Shown here piece after piece: positions 1 through 64,000 of a stretch of DNA of 64,000 bases. The position numbers and the translations under genes were made by a program. The notes beneath the pieces are model-generated. The model had not been told where the DNA came from, did no database searches, and saw nothing but the letters and a program-made list of their open reading frames with translations. The DNA lies in the NCBI RefSeq assembly GCF_003058085.1, contig NZ_QBUD01000008.1:62001-126000 (forward strand), in the 5' to 3' direction. Position 1 is the stretch's first letter. Every line of letters starts with the position of its first letter. The stretch is from Yoonia sediminilitoris. GTDB taxonomy: Bacteria; Pseudomonadota; Alphaproteobacteria; Rhodobacterales; Rhodobacteraceae.

Positions 1-1027
1 TGTGCTCGTCCGTCGGCTCGATGGTGGGGTGATCGTGGCCCTCGACGTCGGGGTTTTCCTCGTGCCACAGTTGGTGGGCAATCTGGCTGGCCTCTGCTTC
101 GACCAGTGACAGCGGCAGATCGAAAGAAACTTCCTTGTCCAGCGCGTCAAGTAATGCGCGTTTGGCGACCGCGCGGGACGCACCCGTATATTCAGCCTCA
201 AGACGCTCAGAGATTTGCGTTTTCAGCGCCTCAAGATCGTCCGCACCGAACTTTTTGGCCAACTCGTCATTCAGCGCGGGCTTTTTGGGGCCTTTGACTT
301 CCTTGATCTTGCAAGAAAACACAGCCTTTTTGCCAGCAAGGTTTTCAGCCTGATAATCCTCGGGGAAGGTCACTTCGACATCTTTTTCGTCGCCGGCTTT
401 GACCTTCAACAGACCATCCTCAAAGCCCGGAATGAAAGAGTTCGATCCCAGAACCAGCGGATAATCCTCGGCGGCACCACCTTCGAAAGGCTCACCGTCC
501 ACCTTGCCCACGAAATCCAGAATGACCTGATCATCCTTCTTGGCTTGGGTTTTCTTTGCCTCATAGGTCACGGCCTGCGGGCTCTCGGCAAGGTTATCAA
601 GCGCTTCCTTGACCGAATCCTCATCCGCTTTCACGACCATGCGCTCCAGCGTGATCTCGGAAAACGCGACCTCTGCAATGTCAGGCAGCTTTTCGTAGGA
701 CACATCGACAGCGACATCGTCGCCCTCTTTCCAGTCCTCGTTGGTCATCTTCATCTCGGGCTGGGCCGCCGGGCGGTCGCCGGTTTCTTCAAGATGTGAT
801 GTCAAGGCAGCGTCGATGGCTTCCTGCATCGATTCGCCCATCAGACGCTGGCCAAACTGCTTGCGCAGCAGTGCCATCGGAACCTTGCCCTTGCGAAAGC
901 CCTTCATTTCAACATCAGGCTGGGCCTCTTTCAGCTTTTCCTCGACTTTGGCGTCAAGCTCGGCTGCCGTGACCGTGATCGCGTAACCGCGCTTGAGGCC
1001 TTCGTTCAGGGTCTCAGTGACCTGCAT
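1..1027 (-). CDS. tig: Trigger factor, ribosome-associated chaperone (3' end outside window)
   Basis: The protein binds the ribosome exit tunnel and folds nascent chains, with peptidyl-prolyl isomerase activity. About 342 residues are visible; the C-terminus lies before base 1. The N-terminus reads [15 protein letters not shown] and is followed by the ribosome-docking signature GFRKGKVP, then an FKBP-type domain with GFEDGL, then the start of the helical C-terminal domain. Two ATG codons lie in tandem at 1030 and 1027; I chose 1027 because an AAGGA lies 6 bases upstream and the family begins MQVTETL. A tRNA-Leu gene on the same strand lies just upstream. Confidence 0.95.
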
Positions 1028-1052
1028 CATGTATCCTTCTTCGTTCATATTT

Positions 1053-1137
1053 TGGTGCGGGTGAAGGGACTTGAACCCCCACGCCTTGCGGCGCCAGAAC
1101 CTAAATCTGGTGCGTCTACCAATTCCGCCACACCCGC
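1053..1137 (-). tRNA. tRNA-Leu (anticodon UAG)
   Basis: Read on the minus strand, the acceptor GCGGGTG pairs with CACCCGC, followed by discriminator A and an encoded CCA. The anticodon stem CCAGA/TCTGG encloses the loop TTTAGGT, giving anticodon TAG. A long variable arm (GCGCCGCAAGGCGT) and the TTCAAGT T-loop mark a class II tRNA. Length 85 bases with CCA. Confidence 0.97.
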
Positions 1138-1303
1138 ATGATCATAGGGCCAAGCAGTCGCCTGACCCGTGTTTGCGCGCTGTCTAGCAAAGGACGCAAG
1201 CGGATGCGAGCAGAAAAATCATCATAAAATCAGCCGTTCCTTAACGCTTTGTCGCCATGTTTGTCAGGCCAACTCCGAACAACAGCGCCACCAAGGATAA
1301 CCG

Positions 1304-1771
1304 ATGCGTAAGACCGCTCAGAAAAACACCGATCCGTTCCATGTGATCCATGTGTCGGAAACAGGGATATGCCCCGGCACAGAGATCATGACACTTGATG
1401 GGGAATTGCCGGTCGAACATCTGATGGCCGGTGACAGGGTGATCACCCGCGCCGGTGTGGCGGTTCTTGCCGGGGTAACAACGCGCAGGGCCAAGGTGCG
1501 CCCGATCGTGATCAAGGGTGGCTCGTTCGGCCATACCCGGCCAGGGGTTGATATGACAGTCACACCAGCGACCCGCATTCATGTCCGTGATTGGCGCGCG
1601 CAGGCTCTTTTCGGATCAGACAGCGCCGACATCGCCGCGCAGCGCCTTGCAGATGGTGAGTTTGTATCCCAAGCGACCTGGCGACTGATGCAGGTCTTTG
1701 ACCTGCAATTTGAAAACGAAAGCATCATATATGCAAACGGTGTCGAAATCGTGCTGCCCGCTGCCGCCTAG
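1304..1771 (+). CDS. Small Hint-domain protein (Hedgehog/intein-type)
   Basis: A 155-residue protein made almost entirely of a Hint fold of the type common in Rhodobacterales. The region CPGTEIMTLDGELPVEHLMAGD (about residues 24-45) matches the start of such domains (CxxGTxIxTxxG...VExLxxGD), and the C-terminal part is also Hint-like. These proteins are often linked to RTX or secreted proteins, but no partner protein is adjacent here and no signal peptide is seen. The ATG follows an AAGGAT ribosome site. Self-processing activity is inferred from the family and cannot be confirmed. The gene converges on nnr. Confidence 0.8.
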   Translation: MRKTAQKNTDPFHVIHVSETGICPGTEIMTLDGELPVEHLMAGDRVITRAGVAVLAGVTTRRAKVRPIVIKGGSFGHTRPGVDMTVTPATRIHVRDWRAQALFGSDSADIAAQRLADGEFVSQATWRLMQVFDLQFENESIIYANGVEIVLPAAA

Positions 1772-3438
1772 GTCCCCTGTTTGCGCAGGACCTCCGGCAA
1801 AACATCGGGCAAATCCTCAGCAATGAGCCCCGGACCGAAACGCAATGCACATTCCGTATGCAGCCATGCACCCGTTTCAGCCGCCTCATGGGGACCGTAG
1901 CCGCGCGCAACCAATCCTGTGATGAAACCGGCCAGCACATCACCGGACCCTGCGGTCGCCAGCCAGGGGGCCGCGCGCGCATAGACTGATGCATTTACAC
2001 TGCATCTTCCCGACGGATCTGCGATGACGGTATCGGGTCCTTTGAACAATACAACGCACCCTGCCCTTGCGGCTGCCGCGCGCGTTGCCTCCACTTTGGA
2101 GAACGCCGGGCCAGAGTTGGCAGGTGCGGCAAGCCTTTCAGCAATGTCGGGAAACAAACGTGCAAACTCCCCCGCGTGCGGTGTCAGAATGCAATCCGGG
2201 AGCAAACCTGCGAAAAGCGCCTCCTCTCGCGCGAGAATTGTGAGCGCATCAGCGTCCAACACAAGCCCGCGCGGCGCTGCCCGCAACGTCTGCGCCAACA
2301 ACGCTGCTTCGCGGTCGCCCACACCCAGTCCGGGCCCGGCACAGAGCGCATTGACGCGGGAGTCGGCCAGAATTTCGGCAAGCGCTTCAGTATCCTTGAG
2401 CGGTTGCAACATAACAGCATTCAACTGCGCCGCATTTTCAATCAAGGCCGCAGGCGGGCATCCCACAGTCACAGCCCCCGCCCCAACCCGCAGCGCACCC
2501 CGCGCCGCCAGTCGCGCAGCACCACCTTTGCCAACACCTCCGGACAGAATGAAGGCATGACCGTGAGAGTATTTGTGTCCCTGCCTCTTGCCCAACCCAA
2601 TGCATTTCTCAACCAAACGGACCGTCGTGGCGCGCTTGCAGTCTCTTCTCAGTCCAATGTCCGCAATGACGATGCGACCGCAGTGGCGCGGTCCCTGATC
2701 CAGATAGTGACCCAGCTTCGCCCGGTGGAAGGTAACAGTCAGATCCGCCGCCGCCATTGCAGCCGAACCGCCGCGCTGGACCGCCGCGACATCACTCGGG
2801 TCATCCTGTAACGACCTTCCGCTGTCGGCACATAAACCACTTGGCATATCGACGGCAACGACCGGTGGTGCGTCCTGCTGCACCCGGTCTGCAAGGTGCA
2901 AGCCAGCGCCCGCATCCACGCAATCGCACAAATCGCGTAATATGCGACCCAAGCCGCGCAGCGGGCGCGACAGCCCCGTTCCAAATAATGCGTCCACTAC
3001 AAGCGAAGCGCCACAAACAGACGCCATCGCCGCATCCGTCAATGGCTCCGCGCGTCCCCAGCGTTCGTAATTCACACGCGCATCCGGTGGCAGCTTGTCC
3101 GCGTCGCCATAAAGAAACACATCCACGGCCCATCCGGCCTGCGCCAGCAGGCGCGCCACAACAAAGCCATCGCCACCGTTGTTGCCCGGGCCACATAAGA
3201 CAACGGCGCGGCGGGACAGCTTCTTATGGCCAGAAATATCCCGGGGGTGTGGGGGCTGGCCCCCATCCTGCGCAAGCTCCGGCCATTGCGCAAAAATCGC
3301 CTGAAAGACGCCCTGCCCTGCATGTTCCATGAGCTCCAGCCCGGTGACCTCGCCGCTGTCAATTGCGGCATGCTCAATGGCGCGCATTTGGGCAGCAGTC
3401 AGCAATTCGGTCATCCTTTTGGCATCCTTTGTTTTCAT
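1768..3438 (-). CDS. nnr: Bifunctional NAD(P)HX epimerase / ADP-dependent NAD(P)HX dehydratase
   Basis: Repairs hydrated NADH and NADPH: the N-terminal NnrE-like domain epimerises and the C-terminal NnrD-like kinase-fold domain dehydrates. The 556 residues show GPGNNGGDGF (about 83-92), FGTGLSRPLRG, then in the second domain LSGGVGKGG, TPHAGEFARLF and ATAGSGDVLAGFITGL. The ATG at 3438 has TAAGG upstream; MTELLTAAQ at 3414 is the alternative. Residues about 58-74 (GGQPPHPRDISGHKK region) are a proline-rich stretch absent from the family as I know it and coded by a GC-rich repeat-like segment (see repeat entry). The gene overlaps the Hint gene by 4 bases tail to tail. Confidence 0.93.
   Translation of the reverse strand: MKTKDAKRMTELLTAAQMRAIEHAAIDSGEVTGLELMEHAGQGVFQAIFAQWPELAQDGGQPPHPRDISGHKKLSRRAVVLCGPGNNGGDGFVVARLLAQAGWAVDVFLYGDADKLPPDARVNYERWGRAEPLTDAAMASVCGASLVVDALFGTGLSRPLRGLGRILRDLCDCVDAGAGLHLADRVQQDAPPVVAVDMPSGLCADSGRSLQDDPSDVAAVQRGGSAAMAAADLTVTFHRAKLGHYLDQGPRHCGRIVIADIGLRRDCKRATTVRLVEKCIGLGKRQGHKYSHGHAFILSGGVGKGGAARLAARGALRVGAGAVTVGCPPAALIENAAQLNAVMLQPLKDTEALAEILADSRVNALCAGPGLGVGDREAALLAQTLRAAPRGLVLDADALTILAREEALFAGLLPDCILTPHAGEFARLFPDIAERLAAPANSGPAFSKVEATRAAAARAGCVVLFKGPDTVIADPSGRCSVNASVYARAAPWLATAGSGDVLAGFITGLVARGYGPHEAAETGAWLHTECALRFGPGLIAEDLPDVLPEVLRKQGT
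3217..3267 (-). repeat. Repeat-like 51-base segment inside nnr
   Basis: The stretch contains GGGGGCTGGCCCCC on the plus strand next to CTTCTTATGGCCAGAAATAT. This resembles a GC-rich intergenic repeat that I recall as frequent in Rhodobacterales genomes. It keeps the nnr frame open (17 codons) and falls between the first helix and the GPGNNGGDG loop of the epimerase domain. No second copy was found in this window, so calling it a repeat rests on memory. Confidence 0.45.
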
Positions 3439-3924
<486 letters not shown>

Positions 3925-3957
3925 TCAACAAGATATCTAACAGAGGACCCCAAGCAC

Positions 3958-5364
3958 ATGGACAACAAAGCTGTTCTGAAACTCATCAAGGACGAAGAGG
4001 TCGATTACGTCGATATCCGCTTCACCGACCCACGCGGCAAGCTGCAACACGTCACCGTTGTTGCCGATCTCGTTGACGAAGATTTCCTTGAGGAAGGCTT
4101 CATGTTTGACGGCTCTTCCATTGCCGGCTGGAAATCCATTGACCAGTCCGACATGAAACTGATGCCACAGGCCGAAAGCGCCTATCTTGACCCGTTCTAT
4201 GCGGAAAAGACTGTATGTATCCATTGTAACATCGTCGAACCTGACACGATGGAAGCCTATGACCGCGACCCGCGCGGTACAGCCGTCAAGGCCGAGGAAT
4301 ACCTAAAATCATCCGGCATCGGCGACACTGCATATTTTGGTCCCGAAGCCGAATTCTTTGTCTTTGATGATGTGCGCTTTCAGGTGTCGATGAACAAAGT
4401 GTCATATCAAGTCGACGCAATCGACGGCGCTTGGAACACGGACACTGAATATGAAATGGGCAACATGGGCCACCGTCCGGGTGTCAAGGGCGGCTATTTC
4501 CCTGTGAACCCGATTGATGACGCGCAGGAAATGCGCTCTGAAATGTTGTCCACCATGAAGCGCATGGGCATGAAAGTCGATAAGCACCACCACGAAGTGG
4601 CGTCTTGCCAGCACGAACTTGGCCTGATTTTCGGCACATTGACCCATCAGGCCGATGAGCTTCAGAAATACAAGTATGTGATCCACAATGTCGCGCAAGC
4701 CTACGGCAAGTCGGCGACGTTCATGCCCAAGCCCATCGCAGGCGACAACGGCACCGGTATGCACGTGAACATGTCGATCTGGAAAGACGGCAAGCCGCTG
4801 TTTGCTGGCGACAAATATGCCGACCTCAGTGATGAAGCACTGTATTTCATCGGCGGCATTCTCAAGCACGCCAAGGCGCTGAATGCGATTACGAACCCAT
4901 CCACAAACAGCTACAAGCGCCTGATCCCCGGCTTCGAAGCGCCAGTACTGCGCGCCTATTCCGCACGCAACCGGTCCGGCTGTGTTCGTATTCCATGGGC
5001 CGAAAGCCCCAAGGCCAAGCGCGTCGAGGCCCGCTTCCCCGATCCGGCGGCAAACCCGTACCTGTGCTTTGCCGCACTGTTGATGGCTGGCCTTGACGGC
5101 ATCAAGAACAAGATCGATCCCGGTGCGTCTTCGGACAAGGATCTTTACGATCTGCCACCAGAGGAACTGGCCGCGATCCCGACAGTCTGTGGATCACTGC
5201 GGGAAGCTCTGGAAGCTCTGGAAGCAGATCATGAATTCCTGTTGGCCGGTGATGTTTTCACCAAAGACCAGTTGGAAGGTTATATGGAGCTGAAATGGGA
5301 GGAAGTGTACGCCTACGAGCACACACCACACCCCATGGAATACAAGCTCTACTATAGCTGCTGA
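3958..5364 (+). CDS. glnA: Glutamine synthetase type I
   Basis: Makes glutamine from glutamate, ammonia and ATP; cytosolic dodecamer. The 468 residues match bacterial GSI. Visible motifs are the beta-grasp segment with FDGSSIAGW, the active-site [25 protein letters not shown], and the adenylylation site Tyr397 within [11 protein letters not shown] (Tyr codon at 5146-5148). The Tyr site indicates control by GlnE adenylylation, consistent with the upstream PII gene. A strong terminator follows. Confidence 0.99.
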
Positions 5365-5390
5365 TTGCGCTGTTTTACGAATACGACAAA

Positions 5391-5416
5391 GGGTGCCCAC
5401 CGGGCACCCTTTTTTG
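5391..5416 (+). terminator. Rho-independent terminator of glnBA
   Basis: Perfect 8-bp stem GGGTGCCC/GGGCACCC with a 3-base loop and a run of six or more T, 26 bases after the glnA stop codon. Confidence 0.95.
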
Positions 5417-6406
5417 TTATCCGACCGAAGATTGCCAGCTTGACGGGCCGCTTCTATCCTTTGCGCCGAAAATAGCAGGCTGCGGGGCCTTGGTACCTGA
5501 TTTTCTGCCTGTCGGACAAACCAACCATCTGTTTCGCATGCCAAAACATGTGAGAATTTCGGGGGACTGCAATATGTCGCTTCTTAACTTCGTGTGTGGC
5601 GCGACAACGCCGGGAAAGATAGGTGCGGGCAGGATTGGCTCGCGAAACCAATAGCTTGGATATTGTAGATAAACCTCGCTCCTGACGCTGCGGCAGAACT
5701 TCGCCAGTTCGATGTGGGCGAAGAACCGACTTACTTTGCCTGCCCTTCCCAATTTCCCGACAACTAATTTGACAGGCTCAACCTGTTCCAAGATGGTCAT
5801 GTATCTCAAGTTATTCATGACTCGACGGTGCGCGATAGCCCGACCGAGGCGGACATCAATCTGGAGTTGAAGCACCTTATTGGGGTGGAAAACCCGGAGG
5901 CTTGCACAGCAGGCCGGTTCCAACTTGATCCCTGCGATATCGTTCGGCGTAACGGCACTATTTCGGAAAATGCGCATTTCATCATGAGGCGGGGCAGCCC
6001 GGTTGAAAGCGGTATTGTAATGATGAGGCTTATGTGCGCGTTCCAGATCGCCCACGTTCCGGCGGAAAATAGTCCGAATGGGGACTTTGCCCGCTTTTGA
6101 CCTCGCAAGCGGATGTGGTGACAAGACGGCAGCTTTGGCCGGTTTCTGAGCAGAAGGGAACATTGGTGGTTTCAAACACGCTATATGGCGAGATAAAGCA
6201 ACGAAAGATGTTTATTTTTGTTGCACACCAAGGTCTTACTCAATCCTCTCGAAATCGTATCACTACAAACAAGACCATAGTTCGGCAGCTCATCAAAAAT
6301 ATGGTTCAGGTCCCAAACAAGCTATTAGTGAAATTGTTGTAGGGTACGAAAAAGTGTCTTACACCGACGTCCAGCGACGTTAGTTTGATGGGAAAGAGTG
6401 AAAGAA
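5417..6406. other. Gene-poor stretch of about 1 kb, no gene supported
   Basis: Base composition is visibly more AT-rich than the neighbours and all six frames are interrupted or give proteins of unnatural composition. The longest open frame, minus strand 5417-6175 (252 codons), has no recognisable domain or ribosome site. A plus-strand frame from about 5768 to 6100 gives a more protein-like sequence (QDGHVSQVIHDSTVRD early, PAENSPNGDFARF at the end) but begins after a stop with no good start codon; it could be the tail of a decayed gene. I see no terminal inverted repeats of an insertion sequence. Confidence 0.5.
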
Positions 6407-6727
6407 ATGAAGAAGAGTGCCCTCTACTGCGCCTTGATGGCAACAGTGTTTTTTGTGTCGGGGTGCGAGGTTTTGCCAAGCAACAGCACGAGCGTCACAG
6501 ACACTGGCATTGATGGCGGTCCGCTGAGGGATGGCGTGGCGTCTATCTGGGTGTCGCCCGACGGCTGCCAATATTGGGTAATCGACGATGGGATCGAAGG
6601 ATACATGGGCATTCGGATCAGCCCCGTGACCGGTCTGCCCATCTGCGAGCAGCCTGAAGACACACGCACATCAATGCTGAACAAGGATGGATCACAGATC
6701 GCAATGGAACCTGAGCCGCAGCGCTAG
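6407..6727 (+). CDS. Small putative lipoprotein
   Basis: A 106-residue protein starting MKKSALYCALMATVFFVSGC, a lipoprotein signal peptide with lipobox VSGC and acylated Cys20. The mature part has DGVASIWVSPDGCQYWVIDDG and ends with an acidic tail. The ATG at 6407 is preferred over an in-frame GTG at 6398 because it gives a normal signal peptide; the ribosome site is weak. Function is unknown. The neighbour converges from the other side, and a gene-end palindrome follows 25 bases after the stop. Confidence 0.75.
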   Translation: MKKSALYCALMATVFFVSGCEVLPSNSTSVTDTGIDGGPLRDGVASIWVSPDGCQYWVIDDGIEGYMGIRISPVTGLPICEQPEDTRTSMLNKDGSQIAMEPEPQR

Positions 6728-6752
6728 CGCCATCCATTGAACTGATTGACCT

Positions 6753-6776
6753 GGGATGGGTTAAAACCCATCTTAC
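6753..6776 (+). repeat. Gene-end palindrome, copy A
   Basis: Perfect dyad GATGGGTT/AACCCATC with 2-base spacer, followed by TTAC, 25 bases after the lipoprotein stop. Read in the sense of that gene it has the same polarity as copies at 6855, 16178 and 63944. It may act as a terminator, though without a T tract. Confidence 0.75.
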
Positions 6777-6854
6777 TCTGCATTCTCTGTCGCACCCGGC
6801 CCCATCGTGCGTCACATGATTTGGCGGCTGCGTTAGGTGTCGCAGTTGCAAACT

Positions 6855-6880
6855 GTAAGGTGGTTTTTAACCCATCCACC
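6855..6880 (-). repeat. Gene-end palindrome, copy B
   Basis: Imperfect dyad, minus-strand reading GGTGGATGGGTTAA then AAACCACCTTAC, then AGTTTGC. It begins one base after the TGA stop of the minus-strand endonuclease-like gene. With copy A it lies between two convergent genes. Confidence 0.7.
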
Positions 6881-6881
6881 C

Positions 6882-7739
6882 TCACGGAAAAATCCGAAGC
6901 CTGGCCAATACCCCTTGATGATCTGAGCCAAGCTCAGGTTGATAGGTCACCTGCCCTCCGCCCGGTGAATAGGCATGATCCAGCGGCAGTGGCACACCTT
7001 TGAGCCAGTAGGTCGGACGCAGGGGCCCTGCCAGTTGCGTGGCCGTTGCCGCCGTCAAGGCACCAACGCTGCTAGCCCAAGGGAACACGTTGAAATCGCC
7101 GCCAATCACCACTGGCCCCGTGAGGCCGTCAAGCACCGCCAAAGCCGATTGGAGCGCAGTTTCGTGCCCATAAGGGTAGGCCCATGCCAGATGTATCGAT
7201 ACGACCCAGATCGCCTGACCATCGCGTGCGATCTGCGCCGCAGCCACTGCCCTCCGCGAAGAGCATCGTGTTTTCCGGATCGGGTGTTTTGAAAGGACCG
7301 CAATTCCGCTCCACCCTGCGTTCCGACAAAGATGTTGGTGCGGATAGATATCGGCGAGCCCGGTCAGCCACATCCTGTTGCGGTGGGATACCTCTTGCAA
7401 TGTGATCACTTCAGCGCCGCTTGCGCGCATGTCCTGCGCCAACGCATCCAACTGGCTGTTGCGATACCAGACATTCTTTGAGTAAAGCGTCAAATCGCCA
7501 TTTGGCGCACCGGCAAAGAACAGTGGCACAGTCGTGACACCAGCCGCGACGGCAGCCATTGCGCAAACCAGCCGTTGCGACCGTGATGGGCTGGCAATCA
7601 CCAGCAGCACGCAACCCACCCCAAGCGGCAGTCGCAACAACGACAGGCTGTCGCCCAACGGGTGGAAACGGCCCAGAAATCCCGAAAACACCCCCACGCA
7701 CAAGACAAGCGCGATTATGAAGGAAAGCCATTTGATCAT
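6882..7739 (-). CDS. Membrane-anchored endonuclease/exonuclease/phosphatase family protein
   Basis: A 285-residue protein with two or three N-terminal hydrophobic segments (about residues 4-80) followed by an EEP catalytic domain. Motifs seen: YSKNVWYRN, the metal-binding Glu in ITLQEVS, VVSIHLAW, the catalytic GGDFNVFPW and the terminal GSDHQG. Such proteins hydrolyse phosphodiester bonds, but the substrate is unknown; the catalytic domain should face the periplasm if the topology is as usual. Start ATG 7739 has GAGAG upstream; an in-frame TTG lies 5 codons earlier. Confidence 0.88.
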   Translation of the reverse strand: MIKWLSFIIALVLCVGVFSGFLGRFHPLGDSLSLLRLPLGVGCVLLVIASPSRSQRLVCAMAAVAAGVTTVPLFFAGAPNGDLTLYSKNVWYRNSQLDALAQDMRASGAEVITLQEVSHRNRMWLTGLADIYPHQHLCRNAGWSGIAVLSKHPIRKTRCSSRRAVAAAQIARDGQAIWVVSIHLAWAYPYGHETALQSALAVLDGLTGPVVIGGDFNVFPWASSVGALTAATATQLAGPLRPTYWLKGVPLPLDHAYSPGGGQVTYQPELGSDHQGVLARLRIFP

Positions 7740-7840
7740 GGTAACATCTCTCAACTTGCCGCGACCGGATCGGCTGGTTCTTGTTTGCAGCGTCCTGACA
7801 GGTCATGACTGCGCCCAAAATCATGAAAGGTCGATGCCAG

Positions 7841-9046
7841 ATGCCCACCGAAAAACTCTCGTTTCCCGGTCACGATGGACAAACACTTGCCGCACGCCTT
7901 GATCGCCCCGACGGGCCGCAACTTGCCACGGCACTATTTGCGCATTGCTTTACCTGCTCCAAGGATATCACAGCGGCACGCCGTATCGCGGCGCGCCTTG
8001 CGTCAATGGGAATTGCGGTCTTGCGATTTGATTTCACGGGACTGGGCCATTCCGAAGGTGAGTTTGAGAATACAAACTTCACCTCCAATGTGCAGGACCT
8101 TCACGCCGCTTATGCAGAACTTGCGCAACGTAGCATGGCCCCTTCCCTTTTGGTTGGCCATTCATTGGGCGGCGCTGCGGTCATCAAGGCCGCCGCCGAC
8201 ATGCCGACCGTCAAGGCTGTCGTCACAATCGGCGCGCCATTTGATCCCGGCCATGTGACGCACAACTTCGCGGATGCCATCCAGGAAATAACCGACAAAG
8301 GTGTGGCTTCTGTAAATCTTGGCGGCCGGCCATTCCGCATCGGCAAAAACTTTATCGAAGACATCGCACAGGTCGCCCTGGCTGACAGTCTCACCGATCT
8401 CAACGCCGCACTTCTTGTCTTGCACGCCCCACGGGACGCAACAGTCGGTATCGAAAATGCCTCGCAAATCTTTCTGGCGGCCAAACACCCCAAAAGCTTT
8501 ATCACACTCGACGACGCAGACCATCTTGTCAGCAGGCCGTCCGACGCGGAATATGCCGCCGATGTTATCGCAGCATGGTCCAAACGCTACATGGACCTGC
8601 CCCAGCCCAAAGCGCATGACACCGCCCCCGAAGGCGTGCTGCGGGTCACCGAAGCGGACGCGAGCGGCTTTTTGCAGGACGTCCAGTCCGGGCAACATCA
8701 CATCCTGGCAGATGAACCCGTTAAATTCGGGGGCACGAATAAGGGGCTGACACCCTATGGTCTTGTGTCCGCAGGGCTTGGGGCCTGCACCGCGATGACC
8801 ATCCGCATGTATGCGCGTCGCAAGGGTTGGCCCCTCAGCGCGGTCAGCGTGGACATCACACATGCGAAAGAACATGCACAGGACGCCGCAGAACCGGGTG
8901 CCAAGGTGGATCATTTTGACAGGCTGATCCGGCTGAGCGGTGATTTGTCTGACGAACAACGCAGTAAACTGCTTGAAATTGCAGACAAATGCCCCGTGCA
9001 CCGCACGCTCGAACGTGCGTCAACGGTAACGACAAAGCTGGCATAA
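7841..9046 (+). CDS. Alpha/beta hydrolase fused to OsmC-family domain
   Basis: A 401-residue two-domain protein. The N-terminal part (about 1-255) is a serine hydrolase with the nucleophile elbow GHSLGG, an Asp region LHAPRDATV and His in DDADHLV. The C-terminal part (about 270-401) is an OsmC/Ohr-like domain with the two expected cysteines in GLGACTAMT and KCPVHRTLE. OsmC domains reduce organic hydroperoxides by thiol chemistry; the hydrolase may process a related ester. The ATG at 7841 starts MPTEKLSFPG and has AAAGG upstream; earlier in-frame starts add 12 residues and look unlikely. The fused form is known in proteobacteria. Confidence 0.9.
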   Translation: MPTEKLSFPGHDGQTLAARLDRPDGPQLATALFAHCFTCSKDITAARRIAARLASMGIAVLRFDFTGLGHSEGEFENTNFTSNVQDLHAAYAELAQRSMAPSLLVGHSLGGAAVIKAAADMPTVKAVVTIGAPFDPGHVTHNFADAIQEITDKGVASVNLGGRPFRIGKNFIEDIAQVALADSLTDLNAALLVLHAPRDATVGIENASQIFLAAKHPKSFITLDDADHLVSRPSDAEYAADVIAAWSKRYMDLPQPKAHDTAPEGVLRVTEADASGFLQDVQSGQHHILADEPVKFGGTNKGLTPYGLVSAGLGACTAMTIRMYARRKGWPLSAVSVDITHAKEHAQDAAEPGAKVDHFDRLIRLSGDLSDEQRSKLLEIADKCPVHRTLERASTVTTKLA

Positions 9047-9135
9047 GACATAGGGCCCCCAGCCTTGCGTTCGGAGCGATTTGAGGCGCAAGGTGGAAAC
9101 GAACGCGACACCTTGGACATGGAGTGGGGACAAAC

Positions 9136-10185
9136 ATGACCAAACACCCGGTTTTTGACGGCCATAACGATCTGCTCCTCAGGCTGCTGCGGGGTGATGT
9201 GACAGCGCAAGGAGTCGCAGACGGTCTGGCTGATGGCCATATCGACAAGCCACGTGCGATTAAGGGCGGTTTTGGCGGGGGGATGTTTGCAATTTTCGTA
9301 CCAAGCCCCTCAGACAAGGCTGTGCGTGACGAAGAAATGCAACAACCCACCTACGATCTGCCTTTGCCCCCACCGATCGAAGAAAGGGTTGCACGCGACT
9401 GGACAGACCGTGGATTTGCAGCGCTGGATGATCTGCGACTGGCGGGCGCAATCCAACTGTGTCGCACTGCCGACGAGGTTCAGGCCGCCCTGTCCGGTGA
9501 TGCAATGGCCGCCGTTGCCCATATTGAAGGGGCCGAAGCGATTGACCGCGATTTTGAGGTCCTGCACGGCTATCACGCGCGCGGGCTGCGATCACTTGGC
9601 CCGGTCTGGAGCCGCGATACTGTCTGGGGGCATGGTGTCCCGTTTCGCTTTCCGTCAGACCCCGATATCGGTCCGGGCCTGAGTGACGCAGGCAAGGCGC
9701 TGGTCAAGGAATGTAACAGTCTGAAAATACTTGTTGATTTGTCGCATCTGAACGAAAAGGGATTTGATGATGTGGCCCGCATTTCCGATGCCCCACTTGT
9801 GGCGACCCATTCAAATGCATGGGCGGTCACGCCGCATTCGCGTAACCTGACAGACCGGCAGCTGGATATGATCCGTGACAGCGATGGAATGGTAGGCATT
9901 AATTTTGCCAGCGCCTTTCTGCGGCCCGACGGACAGATGGATGCGGACTTTACGCTTGACATCGTACTGCGACACTTCGACCATCTTATTGACCGGCTTG
10001 GGGAAACGCGGGTTGGACTGGGCTCTGATTTCGATGGCGCGCTGGTTCCGAAACCGATCAACGATTGCGCCGGACTTCCACGGCTGCTGGCTGCGTTTGC
10101 ATCACATGGTGTGGACGACAGTCTTATGGCCAAGATTTCGCACGGTAACTGGTTGCGCGTATTGCGCCAGACCTGGGGCGCTTAA
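9136..10185 (+). CDS. Membrane dipeptidase family protein (peptidase M19)
   Basis: Zinc dipeptidase of the renal dipeptidase family, 349 residues. Metal ligands are visible as HND near the N-terminus (FDGHNDLLLR), the Glu in AHIEGAEAI, His in VATHSNAW and the region GLGSDFDG. ATG 9136 is chosen because GGGGA sits 5 bases upstream; a GTG at 9124 would add four residues. The gene lies 32 bases before a peptide-binding protein gene and is probably the first gene of that operon, so it likely splits imported dipeptides. The family also includes enzymes acting on D-amino acid dipeptides. Confidence 0.93.
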   Translation: MTKHPVFDGHNDLLLRLLRGDVTAQGVADGLADGHIDKPRAIKGGFGGGMFAIFVPSPSDKAVRDEEMQQPTYDLPLPPPIEERVARDWTDRGFAALDDLRLAGAIQLCRTADEVQAALSGDAMAAVAHIEGAEAIDRDFEVLHGYHARGLRSLGPVWSRDTVWGHGVPFRFPSDPDIGPGLSDAGKALVKECNSLKILVDLSHLNEKGFDDVARISDAPLVATHSNAWAVTPHSRNLTDRQLDMIRDSDGMVGINFASAFLRPDGQMDADFTLDIVLRHFDHLIDRLGETRVGLGSDFDGALVPKPINDCAGLPRLLAAFASHGVDDSLMAKISHGNWLRVLRQTWGA

Positions 10186-10217
10186 AAGTTAAAGACCAAA
10201 AGATAGGGAAAAAAACA

Positions 10218-11819
10218 ATGACCAAGAAATATACATTCGTCGCATTGGCACTTTCCGCCCTGATTTCGGGGGCCGCCATCACAACGGCCAGCGCCGAAAC
10301 ACCGCCGAACATGTTGGTGATTGCCAACCGGATTGACGACATCAAAACCTTTGATCCCGCAGAAAGCTTTGAATTCGCGGGCGCAGACGTCAGCCGAAAT
10401 GTCTATGAAAAGCTGGTCAATTTCGACCCGCTGGACCTTGACGCCGGATATCAGCCGCAGCTTGCCGAAAGCTGGGAAATTTCCGAGGACGGCAAGACCA
10501 TCACCTTTACCATGGCCGAGGGACATGTGTTTTCCACAGGCAATCCCGTTACGGCAAAAGACGCTGAGTTTTCGCTACGGCGGGCCGTGATGCTCAACAA
10601 GACGCCCTCATTCATCCTGACCCAGTTCGGTTTCACGCCCGAGAATGTCGCCGAAACCATTGTTGCGCCTGACGACAACACACTGGTTCTGACCTTGGAC
10701 AAACCCTACGCGCTTTCCTTCGTGCTGAACTGTCTGACAGCCACCATTGGCGGCATCGTTGATATGACGGCAGCCATGGAAAACGAAGTTGATGGCGACA
10801 TGGGTAACGCTTGGTTGCGCACAAACACTGTGGGGTCAGGCCCCTACAAGGTCGTGGACTGGAAGCCGAACGAAAGCGTGCTGATGGACCTCAATCCCAA
10901 CTACGGCGGAGACACGCCCGCAATGGAACGGGTGATCGTGCAGCATATTCAGGAAAGCGCCACCCAACGCCTGCAACTTGAACGCGGCGATATCGACGTG
11001 GCACGCAACCTGTCACCCGAAGATGTGGCCGGGCTGGCCGATGTGGATGGCGTCAAGATCGTTGACGAACTGCGCGGTCGCCTGATGTATTGGTCCGCTA
11101 ACCAGAAAAACGACATGCTGTCCGATCCAAACGTGATCGCCGCACTCAAACTCGCCGCCGATTACGAAGGCATGTCCGGGTCATTCCTGAAGGGGCAATA
11201 CACCGTTCATCAGGCGTTCTTGCCCAAGACTTTCCTCGGGGCGATCGACGACAAGCCCTTCAGCTTTGACATCGAAGCGGCCAAAGCGACATTGGCACAG
11301 TCCGCCTACCCCGATTGCGGTCCGATCAAAATATCGGTCCGTGACGCGCAAGAGCGAATCGACATCGCCCAGTCCCTGCAAAACACATGGGGGCAGTTGG
11401 GTTGCGATATTGAACTGATCGTTGGCACCGGCGCGCAAACGCTCGACCGCTACCGCGCCCGTGAACATGATATTTATCTTGGTGCGTGGGGTCCGGACTA
11501 TCCTGATCCGAATACTAATGCGGGCACATTCGCCTTTAACCCCGACAACAGCGATGAAGCGGGTGCAACGGGCTTGCTCGCGTGGCGTAATGCTTGGGAC
11601 CTGCCAAAGCTGAGCGAGAAAACACTGGCAGCCGTCGTCGAGAACGACACCGATGCCCGCCGCGCGATGTACAAGGACATTCAGACCGAATTCCAGAACT
11701 CTGCGCCCTTCGGGATCATGTTCCAGCAGATCGAACAGAACGGCATGCGGTCGAACGTCGAAAACTTTGTTGCCGGCGGTGCCACGACCGCCGTGTCCTA
11801 CTGGGTCATTACAAAGTAA
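10218..11819 (+). CDS. Peptide ABC transporter, periplasmic binding protein
   Basis: A 533-residue SBP_bac_5 family protein. The signal peptide MTKKYTFVALALSALISGAA ends near ASAETPP. The body has the family signature segment with VARNVYEKLVNFDP-like sequence and AESWEISEDGKTITFTM. It captures oligo- or dipeptides in the periplasm and delivers them to the permease pair encoded next. A GGGAAA ribosome site lies upstream of the ATG. The permease gene starts on the base after the stop codon. Confidence 0.93.
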   Translation: MTKKYTFVALALSALISGAAITTASAETPPNMLVIANRIDDIKTFDPAESFEFAGADVSRNVYEKLVNFDPLDLDAGYQPQLAESWEISEDGKTITFTMAEGHVFSTGNPVTAKDAEFSLRRAVMLNKTPSFILTQFGFTPENVAETIVAPDDNTLVLTLDKPYALSFVLNCLTATIGGIVDMTAAMENEVDGDMGNAWLRTNTVGSGPYKVVDWKPNESVLMDLNPNYGGDTPAMERVIVQHIQESATQRLQLERGDIDVARNLSPEDVAGLADVDGVKIVDELRGRLMYWSANQKNDMLSDPNVIAALKLAADYEGMSGSFLKGQYTVHQAFLPKTFLGAIDDKPFSFDIEAAKATLAQSAYPDCGPIKISVRDAQERIDIAQSLQNTWGQLGCDIELIVGTGAQTLDRYRAREHDIYLGAWGPDYPDPNTNAGTFAFNPDNSDEAGATGLLAWRNAWDLPKLSEKTLAAVVENDTDARRAMYKDIQTEFQNSAPFGIMFQQIEQNGMRSNVENFVAGGATTAVSYWVITK

Positions 11820-12878
11820 ATGACGCAAAGCGTGACGACAGCAGATGGACGGCAGTCGCCGTCCATCCCGCCATGGCTTCGGAAAACGGCCGCGACATTG
11901 CTGACCGTGGCAGTGACCATTCTGGGGCTGCTGTTCGTGACATTCATGATCGGTCGGGTCATGCCGATTGACCCGGTTCTTGCTGTCGTGGGCGAACGGG
12001 CGACGCAGGCGCAATATGACGAAACCTTCGCGGCCCTTGGCCTTGATCAGCCGCTTTTGGTCCAGTTCGGCATTTATCTGCGCGACGTGCTGCAAGGCGA
12101 TTTCGGGCGGTCGATCCGCACGGGCCAAGAGGTTGCCACGGATATCGCCCGGGTGTTTCCTGCGACTTTTGAGCTGGCCACGTTAGGGACCATCATTGGC
12201 GTTGTGCTGGGTGTTCCCCTTGGCGTTCTGGCCGCAGTGCGCCGTGGCAGTTGGATCGACCAGATCGCCCGCTTTGTCGGGTTGATCGGTTATTCCATGC
12301 CGATTTTCTGGCTGGGTCTTGTCGGGTTGCTGGTGTTCTACGGCATTTTGGGCTGGGTCTCCGGCCCCGGACGGGTCGGGATTTTCTACCAAGGGATAGT
12401 GGAGCCGATTACGGGCATGCTCTTGGTAGACAGTCTGCTGCGTGGCGAATGGGACGTGTTCAAAAGCGCCTTTTCGCACATCATCCTGCCCGCGTCGCTG
12501 CTGGGCTACTACAGCATGGCCTACGTCAGCCGCATGACGCGGTCATTCATGCTCGAACAACTCAGTGCGGAATATATCATTACCGCACGGGTCAAGGGCC
12601 TAAGCGAATGGCAGGTCATCTGGGGGCACGCATTTCGCAATATCCGCATCCAGTTGATCACCGTTATTGCGCTGGCCTACGCCAACCTTCTCGAAGGGTC
12701 CGTCCTGACCGAGATTATCTTCGCTTGGCCCGGCATTGGACAGTATATCACGACATCACTTCTGGCCAATGACATGAACGCAGTGCTTGGGGGCACCATC
12801 GTCATCGGCAGCATTTTCGTGGGCATCAACATTTTCTCTGATCTACTCTACCGCTTTTTCGACCCGAGGGCCAAATGA
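11820..12878 (+). CDS. Peptide ABC transporter permease 1 (DppB-like)
   Basis: A 352-residue inner-membrane permease of the BPD_transp_1 family. The N-terminal part shows the DppB-type pattern of one helix (about residues 25-47) followed by a periplasmic segment with FGRSIRTGQEV, then five helices. The EAA loop is EYIITARVKGLSEWQVIWGH. The segment around SGPGRVGIFYQG is a loop facing the substrate side. Its start follows the binding-protein stop directly and its end overlaps the next gene by 4 bases. Confidence 0.93.
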   Translation: MTQSVTTADGRQSPSIPPWLRKTAATLLTVAVTILGLLFVTFMIGRVMPIDPVLAVVGERATQAQYDETFAALGLDQPLLVQFGIYLRDVLQGDFGRSIRTGQEVATDIARVFPATFELATLGTIIGVVLGVPLGVLAAVRRGSWIDQIARFVGLIGYSMPIFWLGLVGLLVFYGILGWVSGPGRVGIFYQGIVEPITGMLLVDSLLRGEWDVFKSAFSHIILPASLLGYYSMAYVSRMTRSFMLEQLSAEYIITARVKGLSEWQVIWGHAFRNIRIQLITVIALAYANLLEGSVLTEIIFAWPGIGQYITTSLLANDMNAVLGGTIVIGSIFVGINIFSDLLYRFFDPRAK

Positions 12879-13789
12879 ACCAAGCAACCAGCCTGCGTGA
12901 TTGGCTTTTGACCGAAGAACCGGCGTCGCGCAGGCAGGCCGCATTTGCATCATGGTATAAGGGCTGGTTGCGGTTTCGCGGCAATACACTGGCGATGGTC
13001 GGGCTCTATGTGCTTGCCTTGCTGATCCTTGCGGCGATCTTTGCGCCACTGCTGGCCACGCATGATCCGTTTGTGCAGGATCTTGGCAACAGGCTGATGC
13101 CACCGGGCAGCGAAGAACACATCTTCGGGACCGACAGCCTTGGCCGCGATATCTATTCGCGCATCCTTTATGGTGCACGCATTTCGATCTATATCGTGTT
13201 GCTGGTCGCCATGGTGGCCCCCCTGCTGGGGCTGATCGTGGGGACGGTGGCAGGTTACGCAGGTGGCTGGGCCGATGTCGTTCTGATGCGGATCACGGAT
13301 ATCTTTCTAGCGTTTCCACGGCTGATCCTCGCACTTGCGTTCGTCGCGGCCCTTGGGGCGGGCATCGAAAACGCCGTGCTGGCAATATCACTCACCGCAT
13401 GGCCGCCTTATGCCCGGATCGCGCGGGCAGAGACGCTGACGATCCGCAATTCTGACTATATCCACGCAATCCGGCTGCAAGGGGCAGGACCACTGCGGAT
13501 CGTGACGCGGCATATCTGGCCACTGTGCGTGTCGTCGCTGGTGGTACGCGTTACGCTGGACATGGCAGGGATCATCCTGACAGCCGCCGGACTTGGCTTT
13601 CTGGGCCTTGGCGCGCAGCCGCCCAGCCCGGAATGGGGGGCGATGATATCGGAAGGGCGCAAGTTCATCCTTGATTCCTGGTGGGTCGCGACGATCCCTG
13701 GCCTTGCGATCTTTTCAATCTCTTTGGCGTTCAACCTTTTGGGCGACGGGCTGCGCGACGTGCTTGACCCAAAGGACAGCGCGACATGA
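12875..13789 (+). CDS. Peptide ABC transporter permease 2 (DppC-like)
   Basis: A 304-residue partner permease of the OppC/DppC type. It has the N-terminal cytoplasmic leader, a helix at about residues 44-64, the conserved FGTDSLGRDIYSRILYGARIS segment, and the EAA loop around SDYIHAIRLQGAGPLRIVTR. Overlaps of 4 bases on both sides tie it to the permease and ATPase genes. Confidence 0.94.
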   Translation: MNQATSLRDWLLTEEPASRRQAAFASWYKGWLRFRGNTLAMVGLYVLALLILAAIFAPLLATHDPFVQDLGNRLMPPGSEEHIFGTDSLGRDIYSRILYGARISIYIVLLVAMVAPLLGLIVGTVAGYAGGWADVVLMRITDIFLAFPRLILALAFVAALGAGIENAVLAISLTAWPPYARIARAETLTIRNSDYIHAIRLQGAGPLRIVTRHIWPLCVSSLVVRVTLDMAGIILTAAGLGFLGLGAQPPSPEWGAMISEGRKFILDSWWVATIPGLAIFSISLAFNLLGDGLRDVLDPKDSAT

Positions 13790-14652
13790 CCGACCAAGGC
13801 CCCCTTTTGGACGTTGAGAACCTGTGGGTGCGATTCCGCAGCCGCGCAGGTATGTTCGAGGCGGTGCGCGGCGTGTCTTTCACGCTGGGGCGCGAACGGC
13901 TGGGCATCGTCGGGGAATCCGGGTCAGGCAAGTCGATGACAGGCCGCGCCTTGCTGCGGCTGATCAGACCACCGGGTTTCGTGGAAGCCGACCGCATGTC
14001 GCTGCATGGCGAAGACATCCTGCAAGCGTCAGAAACGCGGATGCGGCAACTGCGTGGCGGACGGATTTCAATGATCATGCAGGACCCGAAATTTTCGCTC
14101 AACCCCGTCATGACGGTCGGGCAGCAGATGGTAGAGGCCTTGCGCGCGCATGAGAAGGTCACGAAAGCACAAGCCCGGACCCGCGCGATAGAGATGCTCG
14201 ATGAGGTCGCGATCAGAGAGCCCGAACGGGTCTATGACCTCTACCCGCACGAGGTGTCGGGCGGTATGGGACAGCGGATCATGATTGCGATGATGTTGCT
14301 GCCCAACCCCGAAATTCTGATCGCCGACGAACCGACGTCAGCGCTGGATGTGTCGGTGCAATTGCAGGTTCTCGATATCATGGACAAGCTGGTGCGCGAC
14401 CGGGGCATGGGGCTGATATTCATCAGTCACGACCTGAACCTTGTGGCGAAATTCTGCGACCGCATCGTGATCATGTATGCGGGCCGGATTGTTGAAACCT
14501 GCAAGGCCAGCGAATTGCGGCAGGCCAAACATCCCTACACGCTGGGCCTGCTGAATTCTGTTCCAGACCTTGAACACCCGCGTGAAAGGCTGGACGTGCT
14601 GGCGCGTGATCCTGCCTGGCGCGAGGCCCCATCAGTGAGTGCGCGCCAATGA
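13786..14652 (+). CDS. Peptide ABC transporter ATP-binding protein 1 (DppD-like)
   Basis: A 288-residue ATPase with Walker A GESGSGKS (about 43-50), signature VSGGMGQR, Walker B ILIADEPTSALD and the H-loop ISHDL. The C-terminus keeps the oligopeptide-type motif KHPYTLGLLNSVPDL but stops soon after, shorter than the roughly 320-330 residues usual for DppD. Overlaps of 4 bases with both neighbours indicate translational coupling. Confidence 0.92.
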   Translation: MTDQGPLLDVENLWVRFRSRAGMFEAVRGVSFTLGRERLGIVGESGSGKSMTGRALLRLIRPPGFVEADRMSLHGEDILQASETRMRQLRGGRISMIMQDPKFSLNPVMTVGQQMVEALRAHEKVTKAQARTRAIEMLDEVAIREPERVYDLYPHEVSGGMGQRIMIAMMLLPNPEILIADEPTSALDVSVQLQVLDIMDKLVRDRGMGLIFISHDLNLVAKFCDRIVIMYAGRIVETCKASELRQAKHPYTLGLLNSVPDLEHPRERLDVLARDPAWREAPSVSARQ

Positions 14653-15401
14653 CAGCAATTTCCGTGCGCGACCTGAATGTCTGGTTCGGATCAGGGGCAG
14701 CGCGATCAGATGCAGTCCTTGATGTCAGCTTTGACGTGGCAGAGGGCGAGATTTTCGGGCTTGTCGGGGAAAGCGGGTCAGGCAAATCCACGATCCTGCG
14801 GGCGATTTCAGGTCTGGTTCCCACATGGTCGGGGACAATGACGGTGGCTGGCGAAACCCTTGGCAAGCGGCGCAGCCAGTCATTCTACAGCAAGGTGCAG
14901 ATGGTCTTTCAGGACCCGTATGCTTCACTGCACCCGCGCCACACGGTCGACCGGCTGTTGTCTGAAACGATGCGGCTCCATGGCATCAGGGACGTCGATG
15001 ATCGGATCGTGCAACTGCTGGGCGACGTGGGGCTGGGGGCCGGCTTTCGGTTCCGCTATCCGCACCAACTGTCGGGCGGACAAAGGCAACGGGTCGCGAT
15101 TGCGCGTGCGCTGGCGTCTAATCCCGCCATTCTGCTGCTGGATGAGCCCACCTCTGCGCTTGATGTATCTGTGCAGGCAGAAATACTGAATCTGCTGTCC
15201 GATTTGCAGCGCGCACATCGGCTGACTTACATCATGGTTTCGCATGATCTGGGCGTTGTCGGGCATCTTTGCAGCCGGATCGCGGTCATGAAGGACGGGC
15301 GCATCGTCGAAGTGCTGGGAGTGTCGGAAATGCGCCAGCTACAGGCACAAGACCCCTATACCCGCAAGCTGCTTGCAAGTTCAGTGCATTCCATCCGCTA
15401 A
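14649..15401 (+). CDS. Peptide ABC transporter ATP-binding protein 2 (DppF-like)
   Basis: A 250-residue ATPase with Walker A GESGSGKST, signature LSGGQRQR, Walker B ILLLDEPTSALD and VSHDLGVVGHLC. It ends at QDPYTRKLLASSVHSIR, so most of the C-terminal oligopeptide/dipeptide extension (about 60-80 residues in DppF) is absent. It is the last gene of the five-gene transporter set and should pair with the preceding ATPase. Confidence 0.92.
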   Translation: MTAISVRDLNVWFGSGAARSDAVLDVSFDVAEGEIFGLVGESGSGKSTILRAISGLVPTWSGTMTVAGETLGKRRSQSFYSKVQMVFQDPYASLHPRHTVDRLLSETMRLHGIRDVDDRIVQLLGDVGLGAGFRFRYPHQLSGGQRQRVAIARALASNPAILLLDEPTSALDVSVQAEILNLLSDLQRAHRLTYIMVSHDLGVVGHLCSRIAVMKDGRIVEVLGVSEMRQLQAQDPYTRKLLASSVHSIR

Positions 15402-15427
15402 ACCGGACTTCGCAGACGATACTGACC

Positions 15428-15462
15428 ATAAAAAAACCTGCCGACCTTTCAGCCGACAGGTT
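15428..15462 (-). terminator. Rho-independent terminator of bioY
   Basis: Minus-strand reading AACCTGTCGGC / GTCGGCAGGTT followed by seven T. Two G-U pairs close the stem only on the minus strand, which fixes its direction; it may still attenuate the convergent peptide-transporter operon. Confidence 0.88.
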
Positions 15463-15486
15463 CATTCTTCAGACCTCAGTCCGCCG

Positions 15487-16086
15487 TTAGCGACGGGCGC
15501 TGCCAATCAGCTTCCACAGGCCGGGAACCAGAAGTGCGGCCAGCCCAAGCTTGAGCGCATCGCCGATCAGAAAGGGCGTCAGACCCCACTGCAAAATCGG
15601 CTGGTCCCAACCGTACAACATCCCCAACCATGCAAGGCCGGGCACATAAATCAACGCGTTACCAATCAGCATCGCCGCAGCCATCATCAGAACCGAGCGG
15701 TCCCATCCCGCACGCGCGGCAAAGCCCAATGCCAAGGTTGCAAGCACATACCCCAACAAATAACCGCCTGTGCCACCCATCATATAGGTCAGGCCGTTAG
15801 CTTCGGCAGATGAGCCCGCAAAAACGTCAAAACCCAATGCACCGATGATCATGTAACCAAGGATCGTCAAAAGCCCCAGACGCGGGCCGTAGGCGGCACC
15901 AATCGTCAGCACGGCAAAGGTGCCCATGGTGATCGGCACCGGCCACATCGGAATGCGGATTTTCGCAAAGATAACTAGGGCTGCGATCCCCACAACAACC
16001 ATCGCAGCCTGCTTGATCCGCAAGGCGGTGCCCGCAGATGGGCCAAAGGCCTCTGTCAAAACTCTGTCATTCAGCGCGATAGCCAT
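15487..16086 (-). CDS. bioY: Biotin transporter BioY
   Basis: A 199-residue integral membrane protein with six hydrophobic helices. It contains the BioY hallmarks IPMWPVPITMGTFAVL, AAYGPRLG and MGGTGGYLLGYV. BioY binds biotin and works alone or with a shared ECF ATPase/transmembrane module; no such module is adjacent. Start ATG 16086 (MAIALNDRVL) has AAGGGGAG upstream; a GTG three codons earlier sits on top of the ribosome site and is rejected. The gene is monocistronic with its own terminator. Confidence 0.94.
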   Translation of the reverse strand: MAIALNDRVLTEAFGPSAGTALRIKQAAMVVVGIAALVIFAKIRIPMWPVPITMGTFAVLTIGAAYGPRLGLLTILGYMIIGALGFDVFAGSSAEANGLTYMMGGTGGYLLGYVLATLALGFAARAGWDRSVLMMAAAMLIGNALIYVPGLAWLGMLYGWDQPILQWGLTPFLIGDALKLGLAALLVPGLWKLIGSARR

Positions 16087-16177
16087 GTGCCGCACTCCCC
16101 TTATGTGAACAATTTGGTATCTTTGTGCCCGATGCTGCGACGCGGCGCAAGCGCGATGCGCATACAGTGGCCAAACC

Positions 16178-16203
16178 GTAAGATGGGCTTTAACCCATCC
16201 TAC
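16178..16203 (-). repeat. Gene-end palindrome, copy C
   Basis: Minus-strand reading GTAGGATGGGTTAAAG then CCCATCTTAC, then GGTTTGG. The TAG inside GTAGG is the stop codon of the DUF6314 gene. Nearly identical to the copy at 63944. Confidence 0.8.
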
Positions 16204-16622
16204 CTGCAGTAATGACTGATCGACGTATAATCCTTGCGTGGCCCTGTGACGGTCCAGACCGCCTGCCAGTCCGGCCAGGCACGAAAATCATAACGCACCT
16301 GATAGTGATCCGCTCCGCAAGGATGGTCACTGCCCGCAACACACCCCTCAGGCACAAAACGATGAAAGGGGCTGCCATCAGCAAACCGGACATCGACCCA
16401 TCCCCCGCCAAAATGCCACTGGTAGCTGCGGGTTGCCTGCATGACAGGTCCCTGCCCCAGCTGGAACTGGCCCTCTTCGCGGTAGTCCATCACCCCTTGC
16501 GCCTGATCCAACAGCGTCACCGTTCCCTGCAAGGTCCCTTCCTGATTAGCCATCCGGTCAATGATCCGGCGCTCCAAGCGCCAAAGCCCGCGAAAATCCT
16601 GTTCAACCTGCAAGGCACACAT
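16200..16622 (-). CDS. DUF6314 family protein
   Basis: A 140-residue protein of unknown function. It shows the pattern I know from DUF6314: an N-terminal FRGLWRLERRIIDR, a lipocalin-like beta-rich body (GTVTLLD, VDVRFADGSPFHRF), the cysteine-rich DHPCGADHYQVRYDF and a C-terminal W-rich WTVTGPRKDYTS. The stop codon is supplied by a palindromic repeat, so the last residues (HYCR) may have been altered by its insertion. ATG 16622 is assumed; a TTG at 16637 with GAGAG upstream is an alternative. Confidence 0.75.
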   Translation of the reverse strand: MCALQVEQDFRGLWRLERRIIDRMANQEGTLQGTVTLLDQAQGVMDYREEGQFQLGQGPVMQATRSYQWHFGGGWVDVRFADGSPFHRFVPEGCVAGSDHPCGADHYQVRYDFRAWPDWQAVWTVTGPRKDYTSISHYCR

Positions 16623-16743
16623 CCATCGGGCGGCCAACTTTCATTCTCTCACTCCCTTGAGGGTTCTGTTCGCGCCCCTTATGACGCCTCATAAATCCGC
16701 TGCACAGTCTTGAATGACCCATTCCACAATAAGGTGACACCTC

Positions 16744-18051
16744 ATGATCCCTCGTTATTCCCGCCCAGAAATGACCGCCATTTGGGAGCCTGCCACCAAA
16801 TTCCGCATCTGGTACGAGATCGAGGCCCACGCTTGTGACGCACAGGCGGCAATCGGGGTGATCCCCAAGGAAAACGCAGCCGCGGTCTGGAAAGCCAAGG
16901 ATGTGGAATTCAACGTCGACCGGATTGACGAAATCGAAGCGGTAACCAAACATGATGTGATCGCGTTCCTGACCCATCTGGCCGAACATATCGGGGCTGA
17001 CGATGCCCGTTTTGTGCATCAGGGAATGACTTCTTCCGATGTGCTCGACACAACATTCAATGTACAGCTGGTCCGGGCCACCGATATCCTGATCGCTGAC
17101 ATGGACAGGTTGCTTGCCGCACTCAAGACGCGCGCCCTTGAACATAAAGACACGGTGCGCATAGGACGCAGCCACGGCATCCATGCCGAGCCCACAACAA
17201 TGGGTCTGACGTTTGCACGTTTCTACGCGGAAATGGACCGCGGGCGCGCCCGCCTTGTTGCCGCACGCGCCGAGATCGCCACAGGCGCCATTTCCGGCGC
17301 TGTCGGCACATTTGCCAACATCGATCCATCGGTCGAAGAACATGTCTGCGCGCAAATGGGCCTGACGCCCGAGCCGATCAGTACTCAGGTGATTCCCCGC
17401 GACCGGCACGCAATGTTCTTTGCCACGCTTGGCGTCATCGCTTCCAGCATCGAAAATGTTGCCACAGAGATCCGCCACATGCAGCGGACGGAAGTGCTCG
17501 AGGCCGAAGAGTTCTTCTCCAAAGGGCAGAAGGGTTCTTCTGCCATGCCGCATAAGCGCAACCCGGTCCTGACCGAAAATCTGACAGGTCTTGCGCGTCT
17601 TGTGCGGATGTCTGTGGTGCCCGCAATGGAGAACGTGGCGCTTTGGCATGAACGCGATATCAGCCATTCGTCCGTCGAACGCGCCATCGGGCCGGATACA
17701 ACGGTGACCTTGGATTTTGCCTTGAACCGTCTGGCCGGCGTCATCGAAAAGCTGGTCATTTATCCAGATAACATGCTGGCGAATATGAATAAATTCCGCG
17801 GGCTTGTGATGTCCCAGCGGGTTCTGCTGGCGCTCACACAAGCAGGGGTCAGCCGCGAAGACGCTTACAAGTTGGTGCAGCGGAATGCGATGAAAGTCTG
17901 GGAACAGGGTGCTGATTTCAAAACAGAGTTATTGGGCGACGCAGAAGTGACGCAAGCACTGTCAAAAGAGGAAATCGAAGAGAAGTTCGACCTTGGCTAC
18001 CACACAAAGCACGTTGATACGATTTTCAAACGGGTCTTTGGCGAAAGCTGA
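16744..18051 (+). CDS. purB: Adenylosuccinate lyase
   Basis: Cleaves SAICAR and adenylosuccinate in purine synthesis; cytosolic tetramer of the fumarase/aspartase superfamily. The 435 residues have the expected N-terminus MIPRYSRPEMTAIWEP, the catalytic His region GRSHGIHAEPTTMG, TSSDVLDT, and the superfamily signature GSSAMPHKRNPV. No purine genes are next to it. A long open frame on the opposite strand (16603-17841) is a codon-bias shadow. Confidence 0.98.
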   Translation: MIPRYSRPEMTAIWEPATKFRIWYEIEAHACDAQAAIGVIPKENAAAVWKAKDVEFNVDRIDEIEAVTKHDVIAFLTHLAEHIGADDARFVHQGMTSSDVLDTTFNVQLVRATDILIADMDRLLAALKTRALEHKDTVRIGRSHGIHAEPTTMGLTFARFYAEMDRGRARLVAARAEIATGAISGAVGTFANIDPSVEEHVCAQMGLTPEPISTQVIPRDRHAMFFATLGVIASSIENVATEIRHMQRTEVLEAEEFFSKGQKGSSAMPHKRNPVLTENLTGLARLVRMSVVPAMENVALWHERDISHSSVERAIGPDTTVTLDFALNRLAGVIEKLVIYPDNMLANMNKFRGLVMSQRVLLALTQAGVSREDAYKLVQRNAMKVWEQGADFKTELLGDAEVTQALSKEEIEEKFDLGYHTKHVDTIFKRVFGES

Positions 18052-18059
18052 AGGCAATT

Positions 18060-18092
18060 GTGATCGGCCATCTGTCCCGACTGGCCGATCAC
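18060..18092 (+). terminator. Strong hairpin between purB and luxI
   Basis: Perfect 11-bp inverted repeat GTGATCGGCCA/TGGCCGATCAC with an 11-base loop between convergent purB and luxI. It lacks a T tract in either direction, so it may be a bidirectional or Rho-assisted terminator. Confidence 0.6.
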
Positions 18093-18102
18093 TTCAACAG
18101 CA

Positions 18103-18780
18103 TCAGGCGACCGGTTGCGCATGAACTGGCTGTGTGTGGGGAATATGGGTCGGACGCGGCGACGGTGCCAGATTCGCCGTTCTCACCTCACGACGTTTTG
18201 CTGGCATGCTCATTGCGACATAGCGGCGGCCATCGTCAGAATTGACATAGGGCTGGCCTATCAGATTCGCACCATATCCGAGTTTGCGCAATGCGCGCGC
18301 AAAGGAAGGCGGGCACAAAGCCATCATTTCGGTGGCACCGTGCTCGGTGGCCTGATCGACCAAACCGTCAACAATATAAGACAGACATAGTGACCGATCC
18401 GCATGTGTATCCACCTCGTCAGAGATGACGACCCGAGTACATTCCCATACCGTTTTTTCAACCATGGGTTGCTTAATGATGTTCTCGGGAATACCGATCA
18501 GCTTGCCGGCAACAGCGTCGCGCAACATGTAGGTGTGTGAACCCCATTGCGCCGTAGTGGCCATCGCCCGCGCGCCTCCAATGACCTTTCCGTCACGCAA
18601 CACAAGCGAATAATATGCCAGCGGATTGTCATACTGGTCCATTTCGACCGTCCCATCATGAGGAATATCCCATCCCAACTGGTCCACAAAAAACCTTTTC
18701 CGCAACCCGAGGAAATCGTAAAAGGCGCTCCCATACTGGTGCATTTGTGCTAGATTAAACGTAATATTTTCCATTTTCAT
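18103..18780 (-). CDS. luxI: LuxI-type acyl-homoserine-lactone synthase
   Basis: Makes N-acyl homoserine lactone from S-adenosylmethionine and an acyl donor. The 225 residues carry invariant LuxI positions: Arg27, Phe31 and Trp37 in RKRFFVDQLGW, Asp48 and Asp51, Arg71 in GGARAM, and Glu113 with Arg116 in WECTR. The position of the usual conserved Phe is in HTYMLRD. After the GNAT-like core there is a proline- and histidine-rich tail of about 25 residues. ATG 18780 follows GAGAGAC; a second ATG two codons later is possible. It lies 120 bases downstream of luxR in the same direction, with two inverted repeats between. Confidence 0.9.
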   Translation of the reverse strand: MKMENITFNLAQMHQYGSAFYDFLGLRKRFFVDQLGWDIPHDGTVEMDQYDNPLAYYSLVLRDGKVIGGARAMATTAQWGSHTYMLRDAVAGKLIGIPENIIKQPMVEKTVWECTRVVISDEVDTHADRSLCLSYIVDGLVDQATEHGATEMMALCPPSFARALRKLGYGANLIGQPYVNSDDGRRYVAMSMPAKRREVRTANLAPSPRPTHIPHTQPVHAQPVA

Positions 18781-18806
18781 GTCTCTCTACTTAGAAGCGA
18801 TGGCAG

Positions 18807-18823
18807 ACAAGCATTACACTTGT
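18807..18823 (-). promoter_or_regulatory. Candidate lux-type operator 1 upstream of luxI
   Basis: Perfect inverted repeat ACAAG-N7-CTTGT, 27 bases upstream of the luxI start. Its position fits a LuxR-family operator or repressor site, but it does not match the classical 20-base lux box. Confidence 0.35.
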
Positions 18824-18827
18824 TAGG

Positions 18828-18846
18828 TGTCATGTTTAGCATAACA
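18828..18846 (-). promoter_or_regulatory. Candidate lux-type operator 2 upstream of luxI
   Basis: Minus-strand reading TGTTATG-N5-CATGACA, six of seven positions paired, about 50 bases upstream of the luxI start, where activators that overlap -35 elements bind. Assignment is by position and symmetry only. Confidence 0.35.
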
Positions 18847-18900
18847 ATTTCAATTTGAAGCTAATTCTTCTGTGTTAGACATGAAAGTCGCGCTTGCCAA

Positions 18901-19509
18901 TCAGATCAGACCATATTGACTGGCCATAGTTGCGGCCTGCGTGCCCGTTTTTGCACCAAGTTTCAGCTTTGCATTCTTAAGCCGCTGTTTGACGGCACCT
19001 TCACTGACGCTCAACTCATGGGCGATTTCCTTGAGACGCTTTCCGTCCTTTACCATCCCCAAAGCTTCCAACTCGGCGCGGGTCAGATTGGTGGGTGGTG
19101 CGGTTTCATTGTGGCGTCGGGAGAGAAACGCATGCAAAAGCTTGGTTTCAAGCTCGGTATACTCCCGGTCTGCTCGGGTAAAAGATGCAAAAGATCTTTG
19201 CGCATCAGTTCCTGGTTTGAACACCGATATCGTCACGCCGTAGCGCATCCCAAAAGTCTTGGCCTGCGCAATGACACGCTTTGGATCGTTAGCCTCAAGG
19301 TCACTCCATCTGCAAGTGCCGACATTTGAGTAGGCCCACCTAACTACTGGATCAAAAAGCATAAACCGCTGCTTTGTGTAATGCTCCACCCACTCAGGAG
19401 GAAGCATGTTGACCTCTTCCATCGGGAAAGCGAACCCAATTCTCAGCGCAATGTAGTGTCCTGAGGGCGCGAGCTGCTCGATCTCCTCAGAACCCAGTAG
19501 TGACGTCAT
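18901..19509 (-). CDS. luxR: LuxR-family AHL-responsive transcription regulator
   Basis: A 202-residue regulator with an N-terminal autoinducer-binding domain and a C-terminal GerE/LuxR helix-turn-helix. Ligand-pocket residues are at family spacing: Trp40, Tyr44, Asp53, Pro54, Trp68. The HTH part (about 140-200) reads LTRAELEALG, KEIAHELSVSEGAVKQRL and KLGAKTGTQA. It is shorter than the usual 235-250 residues, mostly at the N-terminus. ATG 19509 has GAGG 8 bases upstream. It should respond to the product of the luxI gene downstream. Divergent from a related receptor lacking the HTH. Confidence 0.9.
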   Translation of the reverse strand: MTSLLGSEEIEQLAPSGHYIALRIGFAFPMEEVNMLPPEWVEHYTKQRFMLFDPVVRWAYSNVGTCRWSDLEANDPKRVIAQAKTFGMRYGVTISVFKPGTDAQRSFASFTRADREYTELETKLLHAFLSRRHNETAPPTNLTRAELEALGMVKDGKRLKEIAHELSVSEGAVKQRLKNAKLKLGAKTGTQAATMASQYGLI

Positions 19510-19647
19510 TCGATTACCTCGAGGCTTCGGTTTTAAACAAAAGCCTTTTTATTTTGGCACTGTTGTCTTTAGACTATTGATAAGCAACACCTAAAACTAT
19601 GATATTTCGTTCCCACTACACTTGGCAACCGGAAAGCGAGTTAATTA
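19510..19647. promoter_or_regulatory. Divergent promoter region between luxR and the HTH-less receptor
   Basis: A 138-base AT-rich gap that must hold both divergent promoters. It contains the palindrome CCTCGAGG next to the luxR ribosome site and a spaced inverted pair TGTTG...CAACA at about 19560-19590. No classical lux box and no TTAA-N7-TTAA CtrA site were found. Confidence 0.45.
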
Positions 19648-20136
19648 ATGTCCGCCACTTCCATCGAGATTAGCTCAGAACTTGGCAAACTGAATGAGGC
19701 CGCTCCGTCGGGATATGCGCTGGGATTTCATGTGCAGTACACCTCGACCAAGTTTCTTTTCCAGACCTACGAAAAGAAATGGCTGGACTACTATTCACAA
19801 CACGGATTGGTGATGGCCGACCCCATCGTCGCCTGGTGTTTTGAAAACACAGGTTATACCCGCTGGTCGGACCTGACAGACGATGCGGGTGTCTTGGTAA
19901 AAGCCGCCGAATATGGCCTGAATTACGGTGTAGTCTACGCAACCGACGCAGGCGGTTCACGCAGTATGGCCGGTTTCGCGCGCGATGACCGTGAGTTCAC
20001 CGATGACGAAATCGCCGCCCTGATCGCAAAGGTGGACCTTCTGCATGCGGCGACTGCCGATCAGGCGGAACTGTCACTCGAGACAATCGCGCAGTTGCGC
20101 AACATGTCGATTATGGTCACGCATCCCGGCTTATAA
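19648..20136 (+). CDS. LuxR-type autoinducer-binding protein lacking a DNA-binding domain
   Basis: A 162-residue protein that aligns along its length with the ligand-binding half of LuxR regulators. Pocket residues are at the same spacing as in the neighbouring LuxR: Trp45, Tyr49, Asp58, Pro59, Trp73, and YGLNYGV near residue 94. After the domain, about 20 residues (ELSLETIAQLRNMSIMVTHPGL) replace the HTH, and the frame ends at a clean TAA with no HTH-like sequence afterwards. It could sequester the signal, form inactive heterodimers with LuxR as truncated TrlR does in Agrobacterium, or act on another partner. fliG starts 50 bases downstream in the same direction. Confidence 0.85.
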   Translation: MSATSIEISSELGKLNEAAPSGYALGFHVQYTSTKFLFQTYEKKWLDYYSQHGLVMADPIVAWCFENTGYTRWSDLTDDAGVLVKAAEYGLNYGVVYATDAGGSRSMAGFARDDREFTDDEIAALIAKVDLLHAATADQAELSLETIAQLRNMSIMVTHPGL

Positions 20137-20186
20137 TAACGGACAGGTCTAACCTTTCGTTTACGACCAGTCGCTTATGATTGGGT

Positions 20187-21233
20187 ATGGATTTTCAACT
20201 TGATACCCCTGCAGACTCAGCACTGACGCGTCGCCGCAAGGCGGCGATGATCGTGCACATGCTGATCAGTGATGGCGGATCGCTGTCATTGGCGCAACTC
20301 CCCGAATCACTTCAAGAATTGTTAACGCGCGAACTTGGCGCGATACGCCTGGTCGATCGGGACACGGTGTCAGCCGTCGCAGACGAGTTCGCCAATGAAC
20401 TTGATGCGGTCGGCATGTCCGCCCCGGGCACGCATGACGGGGCAATTCTGTCGCTTGCTGATCACCTTAGCCCCCGGCTCGCCAGCCGACTGCGCGCACA
20501 GACGGCGCTGGTCCGAAATGGCGACTATTGGCCAACAATCGTCGAACTTCCCGTCGAAAAGCTCATCGCCATCATGGCCAACGAGAGCATTGAGGTTTCT
20601 GCTATCGCCCTGTCAAAGCTGCCAATCGCCAAAGCATCAGAGGTGCTGCAAAAAACCCAAGGGGAGCGGGCACGCCGAATCACCTATGCCATGTCACACA
20701 CAGGCGACGTATCGCCTGATGCGGTCAGGCGGATAGGTGCCGCACTGGCACAGGATTACGGCACCGCCGCAGAGGTCGCCTTTGACAAGGCCCCGGTCAG
20801 CAGACTAGGCGCGATTCTGAACTCTACCGTCACCGACACCCGCGAAGACGTACTTGAAGGGCTTGACGAACGCGATCCGGAATTTGCCAATAACGTGCGC
20901 AAGGCAATCTTTACCTTCAAGGACATTACAACGCGGGTCAAACCAACCGATGTGCCAAACTGTATCCGTGCGGTGGACAATGATGTGCTGACTAAAGCTA
21001 TTGCCTCAGCTCTCAAGGCAGACGAAGCGACAAATGCGGCTGCGGAATATATTCTCGCCAATATTTCGCAACGGATGGCCGAACAGATTAGAGAAGATGC
21101 CGCCGAGATGGGCAAAATCAAGAAAGCCGATGCAGAGGCGGCCATGGGCGAAATAACAAAGGCCATTCGCGAAATGGCCGAAACCGGCATGATCACATAC
21201 ATGGAACCAGATGAAGAAGACGAAGTAGAGTGA
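20187..21233 (+). CDS. fliG: Flagellar motor switch protein FliG (divergent)
   Basis: A 348-residue protein with FliG architecture. The N-terminal domain has RRRKAAMIVHML, the middle repeats have PVEKLIAIMANESIEVSAIALSKLP, and the C-terminal domain is clearest with AILNSTVTDTREDVLEGL, DPEFANNVRKAIFTFKDI, AVDNDVLTKAI and ANISQRMAEQIREDAAEMGK, where the charged residues that contact MotA lie. The EHPQ motif of the middle domain is not recognisable (NESI instead). It ends in an acidic tail. No other flagellar gene is in the window. ATG 20187 is chosen; the ribosome site is weak. Confidence 0.82.
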   Translation: MDFQLDTPADSALTRRRKAAMIVHMLISDGGSLSLAQLPESLQELLTRELGAIRLVDRDTVSAVADEFANELDAVGMSAPGTHDGAILSLADHLSPRLASRLRAQTALVRNGDYWPTIVELPVEKLIAIMANESIEVSAIALSKLPIAKASEVLQKTQGERARRITYAMSHTGDVSPDAVRRIGAALAQDYGTAAEVAFDKAPVSRLGAILNSTVTDTREDVLEGLDERDPEFANNVRKAIFTFKDITTRVKPTDVPNCIRAVDNDVLTKAIASALKADEATNAAAEYILANISQRMAEQIREDAAEMGKIKKADAEAAMGEITKAIREMAETGMITYMEPDEEDEVE

Positions 21234-21276
21234 TATCTCATGGACAGGCCCCGTTTGTTTCATCTAAATTCGGGGC

Positions 21277-21627
21277 ATGGAACATGAAGCCGAAAAAATG
21301 GCGGGGCGGCGTTGGCATGACATGGGCGGCGACGCCGCAGGGCCAGTCCCGACAGAACAACATGATTTCTCGCTGTGGGAAAAACGCGTTGATGCGCTGA
21401 TGGTGATCAGCTCTTCCAAGGGCTATTTCACCGTCGATGGCTTGCGCCGTGTCCTCGAGGACATGGGCGAGGAAGCCTTTGAAACAATGACATACTACGA
21501 ACGCTGGATCGCTTCGGTGAACCAGAACCTGCTGGAAGCCGGCGTTTACACCCCCGCTGAACTTGGCGCACGCATGTCTGAGGTTGCCGCGCGCGGCGAA
21601 ACCTATGGCGAGGCATGTGATGGCTGA
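21277..21627 (+). CDS. Nitrile hydratase-like beta subunit, N-terminal half as separate gene
   Basis: A 116-residue protein matching the first half of nitrile hydratase beta subunits: RWHDMGGDAAGPV, HDFSLWEKRVDALMV, VDGLRRVLEDMG and MTYYERWIASVNQNLLEAG. The Arg in YYERW corresponds to the beta-subunit arginine that contacts the oxidised cysteines of the metal site. The gene overlaps the next by 8 bases (ATGGCTGA). A separate beta N-half is known from thiocyanate hydrolase and toyocamycin nitrile hydratase. The alternative, a free accessory protein, is less likely because of the HDMGG start. Confidence 0.85.
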   Translation: MEHEAEKMAGRRWHDMGGDAAGPVPTEQHDFSLWEKRVDALMVISSSKGYFTVDGLRRVLEDMGEEAFETMTYYERWIASVNQNLLEAGVYTPAELGARMSEVAARGETYGEACDG

Positions 21628-21901
21628 GCGGCGTTACGTCCGTGTGCGCGGCGATATGCCCCCCGGCCACGTGCGCACACCCGCCTATCTGCGGGGCAAG
21701 ACCGGCTGGGTCGAACGCACACTTGGCCCCTTTCCCAATCCCGAGCAACTTGCCTACGGTGTTCCGCCCGCCAAACTGCCGCTGATGCGGGTACGCTTTT
21801 TGATGTCGGAAGTCTGGGGACCTGCCGCGGAAAACCCGCAAGACACAATAGATGCCGAGATTTACAGTCACTGGCTCGAAGAGGCGCCACATGCCACATG
21901 A
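21620..21901 (+). CDS. Nitrile hydratase-like beta subunit, C-terminal SH3-like half
   Basis: A 93-residue protein matching the second half of nitrile hydratase beta: MPPGHVRTPAYLRGKTG carries the second conserved arginine, followed by GPFPNPEQLAYG, MRVRFLMSEVWG and a short C-terminus with EIYSHWLE. ATG 21620 overlaps the upstream stop, and the end overlaps the alpha-subunit start, so all three genes are translationally coupled. Confidence 0.87.
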   Translation: MAERRYVRVRGDMPPGHVRTPAYLRGKTGWVERTLGPFPNPEQLAYGVPPAKLPLMRVRFLMSEVWGPAAENPQDTIDAEIYSHWLEEAPHAT

Positions 21902-22535
21902 TCATCACGACCATCTGTCGCCTTCGGGGCATCCCTATCGGGCCGACGACGATCATCCGCTGACCTATTGGCAACAAATGGAAATCGCCATTCGCGAGCT
22001 GTTGATTGAAAAGAATATCGCCACGGCGGCGGAAATCGCCGCACAGATTGACGCAATGGATGCCCGAAGCCCCGCGAATGGGGCCGCCGTTGTGGCGCGC
22101 GCATGGACCGATCCTGCGTTTCGCAATGACCTGCTTGCGGACGCCGGTGCTGCAAGTGCAGCCATGGGCTATGACATCGGACCAATGAAGCTGATCGCGG
22201 TCGAAAATACGCCAGAAGTCCACAACATGATCGTCTGCACCTTGTGTTCCTGCTATCCGCGCAACCTGCTGGGCTTGCCACCGGATTGGTATAAATCGCG
22301 CGCCTATCGGTCCCGCGCGGTCAAGGAACCACGCAAAGTGCTGTCGGAATTTGGCGTCACCCTCCCCGACGCGACCACTGTTCGGGTGCACGACAGCACG
22401 GCTGATATGCGCTACATCGTCATCCCCGCGCGCCCTGCGGGAACCGATGGATTGACCGCCGATGCCCTGGCCGCACTTGTCACCCGCGACAGTATGATAG
22501 GAACCGGCCTTCCCAAAACCGTGCAGGACAGCTAG
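21891..22535 (+). CDS. nthA: Cobalt-type nitrile hydratase-like alpha subunit
   Basis: The catalytic subunit, 214 residues. The metal-binding claw is VCTLCSC with Cys116, Cys119, Ser120 and Cys121; the Thr after the first Cys is typical of cobalt-type enzymes. It hydrates a nitrile to an amide or, as in thiocyanate hydrolase, acts on thiocyanate. The N-terminus is histidine-rich (MPHDHHDHLSPSGH), possibly for metal handling. RSRAVKEPRKVLSEFG and DSTADMRYIVIP are also family-typical. No nitrile hydratase activator, cobalt transporter or amidase is adjacent. Substrate unknown. Confidence 0.9.
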   Translation: MPHDHHDHLSPSGHPYRADDDHPLTYWQQMEIAIRELLIEKNIATAAEIAAQIDAMDARSPANGAAVVARAWTDPAFRNDLLADAGAASAAMGYDIGPMKLIAVENTPEVHNMIVCTLCSCYPRNLLGLPPDWYKSRAYRSRAVKEPRKVLSEFGVTLPDATTVRVHDSTADMRYIVIPARPAGTDGLTADALAALVTRDSMIGTGLPKTVQDS

Positions 22536-22548
22536 GTCTGCGGCCGGA

Positions 22549-23445
22549 ATGGCTGACACAGACGAAACCCCCTTGATTGGCACCAAAGCTGATTGGCTTG
22601 CAGATCGCGCCTTGCGCGGCCTGATCGGGACGTTGTTACGCATGCCCTACCAGACCCGCGTGCCGATGATGGGCGCTGCCCTGCGCCACGCGATTGGGCC
22701 GCTGGTTGGCTACCGCAAGCGAGCCGAAGAAAATCTGACGCTGATTTACCCCGACATGCCCACGCATGAACGTCGCGCGCTTGCCGCCGCCTGCTGCGAT
22801 AATTTCGGACGGACGTTGATCGAGAATTACGCCTGGGAGGAATTCAGCGAGCGCCTATCCGGCGTGATCCCGACCGGGCTTGGACTTGATGCAATCTCCC
22901 GAGCCACTGCTGAAAACCGCCCGGTTATGTTTGTAACCGGTCATTTCGGAAATCACGAAGCACCGCGTCAGGTACTGACGGCAATGGGCCATAACATTGG
23001 CGGTCTCTACCGGCCGATGATGAACCCCTATTTCAATGCCCATTACGCGCGCACCATGACATCATGGGGTGGGCCTGTATTTGAACAGGGCCGTCGCGGC
23101 ACAATGGGTTTTGCCCGGCATCTGAAGGCTGGCGGCATGGGAACATTGCTGTTTGATGTCTCTGCCAAGGGGGTCAAGATCCCATTCCTTGGCAAACCCG
23201 CACGCACCGCCACATCAGCCGCTGACATTGCACTGAAACTGAACGCGCTGGTAATTCCCTATTTCGGGATCAGGCAGCCGGACGGCATGTCCTTCAAAGT
23301 CGAGGTTGAGGCACCAATTGCCCACGACAGCCCACGCAATATGATGATCGAGATGACTGGCAGACTAGAGGCGCAAATTGCCCGCAATCCAGCGCAATGG
23401 TTCTGGGTTCACCGACGCTGGAAAGGCTACAGCAAATCAACCTAG
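22549..23445 (+). CDS. LpxL-type lysophospholipid / lipid A acyltransferase
   Basis: A 298-residue membrane-associated acyltransferase of the LPLAT family (lauroyl acyltransferase type). The catalytic HX4E motif is HFGNHE (His132, Glu137) within MFVTGHFGNHE, followed by GLYRPMMNPYFN and QGRRGTMGFARHLKAGG. The ending WFWVHRRWKG is the usual family signature. It transfers an acyl chain to a lipid, probably lipid A precursor; ornithine-lipid-type substrates cannot be excluded. It starts 13 bases after the nitrile hydratase alpha gene, so may share its transcript. Confidence 0.9.
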   Translation: MADTDETPLIGTKADWLADRALRGLIGTLLRMPYQTRVPMMGAALRHAIGPLVGYRKRAEENLTLIYPDMPTHERRALAAACCDNFGRTLIENYAWEEFSERLSGVIPTGLGLDAISRATAENRPVMFVTGHFGNHEAPRQVLTAMGHNIGGLYRPMMNPYFNAHYARTMTSWGGPVFEQGRRGTMGFARHLKAGGMGTLLFDVSAKGVKIPFLGKPARTATSAADIALKLNALVIPYFGIRQPDGMSFKVEVEAPIAHDSPRNMMIEMTGRLEAQIARNPAQWFWVHRRWKGYSKST

Positions 23446-23480
23446 CGGCGCTATCTCAAAACGGGTTGCAGAAATAGTTG

Positions 23481-24170
23481 TTAGCGCAACTGCGCCGCCC
23501 CCACGATTGGACCATTGCGGGCTTCCTGAACGATCACGACGACCGGCTCATCCCCCGGTGCCTCTACGTCAAGCTCAAAAGCCCGCACGCCGTCCCACTG
23601 CCCAACAACCTGCCAATCGTAGACGATGTGGGAATAGCTGATTTTCTTGCCTGCGTTCTCTCCGCGTTTGATGGCGACTGTCTGCTCGGGCGTATAGCGC
23701 ACAAGCTGGACCACATAATCACCGCTTCTCTTGGCTGCAGCTTGAATCTGAACGTCGCCAGCGCGCCGCGTGATTGTCACATCGACGGGCAATTCTTGCT
23801 GTTGGTGATATTGCAGCTGCTCCATCACCTGCACCGGTCGCGACCCAATCACATGGTCCTGTCCGTTGATCACCATTTGCGGTGTATAGACCGTGGTCGC
23901 ATTGGCGGCCCGCGCATAGGCGTGCTGCCGTGCGGTGTAGGCGGGGTTGGCAAAAATATCCGCCCAACCGATGTAGTCCCAATAATCCACATGCAAAGCC
24001 AGCGCGATCACATCATCCCGCCCGGCAAGACCATGCAAAAAAGCATCTGCGGGCGGACAGGATGAACAGCCCTGCGACGTAAAGAGCTCGACCACGACAG
24101 GCCCTTCCGCCATCGCTGTGTTGGTTTGCAGAAAACTGCCAAGTGCAATGGCTGCGATCAATGGGCGCAT
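23481..24170 (-). CDS. DUF1223 thioredoxin-like secreted protein
   Basis: A 229-residue protein with a signal peptide (MRPLIAAIALGSFLQTNTAMA) and the DUF1223 hallmark VELFTSQGCSSCPPAD with a CxxC pair (Cys35, Cys38). Further typical segments are LHVDYWDYIGW, YTPQMVINGQ and a beta-rich C-terminal half. A periplasmic thiol-redox role is likely from the fold but no substrate is known. It is convergent with the acyltransferase and divergent from acnA. Confidence 0.9.
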   Translation of the reverse strand: MRPLIAAIALGSFLQTNTAMAEGPVVVELFTSQGCSSCPPADAFLHGLAGRDDVIALALHVDYWDYIGWADIFANPAYTARQHAYARAANATTVYTPQMVINGQDHVIGSRPVQVMEQLQYHQQQELPVDVTITRRAGDVQIQAAAKRSGDYVVQLVRYTPEQTVAIKRGENAGKKISYSHIVYDWQVVGQWDGVRAFELDVEAPGDEPVVVIVQEARNGPIVGAAQLR

Positions 24171-24382
24171 GTCTGGTCCTAGTCTTTCTTTGTGTGAACA
24201 TACCTAATCAGAATAGGCTGAAAAGACTAATCAAGGAATTGCGAGTATGCCGTCATCAATATTTCAGTCGGCCAAACATGGTTTGTGTACAATGGCATAC
24301 AATTACCACTTGATCCTTGCTGCCCCATAAGGCAAAAGCCTGCCTAGTACCCATCCAGCTTCAGCCTTGAAAGGGATTCGCC
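24171..24382 (+). promoter_or_regulatory. Intergenic region upstream of acnA
   Basis: A 212-base divergent gap between the DUF1223 gene and acnA. It includes a repeated GTGTACAATGGCATACAATTACC segment in which TACAAT occurs twice (about 24287 and 24298); these may be promoter elements. The acnA ATG is preceded by AAAGGGA. Confidence 0.35.
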
Positions 24383-27154
24383 ATGACGATTACAGTTGGC
24401 AAAGACACCGCCAAAACCCGCAAGACCCTCACCGTTGGTGATCAGTCCGTTGCCTATTATTCCATTCCGGCAGCGCAGGCAGCAGGTTTGGGCGATTTTT
24501 CGAAACTGCCTGCTGCGTTGAAAGTCGTTCTAGAAAACCTGCTGCGGTTCGAAGATGAAGGTTTTTCGGTATCCGTTGACGATATCAAGGCGTTTTCCGA
24601 CTGGGCCGACAATGGCGGCAAGAACCCCCGCGAAATTGCCTACCGCCCTGCCCGCGTGCTGATGCAGGATTTCACCGGCGTCCCAGCAGTTGTTGACCTC
24701 GCCGCCATGCGTGATGGTATCGTGGCCCTTGGCGGCGACGCACAGCAGATTAACCCGCTGAACCCTGTTGATCTGGTCATCGACCACTCGGTCATGATCG
24801 ACGAATTCGGCAACCCGCGTGCGTTCCAGATGAACGTAGACCGCGAATATGAACGCAATATGGAGCGCTATCAGTTCCTCAAGTGGGGTCAGGGTGCATT
24901 TAACAATTTCCGCGTCGTGCCCCCCGGCACCGGCATCTGCCATCAGGTCAACCTCGAATATCTGGCCCAGACCGTCTGGACCGACAAGGACCAGAATGGC
25001 CAAGAAGTCGCCTACCCCGATACGCTTGTCGGCACTGACAGCCACACCACAATGGTCAACGGTCTTGCCGTCCTTGGCTGGGGCGTCGGCGGGATCGAGG
25101 CGGAAGCCGCGATGCTGGGCCAGCCCGTTTCCATGCTGATCCCCGAAGTGGTCGGTTTTGAGCTAACCGGCGAAATGGTCGAAGGCACAACAGGCACCGA
25201 TCTGGTGCTGAAAGTGGTCGAGATGCTGCGCGAACTTGGCGTCGTTGGCAAATTCGTCGAATTCTTCGGTACCGGCCTTGATCATCTGCCGCTTGCCGAC
25301 CGTGCGACCATCGCCAATATGGCCCCCGAATATGGTGCGACCTGTGGCTTCTTCCCGATTGACAATGAAACACTGCGCTACCTGCGCAACACCGGCCGCG
25401 ACGAAGACCGGATTGCCTTGGTCGAAGCCTACGCCAAGGAAAACGGTTTCTGGCGTGATCCGGATTATTCCCCTGTCTACACCGCCAAGCTGCACTTGGA
25501 TATGGGCACCATCGTGCCAGCGATTTCCGGCCCCAAGCGGCCACAGGATTACATCGCCCTGACTGATGCCGCCACTGCATTTGGCAAATACATCAGCGGC
25601 CAGCGCCCTGAAAAGGCCGTGCCCGCTGAAGAAAAGGCCGAAATGACCGCCGAGGGTGGGCCCGTGACTCCGCATCATATCCCCGGCGACAGCGGCCACC
25701 ACAAAAGCCAGAAGGTCGAGGGCGAGGATTACACCCTGCATGACGGGTCCATCGTGATCGCCTCGATCACCTCCTGCACCAACACATCCAACCCCTATGT
25801 GATGATCGGGGCCGGTCTGGTAGCGCGCAAGGCGGCAGCCTTGGGGCTGAACCGCAAGCCTTGGGTGAAAACTTCGCTGGCCCCCGGATCACAGGTCGTG
25901 TCGGAATATCTTGAGGCCGCTGGCCTGCAAGAGGACCTTGACAAGATCGGTTTCAACCTTGTCGGCTACGGCTGCACGACCTGCATCGGCAACTCTGGCC
26001 CGATCCAGCCCGAACTGTCAGATGCCATCGCCAAGGGTGACCTGATCGCCACATCGGTCCTGTCAGGCAACCGCAACTTCGAAGGCCGCATTTCGCCTGA
26101 CGTGCGCGCGAACTATCTGGCGTCTCCACCGCTTGTGGTGGCCTACGCCATCGCAGGTGACATGAACATCGACATCACCAAGGACCCGCTGGGTCAGGAC
26201 AAAGACGGCAATGACGTCTACCTGAAAGACATCTGGCCGACCAATCAGGAAATCAATGAACTGGTTGAAAAGACCGTCACACGCGAAGCCTTCATCAGCA
26301 AATATGCTGACGTCTTCAAGGGTGACGAAAAGTGGCAGGCGGTCGAAACACCAGACAGCGAAACATATGACTGGCCTGCGGCGTCAACCTACGTGCAAAA
26401 TCCGCCCTATTTCCAAGGCATGTCCAAGGACGCGGGCACCATCAAGAACGTCACAGACGCCAAGGTGCTGGCTGTACTGGGCGACATGGTTACAACCGAC
26501 CACATCAGCCCTGCAGGGTCGTTCAAGGACACCACGCCCGCCGGTCAATATCTGATCGAACGGCAGGTGCCTGTGCGCGAATTCAACAGCTACGGCTCAC
26601 GGCGCGGCAACCACCAGATCATGATGCGCGGCACCTTTGCCAACATCCGCATCAAGAACGAAATGCTCGACGGTGTAGAAGGCGGTTATACCAAAGGCCC
26701 CGATGGCGCGCAGACGTCAATCTTTGATGCGGCCATGGCTTATCAGGACGCAGGCACGCCGCTGGTGATCTTTGCAGGCGAACAGTACGGCGCCGGGTCA
26801 TCGCGCGACTGGGCGGCCAAAGGCACGGCCTTGCTGGGCGTCAAGGCGGTCATCGCTGAAAGTTTTGAGCGTATCCACCGCAGCAACCTTGTTGGGATGG
26901 GCGTGGTACCCTTCGAATTCACAGGTGGCGACACGCGCAAATCACTGGGCCTGACTGGCGATGAAACCGTGACCATCAAAGGGCTGGACGCAGTCAAGCC
27001 ACTGCAAGAGATGACAGCGAGCATCACTTATGCCGACGGCACGACCAAGGACATCACCGTCAAATGTCGGATCGATACAGCGGTCGAGATCGAGTACATC
27101 GAAAACGGCGGCGTGCTGCATTATGTGCTGCGGAACCTGGCAAAAGCGGCCTGA
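24383..27154 (+). CDS. acnA: Aconitate hydratase A
   Basis: Interconverts citrate and isocitrate in the TCA cycle using a [4Fe-4S] cluster. The 923 residues match AcnA/IRP1-type aconitases. Cluster ligands are Cys465 in [11 protein letters not shown] and Cys531 and Cys534 in [12 protein letters not shown]. Other signatures include [22 protein letters not shown] in the swivelling domain and YGSRRGNH. A segment near residue 415-450 ([24 protein letters not shown]) is the variable linker. A GC-rich hairpin follows the stop codon. Confidence 0.99.
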
Positions 27155-27160
27155 TATCAA

Positions 27161-27186
27161 TGGCCCCGGTGGAAACGCCGGGGCCA
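27161..27186 (+). terminator. Probable acnA terminator hairpin
   Basis: Perfect 9-bp stem TGGCCCCGG/CCGGGGCCA with an 8-base loop, 6 bases after the acnA stop. It lacks a T tract. Confidence 0.7.
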
Positions 27187-27420
27187 ATAAGCGTCCTATC
27201 AATTGCGGGGGATTTCAACGATTTCTGCCGTCAGCTTGCAGTTGATCGTTTCTTCAGCCAGTTCCAGGATCGCAAAGGATAATTCTACCTTGCCCTTTTT
27301 TCAGGCACCGCCTGCTGCGATGCAGAAATTCTCGCGTTTTTTGCACCATGATGATTGCAACAGACGTCGATTAGGGAAACCCTGACAGCATAACGTGTCC
27401 CACACCAAAAGGGGGGTACA

Positions 27421-27735
27421 ATGCAAAGTTACACTGAAAGTATCATAGAGTTTGCAGACTTCACCTTTGAACGCAGAAAGGTGGTCTGCTATGGCCTGCA
27501 AAACAAGGCTGGCGGGACGACGACGGTCCTGAATTTTCCCACAATTGAATTGGCTGCCGAGTTTCATGGTATTTTCCTAAGCGGGCGTAACTTCCTGATT
27601 GTTGAAAATGGTGCGCAAATCATCTGCTTGGCCGAATTTGACCGGGTAATGCAAAACGCCGGCGACGATCCGCGTGTGCGCTTTCAGAACTACGATCGCA
27701 ATTACATGATGGGAACTCTGGCCCACATGACCTGA
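27421..27735 (+). CDS. Hypothetical protein, 104 residues
   Basis: A small soluble protein of unknown function starting MQSYTESIIEFADFTFERRK, with the segments TTVLNFPTIELAAEFHGIFL and GAQIICLAEFDRVM, and a mixed alpha/beta appearance without signal peptide. A strong AGGGGGG ribosome site just upstream and normal composition argue for a real gene. Convergent with ccmG; a hairpin separates the two. Confidence 0.65.
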   Translation: MQSYTESIIEFADFTFERRKVVCYGLQNKAGGTTTVLNFPTIELAAEFHGIFLSGRNFLIVENGAQIICLAEFDRVMQNAGDDPRVRFQNYDRNYMMGTLAHMT

Positions 27736-27761
27736 AGATATTGTTGTCTACAGCTTTTCGC

Positions 27762-27783
27762 GAAACGCCGTAGAGGGCGTTTC
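27762..27783. terminator. Hairpin between the 104-residue gene and ccmG
   Basis: Perfect 8-bp stem GAAACGCC/GGCGTTTC with a 6-base loop, overlapping the ccmG stop codon. Located between convergent genes; no T tract, so likely bidirectional or weak. Confidence 0.6.
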
Positions 27784-28318
27784 ACTCAACCGCCTTTGCC
27801 AATTCCGGCAAGAACCGCTGCTCGTAATCCGACCCGACCAGCGGTCCGACGAAGCGGAACAGAACAGTGCCGTCGCCGTCCACAATGAAGGTCTCGGGAG
27901 GCGCTGTAACACCCCAGTCGATGGCCACGCGGCCGCGCAGGTCGAATCCGGTTGCAAAGAACGGGTCTTCATAGTCGGCCAGATAAGGCGCTGCCTGATC
28001 CTGCTGATCACGGAAATTGATGCCCGCGACGCGATAGCCGGCCGCGTCCAATTCCAGCAGTTTTGGATGCTCGGCCCGGCATGGCGGGCACCAGCTTGCC
28101 CAGAAATTCACGATTGTCACCTCGCCTGACCGCAGGTCGGCGTCTGTCAGTTGAGTGGTGCCCTGCACCGCCTCAACCGGTACGGCCGGGGCCTGCTGGC
28201 CCACAAATGTTGACGGCAACTCGTCGCGGTTTTCCAGCAGCAAGCCTGCCGCTCCGAGCCCAAGGAGCGCCACTACAGTCACCAGCGGGGCAATCATCAA
28301 AGGCGATAGTTTAGCCAT
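27782..28318 (-). CDS. ccmG: Cytochrome c maturation thioredoxin CcmG/DsbE
   Basis: A 178-residue membrane-anchored thioredoxin that reduces apocytochrome c or CcmH cysteines in the periplasm. An N-terminal helix (about residues 8-27) is followed by the active site FWASWCPPCRAEHP and the family-specific GINFRDQ and GVTAPPETFIVD. The start overlaps the ccmD stop by 8 bases (ATGGCTAA). Last gene of the ccmABCDG run. Confidence 0.96.
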   Translation of the reverse strand: MAKLSPLMIAPLVTVVALLGLGAAGLLLENRDELPSTFVGQQAPAVPVEAVQGTTQLTDADLRSGEVTIVNFWASWCPPCRAEHPKLLELDAAGYRVAGINFRDQQDQAAPYLADYEDPFFATGFDLRGRVAIDWGVTAPPETFIVDGDGTVLFRFVGPLVGSDYEQRFLPELAKAVE

Positions 28319-28454
28319 TTTTCTTGATCTTCTCCCATTGCGCGCGGACCCGTGTAGCACGGCGCCAACTGACCAGCACAAGGGCCAGCAACATCGCGAT
28401 ACTTACGCCGTAGGCCATCAGCACTTCGAACGCATATTTCCCAAGATCAGGCAT
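28311..28454 (-). CDS. ccmD: Heme exporter protein CcmD
   Basis: A 47-residue single-pass membrane protein reading MPDLGKYAFEVLMAYGVSIA at the start, a hydrophobic helix, then SWRRATRV and a basic tail. CcmD holds CcmE to the CcmABC complex. It overlaps ccmC by 8 bases upstream and ccmG by 8 bases downstream, exactly in the expected position. Too short for standard length cut-offs. Confidence 0.92.
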   Translation of the reverse strand: MPDLGKYAFEVLMAYGVSIAMLLALVLVSWRRATRVRAQWEKIKKNG

Positions 28455-29181
28455 TTTGCGCCCTCGCTCTGTTTTCTAATGCCCGGATTTGGCGCGCGCG
28501 CACTTCGGTCCGGGTCCGCATCAGCACAAGTGCGATGAACAGCAAAACAAAGCCTGCCATGCAGACCAGCAAAGGCACCCAAAAGACATCCGCTACGTTC
28601 TCTTCCTTGTCCAGTGACAGCGATGCCCCCTGATGCAACCCTTGACCCCAAAACAGCACCGCATAGCGTGACAGGATCGCAAAGATCGACCCGACCATGC
28701 ACAGCACCGAGGTCAGGTCGGCCGCAGTGTCCGGGTCTTCAATCGCTTCCCACAATGCCATGTAGCCAAGGTAGAACAGAAACAGGATAAGGAACGACGT
28801 CAGCCTTGGGTCAAATTCCCAATAGGTCCCCCAGATCGGCTTTCCCCAGATCGCCCCTGTGAACAAGGCAATCAGTGTCATGACCATTCCGATCGGAGCC
28901 GCTGCCCGCGCTGCCAAGGCCGACACATGGTGCCGCCGGATATACCATATCAGCGATGCGACCAGCATCATGATCCATGCGTTGATGGCCATCAAGGCTG
29001 CGGGCACATGCAGATAGATGATCTTGACCGTAGCCCCCTGCCGGAAGTCGTCAGGCGTAAAGAAAAACCCCCAGACCAACCCAACCCCAAGACAAAGGGC
29101 CGCAAGGCCAAACAGCCACGGCAGCACAGGCGCTGTCCAGCCCATGAACTTTGTCGGGTTCGCATATTTCCAAATTGACAT
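28447..29181 (-). CDS. ccmC: Heme transporter CcmC
   Basis: A 244-residue protein with six helices that loads heme on CcmE. The tryptophan-rich WWD domain is WGKPIWGTYWEFDPRLTS, and flanking His ligands are seen in YLHVPAA and near the end of the fifth loop (GQGLHQGASLS). Overlaps ccmD by 8 bases. Confidence 0.97.
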   Translation of the reverse strand: MSIWKYANPTKFMGWTAPVLPWLFGLAALCLGVGLVWGFFFTPDDFRQGATVKIIYLHVPAALMAINAWIMMLVASLIWYIRRHHVSALAARAAAPIGMVMTLIALFTGAIWGKPIWGTYWEFDPRLTSFLILFLFYLGYMALWEAIEDPDTAADLTSVLCMVGSIFAILSRYAVLFWGQGLHQGASLSLDKEENVADVFWVPLLVCMAGFVLLFIALVLMRTRTEVRARQIRALENRARAQNA

Positions 29182-29223
29182 GTGTGTTACCTAACCCGCT
29201 CTTTCGTCACCCTCAATCCCCGA

Positions 29224-29880
29224 TCACCGCAGATTGATGCGCAAGACTGCCGCAGTGGCAAACGGCAGGATTGCAAATGTACCGGCGGTGATCCCGCCCA
29301 GCAAAATCAGCGCACCGCTGGGGTCCAGCCCCTCCGCGCCGCGCCGCACGGCCTCTGCGCCGTAGATCAGTGTCGGGATGTAGAGCGGCAGCACAAGCAC
29401 CGACAAAAGCAGCCCACCGCGCCGCAATCCAACAGTCAGTGCTGCCCCAAAGGTGCCAATCATCGACAAGGCTGGCGTGCCCAGCAAAAGCGACAGCAAC
29501 AGATAGCTGTAGGCCTCTGGCGCGAGGACAAGCATGAACCCGAGAGCAGGTGCGGCAACGGTGAGCGGCAACCCGGTCGTCACCCAATGCGCCAGAGCCT
29601 TGATCAGGCCGACCCCTTCGAGGGGCAAGGGCGATGTGGCCAACAGGGTCAAAGACCCGTCTTCGAAATCCAGCGCGAATATGCGGTCCAACGACAAAAG
29701 GGCGGCCAGCAATGACGCCACCCAGAAAATCCCCGGTGCAATCGCTGTGAGCAAATCGCTTTGCGGGCCGACCCCAAAAGGCACCAGCACAATGACAATC
29801 AGGAAAAACGCCAGCCCCAGCCCAAAGCCACCGCCGGCCCGCACGGCCAGCCGCAGATCGCGCAACAAAAGCGCGATCAC
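29224..29880 (-). CDS. ccmB: Heme exporter permease CcmB
   Basis: A 218-residue six-helix membrane protein, the permease of the CcmAB complex that powers release of holo-CcmE. Family segments include LRDLRLAVRAGGGFG near the start, LDRIFALDFEDGSLTLL, LPLEGVGLIKALAHW and LVLPLYIPTLIYGAEA. Starts within the ccmA stop (ATGA overlap). Confidence 0.96.
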   Translation of the reverse strand: MIALLLRDLRLAVRAGGGFGLGLAFFLIVIVLVPFGVGPQSDLLTAIAPGIFWVASLLAALLSLDRIFALDFEDGSLTLLATSPLPLEGVGLIKALAHWVTTGLPLTVAAPALGFMLVLAPEAYSYLLLSLLLGTPALSMIGTFGAALTVGLRRGGLLLSVLVLPLYIPTLIYGAEAVRRGAEGLDPSGALILLGGITAGTFAILPFATAAVLRINLR

Positions 29881-30500
29881 AAGAATGCCTCGTCTGATCC
29901 GCCGCCAGCGTTCGGATCAGCCTTGAAAGGGGTCAGGTCCAGTTCAGGTGCATCAATGCCCAGATCAATATGCGTGGCAATAACGGCCACCCCGCCCCCT
30001 GCCAAATGGTTGTTTTGCAGCCAGTCCGCGAACAGCTTCACTGAAAACCCATCCAGTGACACGGTCGGCTCATCCAGAAACAGCACCTTGCGGCCGATGA
30101 CACCAAGGCGTGCAAGACCCAGACGCCGCTTTTGGCCCGCAGACAAGGTCCCGCCAAGCCGTTCGCGCAAGTCTGTCAGATCAAAACGTTCCAGCGCGGT
30201 CTCTAGTCCGGTTGGATCAGACAGCCCATGCACATCAGCCCAGAATTTCAGATTTTCAGTGACAGTCAGCGCCGATTTGATCCCGTCGGCGTGGCTGGCA
30301 TAGGCGGCTTCGTCTTCGGGGTAAGTGATGCTGCCAGCCAAGGCAGGCTGTAGCCCGGCCATCGTGCGCAGCAGGGTCGTTTTGCCGATGCCGTTGGGGC
30401 CACGCAGTATCAATGCTTTACCTGCGTCCACATCAAAGCTGACGTCCGTCAGCACAGCCAATCCGCCACGCGCACAGCACAGGTCCGTGACCGTCAACAT
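29877..30500 (-). CDS. ccmA: Cytochrome c maturation ATPase CcmA
   Basis: A 207-residue ABC ATPase with Walker A GPNGIGKTTLLR, signature LSAGQKRR (the typical CcmA form) and Walker B VLFLDEPTVSLD, followed by ATHIDLG. It drives heme-CcmE release with CcmB. The gene begins 1 base after the Mth938-like gene. Confidence 0.97.
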   Translation of the reverse strand: MLTVTDLCCARGGLAVLTDVSFDVDAGKALILRGPNGIGKTTLLRTMAGLQPALAGSITYPEDEAAYASHADGIKSALTVTENLKFWADVHGLSDPTGLETALERFDLTDLRERLGGTLSAGQKRRLGLARLGVIGRKVLFLDEPTVSLDGFSVKLFADWLQNNHLAGGGVAVIATHIDLGIDAPELDLTPFKADPNAGGGSDEAFL

Positions 30501-30501
30501 A

Positions 30502-30855
30502 TCAGACGGGAATCAAGGCAACCGCAACGCGCCGCCCCTCGGACAAAAGCACATTATAGGTGCGGCATGCCGCAGGCGAGGCCATGGTTTCAACGCCCAC
30601 GCCCGCATCCTCGCAAGCCTTGCGAAAGGCCGCAGGCGGATGGGCGATCTCGGGCCCGGTTCCGACAAAGAGCACGTCAATATGCTCCGCCTGATCAAGG
30701 ATTGCCGCAGTATCATCAAACCCGCCCCATGCGCTCAAGCCAGAGGGCAGGACAACCAAAGACCCTTCCACCTTTTCGCCGCCGATACGGAAAAAGCCGG
30801 GACCATAGCCATCGATGGGCACCGCATCGTTATATTCAATCTCGGTCAGGCGCAT
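30502..30855 (-). CDS. Mth938-like domain protein
   Basis: A 117-residue cytosolic protein of the Mth938/NDUFAF3-like fold. Segments EYNDAVPIDGYGPGFFRIGG, LLPSGL-like VVLPSGLSAWGG, and VLFVGTGPEIAHPPAAFRKA match the family in alphaproteobacteria, where it sits between secF and ccmA as here. Its role is uncertain; the mitochondrial relative is a complex I assembly factor. Confidence 0.9.
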   Translation of the reverse strand: MRLTEIEYNDAVPIDGYGPGFFRIGGEKVEGSLVVLPSGLSAWGGFDDTAAILDQAEHIDVLFVGTGPEIAHPPAAFRKACEDAGVGVETMASPAACRTYNVLLSEGRRVAVALIPV

Positions 30856-30866
30856 GAGCTGGCCTT

Positions 30867-31835
30867 TCAGGTGTCAATATGGCTGTATCGCGTGCCTGCC
30901 GACGGGTCCTTTTTGGACCAGTCGCGCTTGACCCCCAACACCAGCAGCAACGCTGACGCCACGAAAATGGACGAATAAGTCCCGATGATAACGCCCCAGA
31001 TCATCGCAAAGACAAAGCCCCGGATCACGTCACCGCCCAGCACGAACAGCGAAATCAATGCAAGCAACGTCGTGACCGAGGTCATCAATGTCCGCGACAG
31101 CGTTTCGTTGATCGACAGGTTCAGCACCTCCTTGAGGTCCTTTTGCTTATATTTGCGGAGGTTTTCACGCACCCGGTCAAACACGATCACCGTATCGTTG
31201 ATCGAATAGCCCACGATCGTCAGCAGGGCCGCGATAATTGCCAGATCGAATTTGATCTGCAATTCCGAGAAAATTCCGATGGTCAGGATCACATCATGGG
31301 TCAGCGCCAGCACCGCCCCGACGGCAAACTGCCACTCGAACCGCAGCCAGATATAGGCAAGGATTGCCAGCACAGCGAGCGCGACAGCAATTGCGGCCGT
31401 TGTTATCAACTCACCCGATACTTTTGGCCCCACCGATTCAACAGACGGAAATGTCATATCGGGGTCAATCGTCTGCAAGGCCGCCTGGATAGCGGCAATC
31501 GTTTCACTCGCAATCCGCTCGTCCCCGTCCTGGGCCTGGATCCGGACCATCGCGACATTCTGGTTTTCGTCAAAATTGGGGTCAAAAACTTCGGTGATGG
31601 ATACATCGCCAAGGTCTAGCGGGGCCAGCGCATCACGATAGGCTGCAACATCGACAGGCACTTCAGACTGGGTCCGAATGCTTGTCCCGCCTTGGAAATC
31701 GATGCCGAAGTTCAGCCCCTGAATGAGGAATGACCCAAAGGCCACCACCATCATTACCAACGAGATACCCAGCCAAAGCCGCGCGCGCGCGAAAAAGTCG
31801 ATCTTTGTATGTTCGCGAACCAGTTTCAGGCGCAT
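30867..31835 (-). CDS. secF: Protein translocase subunit SecF
   Basis: A 322-residue RND-type membrane protein with six helices that pulls proteins through SecYEG using the proton gradient. It has the first periplasmic domain with GIDFQGGTSIR, then IWLRFEWQFAVGA, and the motif GYSINDTVIVFDRVRE in the fourth helix region, followed by ETLSRTLMTSVTT. One base separates it from secD. Confidence 0.98.
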   Translation of the reverse strand: MRLKLVREHTKIDFFARARLWLGISLVMMVVAFGSFLIQGLNFGIDFQGGTSIRTQSEVPVDVAAYRDALAPLDLGDVSITEVFDPNFDENQNVAMVRIQAQDGDERIASETIAAIQAALQTIDPDMTFPSVESVGPKVSGELITTAAIAVALAVLAILAYIWLRFEWQFAVGAVLALTHDVILTIGIFSELQIKFDLAIIAALLTIVGYSINDTVIVFDRVRENLRKYKQKDLKEVLNLSINETLSRTLMTSVTTLLALISLFVLGGDVIRGFVFAMIWGVIIGTYSSIFVASALLLVLGVKRDWSKKDPSAGTRYSHIDT

Positions 31836-31836
31836 T

Positions 31837-33510
31837 CTAAACCTCGATCGTTTTGGGGCGCGCGCGCCCGAACCAGATCACAATGATGGACCGGGTTACG
31901 AAAATGGCCGTAAAGACCGATGTCATAATGCCAAATCCGAGTGTCACAGCAAAGCCGCTTACCGGCCCAGAGCCCATGGTAAAAAGGATTACCGCCGTGA
32001 TGAATGTCGTGATGTTGGCATCAATGATTGACGACAGCGCCTTTTCATAGCCCAGCTCAATCGCCCGCGCCGGACCTTTGGCGGTTTTCAACTCTTCGCG
32101 GATACGTTCGAACACGATGACATTGGCGTCAACGGCCATCCCGATTGTCAGAACGATCCCGGCAATCCCCGGCAAGGTCAGCGTTGCCCCAACCAGACTG
32201 AGCAGGCCAAAGATCAGGCCCACATTGATAATAAGCGCGATATTGGCAAAGACGCCAAACAAGCCGTAGCTCAGCACCATATAGGCCAGAATGGCCAGAC
32301 CCGCGACGATACAGGCGATCTTGCCGGCATCAATGCTGTCCTGGCCCAGTTCCGGCCCAATCGTACGCTCTTCAAGGAACGTCAGTCCGGCGGGCAGCGC
32401 CCCGGCCCGCAGCAGAACCGCCAGATTGGTGGCCTCTTCAACGGTGAAATTGCCGGTGATAATCCCCGACCCGCCCGGAATATGGCTTTGAATCCGCGGG
32501 GCCGAGATCACCTCGTCATCCAGCACAATCGCAAAGGGCGATCCGATATTTTCAAGGGTGTAATCACCAAACTTGCGCGCAGCAGATGCATTGAAACGGA
32601 ATCCGACCGCAGGTCGGCCATTTTGGTCAAAATCAAGCTGCGCGTTCTCAAGATCCTCGCCGGTGACGACAGGCCTGCGCGTCAGGATGTAGTAAAGATT
32701 TTCACTTTCCTGATCCCTGACAAGAACATTGCCAGAGCCCGGATTTTCGCTTGGATCAGACGTTTGCCCGATCACGGGATTAAACGTCAGCTGCGCCGTC
32801 GTACCAAGCAAAGCAATAATCTCTTGGGCAGAGCCTACGCCCGGCACCTGCACAAGTACGCGGTCTGCCCCCTGTCGCTGGATAGTCGGCTCACGTGTGC
32901 CCACTTCATCAATCCGACGACGAATGATTTCAAGGGTTTGCGCCATGGTTCGTTCGTTCATGGCCTGCATTTCGGCTTCTGACAGAGTGATCGTCAGAAC
33001 AGGGCCGTCAATCGCCACTTCGATATTGTTGGACACACCGCCTGTAAATGTATTGACCGGACGTCCAAGGCCACGCACAAGTTCCAGTGCGCGGGCAGCC
33101 CCCGTCGTCTGGGAAATGCGTACTTTCAGTTCTGTTGGTGCACTGTCGTCGCGGGTCACTGTGCCAACTGTGTCGCGCTCTGCAACCAGTGTGTCACGAA
33201 CCGTCGGCCAGAACCCTTCAAGGAAAGTCGCGTGTACATCCTCCACGCTCACTTCGACAAGCAAATGCGCCCCGCCCCGCAGATCAAGCCCCAGATTAAC
33301 CAGCCCCGATGGCAGGAAATCCGGCCATGATGCCACCATGTCGTCCACGTCAGTCTGGGTCAGCCCATCGGCAAGCAACTGCTCTGGGGCTGTGATGGCA
33401 TCATTATGCTGCTCAACAGTGGTATAAAAGCCGTTGGGCATGGCGAACGTCAGGCCGACCACGACGGTCAGCCAGATCATCACTTGCTTGGCGAAAGAGA
33501 TGTTCAGCAT
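31837..33510 (-). CDS. secD: Protein translocase subunit SecD
   Basis: A 557-residue partner of SecF with a large periplasmic domain between helices 1 and 2. It shows LGLDLRGGAHLLVEV, RRRIDEVGTREPTIQRQG, the P1-head segments, and the membrane signature GMAVDANVIVFERIREEL with the proton-path Asp. The membrane half ends GFAVTLGFGIMTSVFTAIFV. Confidence 0.98.
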   Translation of the reverse strand: MLNISFAKQVMIWLTVVVGLTFAMPNGFYTTVEQHNDAITAPEQLLADGLTQTDVDDMVASWPDFLPSGLVNLGLDLRGGAHLLVEVSVEDVHATFLEGFWPTVRDTLVAERDTVGTVTRDDSAPTELKVRISQTTGAARALELVRGLGRPVNTFTGGVSNNIEVAIDGPVLTITLSEAEMQAMNERTMAQTLEIIRRRIDEVGTREPTIQRQGADRVLVQVPGVGSAQEIIALLGTTAQLTFNPVIGQTSDPSENPGSGNVLVRDQESENLYYILTRRPVVTGEDLENAQLDFDQNGRPAVGFRFNASAARKFGDYTLENIGSPFAIVLDDEVISAPRIQSHIPGGSGIITGNFTVEEATNLAVLLRAGALPAGLTFLEERTIGPELGQDSIDAGKIACIVAGLAILAYMVLSYGLFGVFANIALIINVGLIFGLLSLVGATLTLPGIAGIVLTIGMAVDANVIVFERIREELKTAKGPARAIELGYEKALSSIIDANITTFITAVILFTMGSGPVSGFAVTLGFGIMTSVFTAIFVTRSIIVIWFGRARPKTIEV

Positions 33511-33513
33511 GTC

Positions 33514-33798
33514 TTAGGAATTCGCAGGTTCTGTCTTGTTCATGACAGTGGCAATGGTCGACTTGATCACACGGACCTTGACGCCATCGGCGATTTCAAC
33601 TTCGACCTCGGCCCCCTCGTCCTTTACCTTGACAACTTTGCCCACGATGCCCCCTTGCGTGACAATCTGGTCGCCACGGCGCAGCGCACCCAGCATCGCC
33701 TGATGTTCCTTCAGCTTTTTCTGCTGCGGACGGATCAGCAAGAAATACATGATCGCGAAAATCAAAATCAGTGGAATGAGTGATTCTATGCCCTGCAT
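33514..33798 (-). CDS. yajC: Preprotein translocase subunit YajC
   Basis: A 94-residue single-helix membrane protein, member of the SecDF-YajC complex. The helix near the N-terminus (LIPLILIFAIMYFLLIRPQQ) is followed by the family pattern KKLKEHQAMLGALRRGDQIVTQGG. First gene of the yajC-secD-secF-Mth938-ccm run; three bases separate it from secD. Confidence 0.97.
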   Translation of the reverse strand: MQGIESLIPLILIFAIMYFLLIRPQQKKLKEHQAMLGALRRGDQIVTQGGIVGKVVKVKDEGAEVEVEIADGVKVRVIKSTIATVMNKTEPANS

Positions 33799-33988
33799 AG
33801 TGGCCCCTTATCATTTTCAGTTACGGTGCGCCCACCGCGCCCCAAAAGTCGCGGCACATTAGGTCCGGCTGGGGTGAATGGCAACCACACGCGAAAGGTT
33901 CTTGTCTCGTCCCAAAAACTGGGCTTCGTTGCGATATGGGTGCAAGCTTTGCAAAAAGCAATCGCTCTGCCCAAATGGAGGCGAAAAA

Positions 33989-34354
33989 ATGAAAATTGCG
34001 ATCATTTTTGACTGTGAATTCCGTGTCAGCGACGGCGCGCGACTTTGGTGATGGGGCAAGGACGAATTCAACATGATCGCGATCAGCTGTTATGTCGCAG
34101 GGGTTCCCGCCCCCATCCCTGCCACTCAATTTGACAACGCCTGCAAACCGCTGCTGGCGGGCGGCATACCCTACCAAGACCTCAAGACCACCCGCAGCAA
34201 CCAGCTTGCCGACTACTACAAGATCGACCACCCACCACTGCGCGCCCACGACGCGCGACGATGCTCGATCCGTCACTATGTGCTACAACATCTGCTGCGC
34301 AGCGTGGCCTTGGACATGGCTGCATTTGACACGTACCAAACAATGACCCTGTAA
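33989..34354 (+). pseudogene. Decayed DEDDh-type 3'-5' exonuclease
   Basis: GGAGGCGAAAAA precedes ATG 33989. The frame reads MKIAIIFDCEFRVSDGARLW, meets TGA at 34049, and continues in the same frame as WGKDEFNMIAISCYVAGVPA, SNQLADYYKIDHPPLRAHDA and YVLQHLLRS to a stop at 34354. DCEF is the first DxE exonuclease motif and the HDA region matches the last catalytic motif. Intact relatives, as I recall, carry about 80 more residues between DCEF and RFSDGARLW, so a deletion as well as a nonsense mutation is likely. The 3' part (RRCSIRHYV) also looks degraded. Confidence 0.75.
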
Positions 34355-34461
34355 GCCCAAAACATCGGTCAAAATTGGTCAAATTGATTTTGTCATCAAC
34401 AAAGCGCACCCCACGGCCTTCTGCCTGCGCATCAGACTGCACTTTCCGGTTCACTCTGAAC

Positions 34462-34482
34462 TGCGGATGGGGCATATCCGCA
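34462..34482 (+). promoter_or_regulatory. Small hairpin in the serS leader
   Basis: Perfect 7-bp stem TGCGGAT/ATCCGCA with a 7-base loop, ending 31 bases before the serS start. It could affect serS expression or terminate the dead upstream gene; no other support. Confidence 0.3.
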
Positions 34483-34513
34483 TCCATCAGACATCTTACC
34501 AAGGACCGGACCC

Positions 34514-35806
34514 ATGCATGACATCCGAACCATCCGCGACAATCCTGCTGCATTTGATGCGGCCCTGTCTCGTCGTGGGATTGATGCCATGTCGTCCGAA
34601 ATTCTGGCTCTTGACGAGGCGCGCCGCGCCAAGATCCTTGCTGCCGAAACAGCCCAGGCCGAGGCCAACAAGGCCGCCAAGGAAGTGGGTGCCGCCAAAG
34701 GCCGCGGCGATGACGCCGAATTTGAACGGTTGCGCACACTTGTAGCCGAGAAAAAGGCACAGATCGCCGCCCTGAATGATGAGGCAAAAGCGCAAGATGC
34801 GGCTCTGACTGACCTTTTGATGCGCGTGCCAAACCTGCCCGCCGACGATGTGCCGCAGGGTGCCGACGAAGAAGACAACGTCGAAATCCATCGTTTCGGC
34901 AAGCCGCCCAGCTTCAGCTTTGACCCCAAAGAGCATTACGACATCCCCGGCATCCGCCCCGGTATGGATTTTGAAACTGCTGCAAAACTGTCGGGCAGCC
35001 GCTTTGTCCTGCTATCGGGTGCTGTCGCCCGTCTGCACCGCGCACTGGCGCAGTTCATGCTGGACGTGCATGTCGAAGAACATGGGCTGACAGAAACCAT
35101 CACCCCCGTGCTGGTCCGAGAGGAAATGATGTATGGCACAGGGCAGTTGCCCAAATTCGGCGAGGACAGCTATCAAACCACCAACGGCTGGTGGCTGATC
35201 CCTACGGCGGAAGTGACCCTGACCAACATCGTCAACGGGCTCACGCTTGATGAAAGCTATCTGCCCCGCCGTTATGTGGCCCACACACAATGTTTCCGGT
35301 CCGAGGCAGGGTCAGCCGGGCGCGACACATCGGGCATGTTGCGCCAGCACCAGTTTGAAAAGGTGGAAATGGTCAGCATCACCAAGCCAGAGGATAGCGC
35401 CGCAGAACACCAGCGCATGACCAAATGCGCCGAAGCGATCCTTGAAAAGCTGGAAATCCCCTACCGCACTGTGATCTTGTGTACCGGCGATCTGGGTGCC
35501 GGTATGCGCAAGACCCACGATATCGAAGTCTGGCTGCCGGGGCAAAATACTTACCGCGAAATCGCGTCCGTCTCCGTGGCTGGCGACTATCAGGCCCGCC
35601 GCATGAATGCGCGCTTCAAGCCCGAAGCGGGCGGCAAACCGCAGTTTGTTCATACATTGAACGGGTCAGGCTTGGCCGTCGGGCGCACCCTGATTGCCGT
35701 CGTGGAGAATGGGCAGCAAGAGGACGGTTCCGTTGACCTGCCCGCCGTGTTGCACCCCTACCTGCGCGGCAAGACACGGATCACGGCCGAAGGTGCATTG
35801 ATCTAG
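34514..35806 (+). CDS. serS: Seryl-tRNA synthetase
   Basis: A 430-residue class II synthetase. The N-terminal long coiled coil (about residues 25-105) is rich in Ala, Glu and Lys and binds the tRNA-Ser variable arm. Motif 2 lies in [25 protein letters not shown] and motif 3 in [18 protein letters not shown]. The N-terminus [18 protein letters not shown] is typical. The stop codon shares the palindrome CTAG with the stop codon of the convergent DUF2235 gene. Confidence 0.99.
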
Positions 35807-37089
35807 GCACTTTCTGCGTCGGAAGCCAGCGGGGCATTGCGCGGCAAATCCCAAGGCCGCGGGCGCATTGTGCTGTCAAGTTCGTGGGTCGGACCACCGT
35901 CACGGGCCACAAGCCAATCGCGGATCGCGGCCGTCTTTGTCTGCGGTTGGTCGCGCAGATCATCCCGCACAAAGTTCAGCGTTTCGGGCCGGTAGCCGGG
36001 GTCGTGCAAAAGCCGGTCAAGCGCGGCCACGGACAGGTTTTCCAGTTCTTTGGGGCCATCGCGTTCTTTCTTGATCGTATTCAACATCGCACCCGACACA
36101 CCTGCCGGACCGAACTTGTTGGTGAGCTTGTCGATGTGCGGGGCAAATCGGTTGGCCACCTTGTCAAATTCCGGCCAGTCGATATCCAGTTGCGCCAGCG
36201 CCGCGCCCTGCGCGATCCAATGCAGGGCCACCGACGACAGGCCAATGCGCGCCCCGCCCCCGCCCACTGACCCGTGATCACCCGGAAACCATTGCTGGGC
36301 ATAGGGTTGCACCTTGTCGTCGCCCACACCTGCGTCGCGGTTCAGAACGCCAATATTTTCCCACGGGGATGCAGGAAAGGTGATCCGCCGTTCATCCGTG
36401 GATATCGCGTGGCGGGCAGATTTGACCGAGCTACTGAGGTCCGCATCATGAAACCTGTATTGCGCATTGAACACCCGCGCGCCGGGCAGAAATGCAGGAA
36501 TGCCAAGCGCCTTGACCGTGTCCCACACGCCCACATAGGCGATCTTGAGGCGGATCGCGTCCGTCTGGCCCTGCGCGCGGCGCCAGTTCAATTCCTTTTC
36601 ACTGGTGGCTGTGCGCGGAGCGAAATCCTTGCGAAAGTGAAAACTGACCGGATCATCAGGATGCGGGCGATGGTCACTGTCAACATAGCGGGCCATGGCA
36701 ACGGGGATTTGATCCAGCTTTGCACGCGACGGGATTCCGCTGGACCGGATCAACCCCGCCAGCGACCGGGCCGCAAAAGCCCCGCGCGAAAAGCCGAAAA
36801 TGTAAATCTCGTCACCCGGCTGATAGGCAAACACAAGGTTCCGGTAGGCCTCTTGAATAATATCCGTCAGCCCCCAGCCCAAGGCCCCGCCAAGGATTCG
36901 GTCCATCTTGCGGCCCAACCATGTATTGCCCCGCCCTGCCCCGACACCGGGCGAGTAAATCACCTGTTGCGGTCGTCCCGCGATGTCATACGGCTTGACG
37001 CAGCGCGATAGCCGCACGACGTTTGTGGGGTTCAGAGCGTCTGGCCTGTTCCAAGTGCCATCAATAAACAAAGCAATACGTTTCATCAT
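35803..37089 (-). CDS. DUF2235 alpha/beta hydrolase (Tle1-like phospholipase fold)
   Basis: A 428-residue cytosolic protein. It starts [12 protein letters not shown] and has the nucleophile elbow [15 protein letters not shown] (GxSxG), the [13 protein letters not shown] segment with the acid residue and a catalytic-type His in [15 protein letters not shown]. The family resembles the Tle1 catalytic domain of type VI effectors, but no type VI or immunity genes are nearby and no secretion signal is seen, so a housekeeping lipase or esterase is more likely. Two ATG codons are in tandem at 37089 and 37086. Confidence 0.88.
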
Positions 37090-37196
37090 TCCCCCTCAAC
37101 CACTATGTCCATGCTGTGGGACGGCTGCCATTGTGACAAGTCTGTTTTTCCCCACCGCCGCAGGAACCAAATGACCAAGGAACATATCAGAGCAAT

Positions 37197-37904
37197 ATGA
37201 AAAACATCAAAGCACTCTTGACGCTGATCACGACCGTCACCTTTGTCGTGTCGCCGGCCCTGACAAGCCCTTTCAGCGGTTTCCGGGCCGACCAATTGCC
37301 GATACCCCAGATTGATCCGCCAGTTCAGCCTGCGGGATATGCCTTCGCGATTTGGGGGCTGATATACGGATGGTTGGTTGTCGCTGCGGTCTTTGGTCTT
37401 TGGAAGCGCATAGGCGCGCCGGATTGGGACCATGCCCGCCTGCCGCTCGTCATCAGCCTTGCCGTGGGCACCCCTTGGCTGGCTGTCGCGAACCAGAGCG
37501 CTGTCTGGGCCACGATCATGATCTTCATCATGGCCGCCGCCGCAATCCATGCCCACCTTCGCGCGCCGGCACGAGATCAAGGGTGGTTTGGCATCCCCGT
37601 CGCCATTTATGCGGGCTGGCTGACCGCTGCGTCATTTGTGTCACTGGGAAGCACCGCTGCGGGCTACGGCCTGATCACGGGCGCACAGGGCTGGGCCTAT
37701 GCAGGTATTCTTGGTGCGCTGATCGCCACAACAGCCGTATTCCGCAAAAGCGGCGCAAATGCGTATCGGCTGACAGTGGTCTGGGCCCTCGTCGGGATCA
37801 TTGTGGCCAACGGCACCGAAAACCTGAGCGTCACCGCGCTGGCCGCCTTGGGGATCGTAGCCTTGTTGCTGATCCGGCCTAGCGCTGCGTCGGTGACTTC
37901 TTAA
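37197..37904 (+). CDS. TspO/MBR-like tryptophan-rich membrane protein
   Basis: A 235-residue membrane protein with six to seven hydrophobic helices. The segment [19 protein letters not shown] matches the signature of TspO-like tryptophan-rich sensory proteins (FxxxWxxIY). It is longer than classical TspO (about 160 residues). Tetrapyrrole or sterol binding is a family inference only. Its 3' end overlaps der by 26 bases tail to tail. Confidence 0.82.
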
Positions 37905-39336
37905 GGTGCTTTGACAGACGTGACGGTTGCGAAGACTTCTTGTCCTTGTAGGGGTTCTTGTCGCCCTGATCGCGCAGGTACAGCCGGATCGGCGTTCCGG
38001 GCATATCAAAGTCTTCGCGTAAGCCATTGACCAGATAGCGTTTATAGCTTTCCGGCACCAAATCGGGATGTGATGTCATCACAACGAACGCTGGGGGGCG
38101 CGTCTTGACTTGCGTCATATAGCGCATCTTGATGCGCTTGCCGCCCGGCGCAGGTGGCGGGTGCTGTTCCAGCATGCCCACCAGCCAGCGGTTCAGGTGG
38201 GCCGTCGTGACCCGCCTGTTCCAGACGTCATGCGCGCGCATGATCGCCTGCTGCAAACGATCCAGCCCCTTGCCTGTCTTGGCCGACACGGTGACCAGCG
38301 GCGCGCCTTTCAACTGCGGTAAAAGGCGCTCGAACGACTGGCGCAGTGTCTTGAGCTTGTCCTGCTTTTCGTCCTCTGTATCCCACTTGTTGACAGCGAC
38401 GACAACGGCGCGCCCCTCGCGCTCTGCCAGATCGGCAATGCGCAGGTCTTGCTGTTCAAACGGGATTTCCACATCCAGCAAAACGACGACGACTTCAGCA
38501 AATTTGACCGCACGCAGTCCGTCAGAGACCGACAGTTTCTCAAGCTTTTCCTGCACCTTGGCTTTTTTGCGCATGCCTGCCGTGTCAAAGATGCGCATCG
38601 GGACGCCATCCCAGTCCTGCTGGACGGATATCGCATCACGGGTGATTCCGGCTTCTGGCCCTGTCAGCAGGCGCTCTTCACCGATGATTTTATTGATCAG
38701 GGTGGATTTGCCCGCGTTCGGACGACCGACAACAGCAATCTGCAATGGTTTGGCGCGGGTGGGGATGCGCGGTGCGTCCTCGTCTTCATCACCCACGTCC
38801 ACGTCAACTTCGGGGGCGTCGGCTGCGGCGCGTTCCTCGAAATCATTGGCGATGGGGCGCAACACATCAAGCAACTCTCCCATGCCTTCGCCATGTTCGG
38901 CGGACATGCGGATCGGCTCTCCTAGCCCAAGGGCGTAAGCCTCGAGAATCGTGGCATCGGCGGCCTTGCCTTCGCCCTTGTTGGCAGCAAGGATCACATT
39001 GGCGTTTTTCTTGCGCAGAATATCGGCAAAGACCTCATCCGCTGGCAGCACTCCTGCCCGCGCGTCGATCATAAACAGGCAGACATCGGCCATTTCAACA
39101 GCCCGTTCGGTCAAGCGGCGCATGCGGCCTTGCAGGCTGTCATCTGTTGCTTCTTCCAGACCCGCCGAATCAAGGACGGTAAAACGCAGGTCCGCAATGC
39201 GTCCTTCGCCTTCGCGCAAATCACGCGTCACCCCCGGCTGGTCATCGACCAAAGCCAGCTTCTTGCCAACCAAACGGTTGAAAAGAGTGGATTTTCCCAC
39301 GTTGGGACGGCCCACAATGGCAAGGGTAAAACTCAT
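37879..39336 (-). CDS. der: Ribosome assembly GTPase Der (EngA)
   Basis: A 485-residue protein with two tandem GTPase domains and a KH-like C-terminal domain. G1 motifs are [14 protein letters not shown] (about 8-21) and [14 protein letters not shown] (about 208-221); G3 DSAGL and DTAGMRKK; G4 in AANKGEGK and NKWD. The C-terminus is basic ([20 protein letters not shown]). It acts in 50S subunit maturation. Third in the yfgM-bamB-der order also known from Escherichia coli. Confidence 0.98.
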
Positions 39337-39387
39337 TTCTCACGGCTCCTGACGCGGTTCAAGCTGTGCAGGTACACCAAACACCGC

Positions 39388-40683
39388 TTAACGGAAAGCG
39401 TGCAATTGCCCTGATTTGCTGACCACGTAAAGCGTCTGGCCCGCAACAACAGGATGCGACGCGGCCCCGCCGGGCAATGCCAATGTCCGCACAAGCGCGC
39501 CAGAGGCAGGGTCAAACTGCCGGATCAGACCGTCGGTTGACGCAACGATCAGCCGACCACCAGCCAAAATCGGGCCATAATGGCCAACGAATTCGCGCTG
39601 CCGCGCTTTGCGCTCGCCCACAATATCGGGCAATGCGACGCGCCAGACAGGCTCACCGCTCTGCGCATCCAAACGCACCAGCTGGCTGATATCATTGATC
39701 AGGAATACCGCGTTCCCGACTGGCCAGACCGGACTGATTGCGCCTTCGGATGCGGTCCAGATCCGTTCGCCGTCAAGCAGGTTTAATGCAGCCGTCCGGC
39801 CACCGAAATTGCCCACATAAACACGCTGCCCATCAATTACAGGGTCGCTGGTGATATCGGTCACAAGTGCTGCGGCGCGGCCCAGCCTGTCACCTGTGAC
39901 CGCGCTGGCCCAGCGACGTTGGCCACCTTGCGGAAAGGTCGCTACGACTTCACCCGATGGAAACGGAAAGACCACGATATTGCCATTTGTGGCAGGTGAC
40001 GCGCTGCCGCTGAAATTGGCCGTCGAGGGGTTGTTGCTTATCTGCCAGCGGATCCGCCCGTTGGTCACATCCAAGGCCCAGCCAGAACTGTCACGGGCCA
40101 CCACATAGACCAGATCACCATTGATTGTTGGCGGTGAAAGTGCAGGCGCGTCAAGGTCCTGTGTCCAGTTGATGGTACCAGTCATGCTGTCCAGCGCGCT
40201 GATGTCGCCAAATCCGGTTGTGACGAAAACCTGACCACCGGCAACCGACACACCCCCGCCAGAGGCATCAGCCCGGTTGTCCAGACCTGTGGGCAGCGTT
40301 CGGGTCCACACCGTCTGGCCCGTAACCGACGTTGCCGTGACCGTTGTACGCGCATCAAGTGTGTAGACAATGCCATCTGCAACGACCGGGTCTGCCGTGA
40401 TTCGGGCGCGCAAACTGTCGCCTTCACCAATCGGAGCCACAAAAGCCGCAGTCAGGCTGGCCCCCAAAGCGGGATGTGAAATCAAATGGTCCGCACCGCC
40501 GTTGCGATGGGTCCAGTCAGCGTTTGCGCGGGCAGCAGGCAGTGACACGTCAGCGACCTGATTGACGAAAACAGGGGCGTCGCGAATATCCAGACGTTCA
40601 CCGGGCAGAATGATTTCTTCTTCGGCGCATCCGGCCAACAGTGCCAACGCAAAACCTGCGCCAATGATTGTTCTGACTGTCAC
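39388..40683 (-). CDS. bamB: BamB-like PQQ beta-propeller lipoprotein
   Basis: An outer-membrane assembly lipoprotein of 431 residues. A lipoprotein signal ends at LALLAGC, and the body contains repeated propeller blades with D-A-x-T/S-G-x-x-x-W patterns such as LDSMTGTINWTQ, DVTNGRIRWQI and LDAQSGEPVWR. GTG 40683 is preferred because AGGA lies 6 bases upstream; another GTG at 40698 would add five residues. The position between a YfgM-like gene and der supports BamB identity. Confidence 0.88.
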   Translation of the reverse strand: MTVRTIIGAGFALALLAGCAEEEIILPGERLDIRDAPVFVNQVADVSLPAARANADWTHRNGGADHLISHPALGASLTAAFVAPIGEGDSLRARITADPVVADGIVYTLDARTTVTATSVTGQTVWTRTLPTGLDNRADASGGGVSVAGGQVFVTTGFGDISALDSMTGTINWTQDLDAPALSPPTINGDLVYVVARDSSGWALDVTNGRIRWQISNNPSTANFSGSASPATNGNIVVFPFPSGEVVATFPQGGQRRWASAVTGDRLGRAAALVTDITSDPVIDGQRVYVGNFGGRTAALNLLDGERIWTASEGAISPVWPVGNAVFLINDISQLVRLDAQSGEPVWRVALPDIVGERKARQREFVGHYGPILAGGRLIVASTDGLIRQFDPASGALVRTLALPGGAASHPVVAGQTLYVVSKSGQLHAFR

Positions 40684-40701
40684 GGCTGGTCCTATCACAT
40701 G

Positions 40702-41358
40702 CTATTCTGTCTGCGTGTCCGGGATTGGCTCTCCCAACGCTACCATCAGCGTTTGCGCGCGATCCCGCAAGTCCCGGCCAACGGCCGCATCTTCAACGAT
40801 GCTTTGCAGGGTTGCGATCGCTGCATCGGCATTGCCCTGATCAAGCTGTGCAAAGGCAATCTGTTCAAGGGCAAGCAGCCGGAACGGCGCGCCCGGCTTT
40901 GCCAGATCTTCAAGACGCGCCAAACGCGCGGCAGAATCATCCGCTGGCAGCAGGGCCGCTTTGAACGCGGCGAGGTCACGGTACATCTGCGGGACATCAG
41001 GGTTCACGGCCAAACCGTCCAGAACAGACATCGCCGCTGCCACATCGCCGTTTTCCTGAAGCGAGGCGGCCTTGAGAAGTTCGACAACAGCAGCACTTGA
41101 CCCTTCGGCGGTCAATGCTGCGATCTGTTCGGTACGGGCGGCTGCATCTTCTTCGTTCAATGCGTCCAGAAGCGCGTCACCGGTCGCCTCCGCAGCCGCG
41201 CGGTCCTGCGCGGCGCGATATTCATTCCAAGCGGCCCCACCGACGATCAGCAGCACAGCAAGTACCCCGATCCATCCATAGCGGCGCAAATACCCATACA
41301 GTTTTTCGCGGCGCACCTCTTCCGTGACTTCTTCGATAAAACCGTCTGTATTGCTCAC
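40702..41358 (-). CDS. YfgM-like tetratricopeptide membrane protein
   Basis: A 218-residue protein with a short cytosolic N-terminus (SNTDGFIEEVTEEVRREKLY), one helix (about 26-46, WIGVLAVLLIVGGAAW) and a TPR-like periplasmic part rich in Ala and Asp. The order with bamB and der matches E. coli yfgM-bamB-der, where YfgM is an ancillary SecYEG-associated chaperone. GTG 41358 is chosen because homologues begin with SNTD; an earlier ATG at 41397 adds 13 residues of poor quality. Confidence 0.83.
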   Translation of the reverse strand: MSNTDGFIEEVTEEVRREKLYGYLRRYGWIGVLAVLLIVGGAAWNEYRAAQDRAAAEATGDALLDALNEEDAAARTEQIAALTAEGSSAAVVELLKAASLQENGDVAAAMSVLDGLAVNPDVPQMYRDLAAFKAALLPADDSAARLARLEDLAKPGAPFRLLALEQIAFAQLDQGNADAAIATLQSIVEDAAVGRDLRDRAQTLMVALGEPIPDTQTE

Positions 41359-41624
41359 CTTGGCCCCCGTTAAACGTCTGCTGGGAAATTCTGTCACGCG
41401 TTCTTATCGTGAAGCTGATACAATGAACAAGTGCCGTCTGTCTGTCGCGGCGTCAACTTCATGCGGCAGTGCAGAAGCGACGCTTGCATCAAAGTCCCGA
41501 AACCGCTATTTTGAACTGAATGGTTTAGTTCAAAAAGCTGATCCGAAACGATCATTACATCGTAAAGATGATACATTAAGCAAACGGGCATCACACGACG
41601 TGATGTCAGCCGAGGGGCAAAATT
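41359..41624. promoter_or_regulatory. Divergent region yfgM-like / RND operon
   Basis: A 266-base AT-richer gap holding both promoters. Around 41520-41580 lie AT-rich segments such as GATCATTACATCGTAAAGATG preceding the efflux genes. No regulator gene is adjacent and no clear operator is seen. Confidence 0.35.
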
Positions 41625-42860
41625 ATGAGAATCATGTCGATCATCAGTGCGGTCGTGGTGTTAGCACTCCTTTATCTGGTTGTTTTCGAACGTGATCGCC
41701 TTCTTGGATTTGCACAAGTCGAGTCTGCCCGCGAAACCGCTGAAACAAGCGAAGTCGCACAGCAAGAACCTGCTGCCACCGCAAAGGGCGCTGTCGGCGT
41801 TGTCGCATTGCGCTCTTTCGCGCAGACAATTGACAGCGCCGTTATTTTGCGGGGCCGGACCGAAGCCGCGCGTCAGGTTACCGTGGCTGCTGAAACCTCT
41901 GGCTTGGTGATTTCAGAGCCCCTGCGCAAAGGTGCGACGGTATCCGTTGGTGAAACGCTGTGCAAACTTGACCCCGGCGCCCGCGAGGCCTCGCTTGCCG
42001 AAGCCCGTGCCAGACTGTTGGAAGCGCAAGGCCGCGTACCTGAAGCACAGGCGGCGGTAGCAGAAGCGAATGCACGTTTGCGCGAGGCCGAGATCAACCT
42101 GAATGCAGCCGCTCAGCTCAGCCAAGATGGCTTTGCGTCAGAGACGCGGCTGGTCAGCGCACAGGCTGCAATGGACGGCGCCAAAGCCGGCGTGCAGCGT
42201 GCGAATTCCGGCGTGGTATCCGCGCAGGCAGGCATCGAAGCCGCTGCCGCCGCAGTTGCGTCAGCCGAACGCGAGATTGACCGTTTGACCATCAGAGCGC
42301 CATTTTCGGGCCTGCTGGAAACCGATACAGCCGAATTGGGATCACTGATGCAGCCCGGCGCCCCGTGTGCGACGATCATCCAGCTGACACCGATCAAGCT
42401 GGTCGGCTTCGTGCCCGAAGCGGACGTGAACAAGATCACTGTCGGGGCGATGGCAGGCGCGCGCCTCTCGACCGGACGCCAAATTCAAGGGCAGGTGACG
42501 TTCTTGTCTCGGAGCGCCGACGACACAACCCGCACCTTCCGGGTCGAAGTGACTGTTCCGAATGATGATCTGTCAATCAGCGACGGGCAGACAGTCGAAA
42601 TCCTTGTCTCCTCAAACGGGCGCGCGGCCCACTTGCTGGCGCAATCCACATTGACACTGGATGACAATGGCGTCCTCGGTGTGCGCACGATCACCCAGGG
42701 AAACATCGCGAAATTCATGCCCGTCACGCTGCTGCGCGACACCGCCGAGGGCGTCTGGGTCACTGACCTGCCCGAGGAGGTTACGATCATTACGATCGGT
42801 CAGGAATTTGTCGTGGACGGAGTCGAAGTCGTGCCGACATATCAGGAGGCAAAAGGATGA
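41625..42860 (+). CDS. RND efflux periplasmic adaptor
   Basis: A 411-residue membrane-fusion protein. One N-terminal helix (about 4-20) anchors it; the barrel-sandwich part has VTVAAETSGLVISEPLRKGATV, then a long Ala-rich coiled coil (about 125-205, EAQAAVAEANARLREAEINL), then beta-barrel and membrane-proximal domains with TIRAPFSGLLE. It links the pump encoded next to an outer-membrane channel; no channel gene is present here. Overlaps the pump by 4 bases. Confidence 0.92.
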   Translation: MRIMSIISAVVVLALLYLVVFERDRLLGFAQVESARETAETSEVAQQEPAATAKGAVGVVALRSFAQTIDSAVILRGRTEAARQVTVAAETSGLVISEPLRKGATVSVGETLCKLDPGAREASLAEARARLLEAQGRVPEAQAAVAEANARLREAEINLNAAAQLSQDGFASETRLVSAQAAMDGAKAGVQRANSGVVSAQAGIEAAAAAVASAEREIDRLTIRAPFSGLLETDTAELGSLMQPGAPCATIIQLTPIKLVGFVPEADVNKITVGAMAGARLSTGRQIQGQVTFLSRSADDTTRTFRVEVTVPNDDLSISDGQTVEILVSSNGRAAHLLAQSTLTLDDNGVLGVRTITQGNIAKFMPVTLLRDTAEGVWVTDLPEEVTIITIGQEFVVDGVEVVPTYQEAKG

Positions 42861-45800
42861 CCGGCCTCGTCGACTGGGCCGCATCACGCGCCCGCATGGT
42901 TCTTGCCTTTATTGCCCTCTCGCTTCTGGCGGGGGGGTTGGCCTATGTCAGCCTGCCAAAGGAAGGCGAGCCGGACATCGAAATTCCAGCGATCTTTGTT
43001 TCTGTCCCCTTCCCCGGCATTTCGGCCGAAGACAGCGAAACACTGCTGGTCAAACCGATGGAAAGCGAACTGTCGGATCTGGACGGGCTGAAAACCATGT
43101 CGTCAACGGCAGCCGAAGGCTATGCAGGTGTGGCGCTTGAGTTCGAATTCGGCTGGGACAAGACCAAGATTCTGGCCGACATCCGCTCTGCCATGAACAA
43201 CGCCGAAGGCCAGTTCCCCGCAGGCGCTGACCAATATTCGATCAACGAAATCAACTTTTCGGAATTCCCGATCATCATCGTGAACCTGACCGGACAGGTG
43301 CCGGAACGGACATTAATCCGCGTTGCCAAAGACTTGCAGGACCGCATCGAAGGGCTTGATGCAGTGTTGGAGGCAGGTCTGGCAGGCACCCGCGACGAAA
43401 TGATCGAAGTTGTCATCGACCCGCTTCGGCTGGAAACCTACAACGTGACCGCGGGCGAGTTGATTGGCGTCGTGACCAATAACAACCTGCTGATCGCCGC
43501 AGGCGAGGTTGAAACCGCCCAAGGCACTTTTGCCGTCAAAATTCCATCGTCGTTCGACGAACCGCGCGACATCTACAGCCTGCCGGTCAAGATCAACGGT
43601 GATCGTGTGATAACCTTGGGCGACCTGGCCACCATCCGACTGACATTCGAAGACCGCGCCGGCACCGCCCGCTTTAACGGGGTGAATTCTGTGGCATTGC
43701 AGGTGGTCAAGCGCAAGGGTTTCAACCTGATCGACACGTCTGCGCTAATCAAGGGAATCGTCGAAGAAGAACGCCAGAACTGGACTCCGGAAGAACAGGC
43801 CGCCATCGAAGTGGGCACATCAAACGACCAGTCGCGCAATGTGGCGTCGATGGTCAGCCAGTTGGAAGGGTCGGTGCTGACAGCGATTGCATTGGTGATG
43901 ATCGTTGTGCTGGCCGCATTGGGCACCCGCCCTGCCCTGCTGGTCGGCTTTGCGATCCCGACGTCGTTCCTGCTGTGCTTCGCGCTGCTGGCGATCATGG
44001 ATATTACGATATCGAATATCGTGATGTTCGGTCTGATTCTGGCTGTGGGAATGTTGGTTGATGGGGCGATTGTTGTCGTCGAATATGCCGACAAGCGCAT
44101 CCGCGAAGGCACCGGCCCGATGCACGCCTATACCGAAGCTGCAAAGCGGATGTTCTGGCCGATCATTTCTTCTACCGCCACAACGCTTTGTGCGTTCCTG
44201 CCAATGCTCTTCTGGCCCGGCGTTCCTGGACAATTCATGGGGATGCTGCCAGTCACATTGATCTTTGTGCTTTGCGCGTCACTTGTTGTGGCCCTGATTT
44301 ACCTGCCGGTTATGGGCGGCGTCACGGGCCGGATGAGCAGGGCTTTCGGCAGATCCTCGGACTGGCTGCGCGCGCGTTTGCCGTGGTTTGTGCGGGCCAT
44401 CCTTGTGGCCCCTGCGATCATGGTCGTGTTTACAGGTGCAATGCTGACCCTCAACCCCGGCTACCTGAGCGGGGAAGATGTCGCCAGAACAGCCTCCTCT
44501 GCGCGGGTGCCGGGCATGATCGTTTTCCTTGTGGGCGCGGTCCTGTTGTCGATCACCGTTGGTGCGGCCACGATTGAACGTGAAGCCAAGACCATCAAGG
44601 CAGGTTATCGACGCACATGGTTCGGCCATCTGATGTATTTCATCACCGGCAACCCGATCATGCCGCTTGTCGCGGTGGGGGCCGTCATCTTTACCGTTGT
44701 GTCGATCTTTGGCTACTTCGGGGCCAACAACAACGGGGTCGAATTCTTTGTCGAATCCGAACCCGAGCAGGCCATCGTCTATGTGCAGGCACGCGGCAAC
44801 CTGAGTTTGCAGGAAAAAGACACGCTACTGAAACAGGCCGAAGCCATCACCCTGGCGCAGCCGGGGATTGAAAGCGTCTTTGCCTTTGCGGGCGATGGCG
44901 GGCTGAATTCAAACACAGGCGGCGCCGAAGGCCCCGCAGATGCCATCGGACAAATTCAGCTTGAGTTGATCCCATGGGAAGAGCGTCCGCGCGTGTCCGA
45001 GCGGACCTGGCTGCTTGGTTTCATTCCATGGACAACCCGGCAGGTTGACCCGGCTTTTGATGGTGATCTGATTATCGCCCAGCTTGAAGAGTCGCTGTCG
45101 GCCCTGCCCGGTATTCGGCTGGAAATCCTGAACCTGTCGCGCGGGCCCGCGTCTGCCAAACCTGTTCACCTGCGCCTGAAAAGCGACAATTGGGATGCGC
45201 TGATTGCGGCCACAAATCAGGCACGCGCAAAGTTTGACGAAACACCCGGTCTGATCACCATCGAAGATTCGCTGCCCCTGCCCGGCATCGACTGGCAGAT
45301 TGACGTCGACGTCGAAAAGGCAGGCCGCTTTGGCGCTGATGTGGCCTCTGTCGGGGCTATGGTGCAGATGGTCACGCGGGGCATCCTGCTGGACACGATG
45401 CGCGTTGACAGCTCTGACGAAGAAATTGACATCAGGGTCCGCCTGCCCGCCGAGGACAGGGTACTGTCCACCCTCGACAGTCTACGCGTGCGCACCAATC
45501 AGGGGTTGATCCCCTTGTCCAACTTCATCACCCGCACCCCTGTCGCCAAGCTGGCCGAAATCAGCCGTGTCGATCAAAAACGCTATTTCGACGTCAAGGC
45601 CGGGGTCGAGGCTGGCCTGCTCAACCTTGTTCACGAAGATGAAACAGTGGCCGTCGTCAAGGTAAAGGATGAAGCGGCCACAGGGATTGACCGCTACGAG
45701 GTTGTCAGCTTGCTGGGCGACACGACCGCCGCTTCGCTTGAGACACTGATAGGCGACGGCGGTTTGAGCGAGGTACCCTTGAACCCCAACGAACGTATCG

Positions 45801-46597
45801 CTGTTCTGACCGAATGGCTGGACACAAAACCCTTTGGAAACGGCATCGATTGGGAATGGACCGGCGACCAGCAAGACCAGGAGGAATCCGGCGCGTTCCT
45901 GATGAAAGCCTTTGCCGGTGCGCTGGGTCTGATGTTCATCATCCTGCTGGCGCAGTTCAACAGCCTCTATAACTCTGTCTTGGTGCTTATGGCGGTGGTC
46001 ATGTCCACAGCCGGTTCACTGGTGGGGATGCTGGTGATGGATCAGGCCTTTTCGATCATCATGACCGGCACAGGGATCGTGGCACTGGCGGGGATCGTTG
46101 TGAACAACAACATCATTCTGATCGATACCTATCAGGAATACAGCCAGTACATGCCACGGACAGAGGCGATCACCCGCACCGCCGAAGACCGCATTCGGCC
46201 GGTGCTGCTGACAACCATCACCACAATGGCAGGTCTGGCGCCGATGATGTTCGGGCTTAGCCTTGATTTCATGAACGGCGGCTATTCGGTGGATAGCCCA
46301 ACCGCGCTTTGGTGGAAACAACTGGCAACGGCTGTTGTCTTCGGGCTGGGTATTGCAACCGTTCTGACGCTGGTCTTCACGCCCTCTATGTTGGCCGTCC
46401 GCGTTTGGATCGTGACCTACGCCCAGTGGACCGCGCGGTTGCTGGCCAAACTGTCAATGGGGCGCAGCAGTCGCGCGGCGCGCGACTGGGCATTGTCAAA
46501 ACAGGCCCGCCGCGCTCGCATGCCAGAGGTGATCTGGACTGAAACAGATAACAGCCAGCCGTTGCCACTGACCCGCCCCTTGCAAGCGGCAGAATAA
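42857..46597 (+). CDS. RND efflux pump permease, unusually long
   Basis: A 1246-residue proton-driven exporter. RND signatures are seen at the N-terminus (FIALSLLAGGLAYVSLPKEG), helix 4 GMLVDGAIVVVEYADKR, and the late IVVNNNIILIDTYQEY. Usual length is 1000-1060. The extra length is largely a segment at about residues 500-590 with two additional hydrophobic stretches (VRAILVAPAIMVVFTGAM and MIVFLVGAVLLSITVGAA) before the normal seventh helix, plus a longer C-terminal tail. The second Asp of the DD pair known in AcrB is Gly here. Substrate unknown. Confidence 0.93.
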   Translation: MTGLVDWAASRARMVLAFIALSLLAGGLAYVSLPKEGEPDIEIPAIFVSVPFPGISAEDSETLLVKPMESELSDLDGLKTMSSTAAEGYAGVALEFEFGWDKTKILADIRSAMNNAEGQFPAGADQYSINEINFSEFPIIIVNLTGQVPERTLIRVAKDLQDRIEGLDAVLEAGLAGTRDEMIEVVIDPLRLETYNVTAGELIGVVTNNNLLIAAGEVETAQGTFAVKIPSSFDEPRDIYSLPVKINGDRVITLGDLATIRLTFEDRAGTARFNGVNSVALQVVKRKGFNLIDTSALIKGIVEEERQNWTPEEQAAIEVGTSNDQSRNVASMVSQLEGSVLTAIALVMIVVLAALGTRPALLVGFAIPTSFLLCFALLAIMDITISNIVMFGLILAVGMLVDGAIVVVEYADKRIREGTGPMHAYTEAAKRMFWPIISSTATTLCAFLPMLFWPGVPGQFMGMLPVTLIFVLCASLVVALIYLPVMGGVTGRMSRAFGRSSDWLRARLPWFVRAILVAPAIMVVFTGAMLTLNPGYLSGEDVARTASSARVPGMIVFLVGAVLLSITVGAATIEREAKTIKAGYRRTWFGHLMYFITGNPIMPLVAVGAVIFTVVSIFGYFGANNNGVEFFVESEPEQAIVYVQARGNLSLQEKDTLLKQAEAITLAQPGIESVFAFAGDGGLNSNTGGAEGPADAIGQIQLELIPWEERPRVSERTWLLGFIPWTTRQVDPAFDGDLIIAQLEESLSALPGIRLEILNLSRGPASAKPVHLRLKSDNWDALIAATNQARAKFDETPGLITIEDSLPLPGIDWQIDVDVEKAGRFGADVASVGAMVQMVTRGILLDTMRVDSSDEEIDIRVRLPAEDRVLSTLDSLRVRTNQGLIPLSNFITRTPVAKLAEISRVDQKRYFDVKAGVEAGLLNLVHEDETVAVVKVKDEAATGIDRYEVVSLLGDTTAASLETLIGDGGLSEVPLNPNERIAVLTEWLDTKPFGNGIDWEWTGDQQDQEESGAFLMKAFAGALGLMFIILLAQFNSLYNSVLVLMAVVMSTAGSLVGMLVMDQAFSIIMTGTGIVALAGIVVNNNIILIDTYQEYSQYMPRTEAITRTAEDRIRPVLLTTITTMAGLAPMMFGLSLDFMNGGYSVDSPTALWWKQLATAVVFGLGIATVLTLVFTPSMLAVRVWIVTYAQWTARLLAKLSMGRSSRAARDWALSKQARRARMPEVIWTETDNSQPLPLTRPLQAAE

Positions 46598-47800
46598 TCA
46601 GCCCTGCACCGCGTTTGTTGAAACGCGGTGCATCACAGCAAGTGTGCGCAGGGCCAGCACCAGCGCACAAAAAGCGCAAAGCATGATGGCCCCGATCATC
46701 GGCACAGCTGTGCCATCAAAGAACAGGCCAGTCACAACAACCATCAGCCCGCCTGTTACCATCTGAAACGTCCCCCCCAGCGATGAAGCAAGCCCCGCAA
46801 TGGCACCATGGGGATCAAGCGCCATGACCATGGTCGTGGGGATCACCAGCCCGAGACAGGCATTCCCTAAAAACAGCCCTGCCATAACCACCGGCAGCGT
46901 GCCATATCCGGACAGAGCAACGGCAAACAGAACCGCCGAACATCCCGCGAACCCCACCACAGCCCAGCGAATAACGGTCATGATCCCGATCTTGTCGGCC
47001 AAGGGGCCAGCCGCCTGACTTGCGCCGAAAAAGCCGATGGCATTGATCGCAAAGGCAAGGCTAAAACCCGTCGGAGTCAGCCCGAATTCGCCGGTATAGA
47101 CAAATGACGCGCTGGAAATGAAAACCATAAAGCTGGCAAAACCAAAACCGCCGATAAACGTCAGCCCCATAAAGACGGGATCACGCAAAAGCACCTTTGT
47201 CCCCCGCCACAGGTTCGCCAGATTGACGGCTACTCGGCTTTCAGATGGCAGCGTTTCCGGCAGGGCCGTCGCTGTCAGCATCAGGCTGAGCAGCGCAACG
47301 GCGCCCAGAACCCAAAAGATCAGGCGCCAGTCACCAAAAGCAATCAGGCCCGCCCCTGCCAGCGGCGCCAGCATCGGTGACACGGAAATGACCAGCATCA
47401 CCATTGCCATCAGCTTGGTCGCAGCAGGTCCGGTATGCATATCCCTGATGACCGCGCGGGGCACGACCATCAGCACCGCCCCGCCCAACCCCTGCAGGGC
47501 ACGCGCGGCGATCAACTGTTCGATGGACCCGGCCAGCGCACAGGCCACCGTGGCGGCTGCAAATATCGCAAGCCCGACAAACAGGGGCAGTTTGCGCCCC
47601 ACCTGATCGGCCCATGGGCCATAAAACAACTGCGCCAGCCCGAACGCCACGAAATAGGCTGTCAGCGTCAGTTGCACCGCACTGACCTCGGCACCCAGAC
47701 TGGCCGCAATCGCGGGCATGGCCGGCAAGTACATATCAATGGCAAAAGGACCAACAGCAGAAAGAAGCCCCAATATCAGGGCAGCGCGCAGCATTGTCAT
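46598..47800 (-). CDS. Bcr/CflA-type multidrug MFS exporter
   Basis: A 400-residue twelve-helix transporter of the drug:H+ antiporter-1 family. The N-terminus AVGPFAIDMYLPAMPAIAASL is the hallmark of Bcr/CflA proteins, followed by FYGPWADQVGRKLPL (motif A) and ALQGLGGAVLMVVPRAVIRD (motif C region). It ends directly against the RND pump gene on the opposite strand with no gap. Substrate unknown. Confidence 0.93.
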   Translation of the reverse strand: MTMLRAALILGLLSAVGPFAIDMYLPAMPAIAASLGAEVSAVQLTLTAYFVAFGLAQLFYGPWADQVGRKLPLFVGLAIFAAATVACALAGSIEQLIAARALQGLGGAVLMVVPRAVIRDMHTGPAATKLMAMVMLVISVSPMLAPLAGAGLIAFGDWRLIFWVLGAVALLSLMLTATALPETLPSESRVAVNLANLWRGTKVLLRDPVFMGLTFIGGFGFASFMVFISSASFVYTGEFGLTPTGFSLAFAINAIGFFGASQAAGPLADKIGIMTVIRWAVVGFAGCSAVLFAVALSGYGTLPVVMAGLFLGNACLGLVIPTTMVMALDPHGAIAGLASSLGGTFQMVTGGLMVVVTGLFFDGTAVPMIGAIMLCAFCALVLALRTLAVMHRVSTNAVQG

Positions 47801-47884
47801 GAAGAATTTCCCAAAGTAGGATCACGCACTTTCTACGGTCCAGTCAGCGCCATGACAATCGATCATTTGCCCCCTACGGCCCAC

Positions 47885-47929
47885 AGCGTTTCGCCTTTAT
47901 CTGATGCCTCAGGTTAGATGCGAAACGCT
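47885..47929. repeat. Long inverted repeat between the Atm1-like and Bcr-like genes
   Basis: Arms AGCGTTTCGC/GCGAAACGCT, perfect over 10 bp, enclose a 25-base loop that itself contains CTGA-N4-TCAG. It resembles dispersed GCGTTTCGC...GCGAAACGC repeats I recall from alphaproteobacteria. It probably also works as a transcription barrier between the two minus-strand genes. Confidence 0.6.
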
Positions 47930-47930
47930 T

Positions 47931-47946
47931 TAGGGCCATGACCCTA
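47931..47946 (-). repeat. AGGG/CCCT palindrome at the stop codon of the Atm1-like gene
   Basis: Minus-strand reading TAGGGTCATGGCCCTA; the first TAG is the stop codon of the ABC exporter gene. A closely related palindrome overlaps the soxG stop codon at 56060-56077. Confidence 0.6.
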
Positions 47947-49764
47947 GAGCAACTCTTCCTCTGACTGCCGGTTCCACAGGAATGCATAACGGCCGTCGGC
48001 GGTAAGCAATTCGTCATGTTTGCCCTGCTCGACGATCACCCCGTTTTCCAGCACTACAATGCGGTCCGCGTCCTGAATGGTTGACAGGCGGTGGGCGATG
48101 GTGATCACCGTGCGGCCCTCGCCCATGGCTTTCAGCTCGGCCTGAATGTCGCGTTCGGTTTCCGTATCCAGCGCCGACGTGGCTTCATCCAGCAACAGGA
48201 TCGGCGGGTTCTTCAAAAGTGTGCGCGCAATGCCCACACGTTGCTTTTCGCCGCCCGACAGCTTGAGCCCGCGTTCGCCCACGGTTGTCTGGTATCCGTC
48301 AGGCAGGGTTTGCACGAAATCATGGATTTTAGCGGCTTTCGCTGCAGCGATGATATCGTCCTCGGATGCGTCGGGACGGCCATAGGCGATGTTGTAATGG
48401 ATCGTATCGTTGAACAGAACAGTATCCTGCGGCACCACGCCGATTTGCGCGTGCAGGCTTTCCTGACTGACATCGCGGACGTCCTGCCCGTCAATCAACA
48501 GCGCACCGCCGATCACATCGTAGAACCGGAACAACAGACGTCCGATGGTCGATTTGCCCGAGCCCGAGGACCCCACGATCGCCACGGTCTGGCCGGGCTC
48601 CACATCCAGATCAATCCCTTTGAGGATAGGGCGCTCAGGATCATAACCAAAAGCCACATTCTGCAAAGTCACCCGCCCGCCTGTGACCTTCAAATCAGAT
48701 GCACCCGGTTTGTCAGTCACCTCGGCCGGTTGGCCCAACAGATCAAACATGTCGCCCATATCGATCAGCGCCTGCCGGATTTCGCGGTAAACCGTGCCAA
48801 GGAAATTGAGCGGCATGGTGATCTGGATCATATAGGCGTTGACCATGACAAAATCGCCTACGGTCAGGTCGCCGCGCTGGACGCCCACGGCGGCCATGAT
48901 CATAACAGCCACCAAGCCACCAGTGATCAGAAAAGACTGCCCGAAATTCAGAAAGGCCAGCGAATAGTTGGTCCGGATCGCCGCATCTTCGTAGTTGGCC
49001 ATGGCGCGGTCATAACGGTCTGCCTCCCACCGTTCGGCCCCGAAATATTTGACGGTCTCGAAATTCAGAAGACTGTCGATTGCCTTTTGATTGGCGTCGG
49101 TGTCCTGGTCGTTCATCTCCTTGCGGATTTTTACCCGCCATTCGGTGACTTTGAAGGTGAACCAGACGTAGAGCGCAATGGTCAGAACAACGACGGCCAA
49201 GTACCAGACATCAAACAGGAAAAACAGGATGACCGAGATCATCAAAAGTTCCAGGACAAGCGGCCCCATGCTGAACAGCAAAAAGCGCAGCAGGAAGTCC
49301 ACGCCCTTGACCCCGCGTTCAATGATCCGGCTCAGCCCGCCGGTCTTGCGGGTGATGTGATAGCGCATCGACAGACGGTGAATGTGGGTAAAGGTTTCCA
49401 GCGCGAGTTGCCGCAGGGCGCGTTGCCCGACACGGGTAAAGATCACATCACGCAGCTGTTGAAACCCGACCGTCATCAGCCGAGCAAGCCCGTAGGCCAG
49501 CGTCAGCCCGACGGCCCCCAGCCCCAGAACCGTCGCCGCATCGGTACCTTCCGGGGCCAGCGCATCCACCGCTTGCTTGTAGAATATCGGCGTCGTTACC
49601 GCGATCAGCTTCGACAGGACCAGCACGGCAAGGGCCAGAATGACGCGGCGCTTGACCCAAGTCTGGTCTTCAGGCCACAGATAAGGAATGACACGACGTA
49701 TTACCGCGATCCCCTGGACCTTGGCATTGCTCAAATTGGCATCGGTTTTGGTAAGGCGGCGCAT
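47944..49764 (-). CDS. Atm1/HMT1-type ABC exporter
   Basis: A 606-residue half-transporter with an N-terminal six-helix domain and a C-terminal ATPase. The opening helices with VIPYLWPEDQTWVKRRVI and TPIFYKQAVDAL match Atm1-like exporters, which move glutathione or metal-thiol conjugates. ATPase motifs: Walker A GSSGSGKSTIGRLLFRFYD, signature LSGGEKQR, Walker B ILLLDEATSALD, and IAHRLSTIQDADRI. Acts as a homodimer. No glutathione or iron-sulfur genes are adjacent. Confidence 0.94.
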   Translation of the reverse strand: MRRLTKTDANLSNAKVQGIAVIRRVIPYLWPEDQTWVKRRVILALAVLVLSKLIAVTTPIFYKQAVDALAPEGTDAATVLGLGAVGLTLAYGLARLMTVGFQQLRDVIFTRVGQRALRQLALETFTHIHRLSMRYHITRKTGGLSRIIERGVKGVDFLLRFLLFSMGPLVLELLMISVILFFLFDVWYLAVVVLTIALYVWFTFKVTEWRVKIRKEMNDQDTDANQKAIDSLLNFETVKYFGAERWEADRYDRAMANYEDAAIRTNYSLAFLNFGQSFLITGGLVAVMIMAAVGVQRGDLTVGDFVMVNAYMIQITMPLNFLGTVYREIRQALIDMGDMFDLLGQPAEVTDKPGASDLKVTGGRVTLQNVAFGYDPERPILKGIDLDVEPGQTVAIVGSSGSGKSTIGRLLFRFYDVIGGALLIDGQDVRDVSQESLHAQIGVVPQDTVLFNDTIHYNIAYGRPDASEDDIIAAAKAAKIHDFVQTLPDGYQTTVGERGLKLSGGEKQRVGIARTLLKNPPILLLDEATSALDTETERDIQAELKAMGEGRTVITIAHRLSTIQDADRIVVLENGVIVEQGKHDELLTADGRYAFLWNRQSEEELL

Positions 49765-49830
49765 GGCGGTCTCCGGATCACAGCCCCTTTAAGTAGGGCG
49801 CTGTCCACCAGATGACCATACCTGTCCGGC

Positions 49831-51030
49831 TTATTCGTTGCGTTGCGGGATGCTCAGGATTTGGCCGGGATAAATCAGGTCAGGGTCTTTTATCAAATCG
49901 GAATTGGCCGCATAGACTTCTACAAAGAAAAGGCCATGTCCCAAATTCTCTTCGGCAATGGCCCAAAGTGTGGACCCCGGCTGGACCGTTCTGACAGCGA
50001 CATCGCTGCCCTCTTGCGCAAGTTCAGCCGCCAGGGCATCGGCAACATCCTGCGCCACCTCGCGCTTGAATGGGGTTTCAAGCCGCGACACGACATCCCC
50101 CGTCTCATCGACTTCATCAATGCGCAGCGTATAGACGCCGGTTTTTATGTCCGGCAATTCAATTTTCCAGTCCCCGCCTTCCGTCACCGCAGAGGCCGAA
50201 ACAGGCGCGTTATCAAGATAGATTTGAACCGCCCCGTCACCACTGGCCCGCCCCGAAATCTGGACTGCTCCGTTGGGGTCATAGGTGATGGCATCAAGCG
50301 CCACATCGGGGTCGTCAGCCGTAGCGGGCGCTTTCGGAGCCGATTGCACCACACGAATGCCCGCGCCATCCGCCTGCAAGACCGTCGGCAAGGTTGGCGC
50401 GCTGTTGGTCACTGGCGCTTGCGCAGCTTCGACAATCGCAACAGGTACGTCGGCTGTGTCATCGTTGCCCGGCATCGCCGGTGCGGGTGCCGCTGATGGC
50501 GCAACGGTAGCACCGGGCGCATCTGCCAGCACCGATCTGGGTGGCGCAATCGGTGACACGATATAGCTGACCTCTGACCGGATCGCCGCGCCATCAGGGT
50601 CGGCAATCAGCGACAGGGTGCGCGGAGCTTCAGAGGGGCTTGCCACTGGAAAGGACACAAAACTGCCTGACATATCACTCGTAACACGGTCAATCGCGCT
50701 ATCGGCCAACATGATGTCGACAATCTGCGATGGTTCCGCGCGCCCCGCCACAACCATTGACCCGTCGGGCTCGACCCGGAACGTATCAAAGACTGGCGGC
50801 GCAGGTTTCTCCGCTTCCGCATCCGGCGCTTCCGCGATGGCAACAGGTGCAGGGGGCGTTGCAGGCGGGTCAACCGCTGCGGGTGCCGCAACCGTCATCG
50901 GTGCAGATGGCGCGGGCGTCTCGACCGGAAAAAAGAAATAGCCAGCCGCCGCGATCAGAACAGCGGCTACTGCCCCCAATGCGAGCCGCACACCCTGTGA
51001 TATTGCTTGTGTTTCCCCAGTGTCCGACAC
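49831..51030 (-). CDS. LysM-domain membrane-anchored protein
   Basis: A 399-residue protein with an N-terminal helix (ALGAVAAVLIAAAGYFFF), a long Ala/Pro-rich low-complexity linker, Ig-like beta segments (FRVEPDGSMVVAGRAEP and GAVQISGRASGDGAVQIYLD) and a C-terminal LysM domain with VQPGSTLWAIAEENLG and IYPGQILSIP. It probably binds peptidoglycan from the inner membrane. GTG 51030 (VSDTGETQAI) has AAGGGG upstream and is preferred; ATG 51063 would add 11 residues. The extreme Ala/Pro content makes the opposite strand look open over long stretches. Confidence 0.85.
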   Translation of the reverse strand: MSDTGETQAISQGVRLALGAVAAVLIAAAGYFFFPVETPAPSAPMTVAAPAAVDPPATPPAPVAIAEAPDAEAEKPAPPVFDTFRVEPDGSMVVAGRAEPSQIVDIMLADSAIDRVTSDMSGSFVSFPVASPSEAPRTLSLIADPDGAAIRSEVSYIVSPIAPPRSVLADAPGATVAPSAAPAPAMPGNDDTADVPVAIVEAAQAPVTNSAPTLPTVLQADGAGIRVVQSAPKAPATADDPDVALDAITYDPNGAVQISGRASGDGAVQIYLDNAPVSASAVTEGGDWKIELPDIKTGVYTLRIDEVDETGDVVSRLETPFKREVAQDVADALAAELAQEGSDVAVRTVQPGSTLWAIAEENLGHGLFFVEVYAANSDLIKDPDLIYPGQILSIPQRNE

Positions 51031-51142
51031 CGATACGCACCCCTTCGCACACGCGTGCGACATTTCCCCGAACCATCCGGTTGCAGCATCATAGCAACCC
51101 CATCATAAACGGTCAAAGCGAAGTCTTCATAAAGGGTTAACT

Positions 51143-51700
51143 ATGTCGCACGTGATGAGATCGGTATGTGTCTATTGCGGCTCACGGGACGGCCGTGCCG
51201 CGCATTATGCCAAATCAGCAGACGAGACCGGCGCTATGCTGGCAACAAACGGATGGCGGTTGGTCTATGGTGCAGGAGATGTCGGGCTTATGGGGCGTGT
51301 TGCCAACGCTGTCCAAAAGGCCGGAGGGGCCACCTTTGGGGTGATTCCGACTCATCTTTTTGACCGCGAAGTCGGCAAACGCGATCTGGATACATTCATC
51401 ATCACCGAGACGATGCACGAGCGAAAGAAAGTGATGTTCATGAACGCCGACGCAGTTGTCGTTTTACCGGGGGGTGCGGGATCGCTGGATGAATTCTTTG
51501 AAGTGCTGACATGGCGTCAGTTGGGTCTGCATGCCAAGCCGATCTATCTGCTCAATATCGACGGGTTCTGGGACCCGTTGGTGGCCCTGCTTGACCATGT
51601 GGTAGATCAAGGGTTTGCCGGAGATGATATTCTTGCCTATGTGACAACCGTCCCTGACGTGACATCGCTGGAAACTGCTTTGCGCGCGGCCCTGTCCTGA
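51143..51700 (+). CDS. LOG-family nucleoside 5'-monophosphate phosphoribohydrolase
   Basis: A 185-residue Rossmann-fold enzyme of the TIGR00730 family. Motifs are VCVYCGSRDGR, YGAGDVGLMG, and the signature HERKKVMFMNADAVVVLPGGAGSLDEFFE (PGGxGT/SxxE with the catalytic Arg-Glu set). It releases a base from nucleotide monophosphates; some members make cytokinins. The last 64 bases overlap the convergent rarD tail. Confidence 0.94.
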   Translation: MSHVMRSVCVYCGSRDGRAAHYAKSADETGAMLATNGWRLVYGAGDVGLMGRVANAVQKAGGATFGVIPTHLFDREVGKRDLDTFIITETMHERKKVMFMNADAVVVLPGGAGSLDEFFEVLTWRQLGLHAKPIYLLNIDGFWDPLVALLDHVVDQGFAGDDILAYVTTVPDVTSLETALRAALS

Positions 51701-52542
51701 CGGATCGCCGACACGGAATAGACTAGAAGTGCCGCCCAGATCATCGGGAATGCGATCGCGTGCCATTTGCTGAACGGCTCGCCGAAGACAAGGACCGCGC
51801 AGCCAAACTGCAGGGTCGGGTTTACATATTGCACCACACCAACGGTCGCCATGGCAATCCGGCGGGCCGCAAAGCTGAACAGGATCAATGGTGTGGCGGT
51901 CAAAGGCCCGGAAAGCGCCAGCAGCAGATGCGTGTCCCACGACAAGGCCCCCACATCGCCGGTCAGCCACAAAAGCAACGCGGCAAAAGGGGCCAGTAGC
52001 AGGACCTCGGCTGTGACAGATACGACTGGACCCAGCGGCAGTTGCTTTTTGATTACGCCATAAAGACTGAACGATGCCGCCAGCCCCAATGCGATCCATG
52101 GCGGTACGCCCAACCCGATCGTCAGAACCAGAACTGCGCTGCCCGCAAGCAACACGGCAAGCCATTGCATGCGCTGCAACCGTTCGGAAAAACCTGCCCA
52201 TCCCAGCAAGACCGCGACCAGCGGATAGACGTAATAGCCAAGCGACGCCTCTATCCCCTGCCCCGTCTGAATCGCAAAGATATAGACCAGCCAGTTGAAT
52301 GAAATCAGCGCGGCCGCACAGGCAATGACCCAGACCTGACCGCCCCGGACCGCCTGCCCAACCAGCGCCAACCGGCCCTGAAACGCTAATATCGCCGCGA
52401 AAAAGAGAGACGACCAGACAGCGCGGTAGCATAGGATTTCAATCGCAGGCACATGTTTCAATTGTGCGAAATACAAGGGCGAAAGCCCCCAGATCGTGCA
52501 GGCCATGACCATGGCCAACACACCCTTTGTCGCGTCACGCAT
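51637..52542 (-). CDS. rarD: EamA-family permease RarD
   Basis: A 301-residue ten-helix drug/metabolite transporter. RarD hallmarks include KGVLAMVMACTIWGLSPLYF at the start, IEILCYRAVWSSLF, SLGYYVYPLVAVLLGW and VVQYVNPTLQFGCAVLVFGEPF. Substrate unknown; RarD was named for chloramphenicol sensitivity. It overlaps the downstream dehydratase-like gene's end at its own start (8 bases) and the LOG gene at its end. Confidence 0.92.
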   Translation of the reverse strand: MRDATKGVLAMVMACTIWGLSPLYFAQLKHVPAIEILCYRAVWSSLFFAAILAFQGRLALVGQAVRGGQVWVIACAAALISFNWLVYIFAIQTGQGIEASLGYYVYPLVAVLLGWAGFSERLQRMQWLAVLLAGSAVLVLTIGLGVPPWIALGLAASFSLYGVIKKQLPLGPVVSVTAEVLLLAPFAALLLWLTGDVGALSWDTHLLLALSGPLTATPLILFSFAARRIAMATVGVVQYVNPTLQFGCAVLVFGEPFSKWHAIAFPMIWAALLVYSVSAIRQDRAARKAVSSDVTSGTVVT

Positions 52543-53506
52543 TGGCCATCAATCTGGTGTAGCGATCAAGCCCGATATTTGACCCGCAGGCAATGATCCC
52601 CACATGCCGCCCCGCAAGCTGGTCGCGTAAGGGGCCAAGGATGGCAGCAAGCGATGCGGCGCAGGCGGGTTCGGCTGTGATCCTCAGAATGTTTTGAAAG
52701 TGATCCATCGCGCCCAGCATCTGCGCATCCTCTATCCGCACAATCTCGTCTACATGGGTGCGGGCGACGCTGTAGGAATAGGGCATTGCCAAAGGCGACC
52801 CAAGGCTGTCAGCGATGGTCGCCACCTGTTCCAGACGGACAGGCTCGCCCGCCACAAAGCTGCGAAACATGCTGTCAGCGCCATAGGGTTCAACACCGAT
52901 CACCTGCGCATCGGGTTTCATCTGCTTGACTGCCGCTGCCATCCCGCTGATCAGGCCACCGCCGCCAATGGGCACGACATAAGTGTCCACGTGGGGGGCC
53001 TGGGAAATATACTCAAACCCGCAGGTAGCCGCCCCAAGTGTCATATGCGGGGCCTCGAACGGATGCAGCAGTGCCCGCCCCGCATCTGCGGCAGCATTCA
53101 TCGCATCAAAGGCCGCGGCCATATCATCGTGCAACGTGACTGTTGCCCCCAGCGCCTTGCACCCGGCGATCCGGGACGGGTCCGTTGCGCGCGGCATCGC
53201 GATCAACGCATCGACACCGGCAGCCTTGGCCGCCCACGACACCGCCAGCGCATGATTGCCACCGCTGGCTGCGACGACCCCGCGCGCGCGCTGCGCATCG
53301 CTGAGTTGGCGTATGCCCAGCAACACACCCCGCGCCTTGAAGGACCCCGCCTGCTGGAACAGTTCCAGCTTGAGCGTGACGCTGGCACAGTCGGGCAAGA
53401 TGCCATCCCAGCGCGCAGAGGCCAAAGGCAAAACCGGTGTTGCGATCACCGCACCGCGCAGCGACGCCGCCGCAGTTTCAATCTCTGGCAATGTCGGTCC
53501 GGCCAT
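52535..53506 (-). CDS. Threonine/serine dehydratase-like PLP enzyme
   Basis: A 323-residue fold-type II PLP enzyme. The PLP lysine is in ELFQQAGSFKARG, the asparagine loop in VAASGGNHALAVSWAAK, and the phosphate-binding glycine loop in VVPIGGGGLISGMAAA. It lacks the regulatory ACT domain of biosynthetic IlvA, so it is catabolic or a serine/threo-hydroxyaspartate dehydratase. ATG 53506 (MAGPTLPEIETA) is chosen; an earlier ATG lies inside the sodB terminator. Confidence 0.92.
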   Translation of the reverse strand: MAGPTLPEIETAAASLRGAVIATPVLPLASARWDGILPDCASVTLKLELFQQAGSFKARGVLLGIRQLSDAQRARGVVAASGGNHALAVSWAAKAAGVDALIAMPRATDPSRIAGCKALGATVTLHDDMAAAFDAMNAAADAGRALLHPFEAPHMTLGAATCGFEYISQAPHVDTYVVPIGGGGLISGMAAAVKQMKPDAQVIGVEPYGADSMFRSFVAGEPVRLEQVATIADSLGSPLAMPYSYSVARTHVDEIVRIEDAQMLGAMDHFQNILRITAEPACAASLAAILGPLRDQLAGRHVGIIACGSNIGLDRYTRLMANA

Positions 53507-53521
53507 GGGGATGCTCCACGT

Positions 53522-53552
53522 AAAAAGGCCCGCGAGATGTCCCACGGGCCTT
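53522..53552 (-). terminator. Rho-independent terminator of sodB
   Basis: Minus-strand stem AAGGCCCG/CGGGCCTT with a 12-base loop and five T in the coding direction of sodB, 24 bases after its stop codon and just before the dehydratase gene. Confidence 0.9.
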
Positions 53553-53575
53553 GGCATTTGTCTATGGCAAATGGA

Positions 53576-54175
53576 TCAGAGACGCGATGACACGTTTTCC
53601 CAGTTTACCAGATTATCCAGGAAGTTGGTCAGGTAGGCGGGGCGCTTGTTGCGGAAGTCGATATAATAGGAATGTTCCCACACATCGCAGCCCAGCAGGG
53701 CCGTCTGGCCAAAGCACAGGGGGTTCACGCCGTTTTCGGTCTTGGTGACGGCCAATGATCCGTCACCGTTCTTGACCAGCCAGCACCAGCCAGAGCCGAA
53801 TTGACCCGCACCTGCCGCGCTGAACTGCGATTTGAACTCATCAACTGAGCCAAAGCTTTCGGTGATCGCCTTTTCAAGCTCGCCGGGCATGCCTGCATCG
53901 CCGGGGCCCATCATTTCCCAAAACTGGTTGTGGTTCCAAAGCTGGCTGATGTTGTTGAAAATGCCATTCTGGGCAACGGCGGTCTTGTCGTAGGTGCCGA
54001 TGATGATCTCTTCAAGAGATTTACCTTCCCAATCTGTGCCTTCAATCGCCTTGTTGCCGTTCGTGACATAGGCGTTGTGGTGCAGATCATGGTGGTATTC
54101 GAGGGTCTCGGCGGACATGCCTTTCGACGCAAGCGCATCGTGGGCATAGGGAAGATCGGGAAGTGTAAAAGCCAT
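53576..54175 (-). CDS. sodB: Superoxide dismutase, Fe type
   Basis: A 199-residue cytosolic enzyme. Metal ligands are the His in EYHHDLHHNAYV, the His in LWNHNQFW, and Asp with His in DVWEHSYYIDFRN. GGGQFGSG-like GAGQFGSGWCWLV and the N-terminal MAFTLPDLPYAHDAL are typical of iron-type enzymes in this group, though metal choice cannot be proved by sequence alone. It has its own terminator. Confidence 0.97.
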   Translation of the reverse strand: MAFTLPDLPYAHDALASKGMSAETLEYHHDLHHNAYVTNGNKAIEGTDWEGKSLEEIIIGTYDKTAVAQNGIFNNISQLWNHNQFWEMMGPGDAGMPGELEKAITESFGSVDEFKSQFSAAGAGQFGSGWCWLVKNGDGSLAVTKTENGVNPLCFGQTALLGCDVWEHSYYIDFRNKRPAYLTNFLDNLVNWENVSSRL

Positions 54176-54377
54176 TTTTTTATCTTTCTGAGTTGCGGAA
54201 AGGATGTGTTGTTACATGTCACATCAACCGGCAAGGTCAAGTGTTCACTGACTGCGCGATGTGCGATCCGGCAGTCGCCTTTGGCCAATAATCCTGTTCT
54301 GGATACAATGCGGCTTGCGTAACAGGGTGATCAAACTACCCTAACGGGAAATCAGCAAATCAGCAGGGAGAATACCA
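54176..54377. promoter_or_regulatory. Divergent promoter region sodB / formamidase-like gene
   Basis: A 202-base gap holding both promoters. It contains TTGTTACATGTCACATCAA near sodB, and a TTGGCCAATAAT segment in the middle. No clear iron-responsive box was recognised. The formamidase-like gene has AGGGAGA before its ATG. Confidence 0.35.
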
Positions 54378-55700
54378 ATGGCGGACGGAAGCAAGACAAA
54401 CCCAACCACGCGGCGCAGCATCGTCGTGCAGGAATTCACCAACAGCGTATTGGACCCGCATGAACCGATGCTTGGTCCACTTGAAAATGGCGGGACGATC
54501 ATCGCGAACACGGCACCGGGCTGCTGGGGCCCGATGATTACACCCAGCCTGCGCGGCGGTCACGAGGTCACAAAACCCGTGTTCATTGAAGGCGCAGAGG
54601 TCGGCGACGGGGTGGCCATGCGCATCCGCGACATTACCGTGACCTCGACCGCGACCGCATCCGGCCATGACAGTTCGCCCGAAGGCTTTTGTCTGGGGGA
54701 CCCTTATGTCGCCGCACGCTGCCCGGTCTGCGATACCGTCTGGCCCGAGACCCATATCGAAGGGGTCGGTCAGGATTCAGTCAAATGCGACGCCTGCGGA
54801 AATGCCGTCAAACCCTTTGAAATTGTGCACGGCTACACTGTCACTTTTGATGACACCCGTACTGTGGGGCTGACCCTGCCGCAAGAGGCTGCTGAAACCA
54901 TCGCGAAAGACGCCGACCACTACGCCGCCCTGCCCGATGAAAGTCACCAGCATTCGATCCTGAATTATGCCCCGTCTGACATGCCGGGAACACTTGTGCG
55001 GATGCGCCCTTTTATGGGTCAGCTTGGCACCTGCCCGTCGATGCCGATGCCCGACAGCCATAACGCCGGTGATTTCGGGGCATTTCTTGTGGGTGCGCCG
55101 CACGACTATGGCATTACCCCCGAACAGTTGGCCGCACACAAGACCGATGGCCATATGGATATTGATGCCGTGCGCGCAGGTGCCATTCTTGTGGCCCCTG
55201 TCAAGGTGCCCGGCGCGGGCGTTTACATGGGCGATATGCATGCTGGTCAGGGTGACGGAGAAATCGCCGGACATACGATGGATGTGTCAGGCAGCGTGAC
55301 CTTGCAAGTCGAAGTGGTCAAGAACTACCCGCTGGACGGCCCTGTCCTGTTCCCGCTGGAAGAGGACCTGCCGCCCTTGGCAAAACCCTTTACCGACGAT
55401 GAGAAGGCCAAAGGGCAGCGCCTTGCCGCAAAATGGGGTTTGTCGCAGATTGAACCACTGGCCCCCATTTCGGTTGTCGGCACGGCGGCCAACCTGAATG
55501 ACGCCATCGAAAACGGGCTTTCGCGGGCGGCGCAACTGCTGGATATGACGGTAGCTGAAGTGCGCAATCGAGCCACCGTGAACGGGGCCATTGAAATCGG
55601 GCGCGCACCGGGCGTCATTCAGGTGACGTTCCTCGCGCCGCTGGCCAAACTCGATCTGGTCGGGCTGGGCGACTATGCCCGCGAACAGTACGGGCTGTAG
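54378..55700 (+). CDS. Acetamidase/formamidase family protein with probable zinc ribbon
   Basis: A 440-residue amidase of the FmdA/AmdA family, which releases ammonia from formamide or short amides. Family segments are GGTIIANTAPGCWGP, VFIEGAEVGDGVAMRI, the metal/catalytic region FMGQLGTCPSMPMPDSHN, and GAGVYMGDMHAGQGDGEIAGH. Between them, residues 115-140 hold CPVC and CDAC spaced like a zinc ribbon (Cys115, 118, 137, 140). The C-terminal 80 residues form an extra helical part. No regulator or amide transporter is adjacent. Confidence 0.88.
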   Translation: MADGSKTNPTTRRSIVVQEFTNSVLDPHEPMLGPLENGGTIIANTAPGCWGPMITPSLRGGHEVTKPVFIEGAEVGDGVAMRIRDITVTSTATASGHDSSPEGFCLGDPYVAARCPVCDTVWPETHIEGVGQDSVKCDACGNAVKPFEIVHGYTVTFDDTRTVGLTLPQEAAETIAKDADHYAALPDESHQHSILNYAPSDMPGTLVRMRPFMGQLGTCPSMPMPDSHNAGDFGAFLVGAPHDYGITPEQLAAHKTDGHMDIDAVRAGAILVAPVKVPGAGVYMGDMHAGQGDGEIAGHTMDVSGSVTLQVEVVKNYPLDGPVLFPLEEDLPPLAKPFTDDEKAKGQRLAAKWGLSQIEPLAPISVVGTAANLNDAIENGLSRAAQLLDMTVAEVRNRATVNGAIEIGRAPGVIQVTFLAPLAKLDLVGLGDYAREQYGL

Positions 55701-55724
55701 GGCCATCACTGGCCTGACAAAGGA

Positions 55725-55745
55725 GTGGCCGCGCAAAGCGGCCAC
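55725..55745 (+). terminator. Hairpin after the formamidase-like gene
   Basis: Perfect 8-bp stem GTGGCCGC/GCGGCCAC with a 5-base loop, 24 bases after the stop codon; no T tract. Confidence 0.6.
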
Positions 55746-55765
55746 ACATCATGGCGCGGCGCGCT

Positions 55766-55969
55766 TCAAACGTCTTTCTGGGCCAGGTTCACCACCCGGC
55801 ATGTCCAGCTTTTGATCGTGTAACCCGGTCGCTGCGATGACCATTTGGCAAGTTGCGGCTGCGCACCCATCATGCAGGCCATCGGGGTAACATCCGTAAA
55901 CAGTAGACTTTGGTCATTGCACTGCGTCGGAGACGCCGCCAGACAGGCGACAAAGATCAATTCGATCAT
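55766..55969 (-). CDS. Small secreted hypothetical protein, 67 residues
   Basis: Starts MIELIFVACLAASPTQC, a short hydrophobic N-terminus that may be a signal sequence, followed by LLFTDVTPMACMMGAQPQLA and a tail with SWTCRVV. Four cysteines suggest a periplasmic disulfide protein. I recall similar unnamed proteins in roseobacters. ATG 55969 has TGAGG 7 bases upstream. Function unknown. Confidence 0.7.
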   Translation of the reverse strand: MIELIFVACLAASPTQCNDQSLLFTDVTPMACMMGAQPQLAKWSSQRPGYTIKSWTCRVVNLAQKDV

Positions 55970-56038
55970 GTTCAACCTCAATCCATATTGTTCTTGTTAT
56001 GCCACCAATACGGACTAAAGTTTAGGATCATGTTAAAA

Positions 56039-56058
56039 CGCCGCACAATGGCGCGGCG
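56039..56058 (-). terminator. Terminator of the sarcosine oxidase operon
   Basis: Minus-strand stem CGCCGC/GCGGCG with an 8-base loop and TTTT, 15 bases after the soxG stop codon. Confidence 0.8.
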
Positions 56059-56059
56059 C

Positions 56060-56077
56060 CTAGGGTCAGGACCCTAG
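56060..56077 (-). repeat. AGGG/CCCT palindrome at the soxG stop codon
   Basis: Minus-strand reading CTAGGG-TCCTGA-CCCTAG, perfect 6-bp arms. The first TAG is the soxG stop codon. It matches the layout of the palindrome at 47931-47946. Confidence 0.65.
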
Positions 56078-56643
56078 CTGGCCCGTACGTCACTGACCGG
56101 CCCCGCCTTGGCAGAGGCCGCGAGCAGATCAAAAGCATACGCTGCCACGGACCTGAAACAGATCAGCTCAAAGGCACCGTCATCGCGCATCCAGAAGGCG
56201 GCTGCGATCTGGCCCAGATGAGTGCGTCGCACCATGCCGGGTTTAAAACTATCAGGATGCAGATCAACAGGTGCCAGCTTGGCAATGACATCGCGGGCAA
56301 ATGGCCCGTCGATATGGATCAGCGCGCGCGCGTCCGAAACATTCTCGGCCAGATAGTGCTGGCCTTTCATCCCCTGCTCAACCGATGCAAGGCTGCCCGC
56401 AACATCGGCGTAAGGCACCAGCATCAAAAGTTCATCCGGCGACATCCAGCAAAGGGCCTTGTCACCAGACCTGCTGATCTGCCCCCGTTCGGGAATCGCC
56501 AGACCCATCGTTTTGCAGGCCGCTTTCAGGCTCTTGGCGGACAGATCACAGCGCAGGGTGATCATGCCCTGCAAACCGGCATCGGCGATCGTGACATCCC
56601 CCGTGGCCACACGCCCTTGCAGGGCACTCACTGCATCAGACAT
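56074..56643 (-). CDS. soxG: Sarcosine oxidase gamma subunit
   Basis: A 189-residue subunit of heterotetrameric sarcosine oxidase. It has the family pattern AGLQGMITLRCDLSAKSL, GQISRSGDKALCWMSPDELLML, DARALIHIDGPFARDVIAKL and MVRRTHLGQIAAAFW. ATG 56643 overlaps the soxA stop by 8 bases. Last gene of the operon. Confidence 0.95.
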   Translation of the reverse strand: MSDAVSALQGRVATGDVTIADAGLQGMITLRCDLSAKSLKAACKTMGLAIPERGQISRSGDKALCWMSPDELLMLVPYADVAGSLASVEQGMKGQHYLAENVSDARALIHIDGPFARDVIAKLAPVDLHPDSFKPGMVRRTHLGQIAAAFWMRDDGAFELICFRSVAAYAFDLLAASAKAGPVSDVRAS

Positions 56644-59600
56644 TCTGCTTTGCCCCTTCTTTGTCATAGACCACCGGATCAACGATTTTGGCCTTTACTG
56701 TGGTGCCATCAACCTTGTTGAATTCAATGACCTCGCCCATACGGTCCGGCCCGTTGCGCACAAGACCCATCGCAATGCCCCGTTCAAGGTTGGCGGAATA
56801 ATAGGTCGAGGTGACGCGCCCTTGGGTGTTCACCTGCCCATTTTCGTTGGTACCGTCTGCAATGGCATAGGCCCCGTCCGGCAACACAGAGCCGTCCAGC
56901 GTTTCCAGCCCGACCAGTTTCCAACGGTGCGGGTCCGCCATATGGCTACGCAGATGCGCACGCTTGCCAAGGTAGTCCTCTTTCTTTTTGGACAGGGCCC
57001 ACCCAAGGTTCAGGTCTTGGGGAATGACGGTGCCATCGGTTTCGTCCCCGATCATGATAAAGCCCTTTTCGGCCCGCAGAATATGCAGGGTCTCGGTTCC
57101 GTAGGGCATGATGCCGAATTCCTCGCCCGCTTCCATAAGGGTCGTCCAGAAGGCGGCGCCTTGCCCCGCCGGGACGGCGATTTCGTAACTGAGTTCGCCC
57201 GAGAAACTGATGCGGAAAACGCGCGCATCAAAGCCGCCGATCTGGCCCTCGCGCCATTGCATGAAGGGCAGCACCTCGGCTGACACATCCATGCCGCCCA
57301 GCTTTTCCAGCAGCTTGCGGGCATTGGGGCCAACAACGGCAATCTGCGCATACTGTTCGGTCACATTGGCAACGTAAACCTGCCAATCCCACCACTCGCA
57401 TTGTAGCCAGTCTTCCATATGGGCATGGATATGCTCTGCCCCGCCAGTGGTCGTGTGGCACAGCCATGTGTCTTCAGACATCCGAGCCACAACACCATCA
57501 TCCATCAAGAAGCCATTTTCGGAACACATCAGCCCATAGCGGCATTTGCCAACCGGCAGCGTCGACATCATGTTGGTGTACATCATGTCCAGAAACTTGC
57601 CTGCGTCCGGCCCTTTGACGATCAATTTGCCAAGGGTCGAGGCATCAAGCAGCCCTAGGTTTTCGCGGGTGTTCCTGACCTCGCGATGGACGGCATCCTC
57701 GACGCTTTCGCCGTCACGCACATAGGCATATGGCCTGCGCCAGTGGCCGACAGGTTCATTGTCGGCACCGTTGTCATTGCTCCAATCGGAAATGGGTGTT
57801 TTGCGGACCGGCTGAAACAGGTCATTGGCCGCTGCACCACCAATCGCCCCAAGCGATATCGGGGTATAGGGCGGGCGGAATGTGGTTGTGCCCACGTTCG
57901 GAATATCTGCATTCAACGATTGAGCAAGAACAGCAAGTCCATTGATATTGCTTAATTTTCCCTGATCTGTCGCCATCCCAAGCGTTGTATATCGCTTGGC
58001 ATGTTCGACGCTTTCAAAGCCTTCCTGCGCGGCCAGTTGCACGTCGGACACTTTCACGTCGTTCTGGAAATCCAGCCACGCCTTGGACCGCAGTGCGTAA
58101 TTCGCGCCTTGCGGCATCAGCCAAACCGGCGAAATCGGTCCTTCTTCCTGATCTTCACCCAAGGGGGCCTGCGCACCCTTTTTCATATGACCCGCAGCTT
58201 TCGCAGCTGCCCGGCCAGCGGCCCAGCCATCGCCCACTACCTCGGCCGTGAAAAGATGCCCGTTGGCGATGCCCGCGGTGCTGACAAAAGGCTGACCCTT
58301 GTCACCTGTGGGTGGTTTTTCGGGGTCCGGGCGGAACATGACCTGATCGGCATCCCACATCAGCTTGCCCCCGCAATGGGACCAAAGATGCACAACCGGC
58401 GACCAACCACCGGACATGGCCACGCAGTCACAAGCGACCTCTTCCAGCACACTGCCTTCACCCGCCTGGGCGCAAATCGCCACACCGGTAACGCGCTTGC
58501 CGCCTTTGACCTTGGCGATGGCTTTGCCCGTCTCGACCCTGATCCCAAGCGCGCGGGCCTGGTCAATCAGCGGCCCTGCCGCCTGCGTACGGGCGTCAAT
58601 AATGACAGGCACGGCAAGACCCGCCTCCAGCAAGGTAATGGCAGTGCGATATGCGTCGTCATTGTTGGTCACGACAACCGTTCGATCCCCGACTGACACA
58701 CCGTAGTTCACCACATAATCGCGCACCGCAGCGGCCAGCATCACACCAGGCACATCATTGCCAGCAAAAGACAAGGGGCGTTCAATTGCGCCTGTCGCCG
58801 TGACAATCTGCTTGGCCCTGATCCGCCACAACCGGTGGCGCAGGCTGTTTGTGTCAGGGGCATGATCTGTCAAACGCTCATAGGCCAAGGCATATCCATG
58901 GTCATACACGCCTGCACCCATGCAACGACTGCGCAGAGAGACATTCTCCATTTTTTCAAGCGCTTGCAGGGTCTTTTCAACCCACTCTTCAGCAGGCAGC
59001 CCGTCTATCACGGCACCATCGACAACAGCCCGTCCGCCCCAGTGGGCAGTCTGTTCGAGCAGCATCACCCGCGCGCCGCGTTCACCGGCGGCCACGGCAG
59101 CAGCCAGTCCGGCAATGCCGCCACCCACGATCAGCACATCCACGTGGCAGTGAAAATGTTCGTAGCTGTCCGCGTCGCGGTCCTTGGGCGCTTTGCCCAG
59201 TCCGGCTGACTGGCGAATGAACGGTTCATAGACGTGCTTCCACAAGGGGCGCGGATGAATGAACATCTTGTAATAGAAGCCCGCAGGCAAGAAGCGGGAC
59301 AAATGCGTGTTGATGGCCCCCACATCAAATTCAAGGCTGGGCCAATGGTTCTGCGATGCGGCGATAAGCCCTTCAAACAGTTCGGTGGTGGTGACGCGCT
59401 GGTTCGGCTCGAAACGCCCTCCCTTACCCATATTCACAAGGCCGTTGGGTTCTTCCGCACCGCTGGCAACAACGCTGCGCGGACGGTGATACTTGAAAGA
59501 GCGCCCCATCAACATCTGATCGTTGGCCAAGAGGGCCGACGCGAGCGTATCACCTTCATAACCGCGCAGATTTTTTCCGTTAAAGGTGAATGACAAGGCC

Positions 59601-59647
59601 TTGCCTTTGTTCAACAAACGCCCCTCATTAGCTAGCCGTGTGCTCAT
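56636..59647 (-). CDS. soxA: Sarcosine oxidase alpha subunit
   Basis: A 1003-residue subunit that binds NAD and tetrahydrofolate. The N-terminal part has a 2Fe-2S-like ferredoxin fold without cluster (FTFNGKNLRGYEGDTLASALL), then a Rossmann region VLIVGGGIAGLAAAVAAGERG, and the C-terminal 400 residues form a glycine-cleavage T-protein-like folate domain (LLDASTLGKLIVKGPDAGKFLD, FSGELSYEIAVPAG). It passes formaldehyde to folate. ATG 59647 overlaps the soxD stop by 4 bases. Confidence 0.97.
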   Translation of the reverse strand: MSTRLANEGRLLNKGKALSFTFNGKNLRGYEGDTLASALLANDQMLMGRSFKYHRPRSVVASGAEEPNGLVNMGKGGRFEPNQRVTTTELFEGLIAASQNHWPSLEFDVGAINTHLSRFLPAGFYYKMFIHPRPLWKHVYEPFIRQSAGLGKAPKDRDADSYEHFHCHVDVLIVGGGIAGLAAAVAAGERGARVMLLEQTAHWGGRAVVDGAVIDGLPAEEWVEKTLQALEKMENVSLRSRCMGAGVYDHGYALAYERLTDHAPDTNSLRHRLWRIRAKQIVTATGAIERPLSFAGNDVPGVMLAAAVRDYVVNYGVSVGDRTVVVTNNDDAYRTAITLLEAGLAVPVIIDARTQAAGPLIDQARALGIRVETGKAIAKVKGGKRVTGVAICAQAGEGSVLEEVACDCVAMSGGWSPVVHLWSHCGGKLMWDADQVMFRPDPEKPPTGDKGQPFVSTAGIANGHLFTAEVVGDGWAAGRAAAKAAGHMKKGAQAPLGEDQEEGPISPVWLMPQGANYALRSKAWLDFQNDVKVSDVQLAAQEGFESVEHAKRYTTLGMATDQGKLSNINGLAVLAQSLNADIPNVGTTTFRPPYTPISLGAIGGAAANDLFQPVRKTPISDWSNDNGADNEPVGHWRRPYAYVRDGESVEDAVHREVRNTRENLGLLDASTLGKLIVKGPDAGKFLDMMYTNMMSTLPVGKCRYGLMCSENGFLMDDGVVARMSEDTWLCHTTTGGAEHIHAHMEDWLQCEWWDWQVYVANVTEQYAQIAVVGPNARKLLEKLGGMDVSAEVLPFMQWREGQIGGFDARVFRISFSGELSYEIAVPAGQGAAFWTTLMEAGEEFGIMPYGTETLHILRAEKGFIMIGDETDGTVIPQDLNLGWALSKKKEDYLGKRAHLRSHMADPHRWKLVGLETLDGSVLPDGAYAIADGTNENGQVNTQGRVTSTYYSANLERGIAMGLVRNGPDRMGEVIEFNKVDGTTVKAKIVDPVVYDKEGAKQNV

Positions 59648-59973
59648 GACAGATCCCCCCATGCCCAGCCGGGACGTTTCGCGCTGATCGCATCTTTGAT
59701 GTCTTGCGGCGGCTCTGTTGTCTGGGCGCTATACGTGCCGAACACCTCGAGCGTGGCGGTGCAGCGGGCCGCCAGAAACCATTTGCCACAGCCATATGCA
59801 TGCCGCCAGCGTTCAAAATGCACACCCTTGGGGTTTTCGCGCATAAAGAGGTAGTTCTCGAACTCTTCATCCCCGCTGTCCGGCCCAAAGCGCTTTAGAT
59901 GCGCCTCGCCCCCTGCGTGCAGATCGGTTTCATCGGCATCAACGCCGCAATAGGGGCAGTGCAGGATCAGCAT
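59644..59973 (-). CDS. soxD: Sarcosine oxidase delta subunit
   Basis: A 109-residue zinc-binding subunit. Starts MLILHCPYCGVDADETDLHA with the CxxC zinc ligands, followed by the typical FGPDSGDEEFENYLFMRENP and ERWRHAYGCGKWFLAARCT with the remaining ligands. Between it and soxB lies a small membrane-protein gene. Confidence 0.96.
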   Translation of the reverse strand: MLILHCPYCGVDADETDLHAGGEAHLKRFGPDSGDEEFENYLFMRENPKGVHFERWRHAYGCGKWFLAARCTATLEVFGTYSAQTTEPPQDIKDAISAKRPGWAWGDLS

Positions 59974-60063
59974 GCGGTGGCCTCGGTTCTGTCAGTTGCA
60001 AACACGCCAAAGGCGGACGCATTGCTGCGCCCGCCAAGTGGGTGGGTAGAGTGATGAGTGGTC

Positions 60064-60282
60064 TTATTCGCCCGCCGGGACAGCAGGCGCGGCAGGTGCA
60101 ACATCGGTTGCCACTGGCGCAGTATCGGCAGCATCCGATGCCGTCGGGTCCGCATTGGGGTCAGCCGACCCGCCCGCGAATAGCGCGTAAAGCAGAACCA
60201 ACACGACAATGACTGCGGCAATAACGAAACCAATGCCCGAGCCACTGCCCGTCTTGCTTCTTGCGTTTGTGTAATCGTCCAT
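60064..60282 (-). CDS. Small membrane protein within the sarcosine oxidase operon
   Basis: A 72-residue protein with one helix (GIGFVIAAVIVVLVLLYALF) after a Gly/Ser-rich start and before an Ala/Asp/Pro-rich tail (about 35 residues). The ATG is preceded by AAGGAG at good distance, so it is very probably translated. Located between soxB and soxD, on the same strand. Function unknown; the tail is low in complexity. Confidence 0.7.
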   Translation of the reverse strand: MDDYTNARSKTGSGSGIGFVIAAVIVVLVLLYALFAGGSADPNADPTASDAADTAPVATDVAPAAPAVPAGE

Positions 60283-60449
60283 GATGGGGTCTCCTTTTTG
60301 GATATCCCCATCAAAGCAGATGTTCCCAAAATGGAAACATTAGCAAGAATCCACCGACGATTTCGGCCAAATACGGCCAAATCCGCCGATTTATGTGGGC
60401 CAACGTTCGCCGTCCGGACATTCTGTAATGCAGTGTCTACGGTCGCTTC

Positions 60450-60605
60450 ATGGATTTTATGCTGATCATATTGGGCGGAACGCTGTGCACCGCGATCGTC
60501 TACACGCTGATCGAATTGGCCATCGGTCGTGTCGGTGACGACGACTTCAGTCTGCCAGAGCAGTCTGCTTATGATGATCCCGACAGCGCGCATTTTAACG
60601 ACTGA
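60450..60605 (+). CDS. Candidate 51-residue membrane protein opposite the sox operon
   Basis: Plus-strand frame reading MDFMLIILGGTLCTAIVYTL, one predicted helix, then an acidic tail with DDDFSLPEQSAYDDPDSA. Located in the gap between soxB and the 72-residue gene, antisense to the operon. The ribosome site is weak, so translation is uncertain, but the helix plus acidic tail is protein-like. Confidence 0.45.
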   Translation: MDFMLIILGGTLCTAIVYTLIELAIGRVGDDDFSLPEQSAYDDPDSAHFND

Positions 60606-60607
60606 CA

Positions 60608-61852
60608 TCAATGTGCCACCCCTGCCGCTACGCTTTCGTCGATAAACTTGCCTTCGCGGAAACGGAACATGCTGAATTCATCGGTCAGTGGAGATTGCCC
60701 ATTTGCCATCAGTTCGGCCATCGCCCAGCCAGAGCCGGGAGTAGCCTTGAACCCGCCAGTCCCCCAGCCGCAGTTCACAAACACCCCTTCAACCGGGGTT
60801 TTCGACAAGATCGGCGACCTGTCACCCGTAACGTCGACGATCCCACCCCATTGGCGCAGCATTTTCAGACGCGACAGCATGGGGAATGTTTCGATCAGCG
60901 CCCGAACGGTTTCTTCGACATGATGGAAAGACCCACGCTGCGTGTAGTTGTTATAGCCGTCAGTCCCGCCGCCGATGACCATTTCGCCCTTATCGGATTG
61001 GGACAGGTAACCATGCACGGTATTGGCCATGACCACGACATCCATGCAGGGTTTGATCGGCTCTGACACCAGGGCTTGCAAGGCAACAGATTCAATCGGC
61101 AGCCGGAAACCGGCCATCTTGGCCAGCACACCGGAATGGCCTGCAACGACCATGCCAAGCTTGTCACAGTCAATGGCTCCCTGACTGGTATCAACGCCAA
61201 CGACCTTGCCACCCTCGCGGCGCACTCCGGTCACTTCGCACTGCTGGATGATGTCCATGCCCATGTCCGAACAGGCCCGTGCAAAGCCCCAGGCCACCGC
61301 ATCATGGCGGGCGGTTCCGCCACGGGCCTGCCACAGACCACCCAGCACCGGATACCGCGGCCCGTCGATATTCATGATCGGGCATAATTCCTTGACGCGG
61401 GCAGGGCCAATCCATTCGGTCTGTACGCCTTGCAGGGCGTTGGCTTGGGCTGTGCGCTGATAGCCTCTGATTTCATGCTGGGTCTGGGCCAGCATGATCA
61501 CGCCGCGCGGGCTGAACATGATGTTGTAGTTCAGATCCTGACTGAGCGTTTCATAAAGACTGCGGGATTTTTCATAGATCGCCGCGGATGGGTCCTGCAA
61601 ATAATTCGAGCGAATGATCGTTGTGTTCCGGCCGGTATTGCCACCGCCCAACCAGCCTTTTTCAAGGATCGCCACATTGGTGATGCCGAAATTCTTGCCC
61701 AGATAGTAAGCCGTGGCCAGACCATGACCGCCCGCGCCCACGATAATCACATCATATCTGGATTTCGGCGGACGCTTGGCCCAAGCACGCTGCCACCCTG
61801 TGTGCTGGCGCAAAGCCTCGCGCGCAATGGCAAAGGCGGAATAATTTTTCAT
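60608..61852 (-). CDS. soxB: Sarcosine oxidase beta subunit
   Basis: A 414-residue flavoprotein subunit holding FAD and the covalent FMN. The dinucleotide-binding loop is DVIIVGAGGHGLATAYYLGK (about 34-53), followed by EKGWLGGGNTGRNT. The FMN-linking His is in ARHDAVAWGF (His183), and the C-terminal part has GTGGFKATPGSGW. ATG 61852 (MKNYSAFAIA) has AAGGA 7 bases upstream. The frame is open far upstream on this strand, opposite ccmI, but that part is not coding. First gene of the sarcosine oxidase operon. Confidence 0.97.
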   Translation of the reverse strand: MKNYSAFAIAREALRQHTGWQRAWAKRPPKSRYDVIIVGAGGHGLATAYYLGKNFGITNVAILEKGWLGGGNTGRNTTIIRSNYLQDPSAAIYEKSRSLYETLSQDLNYNIMFSPRGVIMLAQTQHEIRGYQRTAQANALQGVQTEWIGPARVKELCPIMNIDGPRYPVLGGLWQARGGTARHDAVAWGFARACSDMGMDIIQQCEVTGVRREGGKVVGVDTSQGAIDCDKLGMVVAGHSGVLAKMAGFRLPIESVALQALVSEPIKPCMDVVVMANTVHGYLSQSDKGEMVIGGGTDGYNNYTQRGSFHHVEETVRALIETFPMLSRLKMLRQWGGIVDVTGDRSPILSKTPVEGVFVNCGWGTGGFKATPGSGWAMAELMANGQSPLTDEFSMFRFREGKFIDESVAAGVAH

Positions 61853-62047
61853 GCGCGAATCCTTCGTCAGCGGCCTGATTGCTCCCCTCTTTTGCAGCGA
61901 TCCCGCGCAATTTTGAAGACCCGCTGCGGCGATCCCAATTCGATTTGCGACATGGCGCACGCAAGTGTGACGCACAAAGCCGCACAGGGGCTTTTCAGCC
62001 AAGGTCCGGATGGTTATGTCAGCACAACGCAAAACTCGGGAAATGCA
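61853..62047. promoter_or_regulatory. Divergent promoter region soxB / ccmI
   Basis: A 195-base gap between divergent soxB and ccmI that should hold both promoters. No operator was recognised; CGATCCCAATTCGATTTG near 61933 is a possible promoter stretch. Confidence 0.35.
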
Positions 62048-63244
62048 ATGCTCTTTTGGTTGATCTGTCTTGTTCTTACGCTTCTGGTGGCCTCCTTCGT
62101 GGTCCGACCCATGCTGCAAGCGCGCCAACCGCGCGACGAGAACCCCGATCTGGCCGTCTACCGCGCGCAACTTAACGAAATTGACCGTGACGTGGCCCGC
62201 GACGTGCTGGCAGCAGACGAAGCAGAGCGGGCGCGCACCGAAATCGCGCGCAGATTGCTTGCCGCCAACAAGAAGACGACAAGTGGCCAATACAGCAGCC
62301 GCACATCCAAACCGCTGGTCGCTCTGACCGGGGTGACAATCATTGTTGTCAGTATGGGTGTTTACTGGCAATTGGGGGCGCCGGGCTACGGTGACATGCC
62401 GCTCAAAGCCCGGTTGGAAGCCAGCGCCGAGATGCGTGACAACCGCCCCAGCCAGGCGGAATTGCAAGCGGTGGCACGCCCACCCTTCCCCGGCAACCCG
62501 GATGCCGAATACCTCGAAGCGGTTGAACAACTGCGCGCGATTGCCCCGACTCGCCCGGACGATTTGCAAGCCTGGACTTTGCTGGCCTTTCATGAGGCCG
62601 AATTGCGCAATCTGCCCGCGGCAATCACCGCGCAGAGCCGGGTGATTGAAATCAAGGGCGATGGCGTTCTGATCAGCGACAAGACGCGCCTGCTGGATAT
62701 GCTGGTGGCAGCCGCCGGTGGTGTCGTTTCGCCCGAAGCCGAACGGTTGATACGCGATATTCTTGAACATGACGATGTGAATGTGGCGGCCCGTTTCTAT
62801 CTCGGGGAATTGTTCAACCAGACTGACCGGCCCGATCTGGCGTTTCGCATCTGGCGTGACATCGTTGCAAACGGGGCTGTTGATGACCGCTATGTGACAG
62901 CAACCCGCGCCCAGATCGAAGATGCCGCCTTTCGGGCGGGGATAACCTATACGTTGCCTGAAGTGCGCGGACCATCCGCCGAAGATGTCGCCAACGCGCA
63001 GGACATGACCGAAGACGAGCGCAGCGCCATGATTGGCGGTATGGTTGAACGGCTGGCTGACAGGCTGGCCACGCAAGGCGGCTCGGCGCAGGATTGGGCG
63101 CGTCTGATCTCTGCCTACGGTGTGCTGGGACGGGTCGACAACGCCCGTGCAGTCTGGACCGAGGCGCAGGATGTCTTTGGGTCAAGTCCCGAAGCAATGG
63201 CCGTGCTGACGGATGCGGCGCGCCAATCCGGTCTGACCGAATGA
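62048..63244 (+). CDS. ccmI: Cytochrome c maturation protein CcmI
   Basis: A 398-residue apocytochrome c chaperone with two membrane helices near the N-terminus (MLFWLICLVLTLLVASFVV and VALTGVTIIVVSMGVYW), a linker with YRAQLNEIDRDVARDVL between, and a periplasmic TPR-like region with conserved LYLGELF-like FYLGELFNQ and LAFRIWRDIV repeats. It works with CcmG and CcmF/H. It lies 34 kb away from the ccmABCDG run; ruvX starts inside its stop codon (ATGA). Confidence 0.92.
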   Translation: MLFWLICLVLTLLVASFVVRPMLQARQPRDENPDLAVYRAQLNEIDRDVARDVLAADEAERARTEIARRLLAANKKTTSGQYSSRTSKPLVALTGVTIIVVSMGVYWQLGAPGYGDMPLKARLEASAEMRDNRPSQAELQAVARPPFPGNPDAEYLEAVEQLRAIAPTRPDDLQAWTLLAFHEAELRNLPAAITAQSRVIEIKGDGVLISDKTRLLDMLVAAAGGVVSPEAERLIRDILEHDDVNVAARFYLGELFNQTDRPDLAFRIWRDIVANGAVDDRYVTATRAQIEDAAFRAGITYTLPEVRGPSAEDVANAQDMTEDERSAMIGGMVERLADRLATQGGSAQDWARLISAYGVLGRVDNARAVWTEAQDVFGSSPEAMAVLTDAARQSGLTE

Positions 63245-63717
63245 TCTGCGATACGCCCGAACAGTTCGCACAAACGCTGCCTGACTTCGGCGCACTTGCG
63301 GGACTTGATCTGGGGACCGTGACCATTGGTGTGGCTGTCTCTGACAGTATGCGGTCGATTGCGACCCCGATCAGCACAATCAAACGCAAAAAGTTCGGGG
63401 TGGACGCCGCCAAGTTGCTGGAGATCACAACAGCGCGGCTGATCAAGGGCATCGTTTTGGGGCTTCCGATGAATATGGACGGCTCAGAAGGACCGCGCTG
63501 CCAGGCCACACGGGCCTTCGCGCGCAATCTCGAACGGCTGACGCCCCTGCCGATCACGTTCTGGGATGAACGGCTTTCGACGGTCGCAGCAGAGCGCGCG
63601 CTGCTTGAGGCGGATACGTCACGAAAACGACGTGGCGAAGTCATCGACCACGTCGCCGCAGGTTATATCCTGCAAGGATTGCTCGACCGACTAGGGCATT
63701 TGAAGGAGAGCGAATGA
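63241..63717 (+). CDS. ruvX: Holliday junction resolvase-like RuvX (YqgF)
   Basis: A 158-residue RNase H-fold nuclease involved in rRNA 16S 3'-end processing and possibly recombination. Motifs are ALAGLDLGTVTIGVAVSD with the first catalytic Asp, IVLGLPMNMDGSEG, and WDERLSTVAAE and DHVAAGYILQ near the end. ATG 63241 overlaps the ccmI stop; the next gene overlaps by 4 bases. Confidence 0.95.
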   Translation: MICDTPEQFAQTLPDFGALAGLDLGTVTIGVAVSDSMRSIATPISTIKRKKFGVDAAKLLEITTARLIKGIVLGLPMNMDGSEGPRCQATRAFARNLERLTPLPITFWDERLSTVAAERALLEADTSRKRRGEVIDHVAAGYILQGLLDRLGHLKESE

Positions 63718-63947
63718 GCAACACGGATGACATCTGGCAGCGGGACGAAATCGAAAGCCCCTGCATCAAGATCTGCGTCATTCATCCAGCCAGCCGACTT
63801 TGTACCGGTTGTCTGCGGTCGATAGATGAAATCGGAGGCTGGTCACAAATGACGCCAGAGGCCCGCAAGGCGATCATGGCAGACCTGCCGAACCGTGCGG
63901 GGCAAGTCGCAAAGCGGCGCGGCGGACGGGCCGCACGCCTAAAGTAG
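63714..63947 (+). CDS. DUF1289 cysteine-rich small protein
   Basis: A 77-residue protein with the DUF1289 pattern SPCIKICVIHPASRLCTGC and IDEIGGWSQMTPEARKAIM, then a basic tail with AKRRGGRAARLK. The cysteines may bind metal. The stop codon TAG is supplied by the first bases of palindrome copy D, as in the DUF6314 gene. Confidence 0.93.
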   Translation: MSNTDDIWQRDEIESPCIKICVIHPASRLCTGCLRSIDEIGGWSQMTPEARKAIMADLPNRAGQVAKRRGGRAARLK

Positions 63948-63969
63948 GATGGATCAAGATCCATCTTAC
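63944..63969 (+). repeat. Gene-end palindrome, copy D
   Basis: Plus-strand reading GTAGGATGGATC-AA-GATCCATCTTAC, then AGTTTGA. TAG in GTAGG is the stop codon of the DUF1289 gene. The inner dyad GGATC/GATCC differs from GGGTT/AACCC of other copies but keeps the pairing, a compensatory change. Confidence 0.8.
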
Positions 63970-64000
63970 AGTTTGAAAGCGTGGGATCAGGAAAATTCCG

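Follow-up and report, generated by a model that had tools for sequence, protein, structure and literature searches.

In Agrobacterium, the HTH-less protein TrlR blocks a full-length LuxR through heterodimer formation (PMC11655674, PMC13043044), and it is described as 88% identical to TraR (PMC11655674). The studied homologous pair for the locus described here is CerM/CerN of Cereibacter sphaeroides, published in 2024 (PMC11655674). In that account, CerM acts without AHL, and the HTH-less CerN, which binds CerM only with AHL, removes it from DNA when AHL is present, restoring CtrA and motility; the W57F substitution is suspected by the authors to play a part in the low AHL sensitivity of CerM. 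A 2015 survey lists the order fliG, ABD protein, luxR, adenylosuccinate lyase for Loktanella, has in its table, for Rubellimicrobium and Loktanella, an 'autoinducer binding domain protein' flanked by fliG and luxR, and proposes sequestration or TrlR-like interference for ABD-only proteins, so that the idea of a brake has been in print since 2015 (PMC4338825).

We analysed a stretch of 64,000 nucleotides from the marine bacterium Yoonia sediminilitoris (GCF_003058085.1, contig NZ_QBUD01000008.1, positions 62,001–126,000, forward strand), hereafter the window, within which all coordinates are counted. The locus comprises the following features.

16744–18051, plus strand: putative adenylosuccinate lyase gene (purB) from the ORF list, named by its position relative to the locus type in the literature; the second conserved neighbour of the pair in the 'D topology'
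18103–18780, minus strand: luxI-type AHL synthase, 225 aa (Pfam Autoind_synth, E 3.3e-14)
18901–19509, minus strand: LuxR-type regulator, 202 aa, CerM clade by sequence (Pfam Autoind_bind, 1e-17, and GerE, 1.6e-9)
19536–19550, no strand assigned: degenerate copy of the dyad ACAAAGNNCTTGT near the luxR start, a candidate autoregulatory site
19622–19641, plus strand: conserved 20-bp leader TTGGCAACCGGAAAGCGAGT just 5' of the short gene's ATG, from genus intergenic regions
19648–20136, plus strand: HTH-less AHL-receptor-like protein, 162 aa, putatively of CerN type (Pfam Autoind_bind only, 2.7e-14)
20181–21233, plus strand: fliG, flagellar motor switch protein (Pfam FliG_N/M/C)

The ORFs and Pfam domains confirm the layout given in an earlier note on this DNA, with luxI and luxR in one direction, luxR being upstream, the HTH-less gene divergent from luxR and fliG next. 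The luxR product carries both hallmarks of its family, Autoind_bind and GerE. The short gene ends in TAA TAA and is followed in the same direction, after a gap of 50 bp, by fliG, for which the in-frame ATG at 20187 is a likelier start than the TTG of the ORF list. As the note had also claimed, the AHL pocket is kept in both receptors, each of which has W57, Y61, D70, P71 and W85 (TraR numbering); across 102 short proteins the first four residues are invariant (102/102 each) and W85 is found in 101.

The paired receptor system is genuine. Of 35 genus-mates, 34 have a match to the short protein and, next to it in divergent orientation, a LuxR-like one, and in family genomes the short gene adjoins 80 of 87 LuxR-partner loci, frequencies that argue against chance pairing. 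The pair is present in at least 77 of 395 Rhodobacteraceae genomes and is divergent in 74 of 80 family pair loci; two more, L132 and L186, were scored as convergent from open frames that are overlong, and could in fact be divergent. A luxI gene lies near 67 of the 80 pairs and was not found nearby in the other 13 (one of them, L071, at a contig end); fliG lies within about 4 kb in just 25 of the 80. Adjacency to fliG, from which the note had drawn a link to motility, is therefore poor evidence for one; in P. inhibens, motility is reported to have required no quorum-sensing gene (PMC12363192).

The short protein is an old, divergent paralogue with a clean truncation. The two receptors of the window are 32% identical over 145 columns, and the profile score of the short protein is higher against the GtaR-like LuxR class (371) than against its own LuxR partner (298), so that among the classes compared its nearest full-length relatives by sequence are of the GtaR/LuxR1 type. 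Its gene is under purifying selection, with dN/dS of about 0.2 (median 0.22, range 0.03–0.33, 15 pairs), and it evolves faster than luxR, as seen from mean identities within the genus of 59% versus 78%. An AlphaFold2 model of the window protein has a pLDDT of 90.5, and a Foldseek search with it matched LuxR-type receptors. A downstream scan across relatives' loci found no convincing HTH remnant 3' of the short gene (best E 0.34): nine very weak matches (E 0.34–0.91, 4–5 bits; none in shuffled controls) come mainly from the loci of one genus and in differing frames, and are hence read as noise. Recent truncation, which the earlier note had named as the finding that would count against it, is rejected because no convincing HTH remnant was found downstream or in close relatives. 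Together with the retention in genus-mates, the near-invariant pocket and the low dN/dS, this indicates that the gene is no recent wreck.

In the tree, all LuxR partners and CerM candidates form one clade (support 100/100), which includes the window LuxR. The short proteins and CerN candidates fall outside the LuxR-partner clade, with one exception (L138) in between; all but one of the short proteins, together with the CerN candidates, also fall outside the combined LuxR-partner and GtaR-like clade, the root (CerR outgroup) lying among the short proteins, which thus may not form a single clade. The grouping of the window short protein with CerN is less sure than that of LuxR with CerM. At two Cereibacter-type loci, L127 and L130, the short gene is followed by CerM, which diverges from it, and then by CerR and CerI; CerM there shows the W57F change and Q189, and each of the two genomes contains the published CerM site as a 15-mer without mismatch. 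The CerM–CerN identity in L127, 31%, equals the published value.

We consider it probable that the two receptors form a quorum-sensing switch of the CerM/CerN type, served by an AHL synthase encoded at the same locus, in which the short protein takes LuxR off DNA at high AHL. LuxI would produce an AHL, and at low signal full-length LuxR would occupy DNA. As AHL builds up, the HTH-less protein would bind it and, once loaded, form a heterodimer with LuxR, which would leave its sites, such that targets would be switched, either derepressed or no longer activated. The AHL binding, the heterodimer, the AHL-free DNA binding of LuxR, the direction of regulation and any link to CtrA and motility would here follow the Cereibacter work. 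A short protein that takes LuxR off its sites upon AHL would act less as a damper than as the half of the switch that takes in the signal. The 'built-in brake' of the earlier note is doubtful on this point, because CerN with AHL frees DNA of an AHL-free LuxR and a CerN-type protein would thus carry the ON signal. Interference with LuxR stays plausible through CerN homology; a TrlR-like origin is doubtful, given an identity of 32% as against 88% for TrlR and the closer resemblance to another LuxR type.

The distribution of luxI suggests the same role. Wherever luxI accompanies this LuxR, at 67 of 67 loci, the short gene is there too, whereas none of the seven LuxR loci lacking the short gene has luxI (Fisher p 1.3e-5, phylogeny not corrected), a pattern that suggests a signal-input subunit over an optional brake and that rests on few independent losses. 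Five of the seven are extra copies in pair-bearing genomes (L187, L188 and L190), isolated (L189) or on a 4.9-kb contig (L185), which leaves two clear co-losses, L175 and L182, where fliG still marks the site and luxI and the short gene are both gone. A mirror-tree comparison gave r 0.68 for the luxR/short pair, no higher than the 0.70 of the short protein with fliG, and thus no sign of specific co-evolution; its purB control failed. An optional damper should sometimes be absent where LuxR and LuxI remain, as is seen at 0 of 67 loci, and this makes it unlikely that a normal, AHL-activated LuxR is drawn by the short protein and AHL into inactive heterodimers, with a weakened or later response as the outcome. 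The TrlR precedent (PMC11655674, PMC13043044) and the AHL pocket kept in both proteins, LuxR included, favour such a brake; the studied homologue CerN, on the other hand, targets an AHL-free regulator, nor does the short protein copy its partner as TrlR does TraR.

A short protein that merely soaks up signal and sets a threshold with LuxR untouched is, in our view, very unlikely. The near-invariant pocket residues and the sequestration proposed for ABD-only proteins (PMC4338825) would fit, but a mere sink could do without a constant partner, whereas 80 of 81 family loci with the short gene have a LuxR of the CerM clade alongside, and CerN binds CerM. The closeness of fliG and the two further Autoind_bind proteins of the same genome would allow the short protein to serve another LuxR or the fliG/motility side, its adjacency to luxR being inherited linkage. 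This is very doubtful, as 52 of the 80 pairs persist with no fliG or purB found close by (a purB homologue is near 27 of the 80), and no short gene stands beside GtaR-like LuxR genes in 8 loci or in 18 loci of a second set. A decaying pseudogene or annotation artefact, to which the missing HTH and the faster evolution might point, is practically excluded by the dN/dS range, the matches in genus-mates and the good structure model, and was already contradicted by conservation.

Several elements lie between luxR and the short gene. The dyad at 19536–19550, which part of the genus carries near the luxR start, is intact (ACAA-N5-TTGT) in 10 of 96 intergenic regions, and the window copy is not intact. 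The dyad ACAAAGNNCTTGTTG has seven exact copies in 6 of 10 genus genomes, and was rejected as a regulon marker because six of these are at the pair locus and the seventh (L199) falls within a long coding frame. The window also has a perfect dyad at 19565–19574, GTCTTTAGAC, which was dropped as not conserved, being exact in 1 of 96 intergenic regions. Of 29 intergenic regions from the genus, 23 contain the leader with 0–2 mismatches, and an exact match to its core pattern occurs only once in its own genome; as an operator it was rejected, with 7 genome matches at up to two mismatches versus 13 for the reversed control, and the RNA fold at the leader region is worse than most shuffles. The published CerM motif, TNT(N5)AAGACA(N2)T, was found in none of the 96 divergent intergenic regions, the window included; its presence at the locus is not strictly defining, because published sites sit at other promoters.

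The locus is genuine and well conserved, but it represents no new kind of system. New, as far as the literature was searched, are the spread of the pair through the family (77 or more of 395 genomes), the GtaR-like resemblance of the short protein and the association of luxI with the short gene. More tentatively, a Rhodobacteraceae branch of LuxI/LuxR quorum sensing might have an obligate two-part receptor, its LuxR sensing mainly through an HTH-less co-receptor that came from a GtaR-like ancestor before the family radiated, with synthase, regulator and co-receptor kept or lost jointly; in that case the one-receptor scheme of the textbooks would be wrong for such loci. The CerM/CerN mechanism has been demonstrated in a single species, as far as the literature was searched. 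If its rule holds in the 77 or more family genomes, it would be a general design and no Cereibacter oddity, and roseobacter quorum-sensing phenotypes with such a locus would need a two-receptor reading. The locus is also a clean test case for the change of a truncated paralogue into a signal-input subunit.

Among described loci, the 'D topology' of roseobacter luxRI genes (PMC3824088, 2013) matches that of the window, with fliG on the opposite strand at one flank and adenylosuccinate lyase (the putative purB of the window) at the other; the text on that topology makes no mention of an HTH-less gene. LuxR group 4 of the 2015 survey (PMC4338825) is the same locus, but its members are solos without luxI, and neither survey gives the locus a function. 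GtaR/LuxR1-type regulators, a 205-aa class whose label is our inference, keep the HTH, unlike the short protein, and their genes are often in tandem with another luxI type. TrlR/TraR resembles the window in having an HTH-less LuxR-type protein alongside a full LuxR; however, TrlR is a recent near-copy of its partner whereas the short protein is old and widespread, and TraR requires AHL for DNA binding. CerM/CerN differs in that cerR and a distant cerI stand where the window has luxI directly behind luxR, in the window's neighbours, purB and fliG, and in an identity of just 36% between the window short protein and the CerN candidate. It differs also at position 57, which is W in the window LuxR and in 98 of 100 full-length partners and F in two, both Cereibacter-type; in our view W57F is a Cereibacter trait and no defining feature of the pair type, and with W57 in place, the window LuxR may itself bind AHL and act in the classical way. 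CerM/CerN and the window nonetheless both pair a full LuxR with a divergently encoded, HTH-less protein of AHL-receptor type, and they share an intact AHL pocket in the short protein and a mutual receptor identity of 31–32%.

Open reading frames and Pfam matches confirm the arrangement described in the earlier note, with luxI and luxR on one strand, an HTH-less receptor gene (the short gene) divergent from them, and then fliG:

18103-18780, minus strand, luxI (Pfam Autoind_synth)
18901-19509, minus strand, luxR (Pfam Autoind_bind and GerE)
19622-19641, directly 5' of the short gene, 20-base leader TTGGCAACCGGAAAGCGAGT
19648-20136, plus strand, short gene, 162 residues (Pfam Autoind_bind alone)
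20181 or 20187 to 21233, plus strand, fliG (all three FliG domains in Pfam)
21277-22535, after fliG, genes presumably resembling nitrile hydratase subunits, by a CTLCSCY motif

The window LuxR and the short protein share 32% identity. Four Autoind_bind genes are present in this genome in total, and one of the other two adjoins a weak luxI match (19 bits; L191, G000:C3, 2945-4486). Given this second luxR and its luxI-like neighbour, the genome may produce a second AHL.

The short gene is genuine. Besides the genome itself, 34 of 35 genus-mates have a match to it, the sole exception being G026, which is 84% complete, and every genus match adjoins a divergent LuxR-like match, at a distance of up to 1.3 kb in one. 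In the genus-mate G029 a transposase-like gene (310 aa, labelled by eye; L033, 504-1436) adjoins the short gene on the side where luxR normally sits, with luxR approximately 1.3 kb off. Mean identity within the genus is 59% for the short protein (30 loci) versus 78% for luxR (29 loci); dN/dS of the short gene is 0.03-0.33 with a median of 0.22 (15 pairs with usable dS), and the luxR median is 0.07 (10 pairs). Every one of the 102 short proteins keeps the pocket residues W57, Y61, D70 and P71, and 101 of them keep W85; among 100 LuxR partners, 98 have W at position 57 and 94 keep W85. A structure model of the short protein (pLDDT 90.5; 27-row alignment A3) finds the LuxR-type receptors CepR2, RhlR and TraR as best Foldseek matches (E ~1e-7 to 1e-6, TM 0.5-0.67), and its sequence profile matches RhlR, SdiA, LasR, QscR, CviR and TraR. 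In an alignment with full-length relatives, the last helix (residues 144-158) corresponds to their first HTH helix, and the protein therefore terminates within the former HTH. An HTH remnant, which the earlier note would have taken as a sign of recent truncation, was sought in 102 stretches downstream of short genes; the best match reached an E value of only 0.34, with nine such weak matches versus none in shuffled controls.

Of 29 genus regions, 23 carry the leader with hardly a change, and part of it recurs in other genera at similar spacing to the start codon; ribosome binding with a bulge, an RNA target or an operator may be considered as candidate roles. Near the luxR start, a dyad ACAA-N5-TTGT occurs in 10 of 96 intergenic regions (L006, L008, L010, L011, L018-L022 and L029), the window copy (19536-19550) being degenerate; this candidate looks like a local autoregulatory site.

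Across 395 family genomes, including this genome and its genus-mate G015, three queries were run: the short protein itself, a profile built from 46 short proteins and another built from 33 LuxR partners. All counts are lower bounds taken from the matches listed. Besides G000 and G015, which both carry luxR and the short gene, 87 partner-profile matches (those down to 236 bits, plus G080 at 219 and G105:C2 at 215) were treated as LuxR-partner loci. Score and frame length placed two matches of 215-217 bits (205-207-residue frames), and those listed below 214 bits, in a separate class here called GtaR-like, of which eight loci were read. This is an inferred label, based on size, on gene order and on PMC11655674 rather than on a named sequence.

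Among the matches listed, the short gene lies within approximately 4 kb in 80 of the 87 LuxR-partner loci (74 divergent, 4 tandem and 2 called convergent, probably due to overlong frames), and luxI is also present in 67 of these 80. The seven listed loci that lack the short gene have no luxI nearby. Two of them (L175, L182) still have fliG as a marker of the ancestral site; the other five comprise three extra copies in pair-bearing genomes, the isolated L189 and L185 on a 4.9-kb contig. The association of the short gene with luxI is the most useful new fact. The earlier note had read the short protein as a brake that titrates the signal or blocks LuxR, as TrlR does; the luxI association argues instead that it serves as the signal input and is not an optional brake, although the independent losses behind this reading are few.

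At least 77 of the 395 genomes yielded a short gene, one such gene (L120) having no LuxR partner nearby. Of 337 genomes drawn from across the class, at least 5 of them from the family, only the genome itself and G015 match the partner profile at 1e-40, which suggests that the pair is restricted to the family. Four genomes carry two pairs each: L072/L116 (G065), L086/L112 (G450), L073/L177 (G381) and L117/L176 (G157). In Frigidibacter sp. ROC022, two 196-residue frames (L172, L173; 4827-5414) with no HTH seen score 131 bits as LuxR-partner type versus 98 bits as short type, and perhaps represent a separate, later HTH loss within the partner lineage itself. The gene fliG, from which the earlier note suggested a motility link, neighbours 25 of the 80 listed pair loci, the adenylosuccinate lyase gene purB 27, and neither 52. 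Motility in P. inhibens is reported to require no QS gene (PMC12363192).

In a tree of 169 sequences (7 genus loci included; bootstrap not settled), the LuxR partners group together without exception (100/100), and the eight GtaR-like full-length proteins make up a second clade (96/35). Short proteins fall outside both, except L138, and the root lies among them. The subgroups L121/L122/L126, L104/L106/L108/L111 and L099/L102/L105/L137 recur in both the LuxR-partner and short-protein parts, as expected if the pair was inherited as a unit. By sequence, the short protein is nearer to the GtaR-like class, with a score of 371 and 42% identity, than to its own LuxR partner (27%, score 298).

The locus type was named 'D topology' in six genomes, its function being called open in PMC3824088. 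As reported in PMC4338825, ABD-only proteins are frequently near LuxR genes, with the order fliG, ABD protein, luxR, adenylosuccinate lyase in Rubellimicrobium and Loktanella, and ligand sequestration or TrlR-like interaction with LuxRs was suggested for them; both the arrangement and the brake hypothesis are thus already in print there. Loktanella sp. S4079 carries the short protein's nearest named relative (68%), and the gene is flanked there as it is in the window (L152). In the available text of a 2026 review of LuxR interactions (PMC13043044), TrlR is mentioned and no mention of CerN was found; the available parts of PMC6473078 and PMC3907830 add nothing on an HTH-less receptor. No extension of CerM/CerN to the family was found in the open-access papers searched.

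The two-receptor module is real, old and conserved, and probably belongs to the CerM/CerN kind. Two genomes, G105 and G433, have the published CerM/CerN gene order and contain an exact match to the published CerM site; two other genomes tested lack the site. The CerM and CerN candidates of G105 share 31% identity, equal to the published value, and the candidates of both genomes fall in the same tree groups as the window proteins, less surely so for the short proteins. The CerM motif was found in none of 96 divergent intergenic regions. At six loci (L127, L128, L130, L131, L180 and L181) a CerR-like regulator follows the LuxR partner and then a distant luxI, an order that would fit a replacement of the original synthase. 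In C. sphaeroides, CerN is reported to bind CerM only with AHL present, and CerN with AHL frees DNA of CerM (PMC11655674). Transferred with caution, in view of the motif result above and of position 57 in LuxR, this mechanism would have the HTH-less protein of the window, with AHL, bind LuxR and free DNA of it. In G105 and G433 the partner is a 200-residue protein with F57 and Q189, whereas the window LuxR keeps W57 and, with this residue, may be able to sense AHL itself.
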